A DNA stretch of 64,000 bases from the NCBI GenBank assembly GCA_009829735.1, contig CM020619.1, positions 6,340,083 to 6,404,082 on the forward strand, written 5' to 3'. The stretch is from Pyropia yezoensis (Eukaryota; Rhodophyta; Bangiophyceae; Bangiales; Bangiaceae). The first letter of the stretch is position 1. Each line of letters begins with the position of its first letter. Positions 1 to 64,000 of this stretch are shown here, in pieces. The position numbers and the translations under genes are program-made. The notes below the pieces were generated by a model, which saw only the letters and a program-made list of their open reading frames with translations, was not told the DNA's origin and ran no database searches.

Positions 1-1527
1 ATCGAGCTACAAGAAGCCGACGAAGCCACAGTGTTTACCATTAGTGGTTAGGATGCCCTTCGGATGGTCCAACACACCCGCTACATTCCAGCGGGCCATC
101 GAGATTATACTGCCAGTAATGAAGTGGCGTACTTGCCTAGTATACCTTAAGGATGTCATCTTCTTCTCCCGTAGCAAGGATGACCATGTCCGACGCGTCA
201 AAGAGGTACTCACCCTCTTGAGGGTCGCCGGGGTAACCCTGCGACTTAAGAAGTGATCCTTCTTCCAGCAAACTGTTGAGTGTCCGGGCCACCAGATAAC
301 ACCAGGCACGCTCGATGTATTCTAGGCAACACACGGGCACTCCAGGGTGCTCGATACAAGAATACCCAGACGCCGCTCAAGAGCTTCATGGGATTGTGAC
401 ACGTATACCGACGGTTATTTAAGGACTTCGCCCGTGTATCTAAACCTCTAGCGGCTCTGACAAGCAGCACCTTGCCCAAGGTACTCCAGCCCCCCTCACC
501 CAGAGAGGTGAACGGAAGAAGGGAACAGGTATATCCTGGTCATGTCCGACCGCTTCACGAAGCTGTCGCGAGCGGCAGCCATTCCAGATGATACGGCCTA
601 CACTATCATGAAGGCCGCGGTAGACCACTAGATCAGCGCATACGCAGTTATGGACCAACTCCTCACCGATATCAGAACTTATCTCACATCGGCATTCTGC
701 ACCAAGGTCATGGGTATGTTCGGCATCTGACCATGTCGCGCATCGGACTACCACCCACAGACCAATGGGAAAGAGGAACGGTTTAACTGTACCATCGTCA
801 AAATGCTACAGTGCTACGTGGCTGAGCACACGAGCACATGGGACAGGCTACTGTCCGTCTTAACCCTATCGTACATTGTGAGGCCACACCGGAGCACGAA
901 CATTGCTCTACTGGAGTGGTTCATGCCCCTGGGAGTGGGGAACGTTACCCTGCCACCGGGCAGGTGCGCTCGGTAAAATGCACCGAAGGGCCGACCGGCC
1001 CCGCGGATCCATCTAGCTTGGTTGGCCAAGATATCGTGGATGATCTCTAAGCTCAAAGGTGCCCTGGACCGAACTCAACTTCGGTATTAGAAGAACTGCG
1101 ACACACAGGTATGGGTGCGCAACACGACCCTGGGAACAGGTGACTGGGTGTATATCCCACACCCGATGTTCCGAGGGATTGAGCTCATGCAACTGGTCAA
1201 GGGACCATACCAGATCCTACACACAGACGATCACTCCGTCATCCTCCACTCCGATACGTAGATACAACGCATCAGGATGACCGATGTCACACCGGCACCG
1301 AAGCCGAAGCAGCCTCAGCCGGTATTCGCCACTTCGATGATCCGGTGGGCCCGGATGGAACCACATACCAGGTAGAGAGCATCGTCGGACATACCGACCC
1401 CACCCTACCAGAACTCTGGTACGTGAATGTCATGTGCGTCGGATACGACTCACCAACCTGGGACCATGCAACGGAAGTGCCCCGCCAACTACTCATGGCA
1501 TACATGAGCCGACGCCGCCTATTGTAG
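1..1527 (+). pseudogene. Degenerate Ty3/gypsy chromovirus pol remnant
   Basis: This is the decayed 3' half of a Ty3/gypsy polyprotein, broken by stops and frameshifts and cut by the window edge. Recognisable pieces appear in the right order. Reverse transcriptase is at 44-256, with FGWSNTPATFQRAIE and a catalytic box reading YLKD where the family has YLDD. The RT thumb (KDFARVSKPLAALTS) lies near 415-475. Integrase lies near 531-1010, with LVMSDRFTKL and then DYHPQTNGKEERFN. A chromodomain-like C-terminus (YQVESIVGH, then VGYDSPTWD) is at 1345-1527. RNase H and the integrase zinc-binding region are missing between about 480 and 530, so an internal deletion is likely. The pieces resemble the better-preserved element at 8850-19258, so the two probably belong to related lineages. 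It cannot encode an active enzyme. Confidence 0.88.
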
Positions 1528-2480
1528 CAACCCAACCGACACTGACTCCGGCAGTTGGGAGGTGGGGCTTCGACCTACTAAATAGGGTGTGGAATGGGTG
1601 AGGCAAGACTTAGGTTTACTAAGTCAGGTCAGGCTTAGTCTGTTGTCACTTGATAGGGGAGTAGGGTGGGTGTCCACGGTGAGGTGCTCGTGTGAGTAGA
1701 GCAGGTGTGGTTGAGTGCGAAGGTGCTTTGTTGGTTGTCTCTCCCTTCCTCCTCGATCCGACCTACTCGACCCCGTATATGTACACGGGGTCGGCTCCCT
1801 CGCCGGCACTCACTCGCACTCTCCGGCACGCAATCGCACTCGCACTAGTACGCAAATCAAACTAACATTCGATCAAGCACAACCCACAACAGCAGCAGAC
1901 TTGGGCGTGCAACGAAGGCTTGTGACACGTGGCGGCCACGTGTCACACTCAACTTGGCCTTGTTCTTGCCCGGCGCCGGGGACCTCCTTAGGACACAGAA
2001 ATGAAGGTGCCACTTGGCGCGCTCTCAGACGCCCACGTGGCAGCCGATCTTGAAAATCCGCGTCGCCTGGAAGCGCCAAAACAGGCAACATTGAGAGCTG
2101 CCAAGTGCCTTGGAGCGAATCCGTCCTCGTGTCAGCCACGTGTCCGTAGAAGGCCCATTCTTGTCCACGTTTCGGCCACGTGTCTTGGTCATCTTGGCGA
2201 TCAACGTCTTATCCAGCAGCAGGGTGCCCTCGGCCATACGCTGGAACAAGTAACAGTTGCAACACAGTCGATCTAAGTGGACCTCCACAAGTATTACCGA
2301 ACCAGGATGGGTTTGGGAGTGAGAATGCGTGGGGCAAGACCCGAATAAGTGAGAAGGGGGACTCCCCAAAAAAACGAGCAGATGCAAGCAACACTCCCGC
2401 AGGGGACGCGTTTATATTTGTTACCACCCGGTCACCATAAGTGTCACCGGGTCCCTCTCACTCAAGTGGACGCCGCCCCG
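1528..2480. other. Non-coding stretch downstream of the decayed chromovirus
   Basis: No gene is recognised here. The stretch may include the 3' untranslated region or LTR of the decayed element upstream, but I found no matching second LTR. It holds a 9-bp inverted repeat (CGACCCCGT at 1768-1776 and its complement at 1785-1793) and a cluster of five CACGTG hexamers between 1926 and 2182, two of them inside a perfect palindrome at 1921-1947. Confidence 0.5.
1921..1947. repeat. 27-bp palindrome carrying two CACGTG cores
   Basis: TGTGACACGTGGC (1921-1933) is followed by one central G and by its exact reverse complement (1935-1947). Each arm carries a CACGTG hexamer, the G-box/E-box core bound by bHLH and bZIP factors. 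Three more CACGTG sites follow at 2034, 2137 and 2177. The palindrome is directly visible; binding by any factor is inference. Confidence 0.7.
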
Positions 2481-3069
2481 CGGCCAAGAAATAACCCTCA
2501 GTAGAGGGTACCCCCACCAGCAGAAGGGGGCGGTTCACGCGTCGCCGCATACACCTCCCCACTCCACCTGTAGGAATTCTCACGACGGTCAACCACTTGA
2601 GTCACCTTAGGGCAAAGCTTCACTAGAGTGCTGCGACCAGACTCCACTGACTCCAGGGCTAACTGGATGCGGTCCAGTACCCCGCCGAAGCACCGCGCGG
2701 TACAAACCAGCGCAGCCCCGGGGGGGATTTCCCCCCAACTATCCAAGAGCCCGTTCCGCAACTCGCGGTTAAAAAGGGCGTCAATTCCCTCAAACTATGG
2801 GCGCGGGCGTCCATCTGGCATCACAAGGGCAAACGATACCACCTTCGCAGACAGGGGAGCCGCCACGGCCACCGCCGGAGACGGCGACGCCCAGTACCGG
2901 GCACGGCCTGACCACGGGGGGTGGACAGACCCCATGAAGGCAGCCCCACCTGCAACCCGGCGGGATTCCCCCCGTCGTCGGGACGTCTCTCATCCCCCAC
3001 CCGTACAGTCCGACTCGCCTTAGCGGTGAGGAACCCTCGCCCCCATCGGAGTCGGATTACCGAGCCAAG
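2481..3069. other. Stretch without recognised gene
   Basis: Several short frames are open here, but none shows a recognisable domain. The stretch lies on the 3' side of the copia fragment that follows on the minus strand, so it may be the decayed end of that element. I see no LTR pair that would prove this. Confidence 0.35.
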
Positions 3070-3826
3070 GTGCCAATTCCTGAAGAGGGTCAGGCAGACC
3101 GTGGGGATCCCCAGGTCAGCGACGACCTCAGTGGACCCCCACCCACGGTAATGTTCGTCGCACGAGCTAGCTCGGCGAATACGAAGGGAGCCCAGCTCAC
3201 TGCCGCCCCGCCGAGGATGAACATGTACCCAGTCGTTGGAACGCCGCGTTGCGTGGTCGCCCGCCCAGTCAGCATCACAGTAGCCTTTGAGAGTCATCGA
3301 TGAGCTCTTGGAGAAGACCAGGCCCTTGTCAACTGACCCCTTGACGTATCGAAGGACGCGCTTGACGGCCGCCCAATGCTCCTTCGCGTGGCTGGTCACA
3401 AAGCGGCTCAGCTTGCCGACAGCGAACGCCAGATCCGGACGGGTACCTACCATCAGGTACTTGAGACTTCCGACAGCCTCTCGGTACGGAGCAGCATCAT
3501 CGCACTTGTCCGCCTTGACCAGCTGCAGCCCAACCTCCATAGGGGTCGCCGTCCGGTGACACTCCGCCATCCCGTACTTCTCCACCACTTGAGTCGCATA
3601 CTTGCCTTGACACAGCTTGAGGTTGCCCAGCTCCTTGTCGCGGTATATCTCCATCCCGAGCATGACCTTGGCCTCACCCAAGTCCTTCATTTGAAACCGC
3701 TTTTGCAGCGCCGTCTTGATCTTGCCCATCGCGTCGCCACTTGACGCCACCAACAGCAGGTCGTCAACGTACACCAAGATGATCACGACAGCGCTGTTGC
3801 TAGCTTGCAGGTACAGACAGGTATCT
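3070..3826 (-). pseudogene. Ty1/copia reverse transcriptase and RNase H fragment
   Basis: On the minus strand this reads as the C-terminal part of a Ty1/copia polyprotein. The RT catalytic motif is present as LVYVDDLLLVA, followed by KDLGEAKVMLGMEI, YREAVGSLKYLMVGTRPD and GYCDADWAGD. RNase H then continues in another frame (TTGYMFILGGAAVSW at about 3200-3245), so a frameshift lies in it. Upstream, copia homology stops exactly at 3827, where the left arm of a 390-bp inverted repeat begins. The palm and fingers of the RT, the integrase and most of gag are absent. The arm next to it contains an ATG frame reading MDPNAGRGTDQASG, so this may be an internal-deletion derivative joining a gag start to the RT. 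That link is inference. Confidence 0.88.
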
Positions 3827-4216
3827 GTGGCAGTATTGACCCCCAGGTAGAGGGGCAACACGTGCCATGCAAGGGGCGGCAGGCCACTAGCCTGATCCGT
3901 TCCTCTCCCTGCATTTGGGTCCATATTCCCTAAGTTTGGGATAGTTAGCTTAGTAGTAAATCCAACTTGGATTTGAAGGTTTTCTGCAATTATCGTCTTG
4001 AATTTTCGTGTGGCCCGGTGGGCAGGTGCTGGGGTGGGAGATTCTGAGTGGCGAGATTCTGAGGGGACCCTGGGGGGATAAGGGGAGGGACAGCGGGGCT
4101 TGGCCCTGCGTCCCCGTCCCGACCAAGAAACTGTTGGACCACACACCATCCTCTTGTTTGTCAGTGGGGGGTTTGCCCCACAACAGGGACAGAGTGTGTG
4201 CGATTTGCACTTCTTC
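3827..4216. repeat. Left arm of a 390-bp inverted repeat
   Basis: This arm is the reverse complement of 5234-5623 over exactly 390 bp, with only a handful of mismatches seen by eye. The outer end reads GTGGCAGTATTGAC and the inner end TGCACTTCTTC. Homology ends abruptly on both sides, and no target-site duplication flanks the pair. The outer end fuses directly to the copia RT fragment. Confidence 0.9.
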
Positions 4217-5036
4217 GGGGAAGTTCACCCTCAGTGCCTGTAGTCCGGCGCGGCGCGCTTGGTGTAGCCGCCGGCGTTTCCGGGGGGAACTCCCCCGTGA
4301 AGGGCGTACGCCCCACCGAGTATGGGGTGGCTCCCTCGTTGGGAGTCACAGGTGTCGCCCCCTGTTCGGGGCGCCCTGAGATAGGCGCGAGGAGGGGTTC
4401 CCCCTGCGCCGGCGGGCTCGAAAGCCCCAATCCGGTCTGGACATAAAAACCGTCTGGCAAACTCGCCACAATCTGATTCAGGATAGTATTCGTCATCGTG
4501 ACCACCAGGTCCGGCAAAGTCTGCCGCAACACATTGGTCGCCTCCCGACGGACAGTTTCCGCAAGGAGTGGATTGTCGACTCTAGTTGAGTCTCGGTCCG
4601 CCTCCGGGAGTCCACTTGAGGGGTAACCACGTTCCTCAGGGGTCTCAACCGGGGGCATGGGCGCGAGCCCATCGCCGACCAACGGAGGTCCACCGTCCTC
4701 CGAAAGCCTAGTTGGCGACGGCTCCAAGCCAAAGCTGGCTCCAACCCGAGTGGAACCCGCGGGGACAGTCCTCACCCCTTGGGACGTTCCCGTTGAGTGT
4801 ACCACACGGTGGCCAGACTTCGGCCCACCCACTTCAGAAGTGTCACCCGAGTGAACTCCCGACTGATTCGGGGTGGCCTGTTGCCCGCCCGCACTTCCAG
4901 TCCTGCTGGCTTGAGGGACCTCCAGTCCGTCTGCGACCCCAGGTAAACCCACCTGTGTCTCACCAGTATTCAAAGGCACTGAAGTACGTGCGTCACCCGT
5001 GTACTCCCCGGACGACGGGGGGTCCGAACTAGCCAT
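4161..5036 (-). CDS. Hypothetical Pro/Ser/Thr-rich ORF inside the inverted repeat
   Basis: An ATG at 5034-5036 opens a frame of about 290 codons that fills the spacer between the two inverted-repeat arms and runs into the left arm before stopping at 4161. The first half is rich in Ser, Gly, Pro and Thr and looks disordered. The middle contains a short amphipathic stretch (LRQTLPDLVVTMTNTILNQI). I recognise no domain. Its setting next to a copia fragment suggests a retroelement gag-like region, but no capsid motif or zinc knuckle is visible. The C-terminal 19 codons come from the repeat arm, so the present end is probably not ancestral. Confidence 0.4.
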   Translation of the reverse strand: MASSDPPSSGEYTGDARTSVPLNTGETQVGLPGVADGLEVPQASRTGSAGGQQATPNQSGVHSGDTSEVGGPKSGHRVVHSTGTSQGVRTVPAGSTRVGASFGLEPSPTRLSEDGGPPLVGDGLAPMPPVETPEERGYPSSGLPEADRDSTRVDNPLLAETVRREATNVLRQTLPDLVVTMTNTILNQIVASLPDGFYVQTGLGLSSPPAQGEPLLAPISGRPEQGATPVTPNEGATPYSVGRTPFTGEFPPETPAATPSAPRRTTGTEGELPRRSANRTHSVPVVGQTPH

Positions 5037-5233
5037 GTTGGCTGACGATCCGTATGACACGGTCCAAGTCCACCGTTCCTCTGAGACAGAGGGCCCCCTA
5101 CACCCGGGTGCACCCGGAGGTAAAGTTTACCTCTGTCCCCTGCTGCTCCACCAAATGTGGCAAAAACCACTCGCACACACGGCACCCAAGTTGGGGCGGT
5201 GTGCAAGGGCTGCCTCCCGTGTCGGGGGAACCG

Positions 5234-5623
5234 GAAGAAGTGCAAGTCGCACACACTCTGTCCCTGTTGTGGGGCAAACCCCCCACTGACAAACAAGAGG
5301 ATGGTGTGTGGTCCAACAGTTTCTTGGTCGGGACGGGGACGCAGGGCCAAGCCCCGTTGTCCCTCCCCTTATGCCCCCAGGGTCCCCTCAGAATCTCGCC
5401 ACTCAGAATCTCCCACCCCAGCACCTGCCCACCGGGCCACACGAAAATTCAAGACGATAATTGCAGAAAACCTTCAAATCCAAGTTGGATTTACTACTAA
5501 GCTAACTATCCCAAACTTAGGGAATATGGACCCAAATGCAGGGGGAGGAACGGATCAGGCTAGTGGCCTGCCGCCCCTTGCATGGCACGTGTTGCCCCCC
5601 TACCTGGGGGTCAATACTGCCAC
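5234..5623. repeat. Right arm of a 390-bp inverted repeat
   Basis: This is the inverted partner of 3827-4216, separated from it by 1,017 bp. On the plus strand it spans a Cys-dense reading frame that starts just upstream (CKGCLPCRGNRKKC at about 5200-5245, then CPCCG) and an ATG frame reading MDPNAGGGTDQASG at about 5526-5570. Beyond 5623 the sequence differs completely from the left arm's flank. Confidence 0.9.
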
Positions 5624-6297
5624 GCCCGCCACAGAGGGCGGCATGGCCCCACCCCCCCCGCCCCGCCTCCACCCCTGCCACCAACCCGCCGCCCCCACCA
5701 CCGCTCCGTCAACGCAGTCACAGCCCGGCCCCACCATCGCAATCTCAGTCCGGCTCCGCACCTCGGTTACGCATCGGTCCCACCTCCGTCCCTCACCTAC
5801 CACGGATCAAACGTCGGGTGCCCGCTTCTCCATCACCAAGACCCACCATCAAATTCCCCCACACAACCTCCCCCCCCCCGCCCCCCCCCTAAATACTCTT
5901 ACCCCATTCTCGTCGATGCATGACAGGCCCCGATGCTACCGACCGCCACTGCGACTTTGTGACCGAACAAGCGGCCGTTCGGCCAATCTCTCGTCACCCG
6001 CCTGCCATCCCGTGCCTGCTGGGTACAGACGCTTCCGGCACTTCTTTCCGTTCGACGACAGTGCTGCCGGACAGTGAGAAGGACAACTTTAAAGCTTTAA
6101 ACGGTCGTGGCGACAGTACCGTGGCGCTTCAGACTGTTCCATGTGCGCTGACCTTCTCTCCCAAAAGTTGTTCGAATAGTTTTCCCTTCATTGTCCCTGT
6201 TTACACAGCGACTCGTTTTGTGAGCCGTCGGGCCAAGCGGTGCGGTGCGTGAGACGCCCGGTGGGCGGAGAACGATCGACGCGTTCAAGAGAGCCAT
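5624..6297. other. Stretch without recognised gene
   Basis: Pro-rich C-heavy sequence (5630-5900) is followed by less biased DNA up to the pogo-like element at 6298. No domain, RNA gene or repeat family was recognised in either strand. Confidence 0.4.
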
Positions 6298-8156
6298 GAG
6301 TCACATTCGGAAAGTTGCAGTTTTAAACCAAAAGTTGCACGTGGTTTCCGTCTATAGCTGGCTCCCTCACTCATCCTCATCACTCTCACTCTGCTCGTCT
6401 GAGCTGGACTCATCCTTTCTTGAGCCAGCGCACTCCTTCACATGCTGGTCCATTACGCTGCCCGCCTGAATCGAGCCGTTGCACCCGGGGCATATCCACA
6501 GGTGCTCGCAAACACAGCCAAGCCAAGCCTTTCCGCCGCGCCTCGTCCGTGCCGAGCACGCCGCGCACAGGTTGGTGGCTCGGACAACTGCCGCCTGGGC
6601 AGCACAGGCACGGTTGGCGGCGCGGTTGTGCGCTCGAGCTTCGGCACGAGCGGCCTTGGCGCTCTCCTCGGCCTCCTTCTGGGCTGCAATCGCTTGACTT
6701 TGGGCCACCAGCGAGGCAGGGTCATGGAGAACGCCCTGCTTGACGACCGCCGCGCCACTCATGGTGCGGCCCTTGCCTGCCTGGGCACGCTGGGTGGCCT
6801 CTTGAATCACATCAGCTGCGGCCGCGCTCGCCTGCCCCCGTGGGCTCTCATCCGTGGCCCCCATCCCAAGAGCCGACGCAACTTGGTCGACCATCAGCTT
6901 GGAGTTGAATGGCCATAGGCCACAACGCCGAAACGCGCCGACAATAACAGAGGGTGTGAAGCTGCGGACCTCAGCTCGATAGGCGGCCTCAAGCGGTGTG
7001 CTGCGGGTCCCCTCATTGGACAGTATCCCATCAATGGCGCCGTGCTCGGAGCCCGCGGCGACCAGTCGCTTGAAGCCGCCGAATGGGGCCTCGTCCAATG
7101 GCTGAGTGATGTGCGACGTGTTCTTGGGTAGCGAGAAAAGATAAATGTTCTTGGCCAGCGCGCCCTCGACGATATCTGGCGCCCGGTGGACCCCGAGCTG
7201 GTCGCCAAACAACAGGGCAGGGATGCCGGGATTGCGGACGGCCCAGTCCGCCGCAAACGTGTCCACCACAGCCAGAAAAGCCTCGGAGTTCAAGTATCCA
7301 GTGGGTGTCCAACAGTAGTACCTCGGCCACGACCGACGGGTGACTCGAGGGGCCGCGTGGAGACAGAAGTTCTCCTCGGCTGCCTCACCCCCCCCCGACT
7401 TGGACTTGAAGACATTGACGCTCATGAACACCGACCCCGACGCCGCGACAAATGTAAGGAGTGAAGCAACGGTTGCCTTGCGAGTCGACACAGCGTTGGC
7501 ACGACTCTTCTCGGCCGCCTCCGCCCGCTTCAGCACCATTTTACCGCCACGTTGGGTGATGCGTGTCTCGTCGTAGTTAAAGACGGCCGACGGGGTGAAG
7601 GAGTGCTTCTTGAGGAAACGTTCCAGCTCCCCACAGAAGTCCTTGGTACCATCGAGAACCTCAGGTCCAGCGCGCTTGTCTGCTAACGCCTTGCAGGCGC
7701 GCAGGGAGAGGTAACGGCGATAACGTTGCAGCCAGCGGGTCACCCATGGCTGTGACACGTGCATTCGCCAACGACGCTTGACCACTGCCCGAATCTGGGT
7801 AGTGGTGAGGGGGACGTTGTTCAGGCTGAAGGCCTGCACGACCCCCACCAGCACCTGCTCCTGGTCGGCCGTCAGACGGGCGTTCCCGTGAGCACCTCCG
7901 TGTCCCGCCCTGCTCCAATGATACGCCGTCTTGAGGGCGGCGACAGACACCCCAGTCTGACTCGAAACCAGGTTCAGTCCTTCCTTCAGGGACCCCCCGG
8001 TGGACAGGGTTGACTCCACACGGGAAACGACAGCCCTGGTCGCCATGGAGGGCGAGGAGGGGGGGAAATGTGGCGCGGATGGTAGACGAAGAGAGCGAGA
8101 TCGGCGGCGGGACATGCAACTTTCCGTTTAAAATTGTGACTTTCCGAATGTGACTC
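6298..8156 (-). mobile_element. pogo/jerky-like DNA transposon with ~42-bp TIRs
   Basis: The left end GAGTCACATTCGGAAAGT (6298-6315) recurs inverted at the right end (8139-8156). With lower identity the match continues for about 42 bp (to about 6339 and from about 8115), including TTTTAAAC and AAAGTTGCA blocks. Both ends are flanked by CAT (6295-6297 and 8157-8159), a possible 3-bp target duplication. A single transposase ORF fills the interior and starts at the inner edge of the right TIR. The ORF is uninterrupted, so the copy may be recent. Canonical pogo/Tc1 elements duplicate TA, which is absent here. Confidence 0.85.
6367..8115 (-). CDS. pogo/jerky-like DDE transposase
   Basis: This uninterrupted 582-residue protein cuts and rejoins transposon ends. 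The N-terminal third (about 30-170) contains helix-turn-helix segments of the psq/CENP-B type (LTTTQIRAVVKRRW, VTRWLQRYRRYLS). The DDE_1 catalytic core follows at about 185-400. It has the first acidic motif in FNYDETRIT, the second in LLFGDQLGVHRAPDI, and the pogo signature LPKNTSHITQPLDEAPFGGF. After a helical linker, residues about 505-565 form a Cys/His cluster (CAACSARTRRGG, CVCEHLWICPGC, HVKEC) that could bind zinc. The last residues are acidic and Ser-rich. The start ATG at 8113-8115 is the first in the frame and lies at the inner TIR edge. The zinc-like tail is not part of the usual pogo layout as I know it. Confidence 0.93.
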   Translation of the reverse strand: MSRRRSRSLRLPSAPHFPPSSPSMATRAVVSRVESTLSTGGSLKEGLNLVSSQTGVSVAALKTAYHWSRAGHGGAHGNARLTADQEQVLVGVVQAFSLNNVPLTTTQIRAVVKRRWRMHVSQPWVTRWLQRYRRYLSLRACKALADKRAGPEVLDGTKDFCGELERFLKKHSFTPSAVFNYDETRITQRGGKMVLKRAEAAEKSRANAVSTRKATVASLLTFVAASGSVFMSVNVFKSKSGGGEAAEENFCLHAAPRVTRRSWPRYYCWTPTGYLNSEAFLAVVDTFAADWAVRNPGIPALLFGDQLGVHRAPDIVEGALAKNIYLFSLPKNTSHITQPLDEAPFGGFKRLVAAGSEHGAIDGILSNEGTRSTPLEAAYRAEVRSFTPSVIVGAFRRCGLWPFNSKLMVDQVASALGMGATDESPRGQASAAAADVIQEATQRAQAGKGRTMSGAAVVKQGVLHDPASLVAQSQAIAAQKEAEESAKAARAEARAHNRAANRACAAQAAVVRATNLCAACSARTRRGGKAWLGCVCEHLWICPGCNGSIQAGSVMDQHVKECAGSRKDESSSDEQSESDEDE

Positions 8157-8849
8157 CATCGTGCGGATACGTGGTGACCCCAAAAGCGGGACCTCCCTCA
8201 TGTGATCGTGGTCGCGGAGGCAGTGGCAATCTACCGCGTCCCTCCATTGGAGACGGAGTGGGCCCCGCCCTTCCACCGCTCTCGACATCGAGTGAGGCCA
8301 CACTGCCCGAAGCTCCCCATTTCTATCCAAGCTTGGTGGAATCGGATGGGGGAGGACCGACCGCGCAGGTGGCCCACCGCTCGCACCATCCAGCGGGAGT
8401 GCGTCTATTCCTGGGGGAGCTGCCGCGCATGCCGTCGTCTGGTTCGTCGTCTACACCCGAGCCGGACCTCTTGGCTGCCGCAGTGGCATCACAGACCCCC
8501 CAACCGTCACAGCCCATCGAGTCACTGCAATGCACGACTCCGTTGAAGCTGTCGCGACGGGTTCTTCCGCCGCAGAACGTTTCACCGTTGCAGCCTGTTC
8601 AGGCTGCAGCGGTCTGACAGCCCTCGTAGCTGAGCCTGACAAGCAGGCCTCTGCAGAACCGTTAAGATGCAATTTCCGTGCCTCGTGGCGCACCAGTGCG
8701 TGTTGGTCCACGATGGGCCGTTTCCACCCCTGACGGCGCTGCCGGGTCCCCGTCGCGACAGGTTCCACCACCACCCCCCCCCCCCCCCCCCATGCCGGGA
8801 CCCCGGCATCACCGAGGCCCCCCTCCCCAAGGACACTTTCTGCGCATCT
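8157..8849 (+). other. Ser/Pro-rich ORF remnants upstream of the LTR insertion
   Basis: Plus-strand frames here are Ser/Pro/Thr-rich (for example 8150-8617) and broken by a stop near 8733 and a long C run at about 8776-8791. The frame open from 8734 to the LTR insertion point continues in phase, across the CATCT target duplication, into the frame at 19259-19819. This suggests that a single former ORF was split by the retrotransposon. No domain is recognised. Confidence 0.45.
8845..8849. repeat. Target-site duplication, left copy (CATCT)
   Basis: CATCT directly precedes the TG of the left LTR and is repeated directly after the CA of the right LTR at 19259-19263. A 5-bp duplication is typical for Ty3/gypsy integrase. 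Confidence 0.93.
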
Positions 8850-9388
8850 TGTAGCAGTACTCCCAACCACCAACCCCGAGTCAGAGAAGGAAAAGGAGTA
8901 TTGCCGATATCCCAACTGGGGACACCGGAAGCGAGCACCTCCACACAGCCGAACACGGAACTTGCGTGTGGTGAGCGGGTCAGCTCACCAAGGCACGAAC
9001 AAGATGTGTCGGAGCCAGACGGTGTTTACTTGCTTGGCCAGCCAAGGTGGGCCCTCCCCGCCTTGCTGCCCCTCCTTATCAACCCTCCTCACACGCTCAC
9101 GCAACCCCTCAAAACACTCAGAAAATGAACCCTCAAACAAACCAATCATATCACTCCACATGCAAGGCACTCAAAGCGTAGAAGTCCGTCTGGCTCCCGT
9201 GCAAAAATCCCAAGAAACAAATACCAGCAGCATTACCCTGCTCTAGTATGTCGGAAGTCCTAGTCGAATTTCCGTCCAAAAGTCAGAAGTTTCACCATCG
9301 TGGGTCGGGTGAATTTCGACTTCCGGTCAGGTCCACTTGACCCGAATCTCCAAAGTATTGGTAACGAATGCCGGCCCAATCTCCCACA
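8850..9388 (-). repeat. 3' LTR of the chromovirus
   Basis: This 539-bp repeat starts TGTAGCAG and ends CTCCCACA on the plus strand. It matches 18720-19258 over its full length with about ten substitutions and no indel seen. It is the 3' LTR because the polypurine tract adjoins its inner edge. Confidence 0.97.
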
Positions 9389-9401
9389 TTTCCCCCTTCT
9401 C
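9389..9401 (-). promoter_or_regulatory. Polypurine tract (plus-strand primer)
   Basis: On the element strand GAGAAGGGGGAAA directly abuts the 3' LTR. A purine run in this position primes plus-strand DNA synthesis in LTR elements, and it independently fixes the element's minus-strand orientation. Confidence 0.9.
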
Positions 9402-10564
9402 AAAAGTCCAGCCGTCCCTGTGGAAGTCCAATCAGCTGCGAGTCGCATTGACCGGGAGAGGAGGATGCAATTCCCGAGTCGGGATGCAAAGTACGGTGCA
9501 TCGCTGGCGTCTAGCATGCACCAGGGTTACGCCGGGGTTGCACTCGCGTCCGGCGGGGCCCTCCGGGAGAGGCAGTCCCTCTCCGTGGGGTGCGCTCTCT
9601 GCCCTGACACTGGGTAGAGGAGCCCCCTCGACGCGAAACAGGTGTGGGGGAAAGTCGTCCCCCACCTGGTCAGGGTGCTCCACGGGTGGACTCCCGTGTG
9701 GGTGAGCCCCCTAACCTGGGTGTCGGCGCTCCTCCGCCACACCCCCTGCCCCTCAACTGGAGGAATAGGGCGTCGACGTTCTCACTCGGAACGTCGACCT
9801 GCACCTGCCCCTTCAGTTGGGGTACGGTTGCTCTCGGGGGGTCGGGTTGTGTCCCCCCCTTAGAGCTCGATCCACCCCCAGCTGGCTCTCTGCGGGGTGT
9901 TCCTCACTCCTTTCCCCCCCCCTTCTAGTCGTGGTTGAGGGGTGTGCGCACCCCGAGTTGGGGGTGTTGCACTCGGTCGCGGGCGGTGGTACTCGGCCGC
10001 CGGTACGGGGTCTTCTCTCCCCTTCGTGTGTGCGGGCGGGTGTGTGTCTTCCCGCCGCTGCTCCCTCGCGTCGGCGGGTCTGTCTCTTCCCGCCGTGCGG
10101 TTTGTGTCGCCGCTTGGGGTGGTGTCTTCCCCCTCCCCGCCCCTGTGTCGGGCGTCTTCGTTGTCGGTGGGGGCGTGGGTTGTGTCCCCCCCCCTGTGTC
10201 CTCGTTGGCGGGGTTGTGTCGTCCCCGTTTGTCTTTGTTGGGGGGCGTGGGTCGTGTCCCCCCCTTGTCGTCTCCGTCGGCGGGGTTGTGTCTTCCCCGC
10301 CCTGCCCTCGTGTTGGGCGTCGTCGCTGTCGGTGGGGGCGTGGGTCGTGTCCCCCCCCCCTTTGCTCTTCGTCGGCGGGGTTGTGTTTTCCCCGCGCTTC
10401 CCCTTGTGTCGGGCTTCGTTGTTGTCGTTGGGGGGTGTGGGTCGTGTCCCCCCCCTGTTGTTCAAGGCCCAGGTTGAGTTAACCTGGTGGCGGTCAAGGA
10501 GGGGGAGCGGGTCATATCCCCCCCCCCGTGCTCAACCTGACCGAGTTGGTCAAGGTTATTCAAG
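9402..10564. other. Non-coding interval between 3' LTR and antisense ORF
   Basis: No recognised protein is encoded here. The right part (about 10017-10460) is an imperfect GC-rich tandem array, described separately. The interval lies directly upstream of the antisense ORF and is the obvious place for its promoter or 5' untranslated region. Confidence 0.5.
10017..10460. repeat. Imperfect GC-rich tandem repeat array
   Basis: Units alternate two blocks, GGGGGCGTGGGTCGTGTCCC and TCGGCGGGGTTGTGTCTTCC. Copies of the first block start near 10169, 10241, 10333 and 10429, giving unit lengths of about 72 to 96 bp. G-rich and C-rich runs in each unit could form hairpins or quadruplexes. The array ends about 100 bp before the antisense ORF's ATG. 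Confidence 0.75.
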
Positions 10565-12481
10565 ATGGCGGGTGAGCCGAGTCGGCCTTTGTCCCCGTCT
10601 CCGACGTCTCTGTCGGACAAGCGACGGGCGGGAGAGGAGGCCCTCGGGACTGAGGAGTCTCTCAGCCGGGGGTCGGCCATGGAGACGACTCGTCCCGGGC
10701 GAGGGTCGGAGGCGGCCGCCTCAGCCGTCCCCGCCCCATCACCTCCTACTGCCCCCTCGGCTGTGGTCCCACCGGGGGATGGGTCTTCCAACCCGGTGGC
10801 GGAAGGGGATGTGACTCCCATCCCCCGCCTTCCTGAGTCGCGGCTGCTACTCCCGCCGCGGCCCCGTCTTCCTATGGGGCCCCGAGCCTGGGCGCCTCCC
10901 AAGTCAGTCGGGGAGCTTCCCGACTGCAAGCTCAAGGAGGTCTACTTGATCATCCCCGAGCCACGGCGGACCGACGTATGGTACCGCCGGACTCGTCGGT
11001 ACCCCAACCAGGTGGCTCTACTTGATGGGGTGGTCTGCGACCTACCAGCGCTACTCTGCCTGGCGGACGCGCCTGAAGTCCAGGCGTTGTCAACCTCCCT
11101 CGCCATGGGGTCGGGCGACGTGGAGATCGACGACACCCACGCGGTGGTGTCTACCGAGTGGTGTGCCCTTCCTCGTCCCTACCTGGGCGGAGAGGACGCC
11201 CACGCCCAACACGGTGTGGTGCGAGAGGAGTTCCGACTCCGGGGCTCCTCGGGCTTCCTCATCCACGGGTCGCGGGTGGAGTTCACCCACGTACCTCTGG
11301 AGGAGCGTGAGCACCAGTACCCTCTTCTCCCAGGGTGGTGGGAGACAGTGGAGGTACCTTGTGGGTTTCCGGCTCGGATCCCCCTCCTCGTTGCCTACTT
11401 TGGCTCCGTGCTACGCTCCAGCTCGGAGGGCAACCGGGTCTTCGCCTACCTCGCCACGCACTGGGTGGTCGTGGTGGCTCGGGGCTGGTACTCCAATGTA
11501 GTCCATCGGGGTTACCTGTGGCACCTCCCACCGGCTCTGGTGGAGGGTATGGAAACCCTTGGCTTCCACTGGCTAGCCTTGGGCGCGGGGGACCTGGCTC
11601 CGTTCTTCCTCAAGGGTATGGTCACCCTGCACAATCGACTCGATTGGGCGCAGCTGGACCCCTTCCTCCGCCGCAACAAGCGTTCAGAGCCGGGGTTGGA
11701 GAGTGAGCCACCCCGGGAGTTCGTCCATGTCACCCACACTCTGGTGCAGGGGCAGCTGCTCCTGCGTGAGGGGTTGGGGGACCCTTCCCTTCCCTACGCG
11801 GAGGGGGTTACTCCCTCTACGTCGCCCCCTGGCTCTGGGTGGGCGACGTCATCGGCGACGACTCGTCGTGGTGCTCATCGAGGAGCCCCTCGAAGCCGCG
11901 GGCGAGCTGTGCCGACGTCTTCCCCGCGGGTCGCGACTCCGACCTCGGGGGGTGTGGAGCCGACTCAGGCTCCACCCTTCCAGTTCCTCGAGCCCTTCCC
12001 CGACGTGGCGTCGGGTTCGCTACGGGTCCGAACTCCGGTCCCGATGCCGATTGCTCTTGGCGTCGGCGAGATGTTTCCCAACTTGGGAGCCATCATGTAT
12101 GACGCCACGGTGGAGGCCTCACTTGTGGCCTCCCTTGACACGCTGGCTTGGGTCACCCGGCGTGTCAGTCACTTCCTCGCGTCGGGCGACTCAGCCACGG
12201 CGCGACAGTCATTGGCAGCTGGGGTCACTCGCCTCGCGGTTGGACACGAGTTTGTCCAACGGCTGCTGTCGACTCAGCAGCAGCTTCCGCGTCACGGAGG
12301 GAGTACCTCCGGACATCTTTCTTACGACGGGGATGGGTCCGCGAGTCGGCGGGCCCCTCCCAGTGCTTCCACTCCGGGGCCCTCCCGAGTGGGTTACGCC
12401 CCTCCGCTACCGGCCTACGACCCTGGGGGTTCGTGGTCAGGCGGTCCCTATAGTGGTGGGGGTGGGCATATGGAACGCTAG
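10565..12481 (+). CDS. Antisense accessory ORF of the chromovirus, unknown function
   Basis: A 638-codon uninterrupted ORF runs opposite to gag-pol, in the space between the pol stop and the 3' LTR. The ATG sits in a good initiation context (CAAGATGG). The first ~100 residues and the last ~230 are Pro/Ser/Gly-rich and probably disordered. Residues about 115-390 look globular, with regular hydrophobic spacing and aromatic residues (VYLIIPEPRRTDVWYRR, LLPGWWETVEVPCGF, YLATHWVVVVARGWY). I recognise no domain. Antisense ORFs downstream of pol are known in some plant gypsy elements, but similarity to them cannot be judged here. That it stays open while gag and pol each carry a stop suggests it is real. 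Roles in packaging, regulation or silencing escape are all speculation. Confidence 0.7.
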   Translation: MAGEPSRPLSPSPTSLSDKRRAGEEALGTEESLSRGSAMETTRPGRGSEAAASAVPAPSPPTAPSAVVPPGDGSSNPVAEGDVTPIPRLPESRLLLPPRPRLPMGPRAWAPPKSVGELPDCKLKEVYLIIPEPRRTDVWYRRTRRYPNQVALLDGVVCDLPALLCLADAPEVQALSTSLAMGSGDVEIDDTHAVVSTEWCALPRPYLGGEDAHAQHGVVREEFRLRGSSGFLIHGSRVEFTHVPLEEREHQYPLLPGWWETVEVPCGFPARIPLLVAYFGSVLRSSSEGNRVFAYLATHWVVVVARGWYSNVVHRGYLWHLPPALVEGMETLGFHWLALGAGDLAPFFLKGMVTLHNRLDWAQLDPFLRRNKRSEPGLESEPPREFVHVTHTLVQGQLLLREGLGDPSLPYAEGVTPSTSPPGSGWATSSATTRRGAHRGAPRSRGRAVPTSSPRVATPTSGGVEPTQAPPFQFLEPFPDVASGSLRVRTPVPMPIALGVGEMFPNLGAIMYDATVEASLVASLDTLAWVTRRVSHFLASGDSATARQSLAAGVTRLAVGHEFVQRLLSTQQQLPRHGGSTSGHLSYDGDGSASRRAPPSASTPGPSRVGYAPPLPAYDPGGSWSGGPYSGGGGHMER

Positions 12482-12609
12482 AGTCAGCGGTCGAACGACT
12501 TGTTCTTTTCTTGGCGAGAAGAGTGGTGTGTGTTCTTCTCGTTTTGTATTGTGCCATAGTCGGCTTTGTTAGTAGAGAATCTTTGAAGAACCATGGTATG
12601 CGTTTGTAC

Positions 12610-15600
12610 TCATGGTTGGCTTGCCGCTCTGCTCTGACTTGGAGCAGGGACTTCATCCACCGACGTACGAGTGCTACGTCGGCGTATACATATGCCCGCA
12701 GCCTGGCAGTGTCTACGGACCTTCTCTACTGGTAGGTCCTCTACAAACTCCCATGTGTCGGAAGTTGGTCCATACCCGAACCACCTGACTCGGAGCATGA
12801 GTCGCCCCGACTCATCGTATCCGTGTCCGACAAACTTGTCGAACACCGCCTCCAATGGCTTATTGGAAAAGGTCGGCAAGGATGGGACTTTCCATGCTTG
12901 TAAGGCCCTTTCCCAAGCGGGGTCTCCCTCTGGGGGTTCGGGTGCGCGAGTCGCGTGATTCCCATTTATTGTCCGGATACCATCATCACTCTCGATGGTT
13001 AACCGACGTCCATCCGTTTTAAGGATGTGATATGGTCCCAGGGTTTTGAATACCAATTTCCCTCCCTTATTGTCGTGGGAGTTGACATAAATCCAATCTC
13101 CAACTCGGAGCGGATCGCGACGATGTCTGACTCGGACATCGAAGTACCTCTTGTAACGAGCTTGGGCCTTCTCCATAGTGGCCCGGACAAGGGGTATCAT
13201 CTCCTCCAATCTCTGGAGTCGGGAGGCTTTCGCCTGACTCGGTGTTTGAGTCGAAGTCTCACCCTCTGTCTGGGTGAGACGCTCCACAGCTACTGACGGA
13301 AGTCGTCGGGGACAGACAAAGGCAAACGGTGCCTCTCCCGTACTACTGTGTACCTGGGAGTTGTATGCTGTCACGAGTAGTGTCGCATAACGAGCCCATG
13401 TGACTACATGGTCATGGACATAGTGACGCAACTGGCGCACTAGAGTCCTGTTGAATCGTTCCACCTGCCCATTAGTCTGGGGGTGGTAAGGGGTTGCGAA
13501 GTTCGTCTGCACCCCCAACATCTTCATGACTCCCTGATACAGGACGGACGCAAACTGTGGTCCGTTATCCGAAAGGATAGAGTCGGGGATGCCATAACTG
13601 GCAACCCAGACGTCGAGTAACTCACTCAGAACGTCCACGGCTGTGATATCCTTGAGTGGGGATACCCGTGTGAGCTTAGTAAAGCGATCACACATCACCA
13701 GAAGGTACTCATATTCTTCAGGTGTTCGTGGTAGTGGACCGAGTAAGTCCACTGCTATCGCTGCAAACGGCTCTGTTGCAGGAAAGAGTCTCATGGAAGA
13801 AGTCTGCCGGGACTCCATGAGTCTATTCTTTGCGCAAGTGGCGCATGCGGCTACATACCCGTACACATCAGCCACGAGTGATGGCCAATAGTACTTCTTG
13901 CGTAGGGTCTGATACATCCTCGTAGACCCTGGGTGTCCACCCAACGGTGAGGAGTGCTCCCGTTGGAGGATACTCTTGCGTAACTCCTTGGGGACGACGA
14001 CTTGCTTGTCCCCCTGGGGATATCCCTTACGGCAGAGTATGCCGTTGTCATTCAGGAAGAACCGAGTCGGATGAGCCTGGTCGAGCTCCTTCCTGAGTCG
14101 TCGACAAAGTTTGTCGCTCTCCTGTGCCTGGACAAACTCATCCAGAGACACGGGTAATAGCTTGGCCATGCCAGGCATCCTCGGGTCGAGGACAGTTCCG
14201 GAGCGAGTGGTCACTGCCACATGAGGGAGTTCCTTAGGGATGGGGGAAGAGTCTTTCCCATCCGTCGGTATGCGAGACAACGCGTCCGCAACCGCATGCT
14301 TCGGGCCTGGCCGATATTCAACATCATAATCGAACTCAGCGAGGCAGAGTCGCCATCGATTGAGTCGGTTATTCGTACAGGCTGTAGTGGTGAGTATCCA
14401 CTTCAAAGCTTTGTGGTCACATCGAATGAGGAACTTCCTTCCTTCGATGTATGGCCGTAGCATGGAGACTGCCCATACTACGCCAAGGCCCTCTACCTCC
14501 GTCACAGAATAGTTCTTCTGGGCCGGTGAGAGTCCTTTGCTAAAGTAGCCAACGGGTAAATACTCCCCCGAAGGCTGTTGTTGGAGTATGCAACAACCGA
14601 GTTGGTCGTGACTTGCGTCCACATCAACAATGTAGTGAGCCCCCGGTCTGGGGATCGCTAACACCGGTGGGTTGCAGAGGAGTTCTCGCAACCTATCAAA
14701 CGCTTCTTGCTCCGGGGGTCTGGGAGCATCCAAGCGCTTGGGCATCTTGGAACTTACCAAGTGGTTCAACGGTGCAGACACTTTGGCATAGTTCGCCACA
14801 AAGCGTCTGCATACGTTACACATACCCAGGAAGCTCCTGAGTTGTGTCTGCGTCTGGGGGAACTTCGCCCGACTGATGGCCATGAGGTTCTTCTCATTGA
14901 CCAGAATGCGACCTGGCCGGACTATATGGCCGAGGTACTCCACCTCATTACTAAAGAGGTGACACTTCGTAGGTTTGAGTGTTACTCCTGCTTCACCCAA
15001 CAGGGTAAACACTCTGTCCAAGTGGGACAGGTGTTCTTCGGCAGTCCCGGAGAACACAATGATATCGTCCAGATACACCAGGGCGATCTGCCACTTGACT
15101 CCGGCAAGTATCACGTCAATAGCACGCTGGAAAGTCGCAGGTGCATTGCAAAGCCCGAAAGGGAGCCGTGTACACTGATAAACTCCACAGTGACACGTGA
15201 AGGTGGTCAAGTGTCTGTCCTCCTTGCGGATGGGTATCTGCCAGTACCCCGCGTTGCAGTCCAACGTGGAAAAGTACTGTGCCTCACCGAGTGAGTCGAG
15301 GCAATCGTCCATACGGGGTAAGGGGTAACTATCCCTTACCGTCCGCTCGTTTAGCTTACGATAATCGATGCAGAACCGCATCGTGCCGTCTGACTTGGGC
15401 ACCAAGACTATGGGACTGGCCCACTCACTTGAGCAAGGCTCAATGACACCCATGTCTTGCATCCGTTGGACCTGCTCTCGGGTGAGTTCCCGTGAGTCTG
15501 GTCCCATACGGTAGGGACTCAGGCGAACTGGCCTAGCCCCTGGCTTCAACACGATTCTGTGTTCGGTGGCCTTGATGAGCCCAAGGTCACCATTCCACAA

Positions 15601-15873
15601 TTTGTGATGCTTCTGGATTAACTCATCCAGTCGTCCATGTAAACACTCCGGGATGTTCTCCCGATGTACCGTCGGCAACTTAGCCGTCGATGAACTCGAT
15701 TGGTCGGCAGAGCCTGCCGTTCCAATATCCTTCCATTGCTGTTGAGTCACAGCAACGACATTCCCCTCAAAGGTAGAGATCGACGCAATCTTCATGCCTC
15801 CGGGGAGTCGTCGAGGTTCTTCCGACGTGTTGAGGACCTCCACCCACCAAGTTTGGTCATCCCCACAAGTCAT
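12610..15873 (-). CDS. Chromovirus pol: RT, RNase H, integrase, chromodomain
   Basis: This 1,087-residue open segment carries the replication and integration enzymes. RT spans about 120-330, with FCIDYRKLNERTV, FGLCNAPATFQRAID and the intact catalytic LVYLDDIIVFS near residue 267. RNase H follows, with DVDASHDQLGCC, CDHKALKWIL and VADALSRI. Integrase has the zinc-binding HSSPLGGH...CATC region and intact DDE motifs (AVDLLGPLP, ILSDNGPQFAS, YHPQTNGQVERFN). A chromodomain closes the protein at about 1010-1060 (FVGHGYDESGR, RVRWFGYGPTSDTW) and would steer integration towards marked chromatin. The segment is in the same frame as the protease and is separated from it only by a TAG at 15880-15882. 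The ATG at 15871-15873 is simply the first after that stop and need not be a real start. Confidence 0.96.
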   Translation of the reverse strand: MTCGDDQTWWVEVLNTSEEPRRLPGGMKIASISTFEGNVVAVTQQQWKDIGTAGSADQSSSSTAKLPTVHRENIPECLHGRLDELIQKHHKLWNGDLGLIKATEHRIVLKPGARPVRLSPYRMGPDSRELTREQVQRMQDMGVIEPCSSEWASPIVLVPKSDGTMRFCIDYRKLNERTVRDSYPLPRMDDCLDSLGEAQYFSTLDCNAGYWQIPIRKEDRHLTTFTCHCGVYQCTRLPFGLCNAPATFQRAIDVILAGVKWQIALVYLDDIIVFSGTAEEHLSHLDRVFTLLGEAGVTLKPTKCHLFSNEVEYLGHIVRPGRILVNEKNLMAISRAKFPQTQTQLRSFLGMCNVCRRFVANYAKVSAPLNHLVSSKMPKRLDAPRPPEQEAFDRLRELLCNPPVLAIPRPGAHYIVDVDASHDQLGCCILQQQPSGEYLPVGYFSKGLSPAQKNYSVTEVEGLGVVWAVSMLRPYIEGRKFLIRCDHKALKWILTTTACTNNRLNRWRLCLAEFDYDVEYRPGPKHAVADALSRIPTDGKDSSPIPKELPHVAVTTRSGTVLDPRMPGMAKLLPVSLDEFVQAQESDKLCRRLRKELDQAHPTRFFLNDNGILCRKGYPQGDKQVVVPKELRKSILQREHSSPLGGHPGSTRMYQTLRKKYYWPSLVADVYGYVAACATCAKNRLMESRQTSSMRLFPATEPFAAIAVDLLGPLPRTPEEYEYLLVMCDRFTKLTRVSPLKDITAVDVLSELLDVWVASYGIPDSILSDNGPQFASVLYQGVMKMLGVQTNFATPYHPQTNGQVERFNRTLVRQLRHYVHDHVVTWARYATLLVTAYNSQVHSSTGEAPFAFVCPRRLPSVAVERLTQTEGETSTQTPSQAKASRLQRLEEMIPLVRATMEKAQARYKRYFDVRVRHRRDPLRVGDWIYVNSHDNKGGKLVFKTLGPYHILKTDGRRLTIESDDGIRTINGNHATRAPEPPEGDPAWERALQAWKVPSLPTFSNKPLEAVFDKFVGHGYDESGRLMLRVRWFGYGPTSDTWEFVEDLPVEKVRRHCQAAGICIRRRSTRTSVDEVPAPSQSRAASQP

Positions 15874-15879
15874 GGGGCC

Positions 15880-16650
15880 CTATGCAACTTGCACTTGGTG
15901 AGTATAATAGACTCGGTCCACGGGGGAAACGAGTCCATTCCCTCGAAACCGTGTGCGTACTCGCACAAAGGTCCTTGATCGGGGCGGGACTACCGTACCC
16001 TTACATACTCGTACATGGGTCGTAGAGCCTCCACCCTTGGGAGAGTTTTCCCTTGGTTGATGAGTCGTACGGGAAACAGTCCTCCCTTTACGCAATATGG
16101 GGACAGTCTCTCCATTACGCATTCGGATTATCCCTTCCGGTCCACAGACGGCCGGGACATGGAGGTCCAGATAGTCAGTTCCCAGGAGTACGGGAACTGA
16201 CATATTGGAGACTACTCCAAAGTTCACCTGCGTCTGGTAGAACCCAATGCAAACAGTCAATGCAATAGACCCAACAATGGGGAGGAGTCCCCCATTGACA
16301 TCAAACATACGCCACTCGGGTGAGCCGGCGGGACTCACATCCGTCCCCTCTGGCAATAAGTCTTGCCTAATGAGAGAGGCAGCAGAGCCTGTGTCGACTA
16401 TGACACGAGAGGTAAACTCATATCCATCCTGCAGCCAGAGTCGAGCTGCGACCTGGTAGTTACTCCCTACCAGCACTGACACAATCCGACTCGGGTCGTG
16501 CTTCTGAGGAGGGACCTTGTCTCTAGGCCTCACCCCTCGAGGTCGAGTCAGGACCTTCACTCTCCCATGGGTCGGTGAGTGTGAAGCAACCCGCTTCATT
16601 ACCGCTGGAGCCTTTGGGTCAGTCTTAGTCCCAGCGGCTAGGCGTTTCCC
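15880..16650 (-). CDS. Chromovirus protease domain (-1 frame relative to gag)
   Basis: This frame encodes the aspartic protease that matures Gag-Pol. It is entered by -1 frameshifting at GGGAAAC (16644-16650); an internal ATG also occurs at 16597-16599. The catalytic motif VDTGSAASLI lies near 16371-16400, followed by the flap-region and GTDYLDLH motifs of retropepsins. Residues after the protease (RGNGLVSPVDRVYYTHQ) already belong to the linker domain that precedes RT in gypsy elements. The frame ends in TAG at 15880-15882 within that linker, and the linker resumes in frame directly afterwards. The stop is therefore either decay (a C-to-T change on the element strand would make it) or a readthrough site. 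Confidence 0.9.
   Translation of the reverse strand, partial: GKRLAAGTKTDPKAPAVMKRVASHSPTHGRVKVLTRPRGVRPRDKVPPQKHDPSRIVSVLVGSNYQVAARLWLQDGYEFTSRVIVDTGSAASLIRQDLLPEGTDVSPAGSPEWRMFDVNGGLLPIVGSIALTVCIGFYQTQVNFGVVSNMSVPVLLGTDYLDLHVPAVCGPEGIIRMRNGETVPILRKGRTVSRTTHQPRENSPKGGGSTTHVRVCKGTVVPPRSRTFVRVRTRFRGNGLVSPVDRVYYTHQVQVA
16582..16650 (-). promoter_or_regulatory. Programmed -1 ribosomal frameshift signal (gag to protease)
   Basis: On the element strand the gag frame reads GAG GGA AAC GCC TAG, so the slippery heptamer G GGA AAC is in the correct phase one codon before the gag stop. The -1 frame is exactly the protease frame. A 6-nt spacer (GCCTAG) is followed by a perfect 7-bp stem, CCGCTGG (16631-16637) with CCAGCGG (16602-16608), around a 22-nt loop. 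Three bases later a second hairpin (TGAAGC/GCTTCA, loop GGGTT, 16582-16598) has a loop complementary to GACCC in the first loop (16616-16620). A kissing-loop or pseudoknot is therefore possible. Confidence 0.85.
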
Positions 16651-16937
16651 TCATCCGACTCGGATGATGGAGTATCCTTGCCACTTGAGCTGGGGGAAGA
16701 GGTTTCCCCCTTCTCAAGCGTGGACTCATTCTCTGACTGAGGTTGAGTCATGGCCGTCACACGTGTGGTGTGCGGCCGGGTATCCGAATCAGTCCTCGGA
16801 ATACCGAGCTTCCCGATACGAGCCAACAGGGCTCTCAGACGAACGTCCAGAGTGGGGCATTGGGCTGCCCAGTGTCCCGACTTGGAACACTGCCAACACG
16901 GCCGATCACTCATCGACGCCGATGGCCACGCTTTTCC
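16638..16937 (-). CDS. Gag nucleocapsid zinc knuckle segment
   Basis: This segment continues the gag frame after a TAA at 16938-16940. It encodes a CCHC zinc knuckle, CWQCSKSGHWAAQC (C-x2-C-x4-H-x4-C), which binds element RNA, followed by a Ser/Glu-rich acidic tail ending at the TAG at 16638-16640. An ATG at 16911-16913 lies just before the knuckle, but normal gag architecture would join it to the capsid upstream. The TAA therefore looks like a disabling mutation. Confidence 0.88.
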   Translation of the reverse strand, partial: GKAWPSASMSDRPCWQCSKSGHWAAQCPTLDVRLRALLARIGKLGIPRTDSDTRPHTTRVTAMTQPQSENESTLEKGETSSPSSSGKDTPSSESDEGNA

Positions 16938-18402
16938 TTATGACTTATCAGGGATAGCGGCCACCATACCTTCCGTCTCTCGAGTTGAGGACGAAGGTAC
17001 TGCAGGGTACGTCCGCGTGTAGGAAGGCACCTTTGCAGTTCTGCGGAAGCGACTTGCTTCCACTCCCTTAACTTCTTTCTCTCGTTCCTTCCGCTGCTCA
17101 GACACGAGCCAGCGGTACTCATCACCCTTAGTCTGGGCGATGCGTGCCAACTCCGCCAGAGTCATGGTCGGAGTATTACGCTCTCGCACAGTCGCTCGAG
17201 CTGCTCGGTGGACACCCTCCACAAAGCGTCCCTTAATGACTCCTTGGGGATATAGGAATCCACAGAGGACGTTCAGCTGACGGAGTCGTTCAGCGAACTC
17301 CCGTTCCTCTTCACCCTTACTCTGGGTGGCGCGGTTGAATTCTTCAACCTGCACAGACAAGGAAGCCTCGTCTGCGTGAAGATGAAGGATCCAATTAACC
17401 AACTCCAGGTAGGAGGTCACCTCACCCGGGTTACCACCATGCCGACTTGGCATGACGTTCATCACCTCGGAGCGGAGTGGCTCCTTGGTGAAGTCCTGAA
17501 GCATGAAAAACTCTTCAGCTTCAGAGACATCATTGTCATCGCAGGCTTTTGCGAACTTCCGCAAAAACTGGAAGACCTTCAGGGGTGGTGTCCCGTCCCA
17601 TTCTGAACGGACCCCGAAGGATTGCGCAACGTGTTTCTTGCGCCGGCCCAGGGTACGGGCCTGACTATTCGAGTAGGTCAACGACTTGTTGACCAACCCA
17701 TATGTCTCACAGTCGAAGACATCCTTGAACAATGGATTGTTCACCACGATCTTTCCTGGGACGACCCTAGTCCCAAGACGGTCCGTGTGAGTCACACGAC
17801 CACGTCGGGTAAGATCCTCTTCACCCGACTTGCCACTTGCAGAGGACTCAGACTCTGAGTCCACCTTACGACGGAGAGTACGTCGAATCTCCCGTCGCTC
17901 CTGACGCCTCGAGGCCTGCTCAGGCGGAGGGGTGTCCCCCTTCAACGCCTTCCCCACCTCCTCTCGCACGACTTGTGCGATGGCGGTCATCACCGAGTTA
18001 TCCACGATACCGGATGACCCAGGTGGAGCTTGACTCGAGCTCCCACCCGGTCCTTCCGGCACCAGTCGTGGCGCGGACCCACCAGCCCGGGGTACGGAAC
18101 TCCCCGTCCCGTCACCTCTGCCGGTCGGCGGTCCCATGCCGAAGTGAGTGTCGTCACACCCCGAAGAGGTTGCCGGAGCCTGACGCTGGCTCGGCGCTCC
18201 CACCGGAGAAGGGCGAACTCCGCCCGTCTCTTCCGGGGACGGCCTGGGAAGGAACCTGGCCGACCGCCGTCGGGGTCCAACCTCTGGACCCACCACATCC
18301 GCACTGTCCGGCCTGGGTGGTACTCCGCCCGTCGGGGGAGGACTACGCTCCCCCTCCCCAGGTACACTCGGCGCAATGGGGGGGGTGTCCCTCGCCAGCC
18401 AT
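16938..18402 (-). CDS. Gag (N-terminal region and capsid)
   Basis: This frame encodes the structural protein that forms the particle. Residues up to about 240 are Pro/Ser/Arg-rich. The capsid-like helical region follows, with FQFLRKFAKACDDND, LELVNWILHLHAD, FAERLRQLNVLCGFLYP and VHRAARATVRERN, which match retrotransposon Gag capsid composition and spacing. The frame stops with TAA at 16938-16940. The open frame has no ATG at its start, since a TGA lies directly upstream. An ATG in good context (GGAGATGGC, 18400-18402) lies in a different frame, separated by an 8-base homopolymer at 18378-18385. A one-base length change or sequencing error in that run may explain the mismatch. I place the start at that ATG. 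Confidence 0.85.
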
Positions 18403-18719
18403 CTCCACAAGAGTCACGTGGAATCAACCAAAACGACCAAACGGTGTCCAGAGTCGGGGATCGTCAGCTAGGGAGTTCCTAGAGCACGTTCCACCCCTCC
18501 ACCTGCCACAAGGAAGGCGGTGAGGTTTCCCGAAACTCCGGGTCTCCCACCAAGACTCACGGTGGCCAACCTCGTCACCCAGCGAACGCTCGGAACGTAG
18601 GCGAGTCGATCGTGTCACCGGAAGTCTCGGTGCCGAAGGGGGAGAGGGGCCAACTTGGTCCCGTCTCCGGTCAAGGGAGGTACCGAAGTCGATATCCTCT
18701 CCCCCGCTGACCCACCAAC
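18403..18719 (-). other. 5' leader of the chromovirus
   Basis: This ~317-bp stretch between the 5' LTR and gag holds the candidate primer-binding site at its outer edge. RNA packaging signals would be expected here, but nothing specific can be identified from sequence alone. Confidence 0.6.
18704..18717 (-). other. Candidate tRNA primer-binding site
   Basis: Two bases inside the 5' LTR the element strand reads TGGTGGGTCAGCGG. The leading TGG complements the CCA end of a tRNA and the 2-nt spacing is normal. I could not match the following bases to a specific tRNA, and the common initiator-Met site (TGGTATCAGAGC) is not present. Confidence 0.5.
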
Positions 18720-19258
18720 TGTAGCAGTACTCCCAACCACCAACCCCGAGTCAGGGAAGGAAGAGGAGTATTGCCGATATCCCAACTTGGGACACCGGAA
18801 GCAAGCACCTCCACACAGCCGAACACGGAACTTGCGTGTGGTGAGCGGGTCAGCTCACCAAGGCACGAACAAGATGTGTCGGAGCCAGACGGTGTTTACT
18901 TGCTTGGCCAGCCAAGGTGGGCCCTCCCCGCCTTGCTGTCCCTCCTTATCAACCCTCCTCACACGCTCACGCAACCCCTCAAAACACTCAGAAAATGAAC
19001 CCTCAAACAAACCAATCATATCACTCCACATGCAAAGCACTCAAAGCGTAGAAATCCGTCTGGCTCCCGTGCAAAAATCCCAAGAAACAAATACCAGCAG
19101 CATTACCCTGCTCTAGTATGTCGGAAGTCCTAGTCGAATTTCCGTCCAAAAGTCAGAAGCTTCACCATCGTGGGTCGGGTGAATTTCGACTTCCGGTCAG
19201 GTCCACTTGACCCGAATCTCCAAAGTATTGGTACCGAATTCCGGCCCAATCTCCCACA
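18720..19258 (-). repeat. 5' LTR of the chromovirus
   Basis: This 539-bp copy of 8850-9388 has TG...CA ends. It would contain the element's promoter, directing minus-strand transcription. No clear TATA box was seen on the element strand. Confidence 0.97.
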
Positions 19259-19263
19259 CATCT
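19259..19263. repeat. Target-site duplication, right copy (CATCT)
   Basis: Direct repeat of 8845-8849, immediately after the terminal CA of the right LTR. Confidence 0.93.
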
Positions 19264-19819
19264 AGCTGTCAAAAAGACGCGTAGGGCGCCAGGGGCGGCG
19301 ACTGTGGCGGCGACTGTGGCGGCTCCCACTGCCTCTGTACCAAGTTGGAGGACAGCCCCTCGGCGACCTCGGACTCCCCTCACACTCAGCCTGTTATGCG
19401 CATCGCCACTGGTCAGGGCAATGGTAATGGCGCCCGCATTACGGCCGACTGCTGTGACGGGGCCGTCCGTGCCAGGACCTGCCGTGGCCTGTGTAGAGAC
19501 ACTGCGAGGCGAGCAGCCAGCCCGAACGTCTGAGACATCGGTAGTAGGGCAGCCGGTTGGGGCTTCCGAGCAAGTCATCAGGGACATCAAAGACGCTGTG
19601 ATCAGGGCCGTGAGAGACTGTATGCGCCCGGTCAACGCTGAGCTGGCCGTCCTGCGGTCCACTTTGGAGGCTTTCAAGGCATCTCTTGAAGATCTCTGTA
19701 CTACAGTCAGCAGGCTGGGGGGTCGTAACGAGCACACTGTTCGGGTGCAGCAGCATACGGCCGATGCAGAGCGCGCTGCCCCGGAAAGTCGGCATGGTCC
19801 TGTGGCTGACGATTCATAG
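19259..19819 (+). pseudogene. 3' part of an ORF split by the retrotransposon
   Basis: A plus-strand frame runs without a stop from the target duplication to 19819. It begins Ala/Thr/Pro/Arg-rich and ends in a likely coiled coil (VIRDIKDAVIRAVRDCM, LAVLRSTLEAFKASLEDL). Removing the 10.4-kb element and one CATCT joins it in phase to the frame at 8734-8849. I recognise no family. The coiled-coil end suggests a dimerising protein, possibly the DNA-binding partner of an old transposon, but that is a guess. Confidence 0.45.
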
Positions 19820-21379
19820 GTGGGAAGTAATGAAGAATAGGGCGAGGATGGGCTTTTGAATCGGGTGGAAGGCCTGCTTCAACGCGTACGTGACAGCCGG
19901 CCGCAGTACCTCCCTGCTGTCTGTACCAGTTGCCTTTGATGCTTTTTCCTGGTCTTCCCCCGTCCGCCACACCCCCGCCCCTCCCCCGCGCCAATCCCCC
20001 CGCTGCCGCTCCACTCCTCGCCGACCCCATTACCATAGCCGCCCTACTCCCGCCCGCCCAACTCCTACCCCTCACACACCCGCCTATGCCCCCCCGCCGG
20101 CAGTGACGCCAAAGAGTGTAAAATAGCGACGGCACCAGTTGCACAGCGCACCGTCGCCAACGTCTGCCGGGTAGACGCCCCGTGCTTACCATGTCCTACA
20201 ACCCCGACGGGACGAGGCAGTCCGCCAAGGTCCACCGTGAAAGAAATGGAGTCCGGTGGGCGCCTCAACATTCCCCTTGTCCCGCCTCCACAGTTCGCAT
20301 ACCCTTGCGTACCGTCGTTGCGGGACCTCCGCCAAGTGACCGCCTAGCCATGGCATGCAAGATGCTGCTCCGTGCAGCGATGGAAAGGGACAAGCGAGCG
20401 GGAGGGCAGACGCCTCCGCCCAGCACCCCCACTGTGCCGTCGCCAGAGTAAACATTTAAGCGTACGCGGGCCGACGGGGACTCCACAGCAGAAGCTGACA
20501 AGCGCAAGCGCGCCAAATTGTACCGCCTCCCAGCTGTTCCACTTCCCCACGCCCACTGGACAGTCAGAGCGACTCCCTCGAATGGTCTGAACTATATCGT
20601 GACCGGAGGCACCCGACTTCGAAAAACTGGGACACTTCTAGGGAGGCTTTGGCGGATGGGCCAAAGCCCCTACAAAGACCCCCCGAAATCCGGCTTTGAT
20701 CGTATCCCAAGGCCTAAGTATTGCTGTTTTCTCAATTTTGTCCGACCTGATCAAAGTCAAGACACGGTCTGGATCTACTTCCCATTGGTCAATGGGCTGT
20801 ATCCGGTCCAACGGATGGCTGTGAGGTTGTCTCCCAGTCTTGATCTTGATCTTGACTTCGACCGCATCAGACAAAATTGGGAAAGTAGCAATAGCTATTT
20901 CGGCTTGAGAGCCATTGGAAACGCTCAGAGTCAACCGCTTCGGGCAGAGCCACCGATATCGACTATCGGTCTTAAACGGTTCATTCTAGAACGCCACGTT
21001 TGCTTACGTGTATGCCCCTGAGCGGTTGGACTATCGTCGTACTAGAGATTTTTAGCAACGAGATTGTCACCAGAATCTCATTAGAATTCGATAAACCCCT
21101 GCCACATGCGTCCGACATGGGAACGATTTGTATGGAGAGGTCCCTTCCTTTGCCGTCGCGGCCGCCGGCACTGCCACGGGGCGGCGTCAGCGGCGGCGGC
21201 ACCGAATAAGGCGTCGCCGCGCCGCTGTTCCCCTGATTGGCCGCCACCCCGCTGTTTATTAGCGCGCAGGACGTGCCTCTGCGCGTGCCCGGCCGGCCAC
21301 GGTGGATGCCGAGGCGGCGTGCTCACCACCCGCTCGCCCGGCGTTGACCACCAGCGGCGCCTGCCACGCCGCCGCCGCC
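19820..21379. other. Stretch without recognised gene, with an imperfect inverted repeat
   Basis: Short frames (for example 20182-20451 plus and 20638-20934 minus) show no domain. Around 20717-20762 and 20843-20890 two ~46-bp segments are inverted copies at roughly three-quarters identity, sharing CAATTTTGTC. They could be the remains of a small foldback element. No target duplication was found. Confidence 0.4.
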
Positions 21380-22500
21380 GTCAGCGTGGCAGCGGCGGCC
21401 GCAGACGCCAACGGAGACAGTGTATGGGTGGACTTGGACGTCCAGCCGGTAGAGCGTCCTCGCGTCGGCGCGGGTGGCGGTAGTGGGCGCGGGCGACGCG
21501 CCGGTGCCATCGGGCGGCGTGACGATGTCATACAGGGTGGTGCTGGTGAGGGACCCGGTGGGGAGGTTGGCGGGTGGTGCGAGCGGCGGCCGCGTGACGG
21601 CGGCGGCGGAGTCTGGTTGGGGGTGGTGGGGAAGTGGGGGTGGCCGGGGGGCCGGGGTGGGGGGGGGGCTGAGGTTTGGTGCCGCCGGGCCGAGGGAATT
21701 CCGCGGGCGGCCTAAGGGTCGCAAAGCTGGGCTTCCCGATGGGCGTGGCGCTGGGCGCCGACGCAGACGCGGTGGGCGCCGCGGGAGCAGACGGCGCCGC
21801 TTCGGCCGCCGCCCTGCCCGACCATGGAACCATGGACGTTGTCGGCGCGGCAGCGGTGGGTAGCTCAGCGGGGTGGGGGGGATGCACCCCTCCGCCGGCT
21901 CCAGCGCCGGCGGCGCCAGCGGGCGGACCGGCAAGCGCACCGGGAGGTCAGCCGCGGGGGGGGGGGGGGGGGGGGGGGCCGGCTCCTTGACTTTGTCGAT
22001 GCTAAACCGCTTGACTTGGCCGTCCACTGCTAGCTGCACAATCTTGCCCTCCTAGGCAATGACAGTGTACTGCTCTTGCCACTCATCAACCGGCGGCTCG
22101 CAGTAGACGAGGACTTTCATACCAGGGTGGATGTCGCGGTCGGCATCTGCAGGAACGGGCGCCGCTCGGGCTGCGCGTAAGCTTGCCTGAGCGACGTTGG
22201 ATAGCATCTCCAGCCTGGCTGTGACCATGGCCTGCACACGGTCCCGCTGCGGCGGAAGTCGTACCGGGCCACCGGTGTGCGTGGAATCACGCCAAAGACA
22301 AGGGGCGTCGGGATTAGCCCGTTGACACCCACCGTGGTGTTCATACCATGGCAGACTAGTGCCAGGGCCGACTCTTCGGGGCTTTGCTAACGCCTCCACC
22401 TTCCAGTCCATCCTGTTGGCCACCCTCCACGCACATCCGTTCGCCGCCCGCCACGCGGCCTTTGCCCTCTGCGGCGACGCGTTCGTGCCTCCCGCAACGC
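21380..22500 (-). pseudogene. Degenerate retroelement integrase C-terminal region
   Basis: Two overlapping minus-strand frames carry pieces of one retroelement protein. NTTVGVNGLIPTPLVFGVIPR (about 22280-22344) resembles the segment after the integrase core. After a frameshift the next frame continues with RDRVQAMVTARLEML, HPGMKVLVYCEPPVDEW and YTVIA, a stop at about 22052, and then GKIVQLAVDG and FSIDKVKEP. A Pro-rich region and LYDIVTPPDG follow, as expected between integrase and RT. No RT motif remains. The superfamily (copia or gypsy) cannot be settled from this piece. A poly-G run at 21957-21978 interrupts it. Confidence 0.65.
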
Positions 22501-24247
22501 AGGCGGCGCTCAATCCTGTCCGCAACGTCGCGCCAGCTGTGCTGGGCACCCTCCTCGAGCGCCGGCCGGGGGAGGCTACCTGCGCGGCGGCTCCGGCGCT
22601 CACGTCGTTGCGGGCGCCCGCGGTGGGCGTGCCGCCACCACCGGCTCTGTTGACCGCCATTGCGCGGCTGGCCGCGGGGGTAGGGGTTGGGGTGGAGATG
22701 ATGGGGGTGGGGGAGATGGTTGGATCGTGGGAGCGGAGCTCCACCGTCTACGTGCGGAGGAGGCCGGGTGGGAGTTGCAAGCGTGTGTGGGGGTGGTGGC
22801 GGCGCCCTCGGCAACAGTCGGGGAGGTCCTCGCCGTGCTGTACGTGGCCGAGTGGGCAGCCGTCGCGCACCGCCCGGTTGCCGCTGGGGTGGTGGTGGCT
22901 GCTGCCGGGGCGGGGTCGGCTCCCGGCGCCGACGGCGTTGCCGGCGCCGACGGCGACAGCAGCGGCAACGGTGACACGGCCGACGTTGCGACCTGGATGG
23001 CACTCATTGCGGTCATCACCGCCCGGCTGGCGCGGCTCCCACAGATGGCAGGCGGCCGTGAACACCCGTGTCCGGGCGGGTGGTGGCCACTCCCACAGCT
23101 GCCGTAGACGCGGTCGACGCAGCGGCCGTCGAGGCGCTCCTCAGCGCACTCGGCCCGATTGCGCTGCCGCCGCCGCAGGTGGCGGCGCCGCGGGGCGGCC
23201 GCGGTGGCGACGCTGCCACCGTCGCACTGATCGCCCTCGCCGCCACCCGTCGTCGCCTTTGTCAGGGGGGGGTGGGGGAGGGGGGCGCCAGAGCGACAGA
23301 CGGGATGATGGCGTCGTGCTTCGACGAAGCAGACGGCCCCGTAGCCGACTCCGTTGCCGCCTCCGCCACCACAGCCACCGCTGCCGCCACGCCGCCACGC
23401 GGTGCCAGCTGGTGCGGGATTTGAAGCCACGGCTGGCGATCGCGGCGGGCACCGCGTCGGCGCCGTCGGCTGCGGAACGTTTTCTGCGGACAATAACCCG
23501 GTTTTTATGCTGGTTAGCTGGCCCACGAAACAAACATTGCTGGCCAGGAAACGCCCAGGAAACCCTCTCATTGAGACAACGACTCGATCACGGAATCCCG
23601 TATAGAGTGGACCAAAGCAGAGAACGTGACGAATTCTGTCCTCGGGGAGCATCTCTGATGTAAGAATGCGGCAATGATGTCACAATCCAGCACTGACGGT
23701 TCGGTTGCACAGAACGTCCCGAATGCGCTCCCGAGAAACGCCCAAGAGTGCGCTCCCGAGAAACGCCCCGACACGACGCTGGGCTGTCCGAACGCGGCGG
23801 GACGCGCATAGATCCGACACCCGGGCGTTCCGGGCTCGTGCATTCGTCAGGTTCAGATCCGGCGAGATGTTGCAGGCGAAGCGATAGGAGTATCCAGCAT
23901 GCGTCAGGTTGAGAGTAGGTCAATGGATAGGATGACTTGTAAGCACCCCTCGTCGTCATGGACTTGACTTAGATGAGACTAGTACGGTTGGACTTCGTCT
24001 TAGGACGTGTAGTATGGAGAATGCGTTTCCTAAGATTTCAACCACCGTTTCCTGGCTGCGATTAACTCCGTTTAGTAGGTCGTAGTCACGTCAACCACGC
24101 GAGTCTACGGGATACACTCTAGAACGACACGAGCGGTTGAAAGCAGAAGGGGAAAAGAGAGGTGGATCTTTCATCCCCGTGCGCGCATGCCTCGAGAGGA
24201 AGAAGGACGGCAAGGTGCGGGGGGGTGGTGGTCGCCCTGACTGCCGC
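22501..24247. other. Intergenic stretch with low-complexity GC-rich DNA
   Basis: The left part (to about 23450) is Ala/Pro/Arg-coding in all frames and has no recognisable domain. It may be further decayed retroelement. The right part (23500-24247) is less biased and includes the region downstream of the ATPase stop. A 21-bp unit (GCTCCCGAGAAACGCCC core) occurs twice near 23726-23770. No RNA gene was recognised. Confidence 0.4.
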
Positions 24248-27200
24248 CTACCAGTACGTGTTGTACCGGAGCCACTTGCCGAGCTTGTTGCCCGTCCTGT
24301 CGCCCTTGCGGATGAAGAACTTGCGGAGCTCATCGTAGAAGATGATGAAGATAGCAAACGGGATGGCGGGAAGCAGGTGCACCACCCGGAGGGGCCGTGT
24401 GCCAAACACGTCGTGGAGCCACGGCACGTACACGAGCAGCGCAATCAGGACAATCTCCTGGATGACACCAGCAATCAGCACCTTGTTCTTGACGCCCTGC
24501 GTGAAGAGGGAGAGGACGCGGGTCTTGCACACGAGGATACCGCCAATCTGCACCACCACAATGGACACGAGGAAGGACGTCTGCGCGCGCTTGATAATCT
24601 CATCCTGCTCCTCACGCGTCCACAGGTCAAAGCAGCCTTGACCAGCGTCATCACCCTCAATAACGTCCGAGTTCTCCACCCCCGTGTTGATGCCCAGGTC
24701 CGTCACTACGCCTGTCGCGGCGAAGCACGCCGGGTTGTTGTTGCCGAGGGCGCACGTAAACTCGCGGCAGCTGGTGCGGCCGGTCAGGCGGCCAATCTGC
24801 TGGAACATGGCGTTGTATTCGCGGCCCGCCCGGTCGGTGGCGGCGCCAAGCGTGGCCGGCGCGGCGCCCGACGGCAGCTGCGGGGAGACGAGCTGGAACT
24901 CTGGGTTGAACCCGCGGTTGGCACGGAAGAAGGTGTCGAAGTCGCCATTCTCCGTGCGGAACCAGTCCGCATCAAAGGAGCGGCCCCGCGGCCGCACGCG
25001 CTCCACAAACAGCCACCGCATGTCGTCCGACTGCTGGGTGGAAAACGTTGTGTCCGTGTCGAGGCCAATCAGCGTGCCCGCCGACAGGCCGTAGTCGTTG
25101 AACACCACCAGGTAAGTGAAGAAGCCAGCCAGGGCCTGGATGACGCCAATCTGGAAGTAAGAGAAGGAGATCAGGCGGCGGTTGACCAAGCGGTCCACCT
25201 GCGCGTCGCGCGGCGGGCGGCGCATAATGTCCGCCTCCGCCTCCTCGTACGCCAGCGAAATGGCCGGCAGCAGATCCGTCCCCAGGTCAATGCACAGAAT
25301 GAGGAAGGTGGTCAGCGGCAGCGGGACGCCAACCAGGATGAAGGTCAGGAAGGGGGTGATCTCCGGGATGTTGGAAGTCAGCGTGTAGGCAATCGACTTC
25401 TTGAGATTGTCGAAGATGAGGCGGCCCTCCTCGACGCCCGCCACAATGCTGGCAAAGTTGTCGTCAAGGAGGATCATGTCGGCCGCCTCCTTAGACACGT
25501 CCGACCCAGAGATGCCCATGGCCACCCCAATGTTGGCCTTCTTGAGCGCCGGCGAGTCGTTGACACCATCTCCCGTGACGGCCACAATGTGGTTGAGCCG
25601 CTGGTTGTTCTCCACAATGATCAGCTTCTGCTGCGGCGACGTGCGCGCAAACACAATCTGGTCGTGCGCGAGCACCCGGTCCCAGTCCGCCTCGTCCAGG
25701 TCCTTGATCTGCGAGCCGGGCACCACAATGGACTTGATCTCGCTGCGGTCCACCTCCTCGACGGGGATGCCGCGCTCGCGCGCCACGTCCTCGGCCGTCG
25801 GGTCGCGGATAATGTTCACCTGCTTGGCAATCGACTTGGCCGTCGCGGGGTGGTCACCCGTGACCATCACCACCTTAATGCCCGCCGACTGGCAAGTGGC
25901 CACGGCGCCCGGCACCGCCTCACGGGGCGGGTCGAGCAGCGCCATCAGCCCCACAAATGTAAAGCCCTCCATGGGGAAGTTGGGGTCCTCCGTGTCAAAC
26001 TCAAAGTCGCGCGTAAACGACGCGTCCAGTGGCAGCTGCGCAAAGCCCAGCACCCGCTCGCCCCGCTCCATCATAAACGCCAGGTGCTCGTTAATCTTGG
26101 CACGGATCTCAGCCGACATGGGCACCACCCCCGCCGACGTGAGAGCGTTGGAGCACTTGTCCACCACCCGCTCGGGTGCGCCCTTGACGCACATCCGCAG
26201 GCGGTCAGGCACACCCGCGGCGGCCGCCACCGAGTCTTCATTGATGGTAATCATGAACTTGTTGGTCGAGTTGAACGGGATGCCCGACACCTGCGGGTTG
26301 GCCTTACGGTACGTCTCGACAGACTCAATCTTCTCGCAAAACTTGAGGATGCCCGCCTCCGACGCGTCGCCATTCACCTTCCGCTCATCAATCGAGCGGT
26401 CGGGGAAGTCGTCCATCTCCTTCGAGTCAAAGGTGGCCTTGCCACAGTTGCACGCAATGTAAAACAGGTCCTTGTAGCACGCATTGTCAGAGTTAAAGGT
26501 CGCTTCGGTGGCCGCGCCCTTGGTCGTGTGGAGCTCCAGATCGTACACGAGGTGCACAATGGTCATGCGATTCTGTGTCAGGGTGCCCGTCTTGTCAGAG
26601 CAAATGCACGTCGTCGACCCCATCGTCTCGACGGCCTCGAGCTTCTTGACCAGCACCTGCTTCTTGGACATGCGCTGCGCCGACAGCGTCAGCGATACCG
26701 TCACAGTGGCGAGCAGGCCCTCGGGCACGTTGGCGACAATAATGCCAATGCAAAACACAATGTTGGAGATGATGTCCGTGTCCTTGGCCACCCCAATGAT
26801 GAAGAAGGCAATGCCCAGAAAGATGGCCACCGCCGAGATGATGATGACAAAGTGATGAATGTCCTTCTGCAGCGTCGTCGTCTCAGACGAGGAGCCCGCC
26901 GCAAGGCCCGCAATCCGACCAAACACCGTGTCATCACCCGTGTTGACCACCACCCCCTGTGCCGTCCCGTCGACGGCAAGGGTGCCGAAAAAGGCCAGGT
27001 TCTTCGTCTCGAGTGGGTTCTCATCCGTGCAGTCGACGGTACGGCCAATGGGCTCCGACTCACCCGTCAGCGGCGAGTTGTCCACCTTGAGCTTCTGGTT
27101 GGAGACAATGCGCAGGTCGGCCGGGATCTTGTCGCCCAGCTTCACGTCGCACAGGTCACCGACCACCAGGTCGCGGGCAGGCACCTCAAGGACCTTGCCC

Positions 27201-28159
27201 CCACGGTGGACAACCGTCTGCGGGGGCAGAAAGTTGGCGAACTTCTCCATCGTCTTCTCGCTCTTAAACTCCTGCGCAAACGTAAACAGGGCGGTAACGA
27301 TGACCACTACGTACAGGATGATGCCGAGGTAGAGGTTGTCCTTGGACTCGGGGTGGAGGCCGAAGCCGATGAAACACAGGATGGCGGCGACCTGCAGGAG
27401 GATCGCAAAGAAGTTGACAAACTGGAGCAGCAGCTTGACGTACCAGGGGGTCACCTTGGGGGGGGACAGGACGTTCGGGCCATCCCGCTCCAGGCGCAGC
27501 TTGGCCTCCGCATCCGTCAGGCCCTGCGTACAAAACCAGTGGGGTCAGTGGGCGGCAGAGACAGAGTAGCGCAGCGCAAGCAGAGAGACAGAATGGAGGC
27601 ACAAAATGGAGCGCCCAAGTCAGTCTCCGCCAGTCAAGGAGCTCTCGGCGCCTCTTCCCGTGACCGCAACCGCTCACCGACGCAAACCACTTACGAGGGC
27701 TGTCGTTCCTTCCCGTCGTGACCCCCATCTCGGCACCACGCGACGAGCCACTTACCCAGCCACCCACTGCACCATCCTCCCACCCAGCTCCTCTCCATCC
27801 AGAGCCCGCCTGTCCCCCCCGCCTTCCCCCACGCACCCCCCCACTCCCCCGTGCGCCCCAGCACCGAAGCAGCAAAGACCCGGTCCAATACGTACATTTT
27901 CCGCATCCGTCTTGAGGCGCGTCACCATCTCCTCGACGGACACCTTGTGCTCCCACATCTCCACCTCCTTTTTCAGGTCCACGGGCCCGTCCTTGGCTTT
28001 GCCCCCATCCGCCTTGCGCTCGAGCGCCTGCGACACGCGGGCGCTCGTCTCCGAGTACTGGCGCGCCATCTCCAGCTCATTGGGGGCGCGCGTCCGCTTC
28101 GCCTCAATGTCCGAGCCATCCGCGGCAGCGACGCCGGCAGCTGCGGCGGGCGGCGTCAT
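24248..28159 (-). CDS. Na+/K+-type P-type ATPase alpha subunit (two exons)
   Basis: This plasma-membrane pump exchanges cations using ATP. Exon 1 is 27896-28159 and exon 2 is 24248-27523. The 372-bp intron has GTACGT at its 5' end and TACGCAG at its 3' end and is in phase 0, giving about 1,179 residues. The start ATG has an ideal context (GCCGCCGCCATGA). Exon 1 ends with the N-domain (LKKEVEMWEHKVSVEEM) and exon 2 resumes with GLTDAEAKLRLERDGPN. Core motifs are intact: PLTGESEP, VANVPEGLLATVTVSLTL in M4, the phosphorylated Asp in CSDKTGTLTQNRM (near residue 398), MVTGDHPATA, TGDGVNDSPAL, and SNIPEITPF with CIDLGTDLLPAISLAYE in M5-M6. These match the Na+/K+ (IIC) class rather than H+ or Ca2+ pumps. 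The M7-M8 outer loop is about 170 residues with four Cys, against about 40 in animals. Confidence 0.95.
27524..27895 (-). other. Intron of the Na+/K+-type ATPase gene
   Basis: GT-AG intron supported by loss of homology inside it and by exact phase-0 joining of the N-terminal domain to the GLTDAEAK segment. The acceptor is TTTTGTACGCAG. Stops in all three sense frames were not checked exhaustively. Confidence 0.9.
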
Positions 28160-28778
28160 GGCGGCGGCAGGCGGGGGATAGCGGCGAGTGGGGGGGGCGG
28201 GGGGGGGGGGGGGGGGGGGCTGGTACCCACCAAAACGGCGAGGGGGGGGGCGCACGGGTAGGGACAGGGGAGGGGAGTGGGAGAAGGGGTCGGTCGAAGG
28301 GCAGGGGGGGCGCCGTGTGACGGTGAGGGCCGGGTGAAACGCGCACGCCCGTGCCGTACGAGCCACGGATGAGGCGCGGTAGGGGTACAGGGGGGGGGGA
28401 GGACGACCGCGGTCGGGTACTCGGGGCGCCAGTCGCACGGTGGCTGGCGTCGTTGTCCCGGCCGACGGCGGCGGCGGCCCAAATACCCGTCGTCCCTCGC
28501 CTCCCCCTCAGTGGGCCAGCACCGGCGGCGGCACGCGGCAGCCACAACCTCGCTGGCCACCCCACGCGCCACCTGCGGCGGCGGCACGCTTCCCACGCCC
28601 CCCCCCCCCCCCCCCCCCCTCAGACACGCTGCTGGCGACGGCACGCGTGCCTGGCTGTATCCACACGACCCAGACCTCCCCGCCGCCGTTGCTGGCGGTG
28701 GCGGTTGGGGGGCGGTCCCCCCCCCCCCTTCGCCACTTGTGGCCCCGCCCGCGCCACCCCGCCCTGCACCGTGGCGCC

Positions 28779-28821
<43 letters not shown>

Positions 28822-31681
28822 TGCCGCGGCGCGCGGCGGCGGGAGCGGGAGCCGCGGGGAGCGTCGACGGGCGCGGACGCGGACGCGCACCCCCTGTGAG
28901 GCGGTTACGCAAGGGGGGGGGAGGGGGGGGCAAAGGAAGGGGCTCTCGCAAGACCCGCCGACGGGGGGGGGGGGAAGGGGGGGGAAAGGGAAGAGGAGCG
29001 TAGTGGGGGGGGGGTGGGGGAAGGTGGGGTCATTGGGCCACTTGCGGTGGGCGGGGCGCCACCCCGCCGCCTTCCCCCCCCCTCCCAGACACTCTGCGGA
29101 GGGGGGGGCAGCGCCCCGTCCCCCCCCCGCATCGGGACGTCGGCCGACGCGCGGTTCCGCGCAGCCTCCCACACTCTTTCGTGGGCCTGGGGGGTGGGGG
29201 GAGGGAGCGGCTGACGGTTGAGGCGGCCCGCGGTGGGCCGCTCGCGTCGTCGCGAAGGCCCCCGGAGGGGACCCCCCGCGGCGGCCGACCGCGTGATCCT
29301 GTGGCCGCCACGCGCTCCGCCCGCACCCCCTCCTCGCCCCACCCTGAGCGGGCTCTGCCGACGGCGGCGGTGGGGCGGCGGCTGGGCCGCCGGCCGGGGG
29401 CGTCGTGGAAGTGCGGGGAGCGCCGTAGCTGCTAGACGGCCGACAGGGTACTGAGGGTGGGTGGGAAGGTGGGTGGCGGGGGGGGGCTGGATCTGGCCAT
29501 TGGAGAGGGGAGAGATGGGAGGTGGTCCAGGAGGCCCACTCTATCTCTGTTCCCGCCCAACACCCTGCGGGGGCGCGCCCCCACGAAACACAAACTGGGT
29601 TTGTCAGGACCTTCTGCGCCATGTGATCGGAGGGGAGGGCGGAGGGGCCCGGGAGGGGGGAGGGGCGGCGTCGAAAATCGTCTACAGACTGTACTCGTCC
29701 GATCCCCACGAGAGCGTCGGTGCTCAAACTCATACGGCATCGTCACGCGTCATCCATCGTCACAAGAACGGGGCACACGGATGCCGACGCAAAATAAACA
29801 AGAGAGAGAATTCTGTGGAGGAAATCAAGTGCCATTTGTGTGGGCCGCTTTGCTCAATACACACCAACATCGTGTACTCAGTTCCCCATCTACATGTAAT
29901 TGCTCCACGCCGATTTGCATTTTCTCTGCCGTGTCTTGCCTTTCCTCACGCCCAGTTGAAAAGGGGGGTGGCAGACAACTGGCGTACTACCCCATGAAGC
30001 AGCTTGGAACCAAGGTAGTGAAGACGCAAGAGAATTGCATTAATGAGAGGAGCTCGTAGCGCTTCTGATGATGTGTGAGACAACCGTTCTTCTTCACCTA
30101 CCTCAAGGACAGACATATGGCTGGGCGGGGACCCAGTGGCTCTTTTCAAACAGAGGATTATGGTGTGTGAGGTTGTCCTGGACAGAAGGTCGACCGTCCG
30201 AGGGCCAGGAGTTCTCTGTAGCTCTCATAGTTGATACCGACTTCTTCGTTCAGTCACTTGATTACTCAGATACTGCGAACCACGTGAATAATTGTACACT
30301 TTGAGAAGTGTTTCTTGACAACGGCTAAACCACTCAATGGCATCCATCGTCGGTCGTGCGACTGCCAGAGGACGGCCTCTGGAAGACCATACCAGCCCCA
30401 ACGGGAGCCGGCGTGGCATGGACTGTACCTGGCGCCACGAGGGGTGCACAAACGGCCCGGGATCGGTCCCCACCGCGCGCTTCCTCCCCTCTTTCGACCC
30501 CCCTCCCTCCACCACCCACGACGGAGCCCGCACGAAGAATGGCGTGCTCGCGTGCTCGCGTGCACGCGTGCCGAAACGGGCCATCGCGGTAGTCTCACCG
30601 CCGCGGCGATTGGAGCCCGTGCTGGTGGGGGTTGCGCGTCCTGGGCTGGTGGCAGATGGTGGGGGTGGGGGCGGGCGGGTGGGGAGGGGAGGTGCAGCTC
30701 GCCCGCCCGTCCATTCACAACGTGCTTCCTCGATGTGGTGGCGGGTTGCGCATGCCAAGCCGCCGTCGGGCGAACTCCCATCTTTGTCGGGAAGTGCGCG
30801 TGAGGCGGCCGCGCGGCAGGCACCGCGACACCAGCTGGCTTACAGTATGGACGCTAACCACTTTGGTGACCAGGTTCCCGCTGGACCTCTCTTGCCGTCC
30901 AGGCGGCCGACGGCGACGGAACAGAGAGGCGGTGGCATCCGAGTGAGAATGAAGCGGGACGGGGCGCTCACGTCTTTTTTATCCCTTCTCCCTGCACTCG
31001 TTGCAGGCCTGGACACCAGATGTTTGGCGTGCCCCGGGTCCACCGCCGAGCGGACCACCCGTGGAGGAAAGCAATGGGATGAAAACGCTTTTGCAGACAG
31101 GGGCGCCCGTAGCTCGTCCGGGCGCGACACCCCACATGAGCTCCACTCCATCTCTTGGGCAGCGAAAAAAAAGCGCCCACACTCGTTTGCTAGTCGTTCA
31201 AGTGTGTGCCTCAAAACTCACTGCAGCTCCACCATAGTTCCCGTCTGTTCCTGCCCAATCACCTATATTCAACAACGGAGCGAGTCGCTGGTACACAAGT
31301 CCCGCGGTTGCGAACACGGAGGGTCCATCAGCGCCCACCCCGGCGTGACAACCTGGCCCCGATGGTGCTTGACCAGTCTGAAGAAGACAAACACATGACA
31401 AGTGCCACCAGGAGGAGAGAGATGCGGACTTGGGTGGTGAGGGGTTCTCTTCTTCCTCTTAACTGCAACATAGCCTTGATGAGAAGATTCCGCGCCACGA
31501 GGTGCGATGCGTGCACGTGGCCCTCCACGGGAGAGCGTCCGGCTCCCGAGCATCCCTCCTCCCCGAGAGGCTGAGAGGGGCCCCTCCGCCCCCCTCCCGA
31601 CACCCACCATTTACCCATTCCCATCCAGACAGACGCGGGGGACCACACTGTCTCCGCCCCCCACCCCCCGGAGAACCCGCC
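28160..31681. other. Intergenic region between ATPase and BAH gene
   Basis: 28160-29460 is extreme G/C low-complexity DNA with long G runs (for example 28199-28219) and a (GCC)n microsatellite at about 28780-28820; it includes the ATPase 5' untranslated region and promoter. 29460-31681 is less biased and has no recognisable domain, tRNA or transposon end. Its last part would be the 3' flank of the BAH gene. Confidence 0.45.
28780..28820. repeat. (GCC)n trinucleotide repeat
   Basis: About thirteen tandem GCC units lie upstream of the ATPase start, within a region open in several frames as poly-Ala or poly-Arg. Such repeats are typical of this genome's GC-rich intergenic DNA. Confidence 0.85.
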
Positions 31682-33064
31682 TCACGACGATGGCGCGACG
31701 CGTGCATTGTACAGCCGGAGGGCCTCGTCAAACAGGCGGCGGAGCTCCACGTCAGAGACGGGGGTATCCCCGAGTGGCTCCAGCCACGTAGTCAGCGCGG
31801 TAGACACAAAGCCGTGGGCGACGAGCAGGGAGTCCCGCTCGGGCGCGGAAAGGTTGGCCATGGGGGGGTCTAGTGTCGCCAACACGGCGGCGAAGTCCTC
31901 GGGGGCAGGGGCGGGGAGAGGTGGGGGAGCGGCGGCGGCCGCCGCGCCAGCCGACGTGGGGGAGGGGGAAGCCCCGGCGACGACGCCGGCGGAAGCAGCG
32001 TCGGACGGGGGTGCCACCACGGTTCGCCCATCCTTGTCAGAATCCCCGGGGGCCCGAGGTGTCGCGGCCGTCGCGGCGGCGGCGCCCGCCGCCACCGCCG
32101 CCGCGGCAGCGCCCCTCGGGGGGACCACCTCGCTCGTGGCGCCACCGGGGGGGAGGCCGCCGCCGCCGGCCGCCGCGGGCGGCTGCGACGGCCACGGCGG
32201 AATGGCCGACGGCGGCGTCGGCGGCGCCGCTGCCGGTTCCGCCTGCTGCGCGGCGGCGGGAGTACCGACGCTGGCGCGCGGCGACGCGGCCGCCCCAGAA
32301 ATGGGCACAGCGGGGGGTGGTGGGGAGCTGCAGCCGGCTATGGGGGCGCCCTGGTCGCCGGCGGCGCCACCAGTGTCGGCGTCGCTGCCGCCATCGTCGG
32401 ACTGGATGGCCGCGTCGGCCTCCCCATCCCTCCCCTCGTCCTCGTCCGCTTGGGAATCCGCCGACGGCGCCACGGCGGCGGGCGGGTCCCTCCCCCTCGG
32501 CGCTTCCCCATCTAGCTGCCCCGCCATACCCGGCGCATGCCCATGACGCCGCGCACTCACCTCGAGAGCGTTTGACTTGGCAACGCCCAGCAGACGAAAC
32601 GAGTGGTCCGTCGCCCCGTACAGCAGCCGGCACACGTAGCCCGCCCGGATGACCTCAACGGGTAGCGCCGGCCCGTTGGCACCCCCAAGCAGCGCCTCAT
32701 AGTCGGCGGCGGACCACACGTCCACCCGCTCGAGGATGCTGCTCGTTGGGTTACTGTCCGAGTGGTCTGACAGGAAGAGCTCCCGCGGGTGGGTGCCCCG
32801 GGGGATGGAGGACCCCCCGCCCGCTGCCTCCACGTCCGCCGGCCGGTAGTACCAAAAGCCCAGGAACTGCGACACGCCACCGGTGCGGGTGAAGTACTCG
32901 ATGCGGGCGAGCATCTCCATACCGGGGGGGGATGCCGGCGGTGGCAGCAGGCGCACCGAGTCGCCCGCGTAGAGGACTCCCAGGGACGGGTGCGTCAGCT
33001 TGGTATACCTGGTGACGGAGCTGCTCCGAGAGGAGCGGCCGCCGCGTCTGTGGGCCTTGTACAT
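31682..33064 (-). CDS. BAH-domain protein
   Basis: This is a probable chromatin-binding protein of 460 codons as one open frame. BAH spans about residues 30-165: VRLLPPPASPP, ARIEYFTRTGG, FLGFWYYRPADVE, RELFLSDHSDSNP and ILERVDVW follow the order of the family, including the Tyr-Arg-Pro strand and the E-L-F-L-S-D motif. BAH domains read modified histones and scaffold silencing complexes. The rest is Ala/Pro/Gly-rich, and the last ~60 residues look ordered (LSAPERDSLLVAHGF, ELRRLFDEALRLYNAR). I chose the ATG at 33062-33064 because TTTCTTGCAG lies just upstream, which suggests a 5' untranslated intron ending there. A strong donor (CTCGAG then GTGAGTG, 32555-32566) ends the BAH part, so the downstream low-complexity frame may include retained intron. 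Confidence 0.82.
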   Translation of the reverse strand: MYKAHRRGGRSSRSSSVTRYTKLTHPSLGVLYAGDSVRLLPPPASPPGMEMLARIEYFTRTGGVSQFLGFWYYRPADVEAAGGGSSIPRGTHPRELFLSDHSDSNPTSSILERVDVWSAADYEALLGGANGPALPVEVIRAGYVCRLLYGATDHSFRLLGVAKSNALEVSARRHGHAPGMAGQLDGEAPRGRDPPAAVAPSADSQADEDEGRDGEADAAIQSDDGGSDADTGGAAGDQGAPIAGCSSPPPPAVPISGAAASPRASVGTPAAAQQAEPAAAPPTPPSAIPPWPSQPPAAAGGGGLPPGGATSEVVPPRGAAAAAVAAGAAAATAATPRAPGDSDKDGRTVVAPPSDAASAGVVAGASPSPTSAGAAAAAAPPPLPAPAPEDFAAVLATLDPPMANLSAPERDSLLVAHGFVSTALTTWLEPLGDTPVSDVELRRLFDEALRLYNARVAPSS

Positions 33065-33610
33065 GGTGAGCTGCAAGAAAGGATCGATAAGGGGGGGGGG
33101 TGTTGGAAGGGGCCAAGGCCACTGGTGTTGACGGGGGTGCCAACGGCGGCGAAGGGAGCACAGACACGCAGAGAGTGACGGCAAAGCAGCAAAAGGCAGG
33201 CGGGACCAGGGCTGGCCGGAACATGCCCAACTGAGATACAGGGGATGGTATTGGCACCATGTCAGGGCGCCCGAGGGTCACCCGTCTGCACAACACCAGC
33301 CTGAAGCGGGGGAGACGACGCGGAGTGTCGATATTACGAGGGTAGAATTCTTGACTAAGGGGGTAGGATTCTGGCTAAGGGGGTAGGATTCTGACTAAGT
33401 AAGGATTTGTATCCGTGCTACAAGGCACCATCACATCGCTCGGCTCCCTGCTCACCTCAATGAACCGCGCCCGTCGCCGCGCACAGCCGCCTCGAGTCGA
33501 CGCGCCCATTCGTCCCTGGACTACAACGCGTGATGGTTGATGGAGTCGGCTTGCCGCCCTTGTCGGGGCGGCGACCCTCCCCCCTTCCCCCTGCCCCCCC
33601 CATCGCACCC
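33065..33610. other. 5' flank of the BAH gene
   Basis: This interval holds the probable 5' untranslated region, intron acceptor (about 33068-33080) and promoter of the BAH gene, plus a short tandem repeat at 33340-33399. No other gene is seen. Confidence 0.5.
33340..33399. repeat. Three tandem copies of a ~20-bp repeat
   Basis: The unit GGGTAGGATTCTGGCTAAGG occurs three times head to tail with a few substitutions and one extra base in the first copy. It lies about 280-340 bp upstream of the BAH start codon, so a promoter role is possible. Confidence 0.85.
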
Positions 33611-36600
33611 TCACGACGGCCGTGACCGTGTGGTAACGACCTCCACCCGCTCCGTCCGGTCCACCCGCTCCCCCGTCCGGGTGGTGGTGGTGGTCGTCGC
33701 CTCCCGGACGTAGCGGTACGTGGTGCCCGGGGGGGGCAGCCGCGCGGGGGGGAGAGCGGGGGGGCCCACCTCCTTGGCGGCATCGCTCGCGGTCGCCGGC
33801 CCGTCGGCAGCTGCCGTCGCCGCCGCTGCCGCTGCCGAGGCCGCCGCCGACGTTGCCGCCGTTGCGTCATCGCCTTGCGAATCGACGGGGGCGGCGGCCG
33901 ACGGGAGGAGGGGAAGGCCGCCCATGGCGGCGGGGAGGTCTTGGGGGGGGGGCGGCGGAAGCGGAGGGGACGGCGGCGGCGGCGGCGGCAGGTGCGGCAC
34001 CGCGGCCACCCGGGACGCACCCGCGACCGGCAGGCGGGATGACGCGGCGGCTACCCTACGGGCAGGCGGCGGTCGCCCCATGGGGGATGGGCGACCCGAT
34101 GCCGACGCGGCGGCGGCGGGGCCGGTGGCGCGCCCTGCCGCCGCAGCCGGCCGGCCGGTGGGGGCCGCGCCTCTCCCCCCGCTCGTGGGGGATGGCGACG
34201 GCGACGGCCGGGGGCGGGGTCGGGGACTGGGTGGCGACGCAGGCGGGCGCGGCCGCGTCGCTGCCGACGCCGCCGTCGCCACAGAAGGCCGCGCGAGGGA
34301 GGAGGGCGGGCGCGCCAGGGAGGACGGCGGCCGGCCGCGCGCCAGCGACGACGGCGGCCGCGCGAGGGACGATGGCGGCGCGCCGGGCCCAATGCGGCCG
34401 GCAGGGCGGGCCACCGGGTGCCCCGGGAAGACCGCGCTGGCCGCGGGGGGGGACTGTGGGGGGGACGGCCCGCGCGCAGCGCCGCCTGCCGACGGCGGCG
34501 CGGCGCGGCTGCTGCTGCCCCCGCCATTACCGCGGTGGTCGCCGCGGTCGCTGCTGCGGTCGCTGTTGCTGCCGCCTCCGCTGCCGCCGTCGCGCCGGCC
34601 GCCACCGCCGCCGCTGCCAGCACCGCTGCTGGGACCTCTGCGGCCGGCACCGGCACCAGTGCGACGACCGCCACCGCCAATACCGCTGCCGCCGCCGCTG
34701 CCGCCGCTGCCGCCGCCTCCTCTGTCTGTGCGGCCGACGCTGCCGCTGCCGCTACTGCCGCCGCCACCGCCACCGCCGCCACCGCCACTGCCGCCGCCAC
34801 CTTGGGTGCCGCCAGCGCCCTTGCGGGCCGGCGGGTTGCCCAGCCGAGATGCCGACGGTGGCGTGGACCGGCGGGGCGGCCCGCCCCGGGGCGACCCGCC
34901 GCGCGCCGTGGGCGCAGCGGGCGCCGCGGCTCGTCCCGCCGGCCCGACAGCTCCGTAGCCGCCGGCGCCGGCGCCGCTACTGCTGCTGTTGCTGCTGCTG
35001 CTGCTGCCGCTACTGGGGGAGCTCGGAGCGACGGCGGCGGCCGCAGCGACGGCGTGGCCGGGCGGAGTCTCCCCCCGCGAGACGGCGCCTGCCGCTGGTG
35101 ATGACGAGGGCGGTGGCGACCGCGGGGAGAGGGCGCTGCCGACGGCAGAGGCAGCGGTGGGCGCCGTGGCTGCGTCTTCTGGGCGGCACCCAGGCGAGGC
35201 GGTCGCCTGTCCACCCGGTCGTACAGCCCGCTCGCCCGGCGGCGCCGGCGTTTCCGGAGCGTCTGACTGCGCCCCCGCCGCCGCCGGTGGGCGGGCAGGG
35301 GCCTCGCGGCCGCGCCGTGGTGACGGTGGCGGCCGCGGTGAGCCATCCCTGCTGGAAGAAGAGACGGTGGGGGGGGACGGCGGCGACAGGGGACGACGCT
35401 CGGTGCCTTCGTGGCGCGCGACGGGCGCGACCTCTGGGGAGCGGGGGCGGCCTTCCCGTCTGGCAGTGGCCGCCGCGCCGACAGGTGGTCGGGGCCCCTC
35501 GGCCGCCACAACGGCAGCGGGGGCCGCCGCAGCAGCCGCCGCCGCCGAGTGACCGTCGCCCTCTCCCCCGGAACGCTCCTGGGATGGCGAGCCAGCCGCC
35601 ACCGCCGTCACGAGGTGCCCGCCGGCACGCAAGGTCGGCAGCGGCCACATGGGCGGGTCCGCCGCCGCCGCGGCGGCCGCGCGGGCCAGCGCCGCCGCGG
35701 ACGCGGGCGGCACGCTCACCTCGGAGGAGCGGGGCGACGACCAACGGCGGCCGCCCCCCCCCCCACCAGACGGTGGGGGTGACGGCGGCGCCGGCGGGGA
35801 TGAAGGCGCCAGCAACGCTGCCGACGTTGCGTCGACGGCGCGGGCCAGGTACGCCGCCGACGGCGGCGGCACGCTCACATCTGAGGAGCGGGGGGAGGAC
35901 TTCCGCCGCGGCGGCGGCGGCTCGTGGGCGGGGGGGGCGGTGGGAAGCGGGGACTCGGCGGGCACCGCCCGCGCGTGTGCGGCGACATAGGCCGCCACGG
36001 CCGCGGCGGCTGTCGCCGCCCGGTTGTCGTCGGCCGCGGATGGGAGGAGCGGCAGCGACAGGGGTGCCCGCGGCGGTGGCGTCTGGCGCGCCGCCGCCGC
36101 CACCGCCGCCGCGACCGCGTGCGGCTCGGGGGAGGAGACTGCCGACGGCGGGTGGGGCGGCGGACCCGGTGGGGGCGGTGGCCGTGCGCCCCCCGCCGCG
36201 GCATCCGCTGTCCCCGCCCGCCGCTGCGAGGGCGACCGCCGGCGCGGCGGCGGGGCGGCCGCCGACGCTATGGACGACTGCCGCGACGGCGGCGATGGCG
36301 GTGGCGGCGGGGACGGGGCCGGGCGGCTCGGCGGGCCTACCGACGGTGTCTGGTAGCCGCCCGCCGCCCCGGGCGCCTGAGTCGGCGCCGGCGCCGGCCG
36401 CGGCCCGGCCGACGGTGCCGCCGAGGGTGGGTGGTGCGTCGACGGCGACAGCGGCGAAGGCGGCCGCTGTGCGCCGGCCGCCGAGCCTGCCGCTGTCGCC
36501 TGCCGACTGGAGGGCGACGGGCCCCGCGGCGGGGGTGCCACCGTCAGCGCCGCAGACGACCGTGGCGGCAGCTTTGACGGTGGTGGCGGCGGAGGCGTCG

Positions 36601-38296
36601 CCAGTGCCGGCGGCAGCAATGGCGCCGTCGATGACCCGCCGACAGCAGACGACGGCATCCCCGCCGTCGGGGAACCACCCCCACTGGCCGCCGTCGCGTC
36701 CCGCCGCCGGCCCGCCGCCCGCGGCTGTGGCGGCGGCGACGGTGGCGGCGGCGGCCGCGCCGGAGGCGACGCTGGCGTGACGGGCGACGGCGGCGCGGGG
36801 GGGGCGGCCGCCAGCGCCGCCGCCGGCGCCATGACGGTCACTGGCAGCGGAAGCGACGGCCGCACCGTCGTTGTCGCCGCCGCCGCCGCCGCCGCCGCCG
36901 CACCGCCAGATGCCTCTGCGCGCTGCCCCCCGCCCGCCTGTGCCGGCGGCCCCGCCCCGGGACTGCCCGTCGGCGGCGGCGGCGGCAAGCTCCCCCCGGA
37001 ACTGCCCGCCGCCGACCGCGGGCGGCGACGCGCTGGCGGCAGCGCCGGCGGCGTGTGCGGCTGGCTGGCGGCGCCCGTGGGAGCCGCAACCGCGCGTGCG
37101 ACGCCTACCGGGTGGGGGGGGGGGACGCCCCCGGCCGGCCGCCGGGGGGGCTCGGCCGGCCAAAAAATGGGCGGGTCAGCCGCCTCGTAGGCGGCGACGG
37201 CGGGCGCGACGGCGCCGCCGGCGGCACGACCGGCACGGCCAGCGGCGGCGCGGCCGGCCGCGCCGCCGCCATTGGCGCGGCCGTCTGCACGGCCGCCGCC
37301 GCTGCCGGGCGCCGCCGCCGCGGCGGACACGGCCGGCACGGCGGGCACGGCGCCGCGGCTGCGGGCGCCGCCCCGGTGAGCGCCGTCACCGCCGCCGCCG
37401 CCGCCGGGGGGTCCACCCGACGCGGCGCGGCCCCGTGCTGGCCTCTGGGGCGCCACTGCCGCCGCGGCGCTCGCCGCGTCGGGCGACACTGGCGGCAGCA
37501 GCCGCCCCGTGGCCGTCCGCGGGCGGCCCAGTGCTCCTTCAAAGGACGACCGCCGCCGGACGGGGCGTACGGGTGTCGCAGCGGGCGCTGTGGCGCACGC
37601 GCCGGCGGGGGTGCGCGCCGCTGTCGGCGCCGGCACCGCCGGGCCGCCCTCTGCGCCGGGGGCAGGGGCAGGTGAGGGGCGTGCGCCCGCGGCGGCGGCG
37701 GCGGTGTTGCCGCCGCGCGCTACGGACTGTGCGGGCGACACCCACCGCCCATAGGGCGCGGCGGTCATGGGTGGCCCCGACGGCTGCGGCGACGGCGGCT
37801 GCGGCTGCGACGGCGGCGGCGACCCGACGACGCCCCCCGCGGGTGGCCGCCTGCTCCCAGCCTCATTCGCCGCGGCGGCGGCGACCGCCCAGTCGGCGGC
37901 GACAACGGGCGGGAGCGCCGCCTCTGGCGCCACCGCCGCCGCCACCGCCGCCGCCTCTGCCGCCGCCGCCGCCGCCACCGCCGCCGCCGCCTCTGGGTCG
38001 GGCGCCGCCGGCGCGGTGGCCCGCCGGTCGGGGACGTCCAGCGACCGGCGCCGCGGCGGGCGCCCAAACGACCCCCGGCCCGTCACGCCCGCCTTGACGC
38101 CCGCCCCCGGCGGGGGGGGGGGGTCGCACCCAAAGGCGCCGCCCAGACAGCCCCCCCCGACGCTGTCGTCGGCGTCAGCGTCGCGGTGGTGGTGGTGGTG
38201 GCGGCGCAGGAGGCGGGAGAGGAAGCCCCGGCGGGCGCCACGGGCGGGTGGGAGGGGGGACTCCATCCCCGTTGGGATGGGGCCCCGTGTGGCCAT
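33611..38296 (-). CDS. Very long Pro/Ala/Ser-rich disordered protein
   Basis: A frame of about 1,560 codons runs from the ATG at 38294-38296 to 33611; a second ATG in better context is at about 38261-38263. Near the N-terminus are FLSRLLRRHHHHH and a short acidic stretch. Most of the rest is Pro, Ala, Ser and Gly with poly-Gly and poly-Ala tracts, so it is probably disordered. Two internal copies of one motif, SSPRSSDVSVPPPSAAYLAR and SSPRSSEVSVPPASAAALAR, are conserved as protein about 160 bp apart. This argues that the frame is really translated. The C-terminus is Thr/Arg-rich (TYRYVREATTTTTTR). SPR and SSP motifs would suit phosphorylation. No function can be assigned, and unrecognised introns are possible. 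Confidence 0.55.
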   Translation of the reverse strand: MATRGPIPTGMESPLPPARGARRGFLSRLLRRHHHHHRDADADDSVGGGCLGGAFGCDPPPPPGAGVKAGVTGRGSFGRPPRRRSLDVPDRRATAPAAPDPEAAAAVAAAAAAEAAAVAAAVAPEAALPPVVAADWAVAAAAANEAGSRRPPAGGVVGSPPPSQPQPPSPQPSGPPMTAAPYGRWVSPAQSVARGGNTAAAAAGARPSPAPAPGAEGGPAVPAPTAARTPAGACATAPAATPVRPVRRRSSFEGALGRPRTATGRLLPPVSPDAASAAAAVAPQRPARGRAASGGPPGGGGGGDGAHRGGARSRGAVPAVPAVSAAAAAPGSGGGRADGRANGGGAAGRAAAGRAGRAAGGAVAPAVAAYEAADPPIFWPAEPPRRPAGGVPPPHPVGVARAVAAPTGAASQPHTPPALPPARRRPRSAAGSSGGSLPPPPPTGSPGAGPPAQAGGGQRAEASGGAAAAAAAAATTTVRPSLPLPVTVMAPAAALAAAPPAPPSPVTPASPPARPPPPPSPPPQPRAAGRRRDATAASGGGSPTAGMPSSAVGGSSTAPLLPPALATPPPPPPSKLPPRSSAALTVAPPPRGPSPSSRQATAAGSAAGAQRPPSPLSPSTHHPPSAAPSAGPRPAPAPTQAPGAAGGYQTPSVGPPSRPAPSPPPPPSPPSRQSSIASAAAPPPRRRSPSQRRAGTADAAAGGARPPPPPGPPPHPPSAVSSPEPHAVAAAVAAAARQTPPPRAPLSLPLLPSAADDNRAATAAAAVAAYVAAHARAVPAESPLPTAPPAHEPPPPRRKSSPRSSDVSVPPPSAAYLARAVDATSAALLAPSSPPAPPSPPPSGGGGGGRRWSSPRSSEVSVPPASAAALARAAAAAAADPPMWPLPTLRAGGHLVTAVAAGSPSQERSGGEGDGHSAAAAAAAAPAAVVAAEGPRPPVGAAATARREGRPRSPEVAPVARHEGTERRPLSPPSPPTVSSSSRDGSPRPPPSPRRGREAPARPPAAAGAQSDAPETPAPPGERAVRPGGQATASPGCRPEDAATAPTAASAVGSALSPRSPPPSSSPAAGAVSRGETPPGHAVAAAAAVAPSSPSSGSSSSSNSSSSGAGAGGYGAVGPAGRAAAPAAPTARGGSPRGGPPRRSTPPSASRLGNPPARKGAGGTQGGGGSGGGGGGGGGGSSGSGSVGRTDRGGGGSGGSGGGSGIGGGGRRTGAGAGRRGPSSGAGSGGGGGRRDGGSGGGSNSDRSSDRGDHRGNGGGSSSRAAPPSAGGAARGPSPPQSPPAASAVFPGHPVARPAGRIGPGAPPSSLARPPSSLARGRPPSSLARPPSSLARPSVATAASAATRPRPPASPPSPRPRPRPSPSPSPTSGGRGAAPTGRPAAAAGRATGPAAAASASGRPSPMGRPPPARRVAAASSRLPVAGASRVAAVPHLPPPPPPSPPLPPPPPQDLPAAMGGLPLLPSAAAPVDSQGDDATAATSAAASAAAAAATAAADGPATASDAAKEVGPPALPPARLPPPGTTYRYVREATTTTTTRTGERVDRTERVEVVTTRSRPS

Positions 38297-39581
38297 TGGG
38301 CGGGGGGGGGGGGGGGGGGGGGGCGTCGGTGGTTCCACCCGTCAGCGGTGCGGTGGGGTGGCAAGGGTGGTGCACGAGGAGCAGTCTGCTCTCGATGTAG
38401 CAGGGGCGAGTGGGGGTGGGTGGTGGGGCGCCCGGTCGCGCCTCGCCCTGTGGGAAGAAGAGCTGCCCAGGAGGAAGAAGCGGGAGAGGGGCGGGGGGTG
38501 GAGACGCAGACTGAGGCCTGGTGACGCCAAGTGACGCCAGGACCAGGAGGAGGTGGGGGGGGGGGCGGGGGGTACGACGGGTGGCGAGAGAGACGGCAAG
38601 CCGTGTGCAAAGCCCCGCCGATAGTGGCACGCCGGGGCACCGACAAGCGGCGCCAGAGGCGGTACGGGGGCGGGGATAGCACGACCGTATGTGCAACAGC
38701 CGCGCCCCCGCGGGGCGCGCCTTTCCCAACACGCACACCCCCCAGGCGATCGGGAAGAGAGAGGGGAGCGGCTGCCGCCCTCGCGTCAACGACCACCGCC
38801 ACGCGCTCACACACGCCCGCGGGCCCGCAGACACAGTCCGCTGCCAGAGAGGAAGTCAAGGTGTGCAGCACACGACCAGGGCGGTCATTGCACAGGGTCC
38901 CGCCGCTGCGGTGGCGTGTCCGGGGCGTCCAGCCCCTCACGTCCTTCTCGCCGGGGGGGTTCCTCCAAAGCATACAGAGGGCATAGAAACGCGCACGCCG
39001 TGGTCACCATCATGCTCGCACCAGGCGTGTGGTGCAAGCCAACGGGCGCGTTGGTGGTCCACTGGAAATAGTCTCGCGCGAGGGAAGCCGCAGCGGCCTC
39101 GCGCTCGGGACCAACGGACTGCGCACGCCAGGGGGGGGGGGGGCGCTACACCGGGCCACCCCGGTGGCGACCGCGGAGTGGGACGGTGCGGTGGCGCCCC
39201 TCTCATCTGTCCGACATGAATGAAGTCCGCGGGCCGACACTGCCATGACAGAGAGAGCACGGTGGATGGTGCGGTCACCATACATGGTCATGACCCACGG
39301 TGGGGCTCTCCTGCTTGTTCCTCAAGAGCCGGGGCTGGTTCATATACGCTCAGTGTTTTCTACTATGCTCTTGATAGGCCCGCTGTCCGCTACGCCCTCG
39401 ACGCCACCACGAATGCGCTGGCTTCTCGATCAGCACGGCTCGCGGGGATGGCCTCACCAGTCATGACTTGTCAGGTCTTCGCCAATACACTTAACGCTCA
39501 CATTCCTATAGTGCGAAGATCTGATGAGTACAGAACTATAATTGTCTTCACAAACCTCCGACCAATACAACGAAAACCCTT
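38297..39581. other. Intergenic stretch without recognised gene
   Basis: A 22-base G run (38302-38323) adjoins the start of the long ORF. The rest has no recognised domain or RNA gene, up to the TGA duplication (39582-39584) that flanks the PIF/Harbinger element. Confidence 0.45.
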
Positions 39582-39658
39582 TGAGGCCCGTTCGCAGTTG
39601 CAATCGGCGTGACGGTATATACGCGTAACGCCGATCTGATTGGCTGTGCCCATCCCGA

Positions 39659-39719
39659 CGGTATACCGCGGTATAGACATACGCGGGGCGCCCGCGTATG
39701 TCTATACCGCGGTATACCG
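39659..39719. repeat. 61-bp perfect palindrome near the left Harbinger end
   Basis: Two 29-nt arms (39659-39687 and 39691-39719) are exact reverse complements around a 3-nt centre. Each arm contains GGTATACCGCGGTATA, echoing the GGTATATAC subterminal motif. It could be a transposase or Myb-protein binding array, or form a cruciform. Confidence 0.92.
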
Positions 39720-40001
39720 CGGCGTACACTGCAGAGATCAAGACTTGACGATCGAATTGAGACCAAGTTTGGAGTTGCCAGAGACAACTCACAGGTTCGA
39801 GGGGTGTCGTTGGACAAAGTCCATTGGCGGGCAGAGGCGCCGGGAAGAAGACCCACAACATTGGACACGCACTGGCGGCAATGCAAAAGCGACCCCGCCC
39901 CCGGAACCACTCGAGACGCCAACCCGCACATCCACACACACGCTTCCGGACCAGAGCCTCACGCCTTCTTCCTACCTGTTGTTGCGTCGGATCGGACCAG
40001 T

Positions 40002-41373
40002 ATGGCTTCCCGTGTAACTGTTAAGCAGATGCGAGCCGAACTGAAGCGTCGGGGGCTCCCCATTCACGGGACGAAGCAGATGCTCGCGGACCGGTGCCGA
40101 CAGAATGGGGTCTCGTGTGCTGGGCCGGCTATCACCGGGACGGATGGATCTACCTCGGGTGCTCGGTCGGGCGCTCTCCCTCCCCCGTCGAATCCTGGTT
40201 CCCCTGCGCCCGACGAGCCTCGCCCCTCCCCTCCTCGGCGCACACCCGCAGGACAGAGCGAAGCGCCAAGCGATCCTGACGCGACCGTCCCTGCTGCGGC
40301 AACCCCTGGACAAGTGTCTGCCGAGAGCGGTGGCACGGCAGCCATCCAACCGAGCCCAGACCGACAGCCTCCGTTTACCAAGCACGAGAGAGCGCGTCTC
40401 GCGCATGTGATGTGCCATGGCGAGGTCGCTGCTGGTGTCATCGTGTCTCGCGGCCCGATGTCCCGCCAACAGGTGGACTCGAGGTCGAGTCGTACGGAGG
40501 TCTGGCCAGTGGTCGTGGCGGAGGTGTTCAACGGCCCAGAGGTCTTCACTGTTCCCGCCGCGTGCGCAGACGCAGCAATAGACCCCAACCTTCACACAGT
40601 TCGGCGCACGGGTCAGTTCTTGCGTGCAAAGTGGACAGAGGTATGTTCTCAGCGCGATCTATTTATCGGGCCCGCTTAAGTGCTGCGGTGAGGGTTGTAT
40701 TGGAGGGATCTTTCTGCGCTTCTCCGCCGCCGTAGCGGTTGTCTGACGCCCCGGCATCATTTCATTCGTGTGTATCACTCTCTGTGTGCAGATTGCTTCT
40801 GGTTTTTGGCGCGTGCATAAGCGCTACTCCAGCTCAGGCCAGAACGATCCGAACTTGTGGTCAAACTTCTCGCAAGGGGACACGCTGTTGGACTATTTGT
40901 TCGTGTTGCTGAAAGACAAGGAGATTGTTCTGGAGCTCATGAACCCTGAAGTGGGGCCCGCGGGCGTAGAGGGCGACGTGCCTGGGCTGACCACGGTGGG
41001 AGCCGCGACCTCTCGAGCCAAGCGTAGGCGTCCGGTGGAGGCCGGAATTCAGTCGCTGATCGACAGCTCTGCCAGCATCGCAGCGTCGGCCGCAAAGCAA
41101 GCGCGCCTGGCAGAGCTCGTTGCTCTGTCCACTACCCTCAAGAATGCGCAGGACGCTGGCCTACCGTCTGGGATTGTGCTGGCCCTCACGACGCGATTGG
41201 AAAGTGCTCTGCAGTCCTCCGTCGGCCAAGAGCCTCTCGAGACTGCAGCGGAACCAGAGCCGGTCGCAGCGGTCGGCGGCGGCGGGCGTGGTCAAGATGA
41301 TACTGCCGGCCCCGTGGCTGGCTCCTCTCAGCCCCGTCCGGTTGACCCATCCGTGGACGAGGAGGAGGCGTGA
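40002..41373 (+). CDS. SAP plus Myb/SANT-like DNA-binding protein of the Harbinger element
   Basis: This is the second gene of the transposon; in this superfamily its product binds the ends and brings the transposase to DNA. Exon 1 is 40002-40640 and exon 2 is 40792-41373. The 151-bp intron starts GTATGT and ends TGTGCAG, in phase 0, giving 406 residues. The start ATG has A at -3 and G at +4. Residues about 5-35 are a SAP motif (VKQMRAELKRRGLPIHGTKQ), which contacts DNA. After a Pro/Ser-rich linker, residues about 130-250 form the Myb-like region. It includes FTKHERARLAHVMCHGE and, created only by splicing, AKWTEIASGFWRVHKRY followed by NDPNLWSNF. The rest is helical and then acidic. The Myb-like assignment rests on pattern and context. 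Confidence 0.85.
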
Positions 41374-41529
41374 GGGTTTTTCAAGGGATTGCCTGTGTCG
41401 TTTAGAGAGCTGTTCATTCTGCGTCCGATTGTAATGCGAGGGCACCACGGTACACATGGGCTTCTTGAACGCGGTGGGCGGTGCACATGGCGCACGTAGG
41501 AAAAACAATGTCTTGTGCACACACTTGAT

Positions 41530-42774
41530 TCAGTACATGGGAGGTACCCCCGGGCGCAGCAATCCAAGCTCTTCCACCCGACGAGTCATTTTCACCCTCA
41601 ACAAGGAGCGCTCGCGGTCGCGACGTCGACCACGCTGGTCGGCACTCACGGTGTCATTCGGCGCCAAGTAAACATTCCCTCCAGCGCGGTCGTTGGCGAA
41701 CGGTGCCAAGCGGTCCGTACCGCTCTCGGACTCGTCACAGCAATAGTTATGCAGACGAAAGCACGCTCGAATCAAAGCTGGCCGCTTCGAAAAGGGCACA
41801 CGAAGAGGTCGCCAGAAGACCCCCCACCGCCACACAAGCATCCCAAAAGCCTGCTCAATGTGAATACGGAGGGATGAGAGATGGAAGTTGTAAGAGTCCC
41901 GCCAGCGATCACCCCTGCCACCACCTGGCCACGGGACGGCCAATGCCTCGCTTGCAGCGTACGCATCGTCTGCCGCAATACAGTGGCCATCCCTAATCAG
42001 CGCCGCTGTTATGGGGTCCTCCGGCCTCAGGAGCGCCTGCCCGAGCAATGTACAAGAAAACGCCGTCGAGTCGTGAGAAGACCCAGGACTCATGCAGGAC
42101 ATCCATCGAAACTTGTACGAAGCGTCACAAATGGCCTGCACATTGAAAGCGTAGAAGCCCTTCCGAGAGTAGTAGTCGGCCACGCACGTAACATCCGATG
42201 GTAGGGGCTGCTCCTGCTCAATCGCCACGCCATCGAGCGCTCCGATGACGTTGGAGAACGGGGAATTCCGCCCCGCTTGGAAGCCAGCAGCGTACGCGAG
42301 TCGACGAGTACTGTTCCCTACCTGGAAGTCCAGAGCCAGTGCAGAGGTAGAGTTAACAGCGTCCACGACCTCCCACACTGCGCGGTACAATGAGGCCGGG
42401 TGTACCCCAAACGCCGCGCAAATGTCCACGTAGCTACCGCCTCCCAAATAGCGCAGCGCCAAAGCAGTACGCGTCTCCGCAGAGAGGCCACGACGGGGCA
42501 AGAGAGGGCGCAAGAGTGCCACCAGGCCATCAAAGGCGCCATCGGACATGCGCATAGCGCGAGGGAATAGGGCGCCGTAGCGTGCCCGGACGTCGGAAAA
42601 GGGTACAGAAACAGATGTGTATTGAAAGGGGTCAGAGAACAAACCACGGTGGGCATGCAAGGCTCCAGCCACAGACGTCATGAACGCACCCGCCCGCCAG
42701 ATAGGAGTGGGGTCCATGATGCTGTAGGCGGCGATATGAACGGGCTTTGGTGGCGCTCGAGCAGGGCGGACCAT
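41530..42774 (-). CDS. PIF/Harbinger DDE_Tnp_4 transposase
   Basis: This 414-residue transposase catalyses cut-and-paste movement. The N-terminal part has a helix-turn-helix (LALRYLGGGSYVDICAAFGV). The catalytic core follows DDE_Tnp_4 order: the first Asp in VIGALDGVAIEQ, the second in CIAADDAYAASEALAVPWPG, and the Glu in RIHIEQAFGMLVWRWGVFWR. The ATG chosen is 42772-42774. The bases before it read TGTGCAG, so a 5' intron may end exactly there and further N-terminal or untranslated exons may lie upstream. It converges on the SAP-Myb gene with about 156 bp between the stop codons. Confidence 0.93.
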   Translation of the reverse strand: MVRPARAPPKPVHIAAYSIMDPTPIWRAGAFMTSVAGALHAHRGLFSDPFQYTSVSVPFSDVRARYGALFPRAMRMSDGAFDGLVALLRPLLPRRGLSAETRTALALRYLGGGSYVDICAAFGVHPASLYRAVWEVVDAVNSTSALALDFQVGNSTRRLAYAAGFQAGRNSPFSNVIGALDGVAIEQEQPLPSDVTCVADYYSRKGFYAFNVQAICDASYKFRWMSCMSPGSSHDSTAFSCTLLGQALLRPEDPITAALIRDGHCIAADDAYAASEALAVPWPGGGRGDRWRDSYNFHLSSLRIHIEQAFGMLVWRWGVFWRPLRVPFSKRPALIRACFRLHNYCCDESESGTDRLAPFANDRAGGNVYLAPNDTVSADQRGRRRDRERSLLRVKMTRRVEELGLLRPGVPPMY

Positions 42775-42950
42775 CTGCACACCCCACTCTTCAAGTCACA
42801 CTCCAGTGTTTGTGATACTTCAAAAAGAGTCATGATGAGTTGTTCAAAACTTATGTATTTGGTATACCGACCGGACTCCCCTCTCCCGTTCCTTTCGCAG
42901 GTATATACCGTCGTCACATGAGACGGTACGCGAACTGCGAACGGGCCTGA

Positions 42951-43888
42951 GTGTGCATGGCACCCGATGCAGTGAAGTCCTCAGAGTGTAAACCAGCACG
43001 TATCGATATGCCGCAAGGCAGGGCCAACCCCCCACCCCCACGTGTTGCCTCCCTCAACGTCTGCCAGGCCCGTGATCCGCCCTTCTCGGCTGGATGCCGT
43101 GCCGGCGCGCCCCGCCGTCGCCAGGCAGACACCTCAGTGTGCCGCCACGCCCCCGCCCGCTCGCGCCGCGCCCCCCTCCTCCCGCGCGTCCGTGTCCCCT
43201 CGCCGCCCGGCTGCCGCGGGCGCGTCGCCACCGTCGCCTCTGCTCCACTTCCACCCCTGCTTCCCACTCGTGCCGCCAATTCCTTCCCCCCCCCCCCCTC
43301 TTCCCCTCATCTAGGTAGTACACGGCTACACGGCTTACGCCGTCCGTGGGCCGACTGTCGCTGGGCGGACTGCGCGCGTGCCTCCCTCCTCCACCCCACC
43401 CACCCCCCCTCTGTCGTCCGCGGCAGGGGGAGCGCGCCCATGACCCCCCCCGTCCCTGACGGCAGACGCGTCGTGGCGGCGGCGGCGACATGACGCGGGG
43501 CGGTGGTCGGGCGCCGCTGCTGGCGCGGCCGGCGGGCTTGTACGGCCGGGTAGGTTGGCGGGCTGTAAGAGTTGGGTTTGGGAGACGGGGGGTCGGGGTG
43601 AGGGTTGGGATTGGGGTCGGGGAGTGCGTGGGTGGGTTTGGGTGGGGGCGTGGGTGGGGAGGTGGAGGGAGAGGAGGTTCTGCTGTTCCTGGTCCTTTTT
43701 TCTTGGTCGCGTGTGGTATGTGGTCTTTGTTTTGTTCTTGTGGCGGCAACTGACGGTGCTATGGAATGCCCGGGCGGTCGCCCATGCTTCTGCGAAATTG
43801 CTCTCCTCCCGCGCCGCCCTCTGCCTGACGGCATTTGGCGCGGTCTTAGTGGTGTGTTGGCTATGGCCACTGGGCGTTTGCCGGGGGC
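42951..43888. other. GC-rich upstream region of the NPC1-like gene
   Basis: C-rich low-complexity DNA gives way at about 43550-43680 to a stretch with many GGG and GGGG runs on the plus strand, and then to a T-rich stretch (43680-43745). A hydrophobic-coding segment (LCLTAFGAVLVVCWLWPLGV, about 43822-43881) is open in a different frame from the NPC1-like ORF. It could be an upstream exon or coincidence. Confidence 0.45.
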
Positions 43889-46800
43889 ATGCTCCTCGCC
43901 GCCGCTGCCGCCGCGGGCCTCGTACGCCACCCCGCCGCGCCCTGCTGGACGTCCGTCTGGCACGCCCGCTCCGACCGCCTCGACGCGCACGCGCGGGCGT
44001 ACGCAGACCTGTTTACGGGCGACGGCCGGCAGCTGGCGGTGGCGGTCGCGTCGGCGGCGGCGGTTGCGCCCGCCGGTACGGCGGCGCCGCCATTTCGGGT
44101 GGGCGCCCCCGCGGCCCCGTCGGCGGCGTCGCAGGCGGGGCTGGAAGCGCTCTTTGGCCTGTCGGCGGCGGCCTACACCAACGTGTCCGTGCGGGCGGTG
44201 GCGCGGAATGGCACCGCCCTGACCCTCCGCCTGGAAGACCTGTGTGACCGCCCGCCCGTGCCACCCACCTACCGCCCACCTGGCGTAGACGCGGACGGCG
44301 CGCCCGACTGGCTCTCCCGCCGCGCCTACCAGTCCTTTGCGTACGGGGCGTTGACGCGGTGCCTCGCCGCCCGCAACGCGCTGTTCGCGCCCAACCGGAC
44401 GGTGGGGGAGATTGCCGAGGGGGGGGACGGCAACGGCACGGCCGTCCCAGTGGCGCTGGAGCCCCTGCCCGCCTCGTGGGGCATCCCCGTCCTGCCGTGC
44501 GTGCGGCACAGCGCGCTCGACTGCTTTGCCGAGGGGGGGCTCCTCGGCTACCCGCCGCCGCTGCGGGAGCTTCAGCGCGTCGCCGCCGCAGTCGGTGCGT
44601 CACGGGCGGCGTGCCTCAACCCGCCCGACCCGGCAAACTGCACGTACAATGCGTGTGTGTTTGAGGACCTGGTGGAGGTGCTCGCGCCGCTCGCGCCGGC
44701 CGACCCGACGCCGACGCCGACGCCCACCGGCGGGGGTGGTGGCGGGGGGCTGCCGCCGCCCCTGCCGCCCCCTTCTTCCGTAAACGTTCCCCCCGGCGGG
44801 GTGCCGACCATTGACTCGGTGCTCGCGGAACTCAACGACGTGACCGTCCCACGGTTTGCCACCTGGGGCTACGCTTGGCGCCCCCGCTTCCGTGCCATGA
44901 CGTCGGACAAGATTGCCGACTACCTCGCGAGGGCGGTGGACTTTGGCCGCGAGTCCAACGTGTCGGCCACGTCGTGCGCGTCCCAGCCAGACAAGCCTTG
45001 CTGCCTTGGCTGGGACGGCGCCGCCGCGGACCCGTCGGCGACGATGGGCGCGATTGAGCGGGGAGTACTGGGCAGCGTCACCGATGTGGGCGCGGTGCGG
45101 ACGGTGGTGTCGACGCGCGACGGGGGGGACTGGGTGTACGTGCGAGGGGGCGACGGCGGCGTCCTCACCCCGACCGCGGCCGCCGCCTACGCGGGCGCGG
45201 TACGCAAGCCCGCGGCGGCGGCGGCAGCAGCTGGCGACACGTCCCCGCCCCCGTGCGTGCCCACGGGGGGGCTGTCGTCTGCGCTGCGCGGCTTTGAGGC
45301 CGCCTTTCTCTCCGCCGTCACCCCCGCCTATGAGCGCGCGCGTGGCAGCGGCTTTGCGCCGGGCGAGGCGTACGCCTCCCTCGCCGCGCGCGTGCACGCG
45401 ACGCGGTCGGAGGACGACACGTTTGCGCTGACCGCCTCGCGGGTGCCGTCGATGCTGCTGCTGGGCGCCGCGCTCGGCGCCATGCTGCCCGTCGTGGGGC
45501 TGGTGCTGGCCAACTGCGCGCGGCCGCTGGGGGCGGCCAACCTGGTCGCCTCCCGCATTGGGCTGGGCGTCGCGGGGGTGGGCGTGTTGGGGGTTGGCGC
45601 GTTTGCTACCGCGGGGCTTGCCCGCGGCATCGGCACCGCCGTGACGCCGCTGGCGTTTCATCTCGGACCCCCGGCGGCGGTGGTGGTGGGCGCCGTTGAC
45701 CTCTTTATGCTGGTGCTGGCTGTGATGGCCACCGGTCAGGGAGGGCTGGGTGGGGGGGTAGGGGGTGGAGGGGGGGGGGGGGGGGGGGGAGGCGGGGGGG
45801 GGAGCAAGGCCGCCTCTGCGGGCGCCCGCGGCAGTACCACCGGCTCGACAGGAGGCGGTGGCGGCGGCGGCGGCGGGGGGGGGGGCGGCGGCGGCCGCGG
45901 CGGCCGCCTCAGCCGCGACAGCGGCGACGCGGCCGACGCGCACGTGACCGACGCGCACGGGCGGCTGTACGCGGCGTCTGCGGCGGCGGTGCCGCCGTCG
46001 CTGATCGCCGCGGCGGCGACGGCAGCGGCGGTCGGTGCCGCCGCCGCCCTCTCCCGCGTGCCCGCCGTGCGCGCCTACGGGGCGACGATTGCGCTGGCGG
46101 CGGCGGCGGGCGCGGCGGCCCGCCTGGCGCTCCTCCTCCCCCTGGCGGCCGCCGACACCCGGCGGGTCATTGCCGGGGGCATTGACGGCGCCCCCTGGTA
46201 CCGGGTGCCCCTCGAGGGCGGCGCGCTCGGCGGGGAGGCCCGCTGCTGGCGGCGCTCTGCGCCGACGGGCCGGCTGGTGGCGGCGGCGCGCGACGGCCTC
46301 GCCGGCCGGGTGCTGCTGCGCGCCCGCCCGCGGGGCACCGCCGCGTCGGCGGCGGTTGCGGCGGCGGTGGTGGGTGCCAGCGCCACCACCGCCGCCGTCG
46401 CGGCCCGGCACTTTCGCCGCGGCGCCGCGCCGTGGAGCCGCCTCCCCGCCCGCTCCGCGGCCGCCGCGTACGGACGGCTGGACGCGGAGCGGTTTGGCCT
46501 GGCGCCCGCCGTGCTCGTCACCACCGCCGCGCCGGGTGCGTCGTTTGTGCTGCCGGGTCGTCAGCGTGCGCTGCTGACGACGCAGCTGCTGCTGCAGGCG
46601 GCGGCCAATGTGAGTGCACTGCCGCCGCTGCGGGAGCGCAGCTGGTACGGGCCCGCCGCGGGGTCGCTGCTCGCCTACTCGGCCGAGCTGGACGGGCCGC
46701 CCCCCGCGGGGGGGGCCGCCCGGGGCGTCGACCCGGTCGTGCCAGCCGACCAGTTTAGCGAGCGCCTGGCGGGGTGGGCGTCGACGGTCGGCACCGCTGC

Positions 46801-46905
46801 GTCGCTCGACGTCTACTGCTACGACCAGGCCGACACGGAGGTGCCGGTGCGTGTGGGGGCGGACACGGACCGGAACGGCGACAGGGGCGGCGGCGGCAGC
46901 GATAA

Positions 46906-46944
<39 letters not shown>

Positions 46945-47656
46945 TGCGGGCGGGGAGGGGGGCTCTCTCGACGGCGCCGCCGCCGAGGCGGGCACGTCCA
47001 TGCCGGGCGGCGTGGCGGGCCAGGCAGACCCACCGCCGGCGGCGGCGGCGCCCCAGGCGGGCGGCCGCGTCCGCGTGCCGTGCTGGGCAAACACCGCCCC
47101 CGCGGCGCCGACGGTGACGCCCGCGGCAACGGCCACCCCCCCCCCCGGTGGCGGCGGCGGCGGCGGCGGCGAGGACCCCCCCCCCGCGGCGGCGGGCCCC
47201 GACGCGGCCAACCCGCCCGCCGCGCGGCTGCTGCGGATCAATGGGGCGCGCCTGCGGTTTGCGTTTTGGAACCTGTCGACCCCCGACGAGGGCGTCGCCG
47301 CTGCCGCATCGGCGCGCGCCGCCATTGCCGCCGCACGGGTCAATGGCAACGCCGCCTTCCTGGCCGGCCGCCTCTTTGCCGACGTGGAGGAGCCCGCCCG
47401 TATTGGCCGCGACGCGGGCGCCACCGCCGCCGCCGCCGCCGCCGCCATTGCGGTGGTGGTGGGCGCGGGCACGCTCAGCGCCCGCCTCACCGCCGCGGTG
47501 GTGACGGCCGCCGCCGCGGCGGTGGCGCAGGCGTTTGCGATTGGCGTTGCCGCGGGGCGGCCTGTGTGTGCGCTGACGCTCATCCACCTGGCGCTCACTG
47601 CGGGGCTCACCACCACCGTCTCCCTGCACGTGGCGTACGCGTACATGGTCGCCCCT

Positions 47657-47691
<35 letters not shown>

Positions 47692-48364
47692 GCCCACCGC
47701 CTCTGTCCACGGCGGTGGCGGCGGCAGCGTCCACAGCGGCGTCGCGGCAGCGGTGGTCCTTGCCGGCGGCGGTGGCGGCGGCGGTGGCGGTGGCGGTGGC
47801 GTTGGCGGTGGCGGCGGCGGGCGGGCGGCCAAGCGGGCGCGCCTGCCGAGCGGGGGCCGGAGCTCGGCGTCGTCGGTGCCCCCCCCCCCTGGCGGGCTGC
47901 CGCTGCCCGCTGCCACCCCCCCGCCCCCCCCTTTTCGGGCGCCCGCCGCAGCGGTGGCGGCGGCTCTCCGCGGGGACGCGTCGGGCGCCTGGTTTGGCCC
48001 CGCCCGCCGCCAGCGGGCGGCGGCCGCCCTCGGCGCCGCCACCCCAGGGGTGGTGTGGGGGTCGGCCGCCGCCGCCGCCGCGGCGGGGGCGGTGTGGGCG
48101 GTCACCGCCGCGGCGGGGGGGGTGGCGGTGCGGCCGCGGGTGGCCGACGGGTGGCTGCTGGGCGTGGCGGCGGCGGCGGTCAATGGGCTGCTCCTCACGC
48201 CCCTGCTGCTGCGGGTGTGGGGGCCCCTGCCGGGGCGCGTGCTGCCGCCGCCGCCGCCGTTGCAGCTGCCCCCGACGGCGTGGCTGCGGGGGGGGGGGGG
48301 GGGGGGGGGGGGGCGGGGGGGGGGGCGGGGGGTGCGGACGACCACCCCGCCACCCGCGCCTTGA
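43889..48364 (+). CDS. NPC1/Patched-like sterol-sensing membrane protein
   Basis: This is a predicted RND-type membrane protein of 1,491 codons that would handle sterols or other lipids. The frame is open from 43850 and its only early ATG is 43889. After one N-terminal hydrophobic segment comes a luminal domain (APCWTSVWHARSDR, AYTNVSVRAVARNGTALTLR then LEDLC). Five helices at about 523-755 contain a sterol-sensing-like stretch (SRIGLGVAGVGVLGVGAF then GAVDLFMLVLAVM), aligning by eye with NPC1's GVDNxF region. A seventh helix, a second luminal domain (PAVLVTTAAPGASFVLPG, ERSWYGPAAGSLLAY), and helices at about 1180-1450 follow, ending LLLTPLLLRVWGPLPG as in Patched relatives. Long Gly tracts interrupt the loops. 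The Cys-rich cholesterol-binding N-terminal domain of NPC1 is missing. Gly runs may hide frameshifts. Confidence 0.75.
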
Positions 48365-48477
48365 TCCCCGTCGCCCCGGTGGAGGGGGGGGGGGGCGCCC
48401 CCACCCCGTCGCCGCCGGCCGTCCCCGCCGGCGGCGCCGCCCCGTCGCCCGGCGCGGGGATGCCCCTGCCATCGTCT

Positions 48478-48517
<40 letters not shown>

Positions 48518-49419
48518 TGGGTGCGGCCGCCCCCACCGCCGTTGCTGCGGCGGGCTGGGAGGGGCAGCCCATCGCCGGCGGCTCGGCTGTGCCGCCCGCC
48601 GGCGGGGCGGCCGGCGGGGAGCCCCGCCCGCACTCGCACACCCACGCCCACCCGCACGACCACCACCCCCCGCGGTACCACGCGCACCGGCGGCGGCCGC
48701 CGCGCCATCGCCGCCGCTACCGGTCGCCCTCCCCGTCATCGTCATCGTCATCGTCGCCGTCGGTGCCGCTGTCGCCGTCGCCGACGTCGCTGGGCTCGTC
48801 GGCACTGTGGCCCGTGTCCCCACCGCCGACGGCCGCGCTGTCGGGCGGCGGCGGCGGCGGCGGCGTGTCCCCATCGCCGACGGCCACGCGGTCGGGCGGC
48901 GGCGGCGGCGGCGACGCCGCCGCCCCGTCGGGGGGCGCCAATGGCGGCAGCTCCCCGCTGGTCAATGGGCCCGCCGCCGCAGCCGCCGCCGCCACCGCCA
49001 CCGCCGCCGCCGCGCCCGTCTCGGCCGGCGCACCACCGGCTGGCGCCGACGGCGAGGCCGCCACCGGTGCCGCCGGCAGCGGCAGCCAGCGGTGGCGGCG
49101 GCGGCAGCAGCAGCGGCGGCGGCAGCGGCAACGACAGCGGCAGCAGCAGCGGCAGCAGCGGCGGCAGCAGGCGGTCCGCCACCGCGGCGACGGCCAGGAC
49201 GCCGCCGACGCCGACGCCGACGCCAACGGCGATGTGCGCAACGACGGCGGCGGGCACGGCAGCGGCAGCAGCAGCGACAGCCACCCTGGCGGTGGGCGAG
49301 TGATGGTGACGGACGACGACAAGAGGGGTGGGGTGACGACCAGCGGCGGCAGTGGCAGTGGCTCATCGGCTGACGACGAGGGGCGTAGCCGCGGGGGCGT
49401 GGAGGGGGGGGGGGAGTAG
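48365..49419 (+). other. Possible out-of-frame C-terminal tail of the NPC1-like protein
   Basis: A second plus-strand frame stays open to 49419 and reads like a cytoplasmic tail: HSHTHAHPHDHHPPRYHAHR, then RRYRSPSPSSSSSSSPSVPL, and a Ser/Asp/Gly-rich end. It is offset by one base from the NPC1-like frame, and the two overlap at a run of 26 G (48288-48313) that is easily miscounted. One more G, or two fewer, would join them. Whether the annotated stop at 48364 is real is open. Confidence 0.45.
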
Positions 49420-49786
49420 GGCGCAGATGCACACGCGCGTGTTTTTTGGGGGGGGGTGGGGGGGGAGGGGGGGGTGCGACTGGCGCGTGCCTGGTGCGTG
49501 CTGCGGTCCATTGCTCGGTCCGGCACCCCTCAGACGGGCCAGTCCAGGACTACAGGACAGGTTCGGGGGGCGGGCGCGCGGCAGCGCGTGACGCACTTGT
49601 GGACAGTGTAACAATTAAAAGGGAGCAGAAGGACGCTGCCCCATGGATGTCACCCACAAGCAAGCGGCCTGCCGTGGCCGCCGCAGCTCCCCTGGATGGC
49701 CGCAGGCACCAGTGGCGACTGTCCCTCTTCCCCTCGTGTCCTCCTCTCTTCCCTCCCCCCCCCCCCCCCCCGCCCCCTCACTCCCC
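49420..49786. other. Short intergenic interval
   Basis: This is a GC-rich interval between a plus-strand gene and a minus-strand gene that converge here; it holds the two 3' ends. A C run lies at 49755-49771. No polyadenylation signal was identified with confidence. Confidence 0.4.
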
Positions 49787-50170
49787 TCACTCGCCATACC
49801 CCACGTGCGGCCCCGTCACGCACCCCGGGTGGTCCACGTCCGCCTCCCCGCAGCACCACCAAAAGAACGCCGTCCCGCGGGGCCGGCCGTCAACGTCACC
49901 CACCGCCCCGCCCCCCCAGTCCCCCTTGCGCACCGAGTCCCCCGTGTAGTGGGCGGCGTGCGCCACACACGCGGTGGGGCCATTGACGGCGGGGTCGTAC
50001 TGCCCGCGGCAGCGGCGACATACGCGGAGGGGACCGCCGCCACCAGTGGTAGGGGTGGTGGGGGTGATGGGGGTGGCGGTGGTGGTGGCAGTAGTGGTGG
50101 TGGCAGAGGGGGGGTGTTGTCCGTGAGGCCGTGCTGCCGCCGCGGTCGGGCCGGCGGCGGCGCGGCGCGG
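49787..50170 (-). CDS. C-terminal exon of a CHORD-like Cys/His-domain protein
   Basis: The minus frame ending in TGA at 49787-49789 encodes a compact Cys/His module in its last 77 residues. It starts CRRCRGQYDPAVN, continues CVAHAAHYTGDSVRKGDW, then TAFFWWCCGEADVDHPGC, and ends at PHVGYGE. The order C-x2-C, C-x2-H, W-x-C-C-G, G-C and H resembles CHORD zinc modules, and more closely a conserved plant/algal protein of unknown function often predicted to be plastid-targeted. That comparison is from memory. Upstream the frame is Thr/Pro- and Ala-rich and stays open to at least 50170 with no ATG, so more exons must lie upstream. No other frame here looks like protein. Confidence 0.65.
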   Translation of the reverse strand, partial: PRRAAAGPTAAAARPHGQHPPSATTTTATTTATPITPTTPTTGGGGPLRVCRRCRGQYDPAVNGPTACVAHAAHYTGDSVRKGDWGGGAVGDVDGRPRGTAFFWWCCGEADVDHPGCVTGPHVGYGE

Positions 50171-52499
50171 CGGCGCGGCCGCCGGCAGCGCGGGGGGCCA
50201 CGGCGCGGCCGCACGGGGACGGCCGCGCAGGGGCAGCAGGCGGGGGGTGGGGGGGGGAGGAAGGCCGCCGCCGGGGGGGGCACCATCGTTTGGGGGGGGG
50301 GGGCGTGTGGGTCACTGGGGCGGGGGAGAGGGGGTAGCGGTGGAGAAGGACGGAAGCCAAAGGAAAGGGGGATGCGGGAGGGAGTGGTGGGCCGGGGGGG
50401 GGGGGGGGGGAACGGGGGAGACGTGCGGCAGAGACGGGGGGGGAAGCGTCCCGCGGTGCCGCGTTCGTGGTCGGTTCGCGGGGGCGCACGTCTGGTCTGC
50501 AGGGCGGGGTGCGACACACGGGCAACAACCAGAATCCATGCAATTTGACGTGGGGGCCAACGTGAATCTCGCGTGCCCGATGGCCCTCGATGGTTTGGTG
50601 CCTACACACCATGCTACACACGGTACCTACGGCCGCCCACACGCACCAGGCGCCAGCCCCACTAGCCCATCTACGCATCGATTTGCTACCATGGAAAAAC
50701 CCTCCCCGCAGCCCATATGTAGATGTATACCCACACCGTCTTGTGGCGGCGGCTCGTGGAGCGTTTGGGAGGGAAGGGGTGGCGCAGGCGTCAGAGATGT
50801 TCTCTTTCCTTGGGAGGCGGGTGGGGGGTGGGACTGTGGCAGCGGTTGTCGAGCGGCGGGGAGCAGCTACTGGGCTAGCTGCAGTGCTTTCGCCCGCCTT
50901 GGTGCCAGGTGAACGTCGAGGTGGTGAGGGAGCCGTGGGGCAACGGGGAGGAGGGAAAAAAAAAAAAAAAAGGATACAAGCGCACTGCCCGTCCCTACCG
51001 GGTTCTCTGTTCTTGATGTAGGGACCACCTACCACTCGCGGCTCACCGACCTCCGTCAGACCCCTCTTCACCCTCTTGGACGCGCAAAAAAACTTCCCAG
51101 CCGCCCCCCCAGTCGCGGTGTCGACGGCAGTGACACCGGCGTGTTTCCTTTCGTCGTTTCTTGTAGACGGGGAGCGGGGCGGGGGTGTCACGGCGCTTCC
51201 CAGGGAGGTGGCGGGTCGAGGAGAAAACCTCTAGGAAATCTGTCCGGTGCCCTGTAGGGGTCGTAGGGGGGGGGTCCGTCTTCTCCCAAGCTATTCCTAC
51301 TGTACTTGTACTGTACGTATACACTGTACATACTGTATATACGACTCTCGCCACGTTGCATGCGGGCGGCCGACAATGGTCATTGGTCGGCAGCATCCAC
51401 CGCTCGTTCCCGGTGGTGTTGGGCCGGCCGCCCCGCCTGGCCAGCAGCCCCGCTGTGCGATCCCGCCTCCCCCCACTGCCATAGCTGGAGGGGGGGGGGC
51501 CAACGCACGGCGCTCCGCGGTTCCCCCACATCCCCGCCCCCCCCCCCCCCCTCACACGTGTGTCATCAGGCCGCACAGCTCATCTGCCGCCGCCCCCACT
51601 GCGCAGCACAGTGGCGGAGAAATCTGGCTCTCCTGCGTGGGATTCCAAATCTCCTTGGCCGCGCACGCTGGCGTGCCGCCCCCTCCCCCCATCCCCCCCC
51701 CTGGGGGCGCCGTCTCGCAGTGGCCCGCCCGCCGTGTGCGCGTGCTGGCAGACCCCGACGGCGCTGCCGGAGCAGCACTCCTCACCACCGCAGGCCAGCG
51801 CACCGGCAATCGCGGCGCAGCGGGGTCCAGCTGGAGACGGGTGCCCGGGGGGGGGGTGTGCGCGGGTGGTCTCGAGGCGGCTCGGGGGGAGCGGGATGAC
51901 GAGGCGCCCCGTGGGGATTTTCACGCGCGCCTCCCCCCCTCGCGTGTCCCACCCCCCTGGATGGAGCCTTGCGCCGCTGGGGAACGCGCTCCCCACCACC
52001 ACCGTCACCCCCTCCTCCATCTACCTCGATCCAAGATTCCGTAGCACGGCCCCCCCCGCAGTTCCCCTCCCCCCCCGCCCGCTCGTCCGCCCCGCCGCCC
52101 CAGCCTGCGTGCTCGCTGGCCCATCCCCCCGCCCCCCCGCCGCGGCGTTGGGGGGGCGCCCACGCGGCGGCGGCAGCGGGCGCGGCGTCAGTGCCGGTTT
52201 GGCGGCCGTCTTGGCCCGGCCCGCCCGCGGGCCGACGCGGCGCGGTGTGTCGCGGGGGGGCCACGGACGACGCCACACGCCGCCGGCCTCGCGCCCCACC
52301 CGTCACCCGCACTCTTGTGTCGACATCCTCCGCGCTCCGTACGCCCCCAACCCCCCCGCCGCCGGTAGTCGGTGCTTGAATCCGCGTCGGTCCCGCTGCC
52401 CTCCCGCCCCTCGGTCCCTCTTGGTCACCCGTGCCTATCGGCTTCCTCCCCCCACTCTGTTCCCTCTCCCTCGAGCCCGACATCCTTCTGGGCAAGCCA
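50171..52499. other. Stretch without recognised gene
   Basis: This probably includes upstream exons or the promoter of the CHORD-like gene (minus) and the 5' flank of the next gene (plus), but I could not place exons. It contains long G runs near 50398-50410, a 16-base A run at 50956-50971, and an AT-rich patch at 51295-51345 with repeated GTAC-containing motifs (GTACTGTA at 51308-51315). Confidence 0.4.
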
Positions 52500-53062
52500 A
52501 TGGCACCCCTCCTCGCGTCCGCCCCCGCCGCGGCGGCGGCGGCGGCGGCGGCCGCCACGGGCACCACCCCCCCCATCCCGCCCATTGAAGCGGCCGCCAT
52601 CCTCCTCGCCGCCGCCCTCGCCGGTGGCTTTGCGGCCGCCGCCTTTAGCCGCTCCCCCCCATGGACGTGGTGGCCCGTCACCTCCCCGCACCCCCACCAC
52701 CAGCACCACCCCGGCTGGTACACCCGCTACGTGGAGTGGGAGGGGGCCGTCGCGGACCTTGGCGCACGCCGCGTGGACCCGCCCGCCTTTGCCGCCCGCA
52801 CCGCCGCGCTGCTCGCCGCCGAGGCGGCGGGCGTGGGGGGGGGGGGCACCCCCGTGGGCGTCCGCCGGCGGCTCGTGGCCGGCGGGGGGGGGCGGCGGCG
52901 GGCGGAGCGGGCGCTGTTTCTCGCCCGCCTCGGCGGCAAGCTCTCCCGCCCGGCGGTGGTGGCCCGCCTCGACGCCCTTGACGCGGCCTATGCCGCTCGG
53001 GCGGGGGTGTGGGGGCTCCCGGCGCCGCCACCGACGCCCCGGTCACCGCCGCCGCCGGCGGT

Positions 53063-53103
<41 letters not shown>

Positions 53104-53402
53104 GGGAAGGTGGGGAGACAGCGGAAGGGGGGGAGAGAGGGGCGGAGCTGGACGGTGGGGTGGAACGGGAGGCGGGGGGGGCAGAGGCGCGGGCAGAGGC
53201 AGCGGCAGAGGCGGCGGCGGCGTTGACGGCGGTGGTGGTGGAGGGGGGGGGGGAGGAGGCGGCCCCGCTGCGCGCGGCGCCCGACGGGTGGGAGCCGCTC
53301 GTGGCGGCAGACGTGGGAGCGGCCGCGGACGCCGTCGCGGGGGACCGGCGGCACGGGGGGGCGGCGTCCAGCGGCTACGGGTCCACGAGCGTCACGCCAT
53401 GA
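52500..53402 (+). CDS. Hypothetical single-pass membrane protein
   Basis: This 300-codon ORF starts at the ATG 52500-52502; the same frame is open upstream without an earlier ATG. Residues about 30-52 form one strongly hydrophobic helix (IEAAAILLAAALAGGFAAAAF). After it comes a His-rich turn and the most protein-like part, GWYTRYVEWEGAVADLGARR followed by an Ala-rich helical region to about residue 175. The rest is Gly/Glu/Ala-rich and acidic, ending SSGYGSTSVTP. No family is recognised. Strong third-position G/C and a run of helical residues favour real coding, but long open frames are common in this DNA. Confidence 0.45.
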
Positions 53403-54922
53403 TGGGCGGGAAAGGGTGGCCCGCCGAGGGGGCGACAGATCGACGGAGGGGGGAGGGGGGGGGGGGGGCGCGTCCGTCACGACCGCCACGGGGCTTGCAT
53501 GTGCCGGCTGGCCGGGGTGACGCGCAGCCCCGCCGTACGGAGGGTTGTGGTTGATGATGTGGGTTGGCGTTGGTGGCGTGTACGCGCGCGGAGCGATGGT
53601 ACCATGGCGAGCCCCACCCCGGGGAAGGTCCGCACCCGTCGGTCGAGGGAGCGTGGCTACACCCCCGGGTGGGTCCCCCCCCTTTGACCGAGGGAGTGTG
53701 GCGATATTCTGCGCGGGCTGACTCAAGATTCTAACTCGGCCAAGAGGAGCGACCAACGCACCACAACGGAGGTCTTTGTCGCTGTCGCAGCACACCATCT
53801 CCGCACGCCCGGCACCCGTGCGCCCTCTTTCATGGGCTCCATCGCCCCTACCCCGGCTCTTCTCCATTTCAATTCCTCACCTACAGCGTCGCCCAGCGAC
53901 CAGATAGGGGGGGGGCAAAGGGGGCCTTCGCCACCAGCGCCCCCACACCCACACACATCCTGCCAGAACGGCCGTCAGTCACTCTGGCACTGCACAGGGC
54001 CGCGACGGGTGAGGTGACCACGAATCCCCGGGGAGTGGGCGCACCCACCGGGCAAAGGGGGAAAGGGGCGGCCATCACTTGACCCCCTCTCACAGGGAAT
54101 CGGCCTCGTCCACAACGGTGGCAGACGAGGACGCCACACCGCATGCAAAGAGGAGACATCCCTACAGTGGGCCTGGCAGCAGATGGGAGCTGAGCGGGGA
54201 CGCGCCGCGCCGGCCGCATCCACAGACGGGGCGCGGCGCGTCGCGACCGACCGTGGCGGCCACTGTGGGGCGTGGCGGCCACCGTGGGGCTGCCGCCAGC
54301 CTCCGAGCGGGGCGGCGGGCGGGCCACTCCGAATGACTCGTCCCCCTCCACGGGTCGTGGAGCCCTCCTCGACCGCGGCGACCGCGGGGGACCTCTCACA
54401 CGGGCGGGGGATGAGAACAACTAATCCACTGTAGGAAAGGCATGTACAAAAAATCACGACAGTACTGTACCCCCCTACGGCATACAGTACGGTAGTGGTG
54501 CGCCGGCTGGCTGCGGCTGCCTATGGTTCCCGAGTCCCATTTCGAACAGCGGTGGGTGGTGAAATTTCGGAGGCGCACACATTTCCCCTGGATATGAGGC
54601 TCCCAGAGTCGTCGCCCACAGGCCCGAAATTTGGGCCAATCACTGCCGCCAGCGCCTTGCTATCTCCCCCCCCGAGCCACCGCCACTCGCGAGCTCGAGA
54701 GCTTGTGGCTGGCTGATGCGCAACCCCAACCCGCAGCCCGCCATAGCCACCTCGTGGTTGGTGGGGAGGTGTGCGAGGCGCACTTCCGACCGTGTTCGCT
54801 GCTGGTTCTTGGTGTAAAGTCCTTGTCTGCTCCCCCTCACCACCACCGGCTTTCATTCATTCGATCTTGAAAAGAAACCTCGATGCACTCGGTGGCTGCA
54901 GGGGCCTTGCTGACCCCCCTGT

Positions 54923-54946
54923 ACTGTATCCATAAATGGATACAGT
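54923..54946. repeat. 24-bp palindrome
   Basis: ACTGTATCCAT (54923-54933), two A, then the exact reverse complement ATGGATACAGT (54936-54946). GTACTGTATCCAT recurs at 61617-61629 next to another inverted pair. Confidence 0.8.
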
Positions 54947-56193
54947 CTTTCTCCATTGCTGTGACATCCTTTCTTGGGCACGGTGTCTAGTAACCAATGC
55001 AGGTCGACCGACCTCTACGGTGCGATCAACGCATGTGTCAGCATTCGATCATTGTCACCGACCAATCAGAGGGCGGAATCAAGTTACAATCCTTGGGCTT
55101 ACGGTCGCCACAAAGGGTGCCCAACAATGGAGAAAGACTGTACATACGTACTTGCCTGCTGTGATTTGATTGGATTCCCAATGCGTTTTTCCCCCCCCTC
55201 GAGGTCTTTTCCGCCCTTCCATCAGCGGACACTGACGCCTCCCATTGCTGTGCAGCACACTGTGTGCTCTGGCCGCAGGCCCAGTGGGGAGCGCCCCACC
55301 GCTCACCCACCCCTCCGTTGGCCCCCCGCCGTCGTCGCACCGCCCCGCCCCGACGTTCGGGCCTCGCTGAATAGGTGCTCTCGACGGCCGTATTCCGCCG
55401 AAGACGAATGTTTTTCACACCCGCGAGGGGCCCGCTGGCGCGCGCTCGGCGCGTTTCTTTTTTTGGTAGCCCCCACCCCCCCCCCTCCTTTCGCTCCAGG
55501 CGCGCACACCGCTCGCCCCCCCCCTGTCCCTTTCTGTGTGGCAGCATCCCACCCCCAGAGCCGGCCACCAAGACCGCAGCAGCGGGGGGGGGGGGGCTGT
55601 GGGGGCTGCGTTTGGGCGGCTTGGCCCCCACCCACCCACCCCTCGACCACCCTCTCTCCGTTTTGCCACTCGCCCAGACCGTCGAGGTGGGGGGGGGGGG
55701 GCCTGGCGTTTCTGCGCCAGCGCGACCGTATGACAGCACCCCGCGCGCGCCGCGTGGGCGGCGGCGAGACCTTGCCGCCGACGCGCCCCTGGCCGTGCCC
55801 CCCCCCCCACCCCTCGTCCTGCCCGCGCTTCTTCCCCTCCTCACCCACCTCCCCGACCGACCCCACCCCCGCCCCTCTCCCGCTGTGCTGTCGCCGCTTG
55901 ACAAGGCACGCTGCGTGCGCGTGCAGGCGGGGGTCGGGGGGCAGCGTGTGCGCGCACTCGGAGCGGGGTGGCGCTGCCGGTCGGGGCTGTGGCTGGCTGT
56001 GCCCTTGCGGGGTTGGGCGGGGGGGGGCTGGCTGGTGGTTCCGGCGACGCGCAGGGAAGGGGGGGGGGAAGGGGACGGACGCGGTCTCCACGGCCATTTT
56101 TTGTCCGCCAGCGTTTTCCCCACCCTCTCCGCGACCGGGGTCTGCTGCACCCCGCTCCTCCCCCCTCCCCGCTCCTCCTCACGCCCCGGTACT

Positions 56194-56195
<2 letters not shown>

Positions 56196-56258
<63 letters not shown>

Positions 56259-56280
56259 ACCCCCCCCCCCCCCCCCCCCC
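56196..56280. repeat. Long poly-C tract (60 C, TCCA, 21 C)
   Basis: Sixty consecutive C at 56196-56255, then TCCA, then twenty-one C at 56260-56280. The exact length in the genome is uncertain because such runs are poorly sequenced. On single strands it could form i-motif (C strand) or quadruplex (G strand) structures. Confidence 0.9.
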
Positions 56281-57713
56281 GCTCCCACCCGGCTGACCGC
56301 ACCCCGACCCCGCCGAGGAGAGGAGCGAGCGGCCCCGCGCCGCGCCGCGCGCGCCCCGCCGTTGGTGACGGGACGTGAGTGTGGGGGTGTGTGGGGGTGC
56401 TGTGTGCGGGGGTGGGGGTGGTGGGGCGTGTGGGTGCCGCCCCGCGCCGCGTGACGTGCGTGCCGCGCTCGCACGTCGGCATTCGTTGTCGACTTATCCC
56501 TTTTTTTTGCGCTTGCTCTCCGTGTGACTGCCCTATTCCCCGGCGCTGAGGGCGTTGATTCCCCCCTTTCTTGCGCCGCGCCGCTCTTGCCCCTACCCCT
56601 CCCCGCCACCGCCGCCGCCGCCGGCCCCTTTGCCCTCCCTGCCCCCTCCGTGCCGGCTTGGCCTGCACGCCGGGCGCAGGCGCCGCTCGCTCCTTGCTTG
56701 CCGGTTGCTTGCTTGCTGGGTCGCCTCCTCTCTCCGCCGCGTGGGAGAGGGGTGTTCGCGCCTCTCCTGGAGGGGGGGGGGGGTAGGGAGGTGCCCGCCG
56801 TGCGGCGCGGGTTGACCCCGACGCCCGCTGGCTGCACGCGGGTGGCCGCTGGGCTCTCCCCTGTAGCCGCTGCGTTGTTGCGTTTGCCTGGTGTCCCTGC
56901 CGCCGCCGCCTCGCCCGGCCGTTCTCGCTGCTCCCGCACCTGGCCGAGCTCCGCGCTTCGCCAGCTGCCCACTTGTGTGCAATCCCGTACTCCCTCAATC
57001 GCACCCTACTCACCCCTGCCGTACCTCACACCCTGCAACTGCTCCCGCCCCCCCCCCCACCCGCTTCCCCCCCCCCCCCCCCCGCCCTTTCCTCCTCCCC
57101 CCGCTCTCCTCGACCTCGGTGCGCACACGTGTGAGCTGTACCGCCCGCGGATGCGTCGGTGCACACAGGTGACCTTGCCGTTTGCGACGCGGCCGTGTCG
57201 GTACGCCCGCCGGTTTGGCTTGCTCCGACGGCACCACCGCCACCGCCACGTTGAGCCACACCGCGCGGTTCCCCCCCTCCGCAGTCACACCTGATTGGAC
57301 GCGGTCTGCCTGCACGGCCCAACAGCCTTGCCGCTCCGCCTAGTGTGGGTTGGGTTGGCCTTGGTGAGGGGCGGCTCCTGTCGGCCGCGTCGTTGCTGGT
57401 GCAGAGTACCGCCACCACGCGTCGTCGGCAGCACAGGCGAGCGAGGGGGGAGAGAGAGGGAGCGCGAGGAGGGGGCAGTGGAGTTTGCGGCGCAGACGGG
57501 GGGAACCTCCGCTGCTGGGGTGTGGGTTGCTGTACCGGCGCGTCTTGGCGGTGTCTCATTGACACGCTGCGGCGGTGACGGGGCTGTTGCTTGACAGCCA
57601 CACGGGGCTGGGCTGGGCGTGCCCCCTCTTTTGGCGGCTTGGCCGATCGCGGCTGTAGCTGGTGGCGCGGGTGACGCGGGAGCGACTTGGGCGTTGTGGC
57701 GGCCTCTTCGGGC

Positions 57714-59465
57714 ATGGGGAGGAATGATCCGGACGGGTTGTCGGCCGGACAGTCGGGCGGTGGCAGCAGCTATGGTGGGGACGATGATGAGGTCCGTCGG
57801 GGGGGCGGGGAGTTTAGCGAAGGCCGCAGCGGCGGCGACTATACAGACGACTCGGACGGGGACAGCTATGTAGACGGCCCCGACGATGAGGACGATGATG
57901 AGGAAGGGAGCTACGACGATGAGGAGGAGGGCGGCGGCGCTGGTCGGGGCAAGCTGGTGCGGCAAAATTCCTCGTTTGCCCGCCTGTCGGCCGACTCGTG
58001 GCTGACGGTTGTCTCCGAGTATGAGCAAGACGGGCCGAATGAGAACCTGCTCTTCTCCCAGGTGGAGGAGGAGCCCAAGCACGCGGCGGGGGACGGCACG
58101 TCGGACGCGCGTGCGGCGGGCGGCACCGCGGCGGGCCGGTCCGTGCTGGACTGTGTGGTGGACCTGTTGCGGGGAACACGCGCGCAAAAGCGCAAGATGC
58201 TCCGCCGCTATGGAGAGAGGTGGATCTGGCTGGGCGACGACCTCCTATCACTCAACTGGAAGTCAAAGAAGCGGGGAGTGGACATGGGCCGCCTTAACCT
58301 CACAAAGGTGAAGAAGCTCAAGGGCTCGGACCGGGAACTGACCGTCGAGGCCAATGACGGGCGGCGACTGGTGCTGACGCTGGCGACCGCGGAGGACGCC
58401 AAGATGTGGCTGACTGGCCTCTCCTGTCTTGTACCAAAGAAGGCCAAGGTCACTCAGATGGCCAAGGTGCTGAAGGAGCGGGTGAACTACGATCCGTTGA
58501 GGGACTCGTGGCGGGGAAAGCCGGTGGCGGGCCGCAAGCACGTGAACGAGTACATCCTGCTTGGCGGTATCGGCCGGGGGTCGTTTGGCAAGGTCAAGCT
58601 CGCCCTCTCCACCCTGGACAAGCGCTTCTACGCCGTCAAGATTATTGCCAAGAGCAAAAAGACGGCGGGCGTGTCGTCCATGGCCAACCCCGAGGAGCAG
58701 GCGGTGCTTCGCAAGCTGGACCACCCCAACGTTGTCAAGCACCGGGACGTGCTGTACGAACCAGAAGGGGAGCGGTTTGTCGTGGTCGTCGAGTACATGG
58801 CCCGTGGGGTGGTGATGGACTCGTCCAAGCTCGAGGGCGTCAAGCCGCTGTCGGAGGACGGCGTCCGGGAAATCATGCGCGACGTTGTGGCGGGCCTCGA
58901 GTACATGCACACCCAACGGATTGTGCACATGGACATCAAGCCGGACAACCTGCTGCGCTGCGGCGACGGGACGGTCAAACTGTCTGACTTTGGGGAAGCC
59001 CGCATGTACGACGTGACTAGCGGGGACGGCAACAAGTCATCAGCACCAGGAACCCCCGCGTTCATCGCACCCGAACTGTGTATGTCGGACAAGAGCCCAA
59101 AGGCGCCGCCCGAGAGCTACGCCGCTGACGTCTGGTCCCTCGGCGCGTCGCTCTTCTACATGGTCTATGGCCGGGCACCGTTCCTGGCCAGGAGCGTCTT
59201 TGAGATCTACGACTCCATTTGCACCCACAAGCTCAAGTTCCCCGAACAGCCCAAGATCTCGCGAAAGCTGAAGGACCTGATCAAGAAGATGCTGACAAAA
59301 GAGCCGAAGTCCCGCGCCACTCTCGCCGAAGTGGGCAAGCACCCCTGGTTCGGCGAGCGGGTGGTGCAGAAGGAGGAGATGAAGAAGATCCGCATCACCC
59401 CTGCCGACGTGGAGAGCGCGATTGGGCGGGCGGTCTGGACGCTCCCGCCTGATAATGTTGAATGA
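57714..59465 (+). CDS. PH-domain CaMKK/SnRK-activating-like protein kinase
   Basis: This 583-residue Ser/Thr kinase probably acts in an AMPK/SnRK1-type or calcium cascade. The first ~100 residues are acidic and disordered (DDEDDDEEG), followed by KLVRQNSSFARLS, a likely phosphosite. Residues about 150-243 form a PH-like domain (RWIWLGDDLLSLNWKSKK, LVLTLATAEDAKMWLTGL). The kinase domain spans about 278-548: glycine loop LGGIGRGSFGKVKLA, YAVKIIAKSK with the ATP Lys, catalytic loop IVHMDIKPDNLL, SDFGEARM, and GTPAFIAPEL. VVVEYMARGVVMD and SLFYMVYGRAPF point to the CaMKK/Elm1/GRIK group. The catalytic HRD is HMD, so it is a non-RD kinase. I chose ATG 57714-57716, since upstream in-frame codons lack ATG. 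No introns are seen in the coding part. Confidence 0.93.
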   Translation: MGRNDPDGLSAGQSGGGSSYGGDDDEVRRGGGEFSEGRSGGDYTDDSDGDSYVDGPDDEDDDEEGSYDDEEEGGGAGRGKLVRQNSSFARLSADSWLTVVSEYEQDGPNENLLFSQVEEEPKHAAGDGTSDARAAGGTAAGRSVLDCVVDLLRGTRAQKRKMLRRYGERWIWLGDDLLSLNWKSKKRGVDMGRLNLTKVKKLKGSDRELTVEANDGRRLVLTLATAEDAKMWLTGLSCLVPKKAKVTQMAKVLKERVNYDPLRDSWRGKPVAGRKHVNEYILLGGIGRGSFGKVKLALSTLDKRFYAVKIIAKSKKTAGVSSMANPEEQAVLRKLDHPNVVKHRDVLYEPEGERFVVVVEYMARGVVMDSSKLEGVKPLSEDGVREIMRDVVAGLEYMHTQRIVHMDIKPDNLLRCGDGTVKLSDFGEARMYDVTSGDGNKSSAPGTPAFIAPELCMSDKSPKAPPESYAADVWSLGASLFYMVYGRAPFLARSVFEIYDSICTHKLKFPEQPKISRKLKDLIKKMLTKEPKSRATLAEVGKHPWFGERVVQKEEMKKIRITPADVESAIGRAVWTLPPDNVE

Positions 59466-61604
59466 ACGCTCCGCGGTGTGGTCGGCGTTGCCGACCGCCG
59501 TTTATTTCTCTCTTTTTTGCCTGTGCCTCTTCTTTCTCCTGTGCCGCTTGTTTTTTTTTGCGTTTGGCTGGGTACCCCCCCCCCTCATTCCTCGTGTGGT
59601 GCGGTACCTTCAATCTTGCTCCCTCTCCGTGTCCCCCCCCTCTCCCCTCCGTCTGTGCCTTTCAGTCTTGCAGCCCGGTGGGCGGTGCGGCGGGTTGCTC
59701 ATATCACTTTTGTGGGGCCAGCCAGGCGCTCACCCCCACACAACGTCCCTGTGCTTCCGCGCGACAGCGAGCGGCGGCGCGCGTCTGGGTGGCCCCGCCG
59801 TTCCTGTCGCGCATCCGCTCCGGTGCTCTCCCGCCACCGCCACCCGTAGGCACATTTTGAGCCGTGGCTGTCCCAGGCCAGGCGGGAGTGTCTCGACGGC
59901 CATCGTCGAGCCATGGCTACTGTGGCGTGCTATGCCGGCCGCTCCTGGCGGCATTCCCAGCTAGCTGCATCTGTGGGACGACGACGTGTCGAGGAGGTCC
60001 AGCGACGCCAGGCGTAGGGAAGGGGAGGACGGGTACCGCTGCAGCGTTGCACTCGGGAGCCGCAGCAGCAGCCGGCAGGCTCCCCTCGTCCCCTGATGCT
60101 CAAAACCCTTGGGTACCTACGAGACGCGGGGCAGTGCCGGGTTGCGGCTGCAGAGGGGGGGGGGGGGGGGAACTCCTGGCGCTCACCCCCCCCCTCTGCT
60201 GGCAAGGAACCCAGCCCCGCCAGACCTGGAGATTCCATCCGCACGGAGAGACGCACCGCGGCAGAGTGTGTTAATTACTCTACGGGCGTGCGTATGCGCG
60301 TGGACGGGATGGTATGGACGGCGGCGGCCTGGCAGACACGCGGGCGGGTTGCCGATCGTCCCCGCGCGGCAGGGCGCTGATGGCGGCCGCTGTCAGTCGT
60401 GGAAGCGGGAGCGGGCCGAGCATGGCTGGCGTGCACGGCCGTCACCGCCGGGACTGTCGCCGGGCCGGCCAGTTGTGTTTTCCTATCCCCGTCCGCTCCC
60501 CCCCCTCAACCAATCCATCCCAAGTTGAGTCAGTGTGCTCGCCGAGGCTGCTCCCGTCCCCTCACCACGTGCCCCCCTCCAGCCGCCCCCCCAGTCCGCC
60601 TCCCTTACCAGCGAGCCAAGTGGGGGGGGGGGGGGGGGGGGGGGAGGTGGACACGTGATTCTGTGCGCCAAGGGGATGATCTCTTGGCCGAGAGCCCTCG
60701 GGCCGCGCCCCGATCGATGATCCGCGTGCTGCACCACACGCGCGAGCTTTGGGATGTGAGAAAATAATCATATACTACCGACGAGCGAAACACACTTGCG
60801 GCTCATCCATTCAGCCGCCAGCCGATCCAATGTAATCCCACATATGGAGCACAATGGTTGACTGGGGAGCGGTGAAGTTCATCAAGCACGGCGTTGAGGT
60901 CCACAGGTGGACACACGCGCGGCTCGACGTGCCGACCACCACCGAGTCAAGGGGGGGTCCCTGTGGGGGTTCAGGCTGGAGCGGCACTTCCCAGGTGAGC
61001 TGGGGGGGAACATGGACGTTGGCACCCGCCGGCCACGCCCGTGCTGCCCAAAACTGGCCAGCCCCGCCGCGTGAGCAAACGCCGCAGCTGTTGCTGCGCC
61101 GCCGGCGCGTCCCTGGCGTCCGCCCCCGGTCGTCACCGCCACCACTGTCCTACGGATGGGATTGTTCAACGAGTGGGGGGGGAGCAGCAGCGCCAACAGC
61201 TGGACTGGTCCCCGACCTCCGTCCCCCCTCATCGTCGCGTCGTATACTTTGTCGCCTGTTCTTTCCATCTCGTCGAGGACCACCGCTGGCAGCAGTCACG
61301 GCGTGCAAAACCATGTGTTTCCTTTTCTCCCATCCACCGCTTGCGCCACCCCCACCCATCCCAAAGTGCCGTCCCCTCTTATCGCTGGTTATTGGCCTTC
61401 CCCGCCTGTCTTGTATTCCGGCACGGCTGGGGGCCGCTGTTCCCCTCCCGTGGCCTCTCGGCCACGCGCTCGGCCGCTGCCCCCGCGGACCGCGCACCGC
61501 TGCTTCTCTCTCCCGGCGCACCGAGACGGAGCTGCTTTCGTTCCAACGTCCCTTGGATAATCAAACACATTTTGGGCACTAGTGGAATGTTCTCCCCGAA
61601 CCTG

Positions 61605-61624
61605 TACAGTACCACCGTACTGTA
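61605..61624. repeat. Inverted pair TACAGTAC / GTACTGTA
   Basis: TACAGTAC (61605-61612), CACC, then GTACTGTA (61617-61624): an 8-bp perfect stem with a 4-nt loop. The same octamer recurs at 51308, 54462, 54483 and 54921. Confidence 0.8.
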
Positions 61625-62144
61625 TCCATGCGACTGGAACGGAAAGCACTCGCCACGCGCAGCGTCATTCACCCGTCATCCCCCCACCAGTTCAAAACTT
61701 TGTATACCTACCGTCGCCCGCACACACCCCCTGCTCGCACCCCCCCCCCCCCCCACTCCCCCGCTCGCGCCCTGATTGGCCACCGACCGACGAGCGACAG
61801 CCCGCCCCTCGCCTCGCAGTGCGCTCTGCCCCGCCCCCCCCCCCCCCCCCCCCCACCCCCCCCCCTCCCCCACACGCCAGGCGTGTCCGTCCACCCGGGC
61901 GCACCGCACCCCTTTTTCAAACCGGTCCACCCGTGTCCCCGCGACCCCCCCCCCCCTCCACCCCACCCTCCCGCGGGGCCGGCGGCGGCCGGCCGGTCGC
62001 TAGCCCGGCCGCCCGGTCGCTAGCCCAGCCGCCGCGGCCTGCTGGCAGCCCCAACCCGACGGCAGCCCCACCCGACGGCAGCAGACAAGCGCCACACCCC
62101 CCCCCCCCCCCCCACCCCCACCCCCCCCTCGCCGCCGCCGCCCC

Positions 62145-62196
62145 CACCACCACCACCACCACCACCACCACCACCACCACCACCACCATCACCACC
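62145..62196. repeat. (CAC)n microsatellite
   Basis: About seventeen CAC units with one CAT interruption, between C runs, about 80 bp before the assembly gap. Confidence 0.85.
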
Positions 62197-62274
62197 CCCC
62201 CCCCCCCCGGCGCGCACCACCCGCTTGCCTGCCTGCCTGCCCACCTGCCACCCGCCCGCCCACCGCCTGCCCAC

Positions 62275-62774
62275 NNNNNNNNNNNNNNNNNNNNNNNNNN
62301 NNNNNNNNNNNNNNNNNNNNNNNNNNNNNNNNNNNNNNNNNNNNNNNNNNNNNNNNNNNNNNNNNNNNNNNNNNNNNNNNNNNNNNNNNNNNNNNNNNNN
62401 NNNNNNNNNNNNNNNNNNNNNNNNNNNNNNNNNNNNNNNNNNNNNNNNNNNNNNNNNNNNNNNNNNNNNNNNNNNNNNNNNNNNNNNNNNNNNNNNNNNN
62501 NNNNNNNNNNNNNNNNNNNNNNNNNNNNNNNNNNNNNNNNNNNNNNNNNNNNNNNNNNNNNNNNNNNNNNNNNNNNNNNNNNNNNNNNNNNNNNNNNNNN
62601 NNNNNNNNNNNNNNNNNNNNNNNNNNNNNNNNNNNNNNNNNNNNNNNNNNNNNNNNNNNNNNNNNNNNNNNNNNNNNNNNNNNNNNNNNNNNNNNNNNNN
62701 NNNNNNNNNNNNNNNNNNNNNNNNNNNNNNNNNNNNNNNNNNNNNNNNNNNNNNNNNNNNNNNNNNNNNNNNNN
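62275..62774. other. Assembly gap of exactly 500 N
   Basis: Exactly 500 N, a conventional scaffold-join size rather than a measured length. It is flanked by microsatellite and homopolymer DNA on both sides. Order and orientation across it depend on scaffolding. Confidence 0.98.
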
Positions 62775-62779
62775 GTGTG

Positions 62780-62813
<34 letters not shown>

Positions 62814-63317
62814 GGTGGGCGCAGCAGCCGCTGTCGTTGTCACCGCCGCCGCTGTCGCCGCCGCCGCTGACGCCGCGACGACCGGCGCGTGCGCCGGCGC
62901 AACCGCCACCCGCCAGGCGGCCACGCCCGTCGCCAACCCGCCGCAACCCCCACCACGCTGCCAGACGCGAGCAGCCGGGCGCGCCGTCGTCGGTGGCGCT
63001 CCCCATTCCCTCCTCGCCCCCCCGCCGCCCCTTCCCCTCTTTGGCAATCTCCCACGCCGCTCCCCACCGTCCCCTCCTCCCGTCTTGCAGCGCCCCCATT
63101 CATCCCTTTGGCCGTCCGCAGCGCAGGGCCAACCCCTCTGCATTCCTCCACCCCGCCTCCCTCCCCTCCCCTTCCTTTCGGCCTCGTCCCCCTGCGTCCG
63201 GTTTCTTCCGTCCTCTTTCCTCCCTACCACCCCCCCCCCCCCCCCCCCGGCCCCCCCTCGCCCGCCCAATCCAATCCATTCCATCCTCATCCACGCCGCT
63301 GCCGCTAGGTCGCCACG
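62775..63317. other. 5' flank of the right-edge gene
   Basis: A 27-base G run (62789-62815) follows the gap. The rest is C/T-rich and becomes pyrimidine-dense toward 63300, consistent with promoter and 5' untranslated sequence of the next gene. No other gene is seen. Confidence 0.4.
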
Positions 63318-64000
63318 ATGTTGCCCTCAGACATGGACCCCTTCCTCTCGCAGCTCACCCCCGACGATGTGCCCGGTGTGGGCGTCCCCCTCCCGATGCC
63401 CCTCCCCCTCGGTGACCTTGCTGCCGACGGCGGCGGCGTTGGTGGGCGGGGCGTTGGCAGCTGTGACGACAACGGCGTCGGCGTCGGCGGCGGTGGTGGC
63501 CGCAGTGTCGTCGGCGGCGGCATTGCCGGCGGCGTCGGCGGCGTTGGTGGCGTTGGTGGCGTTGGTGTCGTTGGTGGCGGCGGCGTCGGGGACGGGGACC
63601 TCCACGCGTCTGACGAGAGCGACGGGGACCTGTTTGGGCCCCCGCGGGGGTCCACCGCCGCCCTCCTCTCCGCGTCCCCCCCCGCGGCGGGCCTCCGCGG
63701 GGGGGGCGCCCTCGGGCCGGCGGCGGGCGGGGTGGACCCCTTTTTTGCTCACCCGTCCTCGTTTGGGGCCGACCCCTCCTGGGCGGCCGGCGTCGGCGGC
63801 ATGGGCGGTAGCGGTGGCGGCGGCGGCAGCGGTGGCGGCGGCTGTGGCGGCGGCGGCGGGGGCGGTGGCGGCGGCGGCGGCGCGTTTGGGTGTGGCAGCC
63901 CGTCGCTGCCGGCGACGCCCATCTCGCGTATCGCGGCGGCGCGGTTCAAGGTGGAAGACTTTTTGGTGTCCCCCCCCGGGCGCGGGGGGATTGGCGCCGC
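63318..64000 (+). CDS. Partial Gly-rich protein, cut by the window edge
   Basis: An ATG at 63318-63320 (context GCCACGATGT) opens a frame with no stop to the window end, 227 codons so far. It starts MLPSDMDPFLSQLTPDDVPG, continues with long Gly/Val tracts, and has an acidic Ser patch (HASDESDGDLFGP) and VDPFFAHPSSFGADPSW. The last part becomes more ordered (SPSLPATPISRIAAARF, KVEDFLVSPPGRG), so a folded domain may begin there. The N-terminus resembles activation regions of transcription regulators in composition only. No family can be named without the rest of the gene. Confidence 0.6.
   Translation, partial: MLPSDMDPFLSQLTPDDVPGVGVPLPMPLPLGDLAADGGGVGGRGVGSCDDNGVGVGGGGGRSVVGGGIAGGVGGVGGVGGVGVVGGGGVGDGDLHASDESDGDLFGPPRGSTAALLSASPPAAGLRGGGALGPAAGGVDPFFAHPSSFGADPSWAAGVGGMGGSGGGGGSGGGGCGGGGGGGGGGGGAFGCGSPSLPATPISRIAAARFKVEDFLVSPPGRGGIGA

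What the first reader, a model, noticed from the sequence alone, without database searches (positions are those of the whole stretch)
16582..16650. Canonical -1 frameshift signal with a possible kissing-loop in a Ty3/gypsy chromovirus
The heptamer G GGA AAC sits in the right phase one codon before the gag stop, the -1 frame is exactly the protease frame, a 6-nt spacer follows, and a perfect 7-bp GC-rich stem comes next. A second hairpin 3 nt later has a loop (GGGTT) complementary to GACCC in the first loop. Many chromoviruses use a single Gag-Pol ORF, so a retrovirus-style signal with possible loop-loop contact is notable.
Basis: partly seen in the sequence, partly recalled or inferred. Interest (0 to 1): 0.8.

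Follow-up and report, generated by a model that had tools for sequence, protein, structure and literature searches.

The report
Gag-Pol frameshift signal in nori retrotransposon
A seaweed retrotransposon carries a classic retrovirus-style signal that probably makes some ribosomes slip back one base so that its enzymes are made as an extension of its coat protein; related elements share the signal, but the proposed extra contact between its two RNA hairpins is unproven.

Summary
On the minus strand, G GGA AAC (16650-16644) is followed by one codon, the gag stop, a perfect 7-bp stem and a second hairpin. The protease-pol frame is the -1 frame and is closed directly before the heptamer, so a shift must fall within 13 nt. 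In the same genome (a flanking gene is 100% identical to Pyropia yezoensis Na+-ATPase), 38 of 39 fetched copies keep this layout. Two further families (one with a 43-44% identical protease) also have G GGA AAC + codon + stop, with a stem starting right after the stop; three two-sided compensatory changes separate the lineages. Other Ty3/gypsy clades there also have pol in -1, with other candidate slippery sites. Best reading: ordinary -1 programmed frameshifting (about 0.9), a new member of a known kind. The loop-loop contact beats shuffles in the window's lineage but is absent in family 2, shows no covariation, and three of the four listed one-mismatch copies change it: possible, not established (about 0.2). 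The window copy itself is broken (in-frame stops in gag and pol). No frameshifting was measured.

The parts
18720..19258 (-). 5' LTR of the element (539 nt, TG...CA)
   Evidence: 98.1% identical to 8850-9388, 10 differences in 539
16638..18413 (-). gag frame, open from the TGA at 18416 to TAG 16640-16638, with a premature TAA at 16940-16938; zinc knuckle after it; start codon not determined
   Evidence: PF00098 E 8.5e-5 in the piece 16641-16937
16644..16650 (-). slippery heptamer G GGA AAC
   Evidence: kept in 38 of 39 fetched copies
16638..16643 (-). 6-nt spacer: codon GCC and gag stop TAG
   Evidence: stop begins 3 nt after the heptamer in 38 of 39 fetched copies
16631..16637 (-). stem 1, 5' arm CCGCTGG
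16609..16630 (-). loop 1, 22 nt; GACCC at 16616-16620
16602..16608 (-). stem 1, 3' arm CCAGCGG
16593..16598 (-). hairpin 2, 5' arm TGAAGC
   Evidence: U-A to C-G change on both sides in subfamily 1b, L090
16588..16592 (-). hairpin 2 loop GGGTT, putative kissing partner of GACCC
   Evidence: altered in 2 of the 4 listed one-mismatch copies, its partner GACCC in a third
16582..16587 (-). hairpin 2, 3' arm GCTTCA
12610..16650 (-). protease-pol frame (-1 relative to gag), with a premature TAG at 15882-15880
   Evidence: RVT_1, RNase H, Integrase_H2C2, rve; chromodomain E 9e-4 below cut-off; stops
9389..12609 (.). 3.2-kb stretch between pol stop and 3' LTR with an antisense (+) 638-aa ORF 10565-12481; part of the element, not of the signal
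   Evidence: a 1000-base piece lies at a constant distance from a listed signal or protease in 28 of 40 listed copies; no Pfam match
8850..9388 (-). 3' LTR, preceded in element sense by purine tract GAGAAGGGGGAAA

Best explanation
This is the gag-pol -1 programmed ribosomal frameshift signal of a multicopy LTR retrotransposon of the Ty3/gypsy (chromovirus-like) group. Shown: heptamer in phase, narrow overlap, stem right after the gag stop, conservation and compensatory change across families. Inferred: most ribosomes stop at TAG and make Gag; a minority pause at stem 1 (possibly reinforced by hairpin 2), the two tRNAs on GGA AAC re-pair one base back on GGG AAA, and translation goes on as Gag-Pro-Pol. 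The window copy is a decayed member with premature stops; the functional inference rests on its relatives.
For: Overlap: the -1 frame is closed 0 nt upstream of the heptamer and gag stops 3 nt after it in 38 of 39 fetched fam1 copies; the -1 frame stays open to the edge of the fetched piece in 29 of those 38. 96 of 128 genomic places within 3 mismatches match all 69 nt; reversed control 0. Family 2: G GGA AAC GAA TGA in 18 of 18 fetched, -1 frame open to the edge in 18. Family 3: same layout in 17 of 20 fetched, -1 frame open to the edge in 11 of 17, plus L091 and L093. The stem begins at the first base after the stop: all six pairs in the 18 of family 2 (11 distinct sequences), all seven in 15 of 20 of family 3. 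Two-sided changes: stem 1 pair 4 C-G to U-A (fam1/fam2), hairpin 2 pair 1 U-A to C-G (fam1/1b), stem 1 pair 1 G-C to A-U (fam3a/3b, 4 of 19 read). In 40 fam1 copies 0 of 36 structural positions vary against 59 of 410 flanking ones (Fisher P 0.005; copies not independent). A separate clade with C CCA AAA has strong stems 4-7 nt on (z -2.8 to -4.0 in 4 of 4 folded).
Against: No frameshifting, fusion peptide or ribosome density was measured. Folding energies of the fam1 signal are ordinary (z -0.5 to -1.7), as are L060 of family 2 (-1.5) and L110 of family 3 (-0.2). With G-U pairs allowed the family 2 stem is not beyond chance (488 of 4000 shuffles). For the commonest family 2 sequence the best 77-nt fold is another one. 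Family 3's stem closes a loop of about 60 nt; 4 of 20 copies (L118, L123, L124, L125) have broken pairs and L122 was not read. L066 (69% protease identity) has lost the gag stop and one stem 1 pair, but its protease frame is also broken.
Confidence: 0.9

Rival explanations
1. The -1 signal is real and its stimulator is a kissing-loop (elaborated pseudoknot): GACCC of loop 1 pairs with GGGTT of hairpin 2.
For: Loop-loop duplex -7.4 kcal/mol, matched by 0.4% (both loops shuffled) or 1.1% (loop 1 shuffled) of shuffles; fam1b -7.6, 0.1% and 0.5%. GACCC and GGGTT are kept in fam1b although other loop 1 bases changed, and 0 of 10 contact bases vary in 40 copies.
Against: No two-sided change in the contact. 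Three of the four listed one-mismatch copies change a contact base (28 further mismatched copies not listed). L066 keeps GACCC but has GGGCT. Family 2 has a first and second hairpin at matching places but no loop-loop complementarity. Another pairing, loop 1 with the 31 nt after hairpin 2, is reached by only 1.5% of shuffles, so the contact is not the only option.
Confidence: 0.2
2. Protease-pol is made by termination and re-initiation or internal initiation at an ATG after the gag stop (16599 here), not by frameshifting.
For: An ATG in the protease frame begins 38 nt beyond the gag stop, and in family 2 an ATG overlaps the gag stop.
Against: No ATG position is shared: subfamily 1b has ACG at the fam1 site (L090); in family 3, 9 of 19 copies read have no ATG in the -1 frame within 120 nt and the others have them at scattered places. 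It gives no reason for an in-phase G GGA AAC at the gag end in three families.
Confidence: 0.06
3. The layout is left over in dead copies, with no function today.
For: The window copy has two premature stops and its LTRs differ at 10 of 539 sites; 9 of 38 fetched fam1 copies have a stop in the -1 frame within the fetched piece.
Against: 32 of 39 fetched copies have no gag stop in 1257 nt upstream, at least 32 listed places have a 1346-aa open pol frame without stops in the protease match, and constraint on the structure is visible between copies and families. For the window copy alone this may be true.
Confidence: 0.05

Closest known systems
Retroviral gag-pro/gag-pol -1 frameshift signals using G GGA AAC (use by particular retroviruses recalled)
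   Same: Same heptamer class (review PMC5009743, passages read, lists G_GGA_AAC among the most shift-prone for mammalian cytoplasmic ribosomes), spacer within the usual 5-9 nt (PMC7618472, passages read), GC-rich structure
   Different: Host is a red alga and the element a Ty3/gypsy retrotransposon; no efficiency known; stem begins directly after the gag stop
PEG10 (Ty3/gypsy-derived) and animal LTR retroelements with pol in -1
   Same: -1 frameshift from gag into pol; the review cites 28 of 51 surveyed animal retroelements with pol in -1 (PMC5009743, passages read)
   Different: PEG10 uses a pseudoknot; here no pseudoknot is established
Green-plant chromoviruses (e.g. Beta vulgaris)
   Same: Ty3/gypsy, gag then protease, RT, RNase H, integrase, chromodomain
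   Different: Gag-pol in one continuous ORF in Beta chromoviruses (PMC3605345, passages read); the two plant types with separate frames in the 2003 survey were +1 (PMC5009743, passages read)
Kissing-loop (elaborated pseudoknot) stimulator of human coronavirus 229E
   Same: Stem-loops after the slippery site paired through apical loops (PMC5009743, passage read)
   Different: Here only a 5-nt contact with one G-U, no covariation, absent in family 2

Membership tests
-1 programmed ribosomal frameshift signal | X XXY YYZ heptamer in the zero-frame phase | tested here: met
   G GGA AAC
-1 programmed ribosomal frameshift signal | downstream ORF in the -1 frame, overlapping at the heptamer | tested here: met
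   13-nt overlap; 38 of 39 fetched copies
-1 programmed ribosomal frameshift signal | stimulatory structure 5-9 nt downstream | tested here: met
   6-nt spacer, 7-bp stem; compensatory changes; folding energy itself ordinary
-1 programmed ribosomal frameshift signal | measured shift to the -1 frame | not testable with these tools
   needs reporter, peptide or ribosome profiling data
Kissing-loop (elaborated pseudoknot) stimulator | apical loops of two hairpins complementary beyond chance | tested here: met
   0.4-1.1% of shuffles in fam1, 0.1-0.5% in fam1b; not in family 2
Kissing-loop (elaborated pseudoknot) stimulator | contact conserved or covarying across relatives | tested here: not met
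   no two-sided change; absent in family 2; changed in 3 of 4 listed one-mismatch copies; kept in fam1b
Kissing-loop (elaborated pseudoknot) stimulator | contact formed and needed in the RNA | not testable with these tools
   needs probing and reporter work
Ty3/gypsy chromovirus | LTRs, gag with zinc knuckle, then PR-RT-RNase H-INT order | tested here: met
   protease profile match weak (PF13975 E 0.025)
Ty3/gypsy chromovirus | C-terminal chromodomain on integrase | tested here: inconclusive
   PF00385 E 9e-4, 19.5 bits against a cut-off of 25.1
Ty3/gypsy chromovirus | placement in an RT tree | not tested
   no tree built

The most novel reading that the evidence does not exclude
Several lineages of Ty3/gypsy elements in one red alga share a -1 frameshift design whose stimulatory stem is locked to the gag stop codon, and the window's lineage has added a two-hairpin kissing-loop stimulator, a class I recall mainly from coronaviruses.
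Probability: 0.18. Interest if true: 0.55.

Novelty: new member of a known kind. Interest (0 to 1): 0.4.

Why it matters
It documents retrovirus-style -1 gag-pol layout in red-algal Ty3/gypsy elements, whereas the green-plant relatives in the passages I read have one continuous frame or +1 (PMC3605345, PMC5009743). One genome holds three related families with G GGA AAC and other clades with different candidate slippery sites, a natural series for asking which parts of a stimulator are needed. In the listings of my searches of the held library I saw no paper on frameshifting in red-algal retrotransposons; most of the listed papers were not opened.

Tried and rejected
Related loci in viral contigs: one scan gave two loci with a 26-residue match at 50% identity, not followed; a scan with the protease alignment confirmed none. 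Rfam: 0 matches at gathering scores; no tRNA genes in the window. Direct-repeat searches missed the LTRs because the 3' LTR lies outside the spans I gave; a wider blastn found them. The idea that the 3.2 kb before the 3' LTR is a stray insertion in this copy was rejected. A pseudoknot for family 2 (loop 1 with GGACGA after hairpin 2) was tested: reached by 3.3% of shuffles for one variant, 25% for another, 33% for the whole loop; set aside as unproven. L094/L106 (CAG GAA AAC TAG) and L095, L097-L099, L103, L104 (TCG or TCA AAA AAC GAG TAA) have pol in -1 but their shift sites and structures were not resolved. One L127 fold used a wrong occurrence of the motif; redone.

Full report
What is there. 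The element lies on the minus strand. gag runs in one frame to TAG 16640-16638; protease-pol lies in the -1 frame to TGA 12612-12610. Pol pieces match RVT_1, RNase H, Integrase_H2C2 and rve, the gag end a CCHC zinc knuckle, and the pol end a chromodomain below the curated cut-off. LTRs of 539 nt with 10 differences lie at 19258-18720 and 9388-8850, with a purine tract before the 3' LTR. The window copy has two premature in-frame stops, gag 16940 and pol 15882; 32 of 39 other fetched copies have no gag stop in 1257 nt upstream of the signal, and at least 32 listed places have a 1346-aa pol frame.

Host. The gene at 24251-27454 is 100% identical over its length to a UniRef entry named Na+-ATPase, Pyropia yezoensis, so the host is that red alga (taxonomy) or a very close one.

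The signal. G GGA AAC, GCC, TAG, then a 7-bp stem, 3 nt, and a 6-bp hairpin. The -1 frame is closed immediately before the heptamer, so a shift is confined to 13 nt in 38 of 39 fetched copies; the other, L022, has one changed base in the heptamer. In 29 of the 38 the -1 frame stays open to the edge of the fetched piece; 9 have a stop in it. Whole-genome pattern search: 128 places within 3 mismatches; the list shows 100 of them, 96 exact and 4 with one mismatch; the reversed control has none.

Relatives as a test. Family 2 (protease 43-44% identical; 1293 candidates in the first look, 40 scored) has G GGA AAC GAA TGA in 18 of 18 fetched, then CCGTTG/CAACGG. Family 3 has G GGA AAC GCG TAA or GCC TGA, mostly, and GGGGCGG/CCGCCCC or AGGGCGG/CCGCCCT, in 17 of 20 fetched (L119, L122 and L124 lack the exact site) plus L091 and L093; all seven stem pairs stand in 15 of 20, six in L118 and L125, fewer in L123 and L124, L122 not read. 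Subfamily 1b: L090 keeps the site and stems (protease frame truncated in the fetched piece), L066 is decayed. Three two-sided pair changes separate these lineages. Shuffles reaching a stem as long starting exactly after the stop, Watson-Crick only: fam1 19, fam1b 3, fam2 98, fam3a 84, fam3b 22 of 4000; with G-U allowed 49, 31, 488, 220, 63 of 4000. Energies of the downstream piece: fam1 z -1.65, fam1b -1.99, fam2 -3.27 (L058) and -1.54 (L060), fam3a -0.21 (L110) and -2.13 (L115), fam3b -2.67 to -3.65 (L126-L128).

Constraint within the family. In 40 copies (21 distinct) 4 of 69 signal sites vary against 35 of 250 upstream and 24 of 160 downstream; none of 26 stem-arm or 10 contact positions varies (Fisher P 0.005 for the 36 positions, 0.02 for arms only, 0.03 for the whole signal). 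Copies are related and were picked by overall similarity, so these P values are optimistic; the four one-mismatch places listed, three of them changed in the contact, were not in this set.

Other clades in the genome. Of 20 loci taken by chromodomain score, 18 carry TGCCCAAAAGG, with pol in -1 of gag where both frames were readable and stems of z -2.8 to -4.0 in 4 of 4 folded. L094/L106 and the L095 group also have pol in -1, shift sites unresolved; L094's downstream fold is ordinary (z -1.09). So -1 recoding looks general for this host's Ty3/gypsy elements, in the sample read.

The kissing loop. GACCC/GGGTT is stronger than 98.9-99.6% of shuffles in fam1 and 99.5-99.9% in fam1b, which is not independent; in L066 12-23% of shuffles do as well, and family 2 has no such contact. 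Of four listed one-mismatch copies, three change a contact base. I call it possible, not shown.

Literature. Passages of PMC5009743, PMC7618472, PMC3605345, PMC6317226 and PMC2864245 were read, no whole paper. They make G_GGA_AAC a known efficient site, 5-9 nt a usual spacer, small GC-rich stem-loops stimulators in some viruses, and -1 pol common in the animal elements surveyed in 2003, with green-plant examples single-frame or +1.

Noticed in passing
window 9389-12609 (antisense ORF 10565-12481, +): Between the pol stop and the 3' LTR the element carries 3.2 kb with a 638-aa ORF on the opposite strand, no Pfam match; a piece of it sits at a constant distance from a listed signal or protease in 28 of 40 listed copies, so it belongs to the element.
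   Followed up: partly
L068, L070-L078, L080-L087, L100, L102, L105, L107: A separate clade has slippery site C CCA AAA in the zinc-knuckle end of gag and, in the 4 folded, a strong stem 4-7 nt on.
   Followed up: partly
L095, L097-L099, L103, L104: Another clade ends gag with TCG or TCA AAA AAC GAG TAA and has pol in the -1 frame; downstream structure unclear.
   Followed up: no
L094, L106: Gag ends CAG GAA AAC TAG, pol open in -1 with a long overlap, followed by a possible 8-bp stem GGGGTCGG/CCGACCCC; a non-canonical site if used.
   Followed up: no
C1:24550701 and C1:24557175 of G000: Two copies of the signal on the same strand 6474 bases apart, perhaps tandem elements.
   Followed up: no
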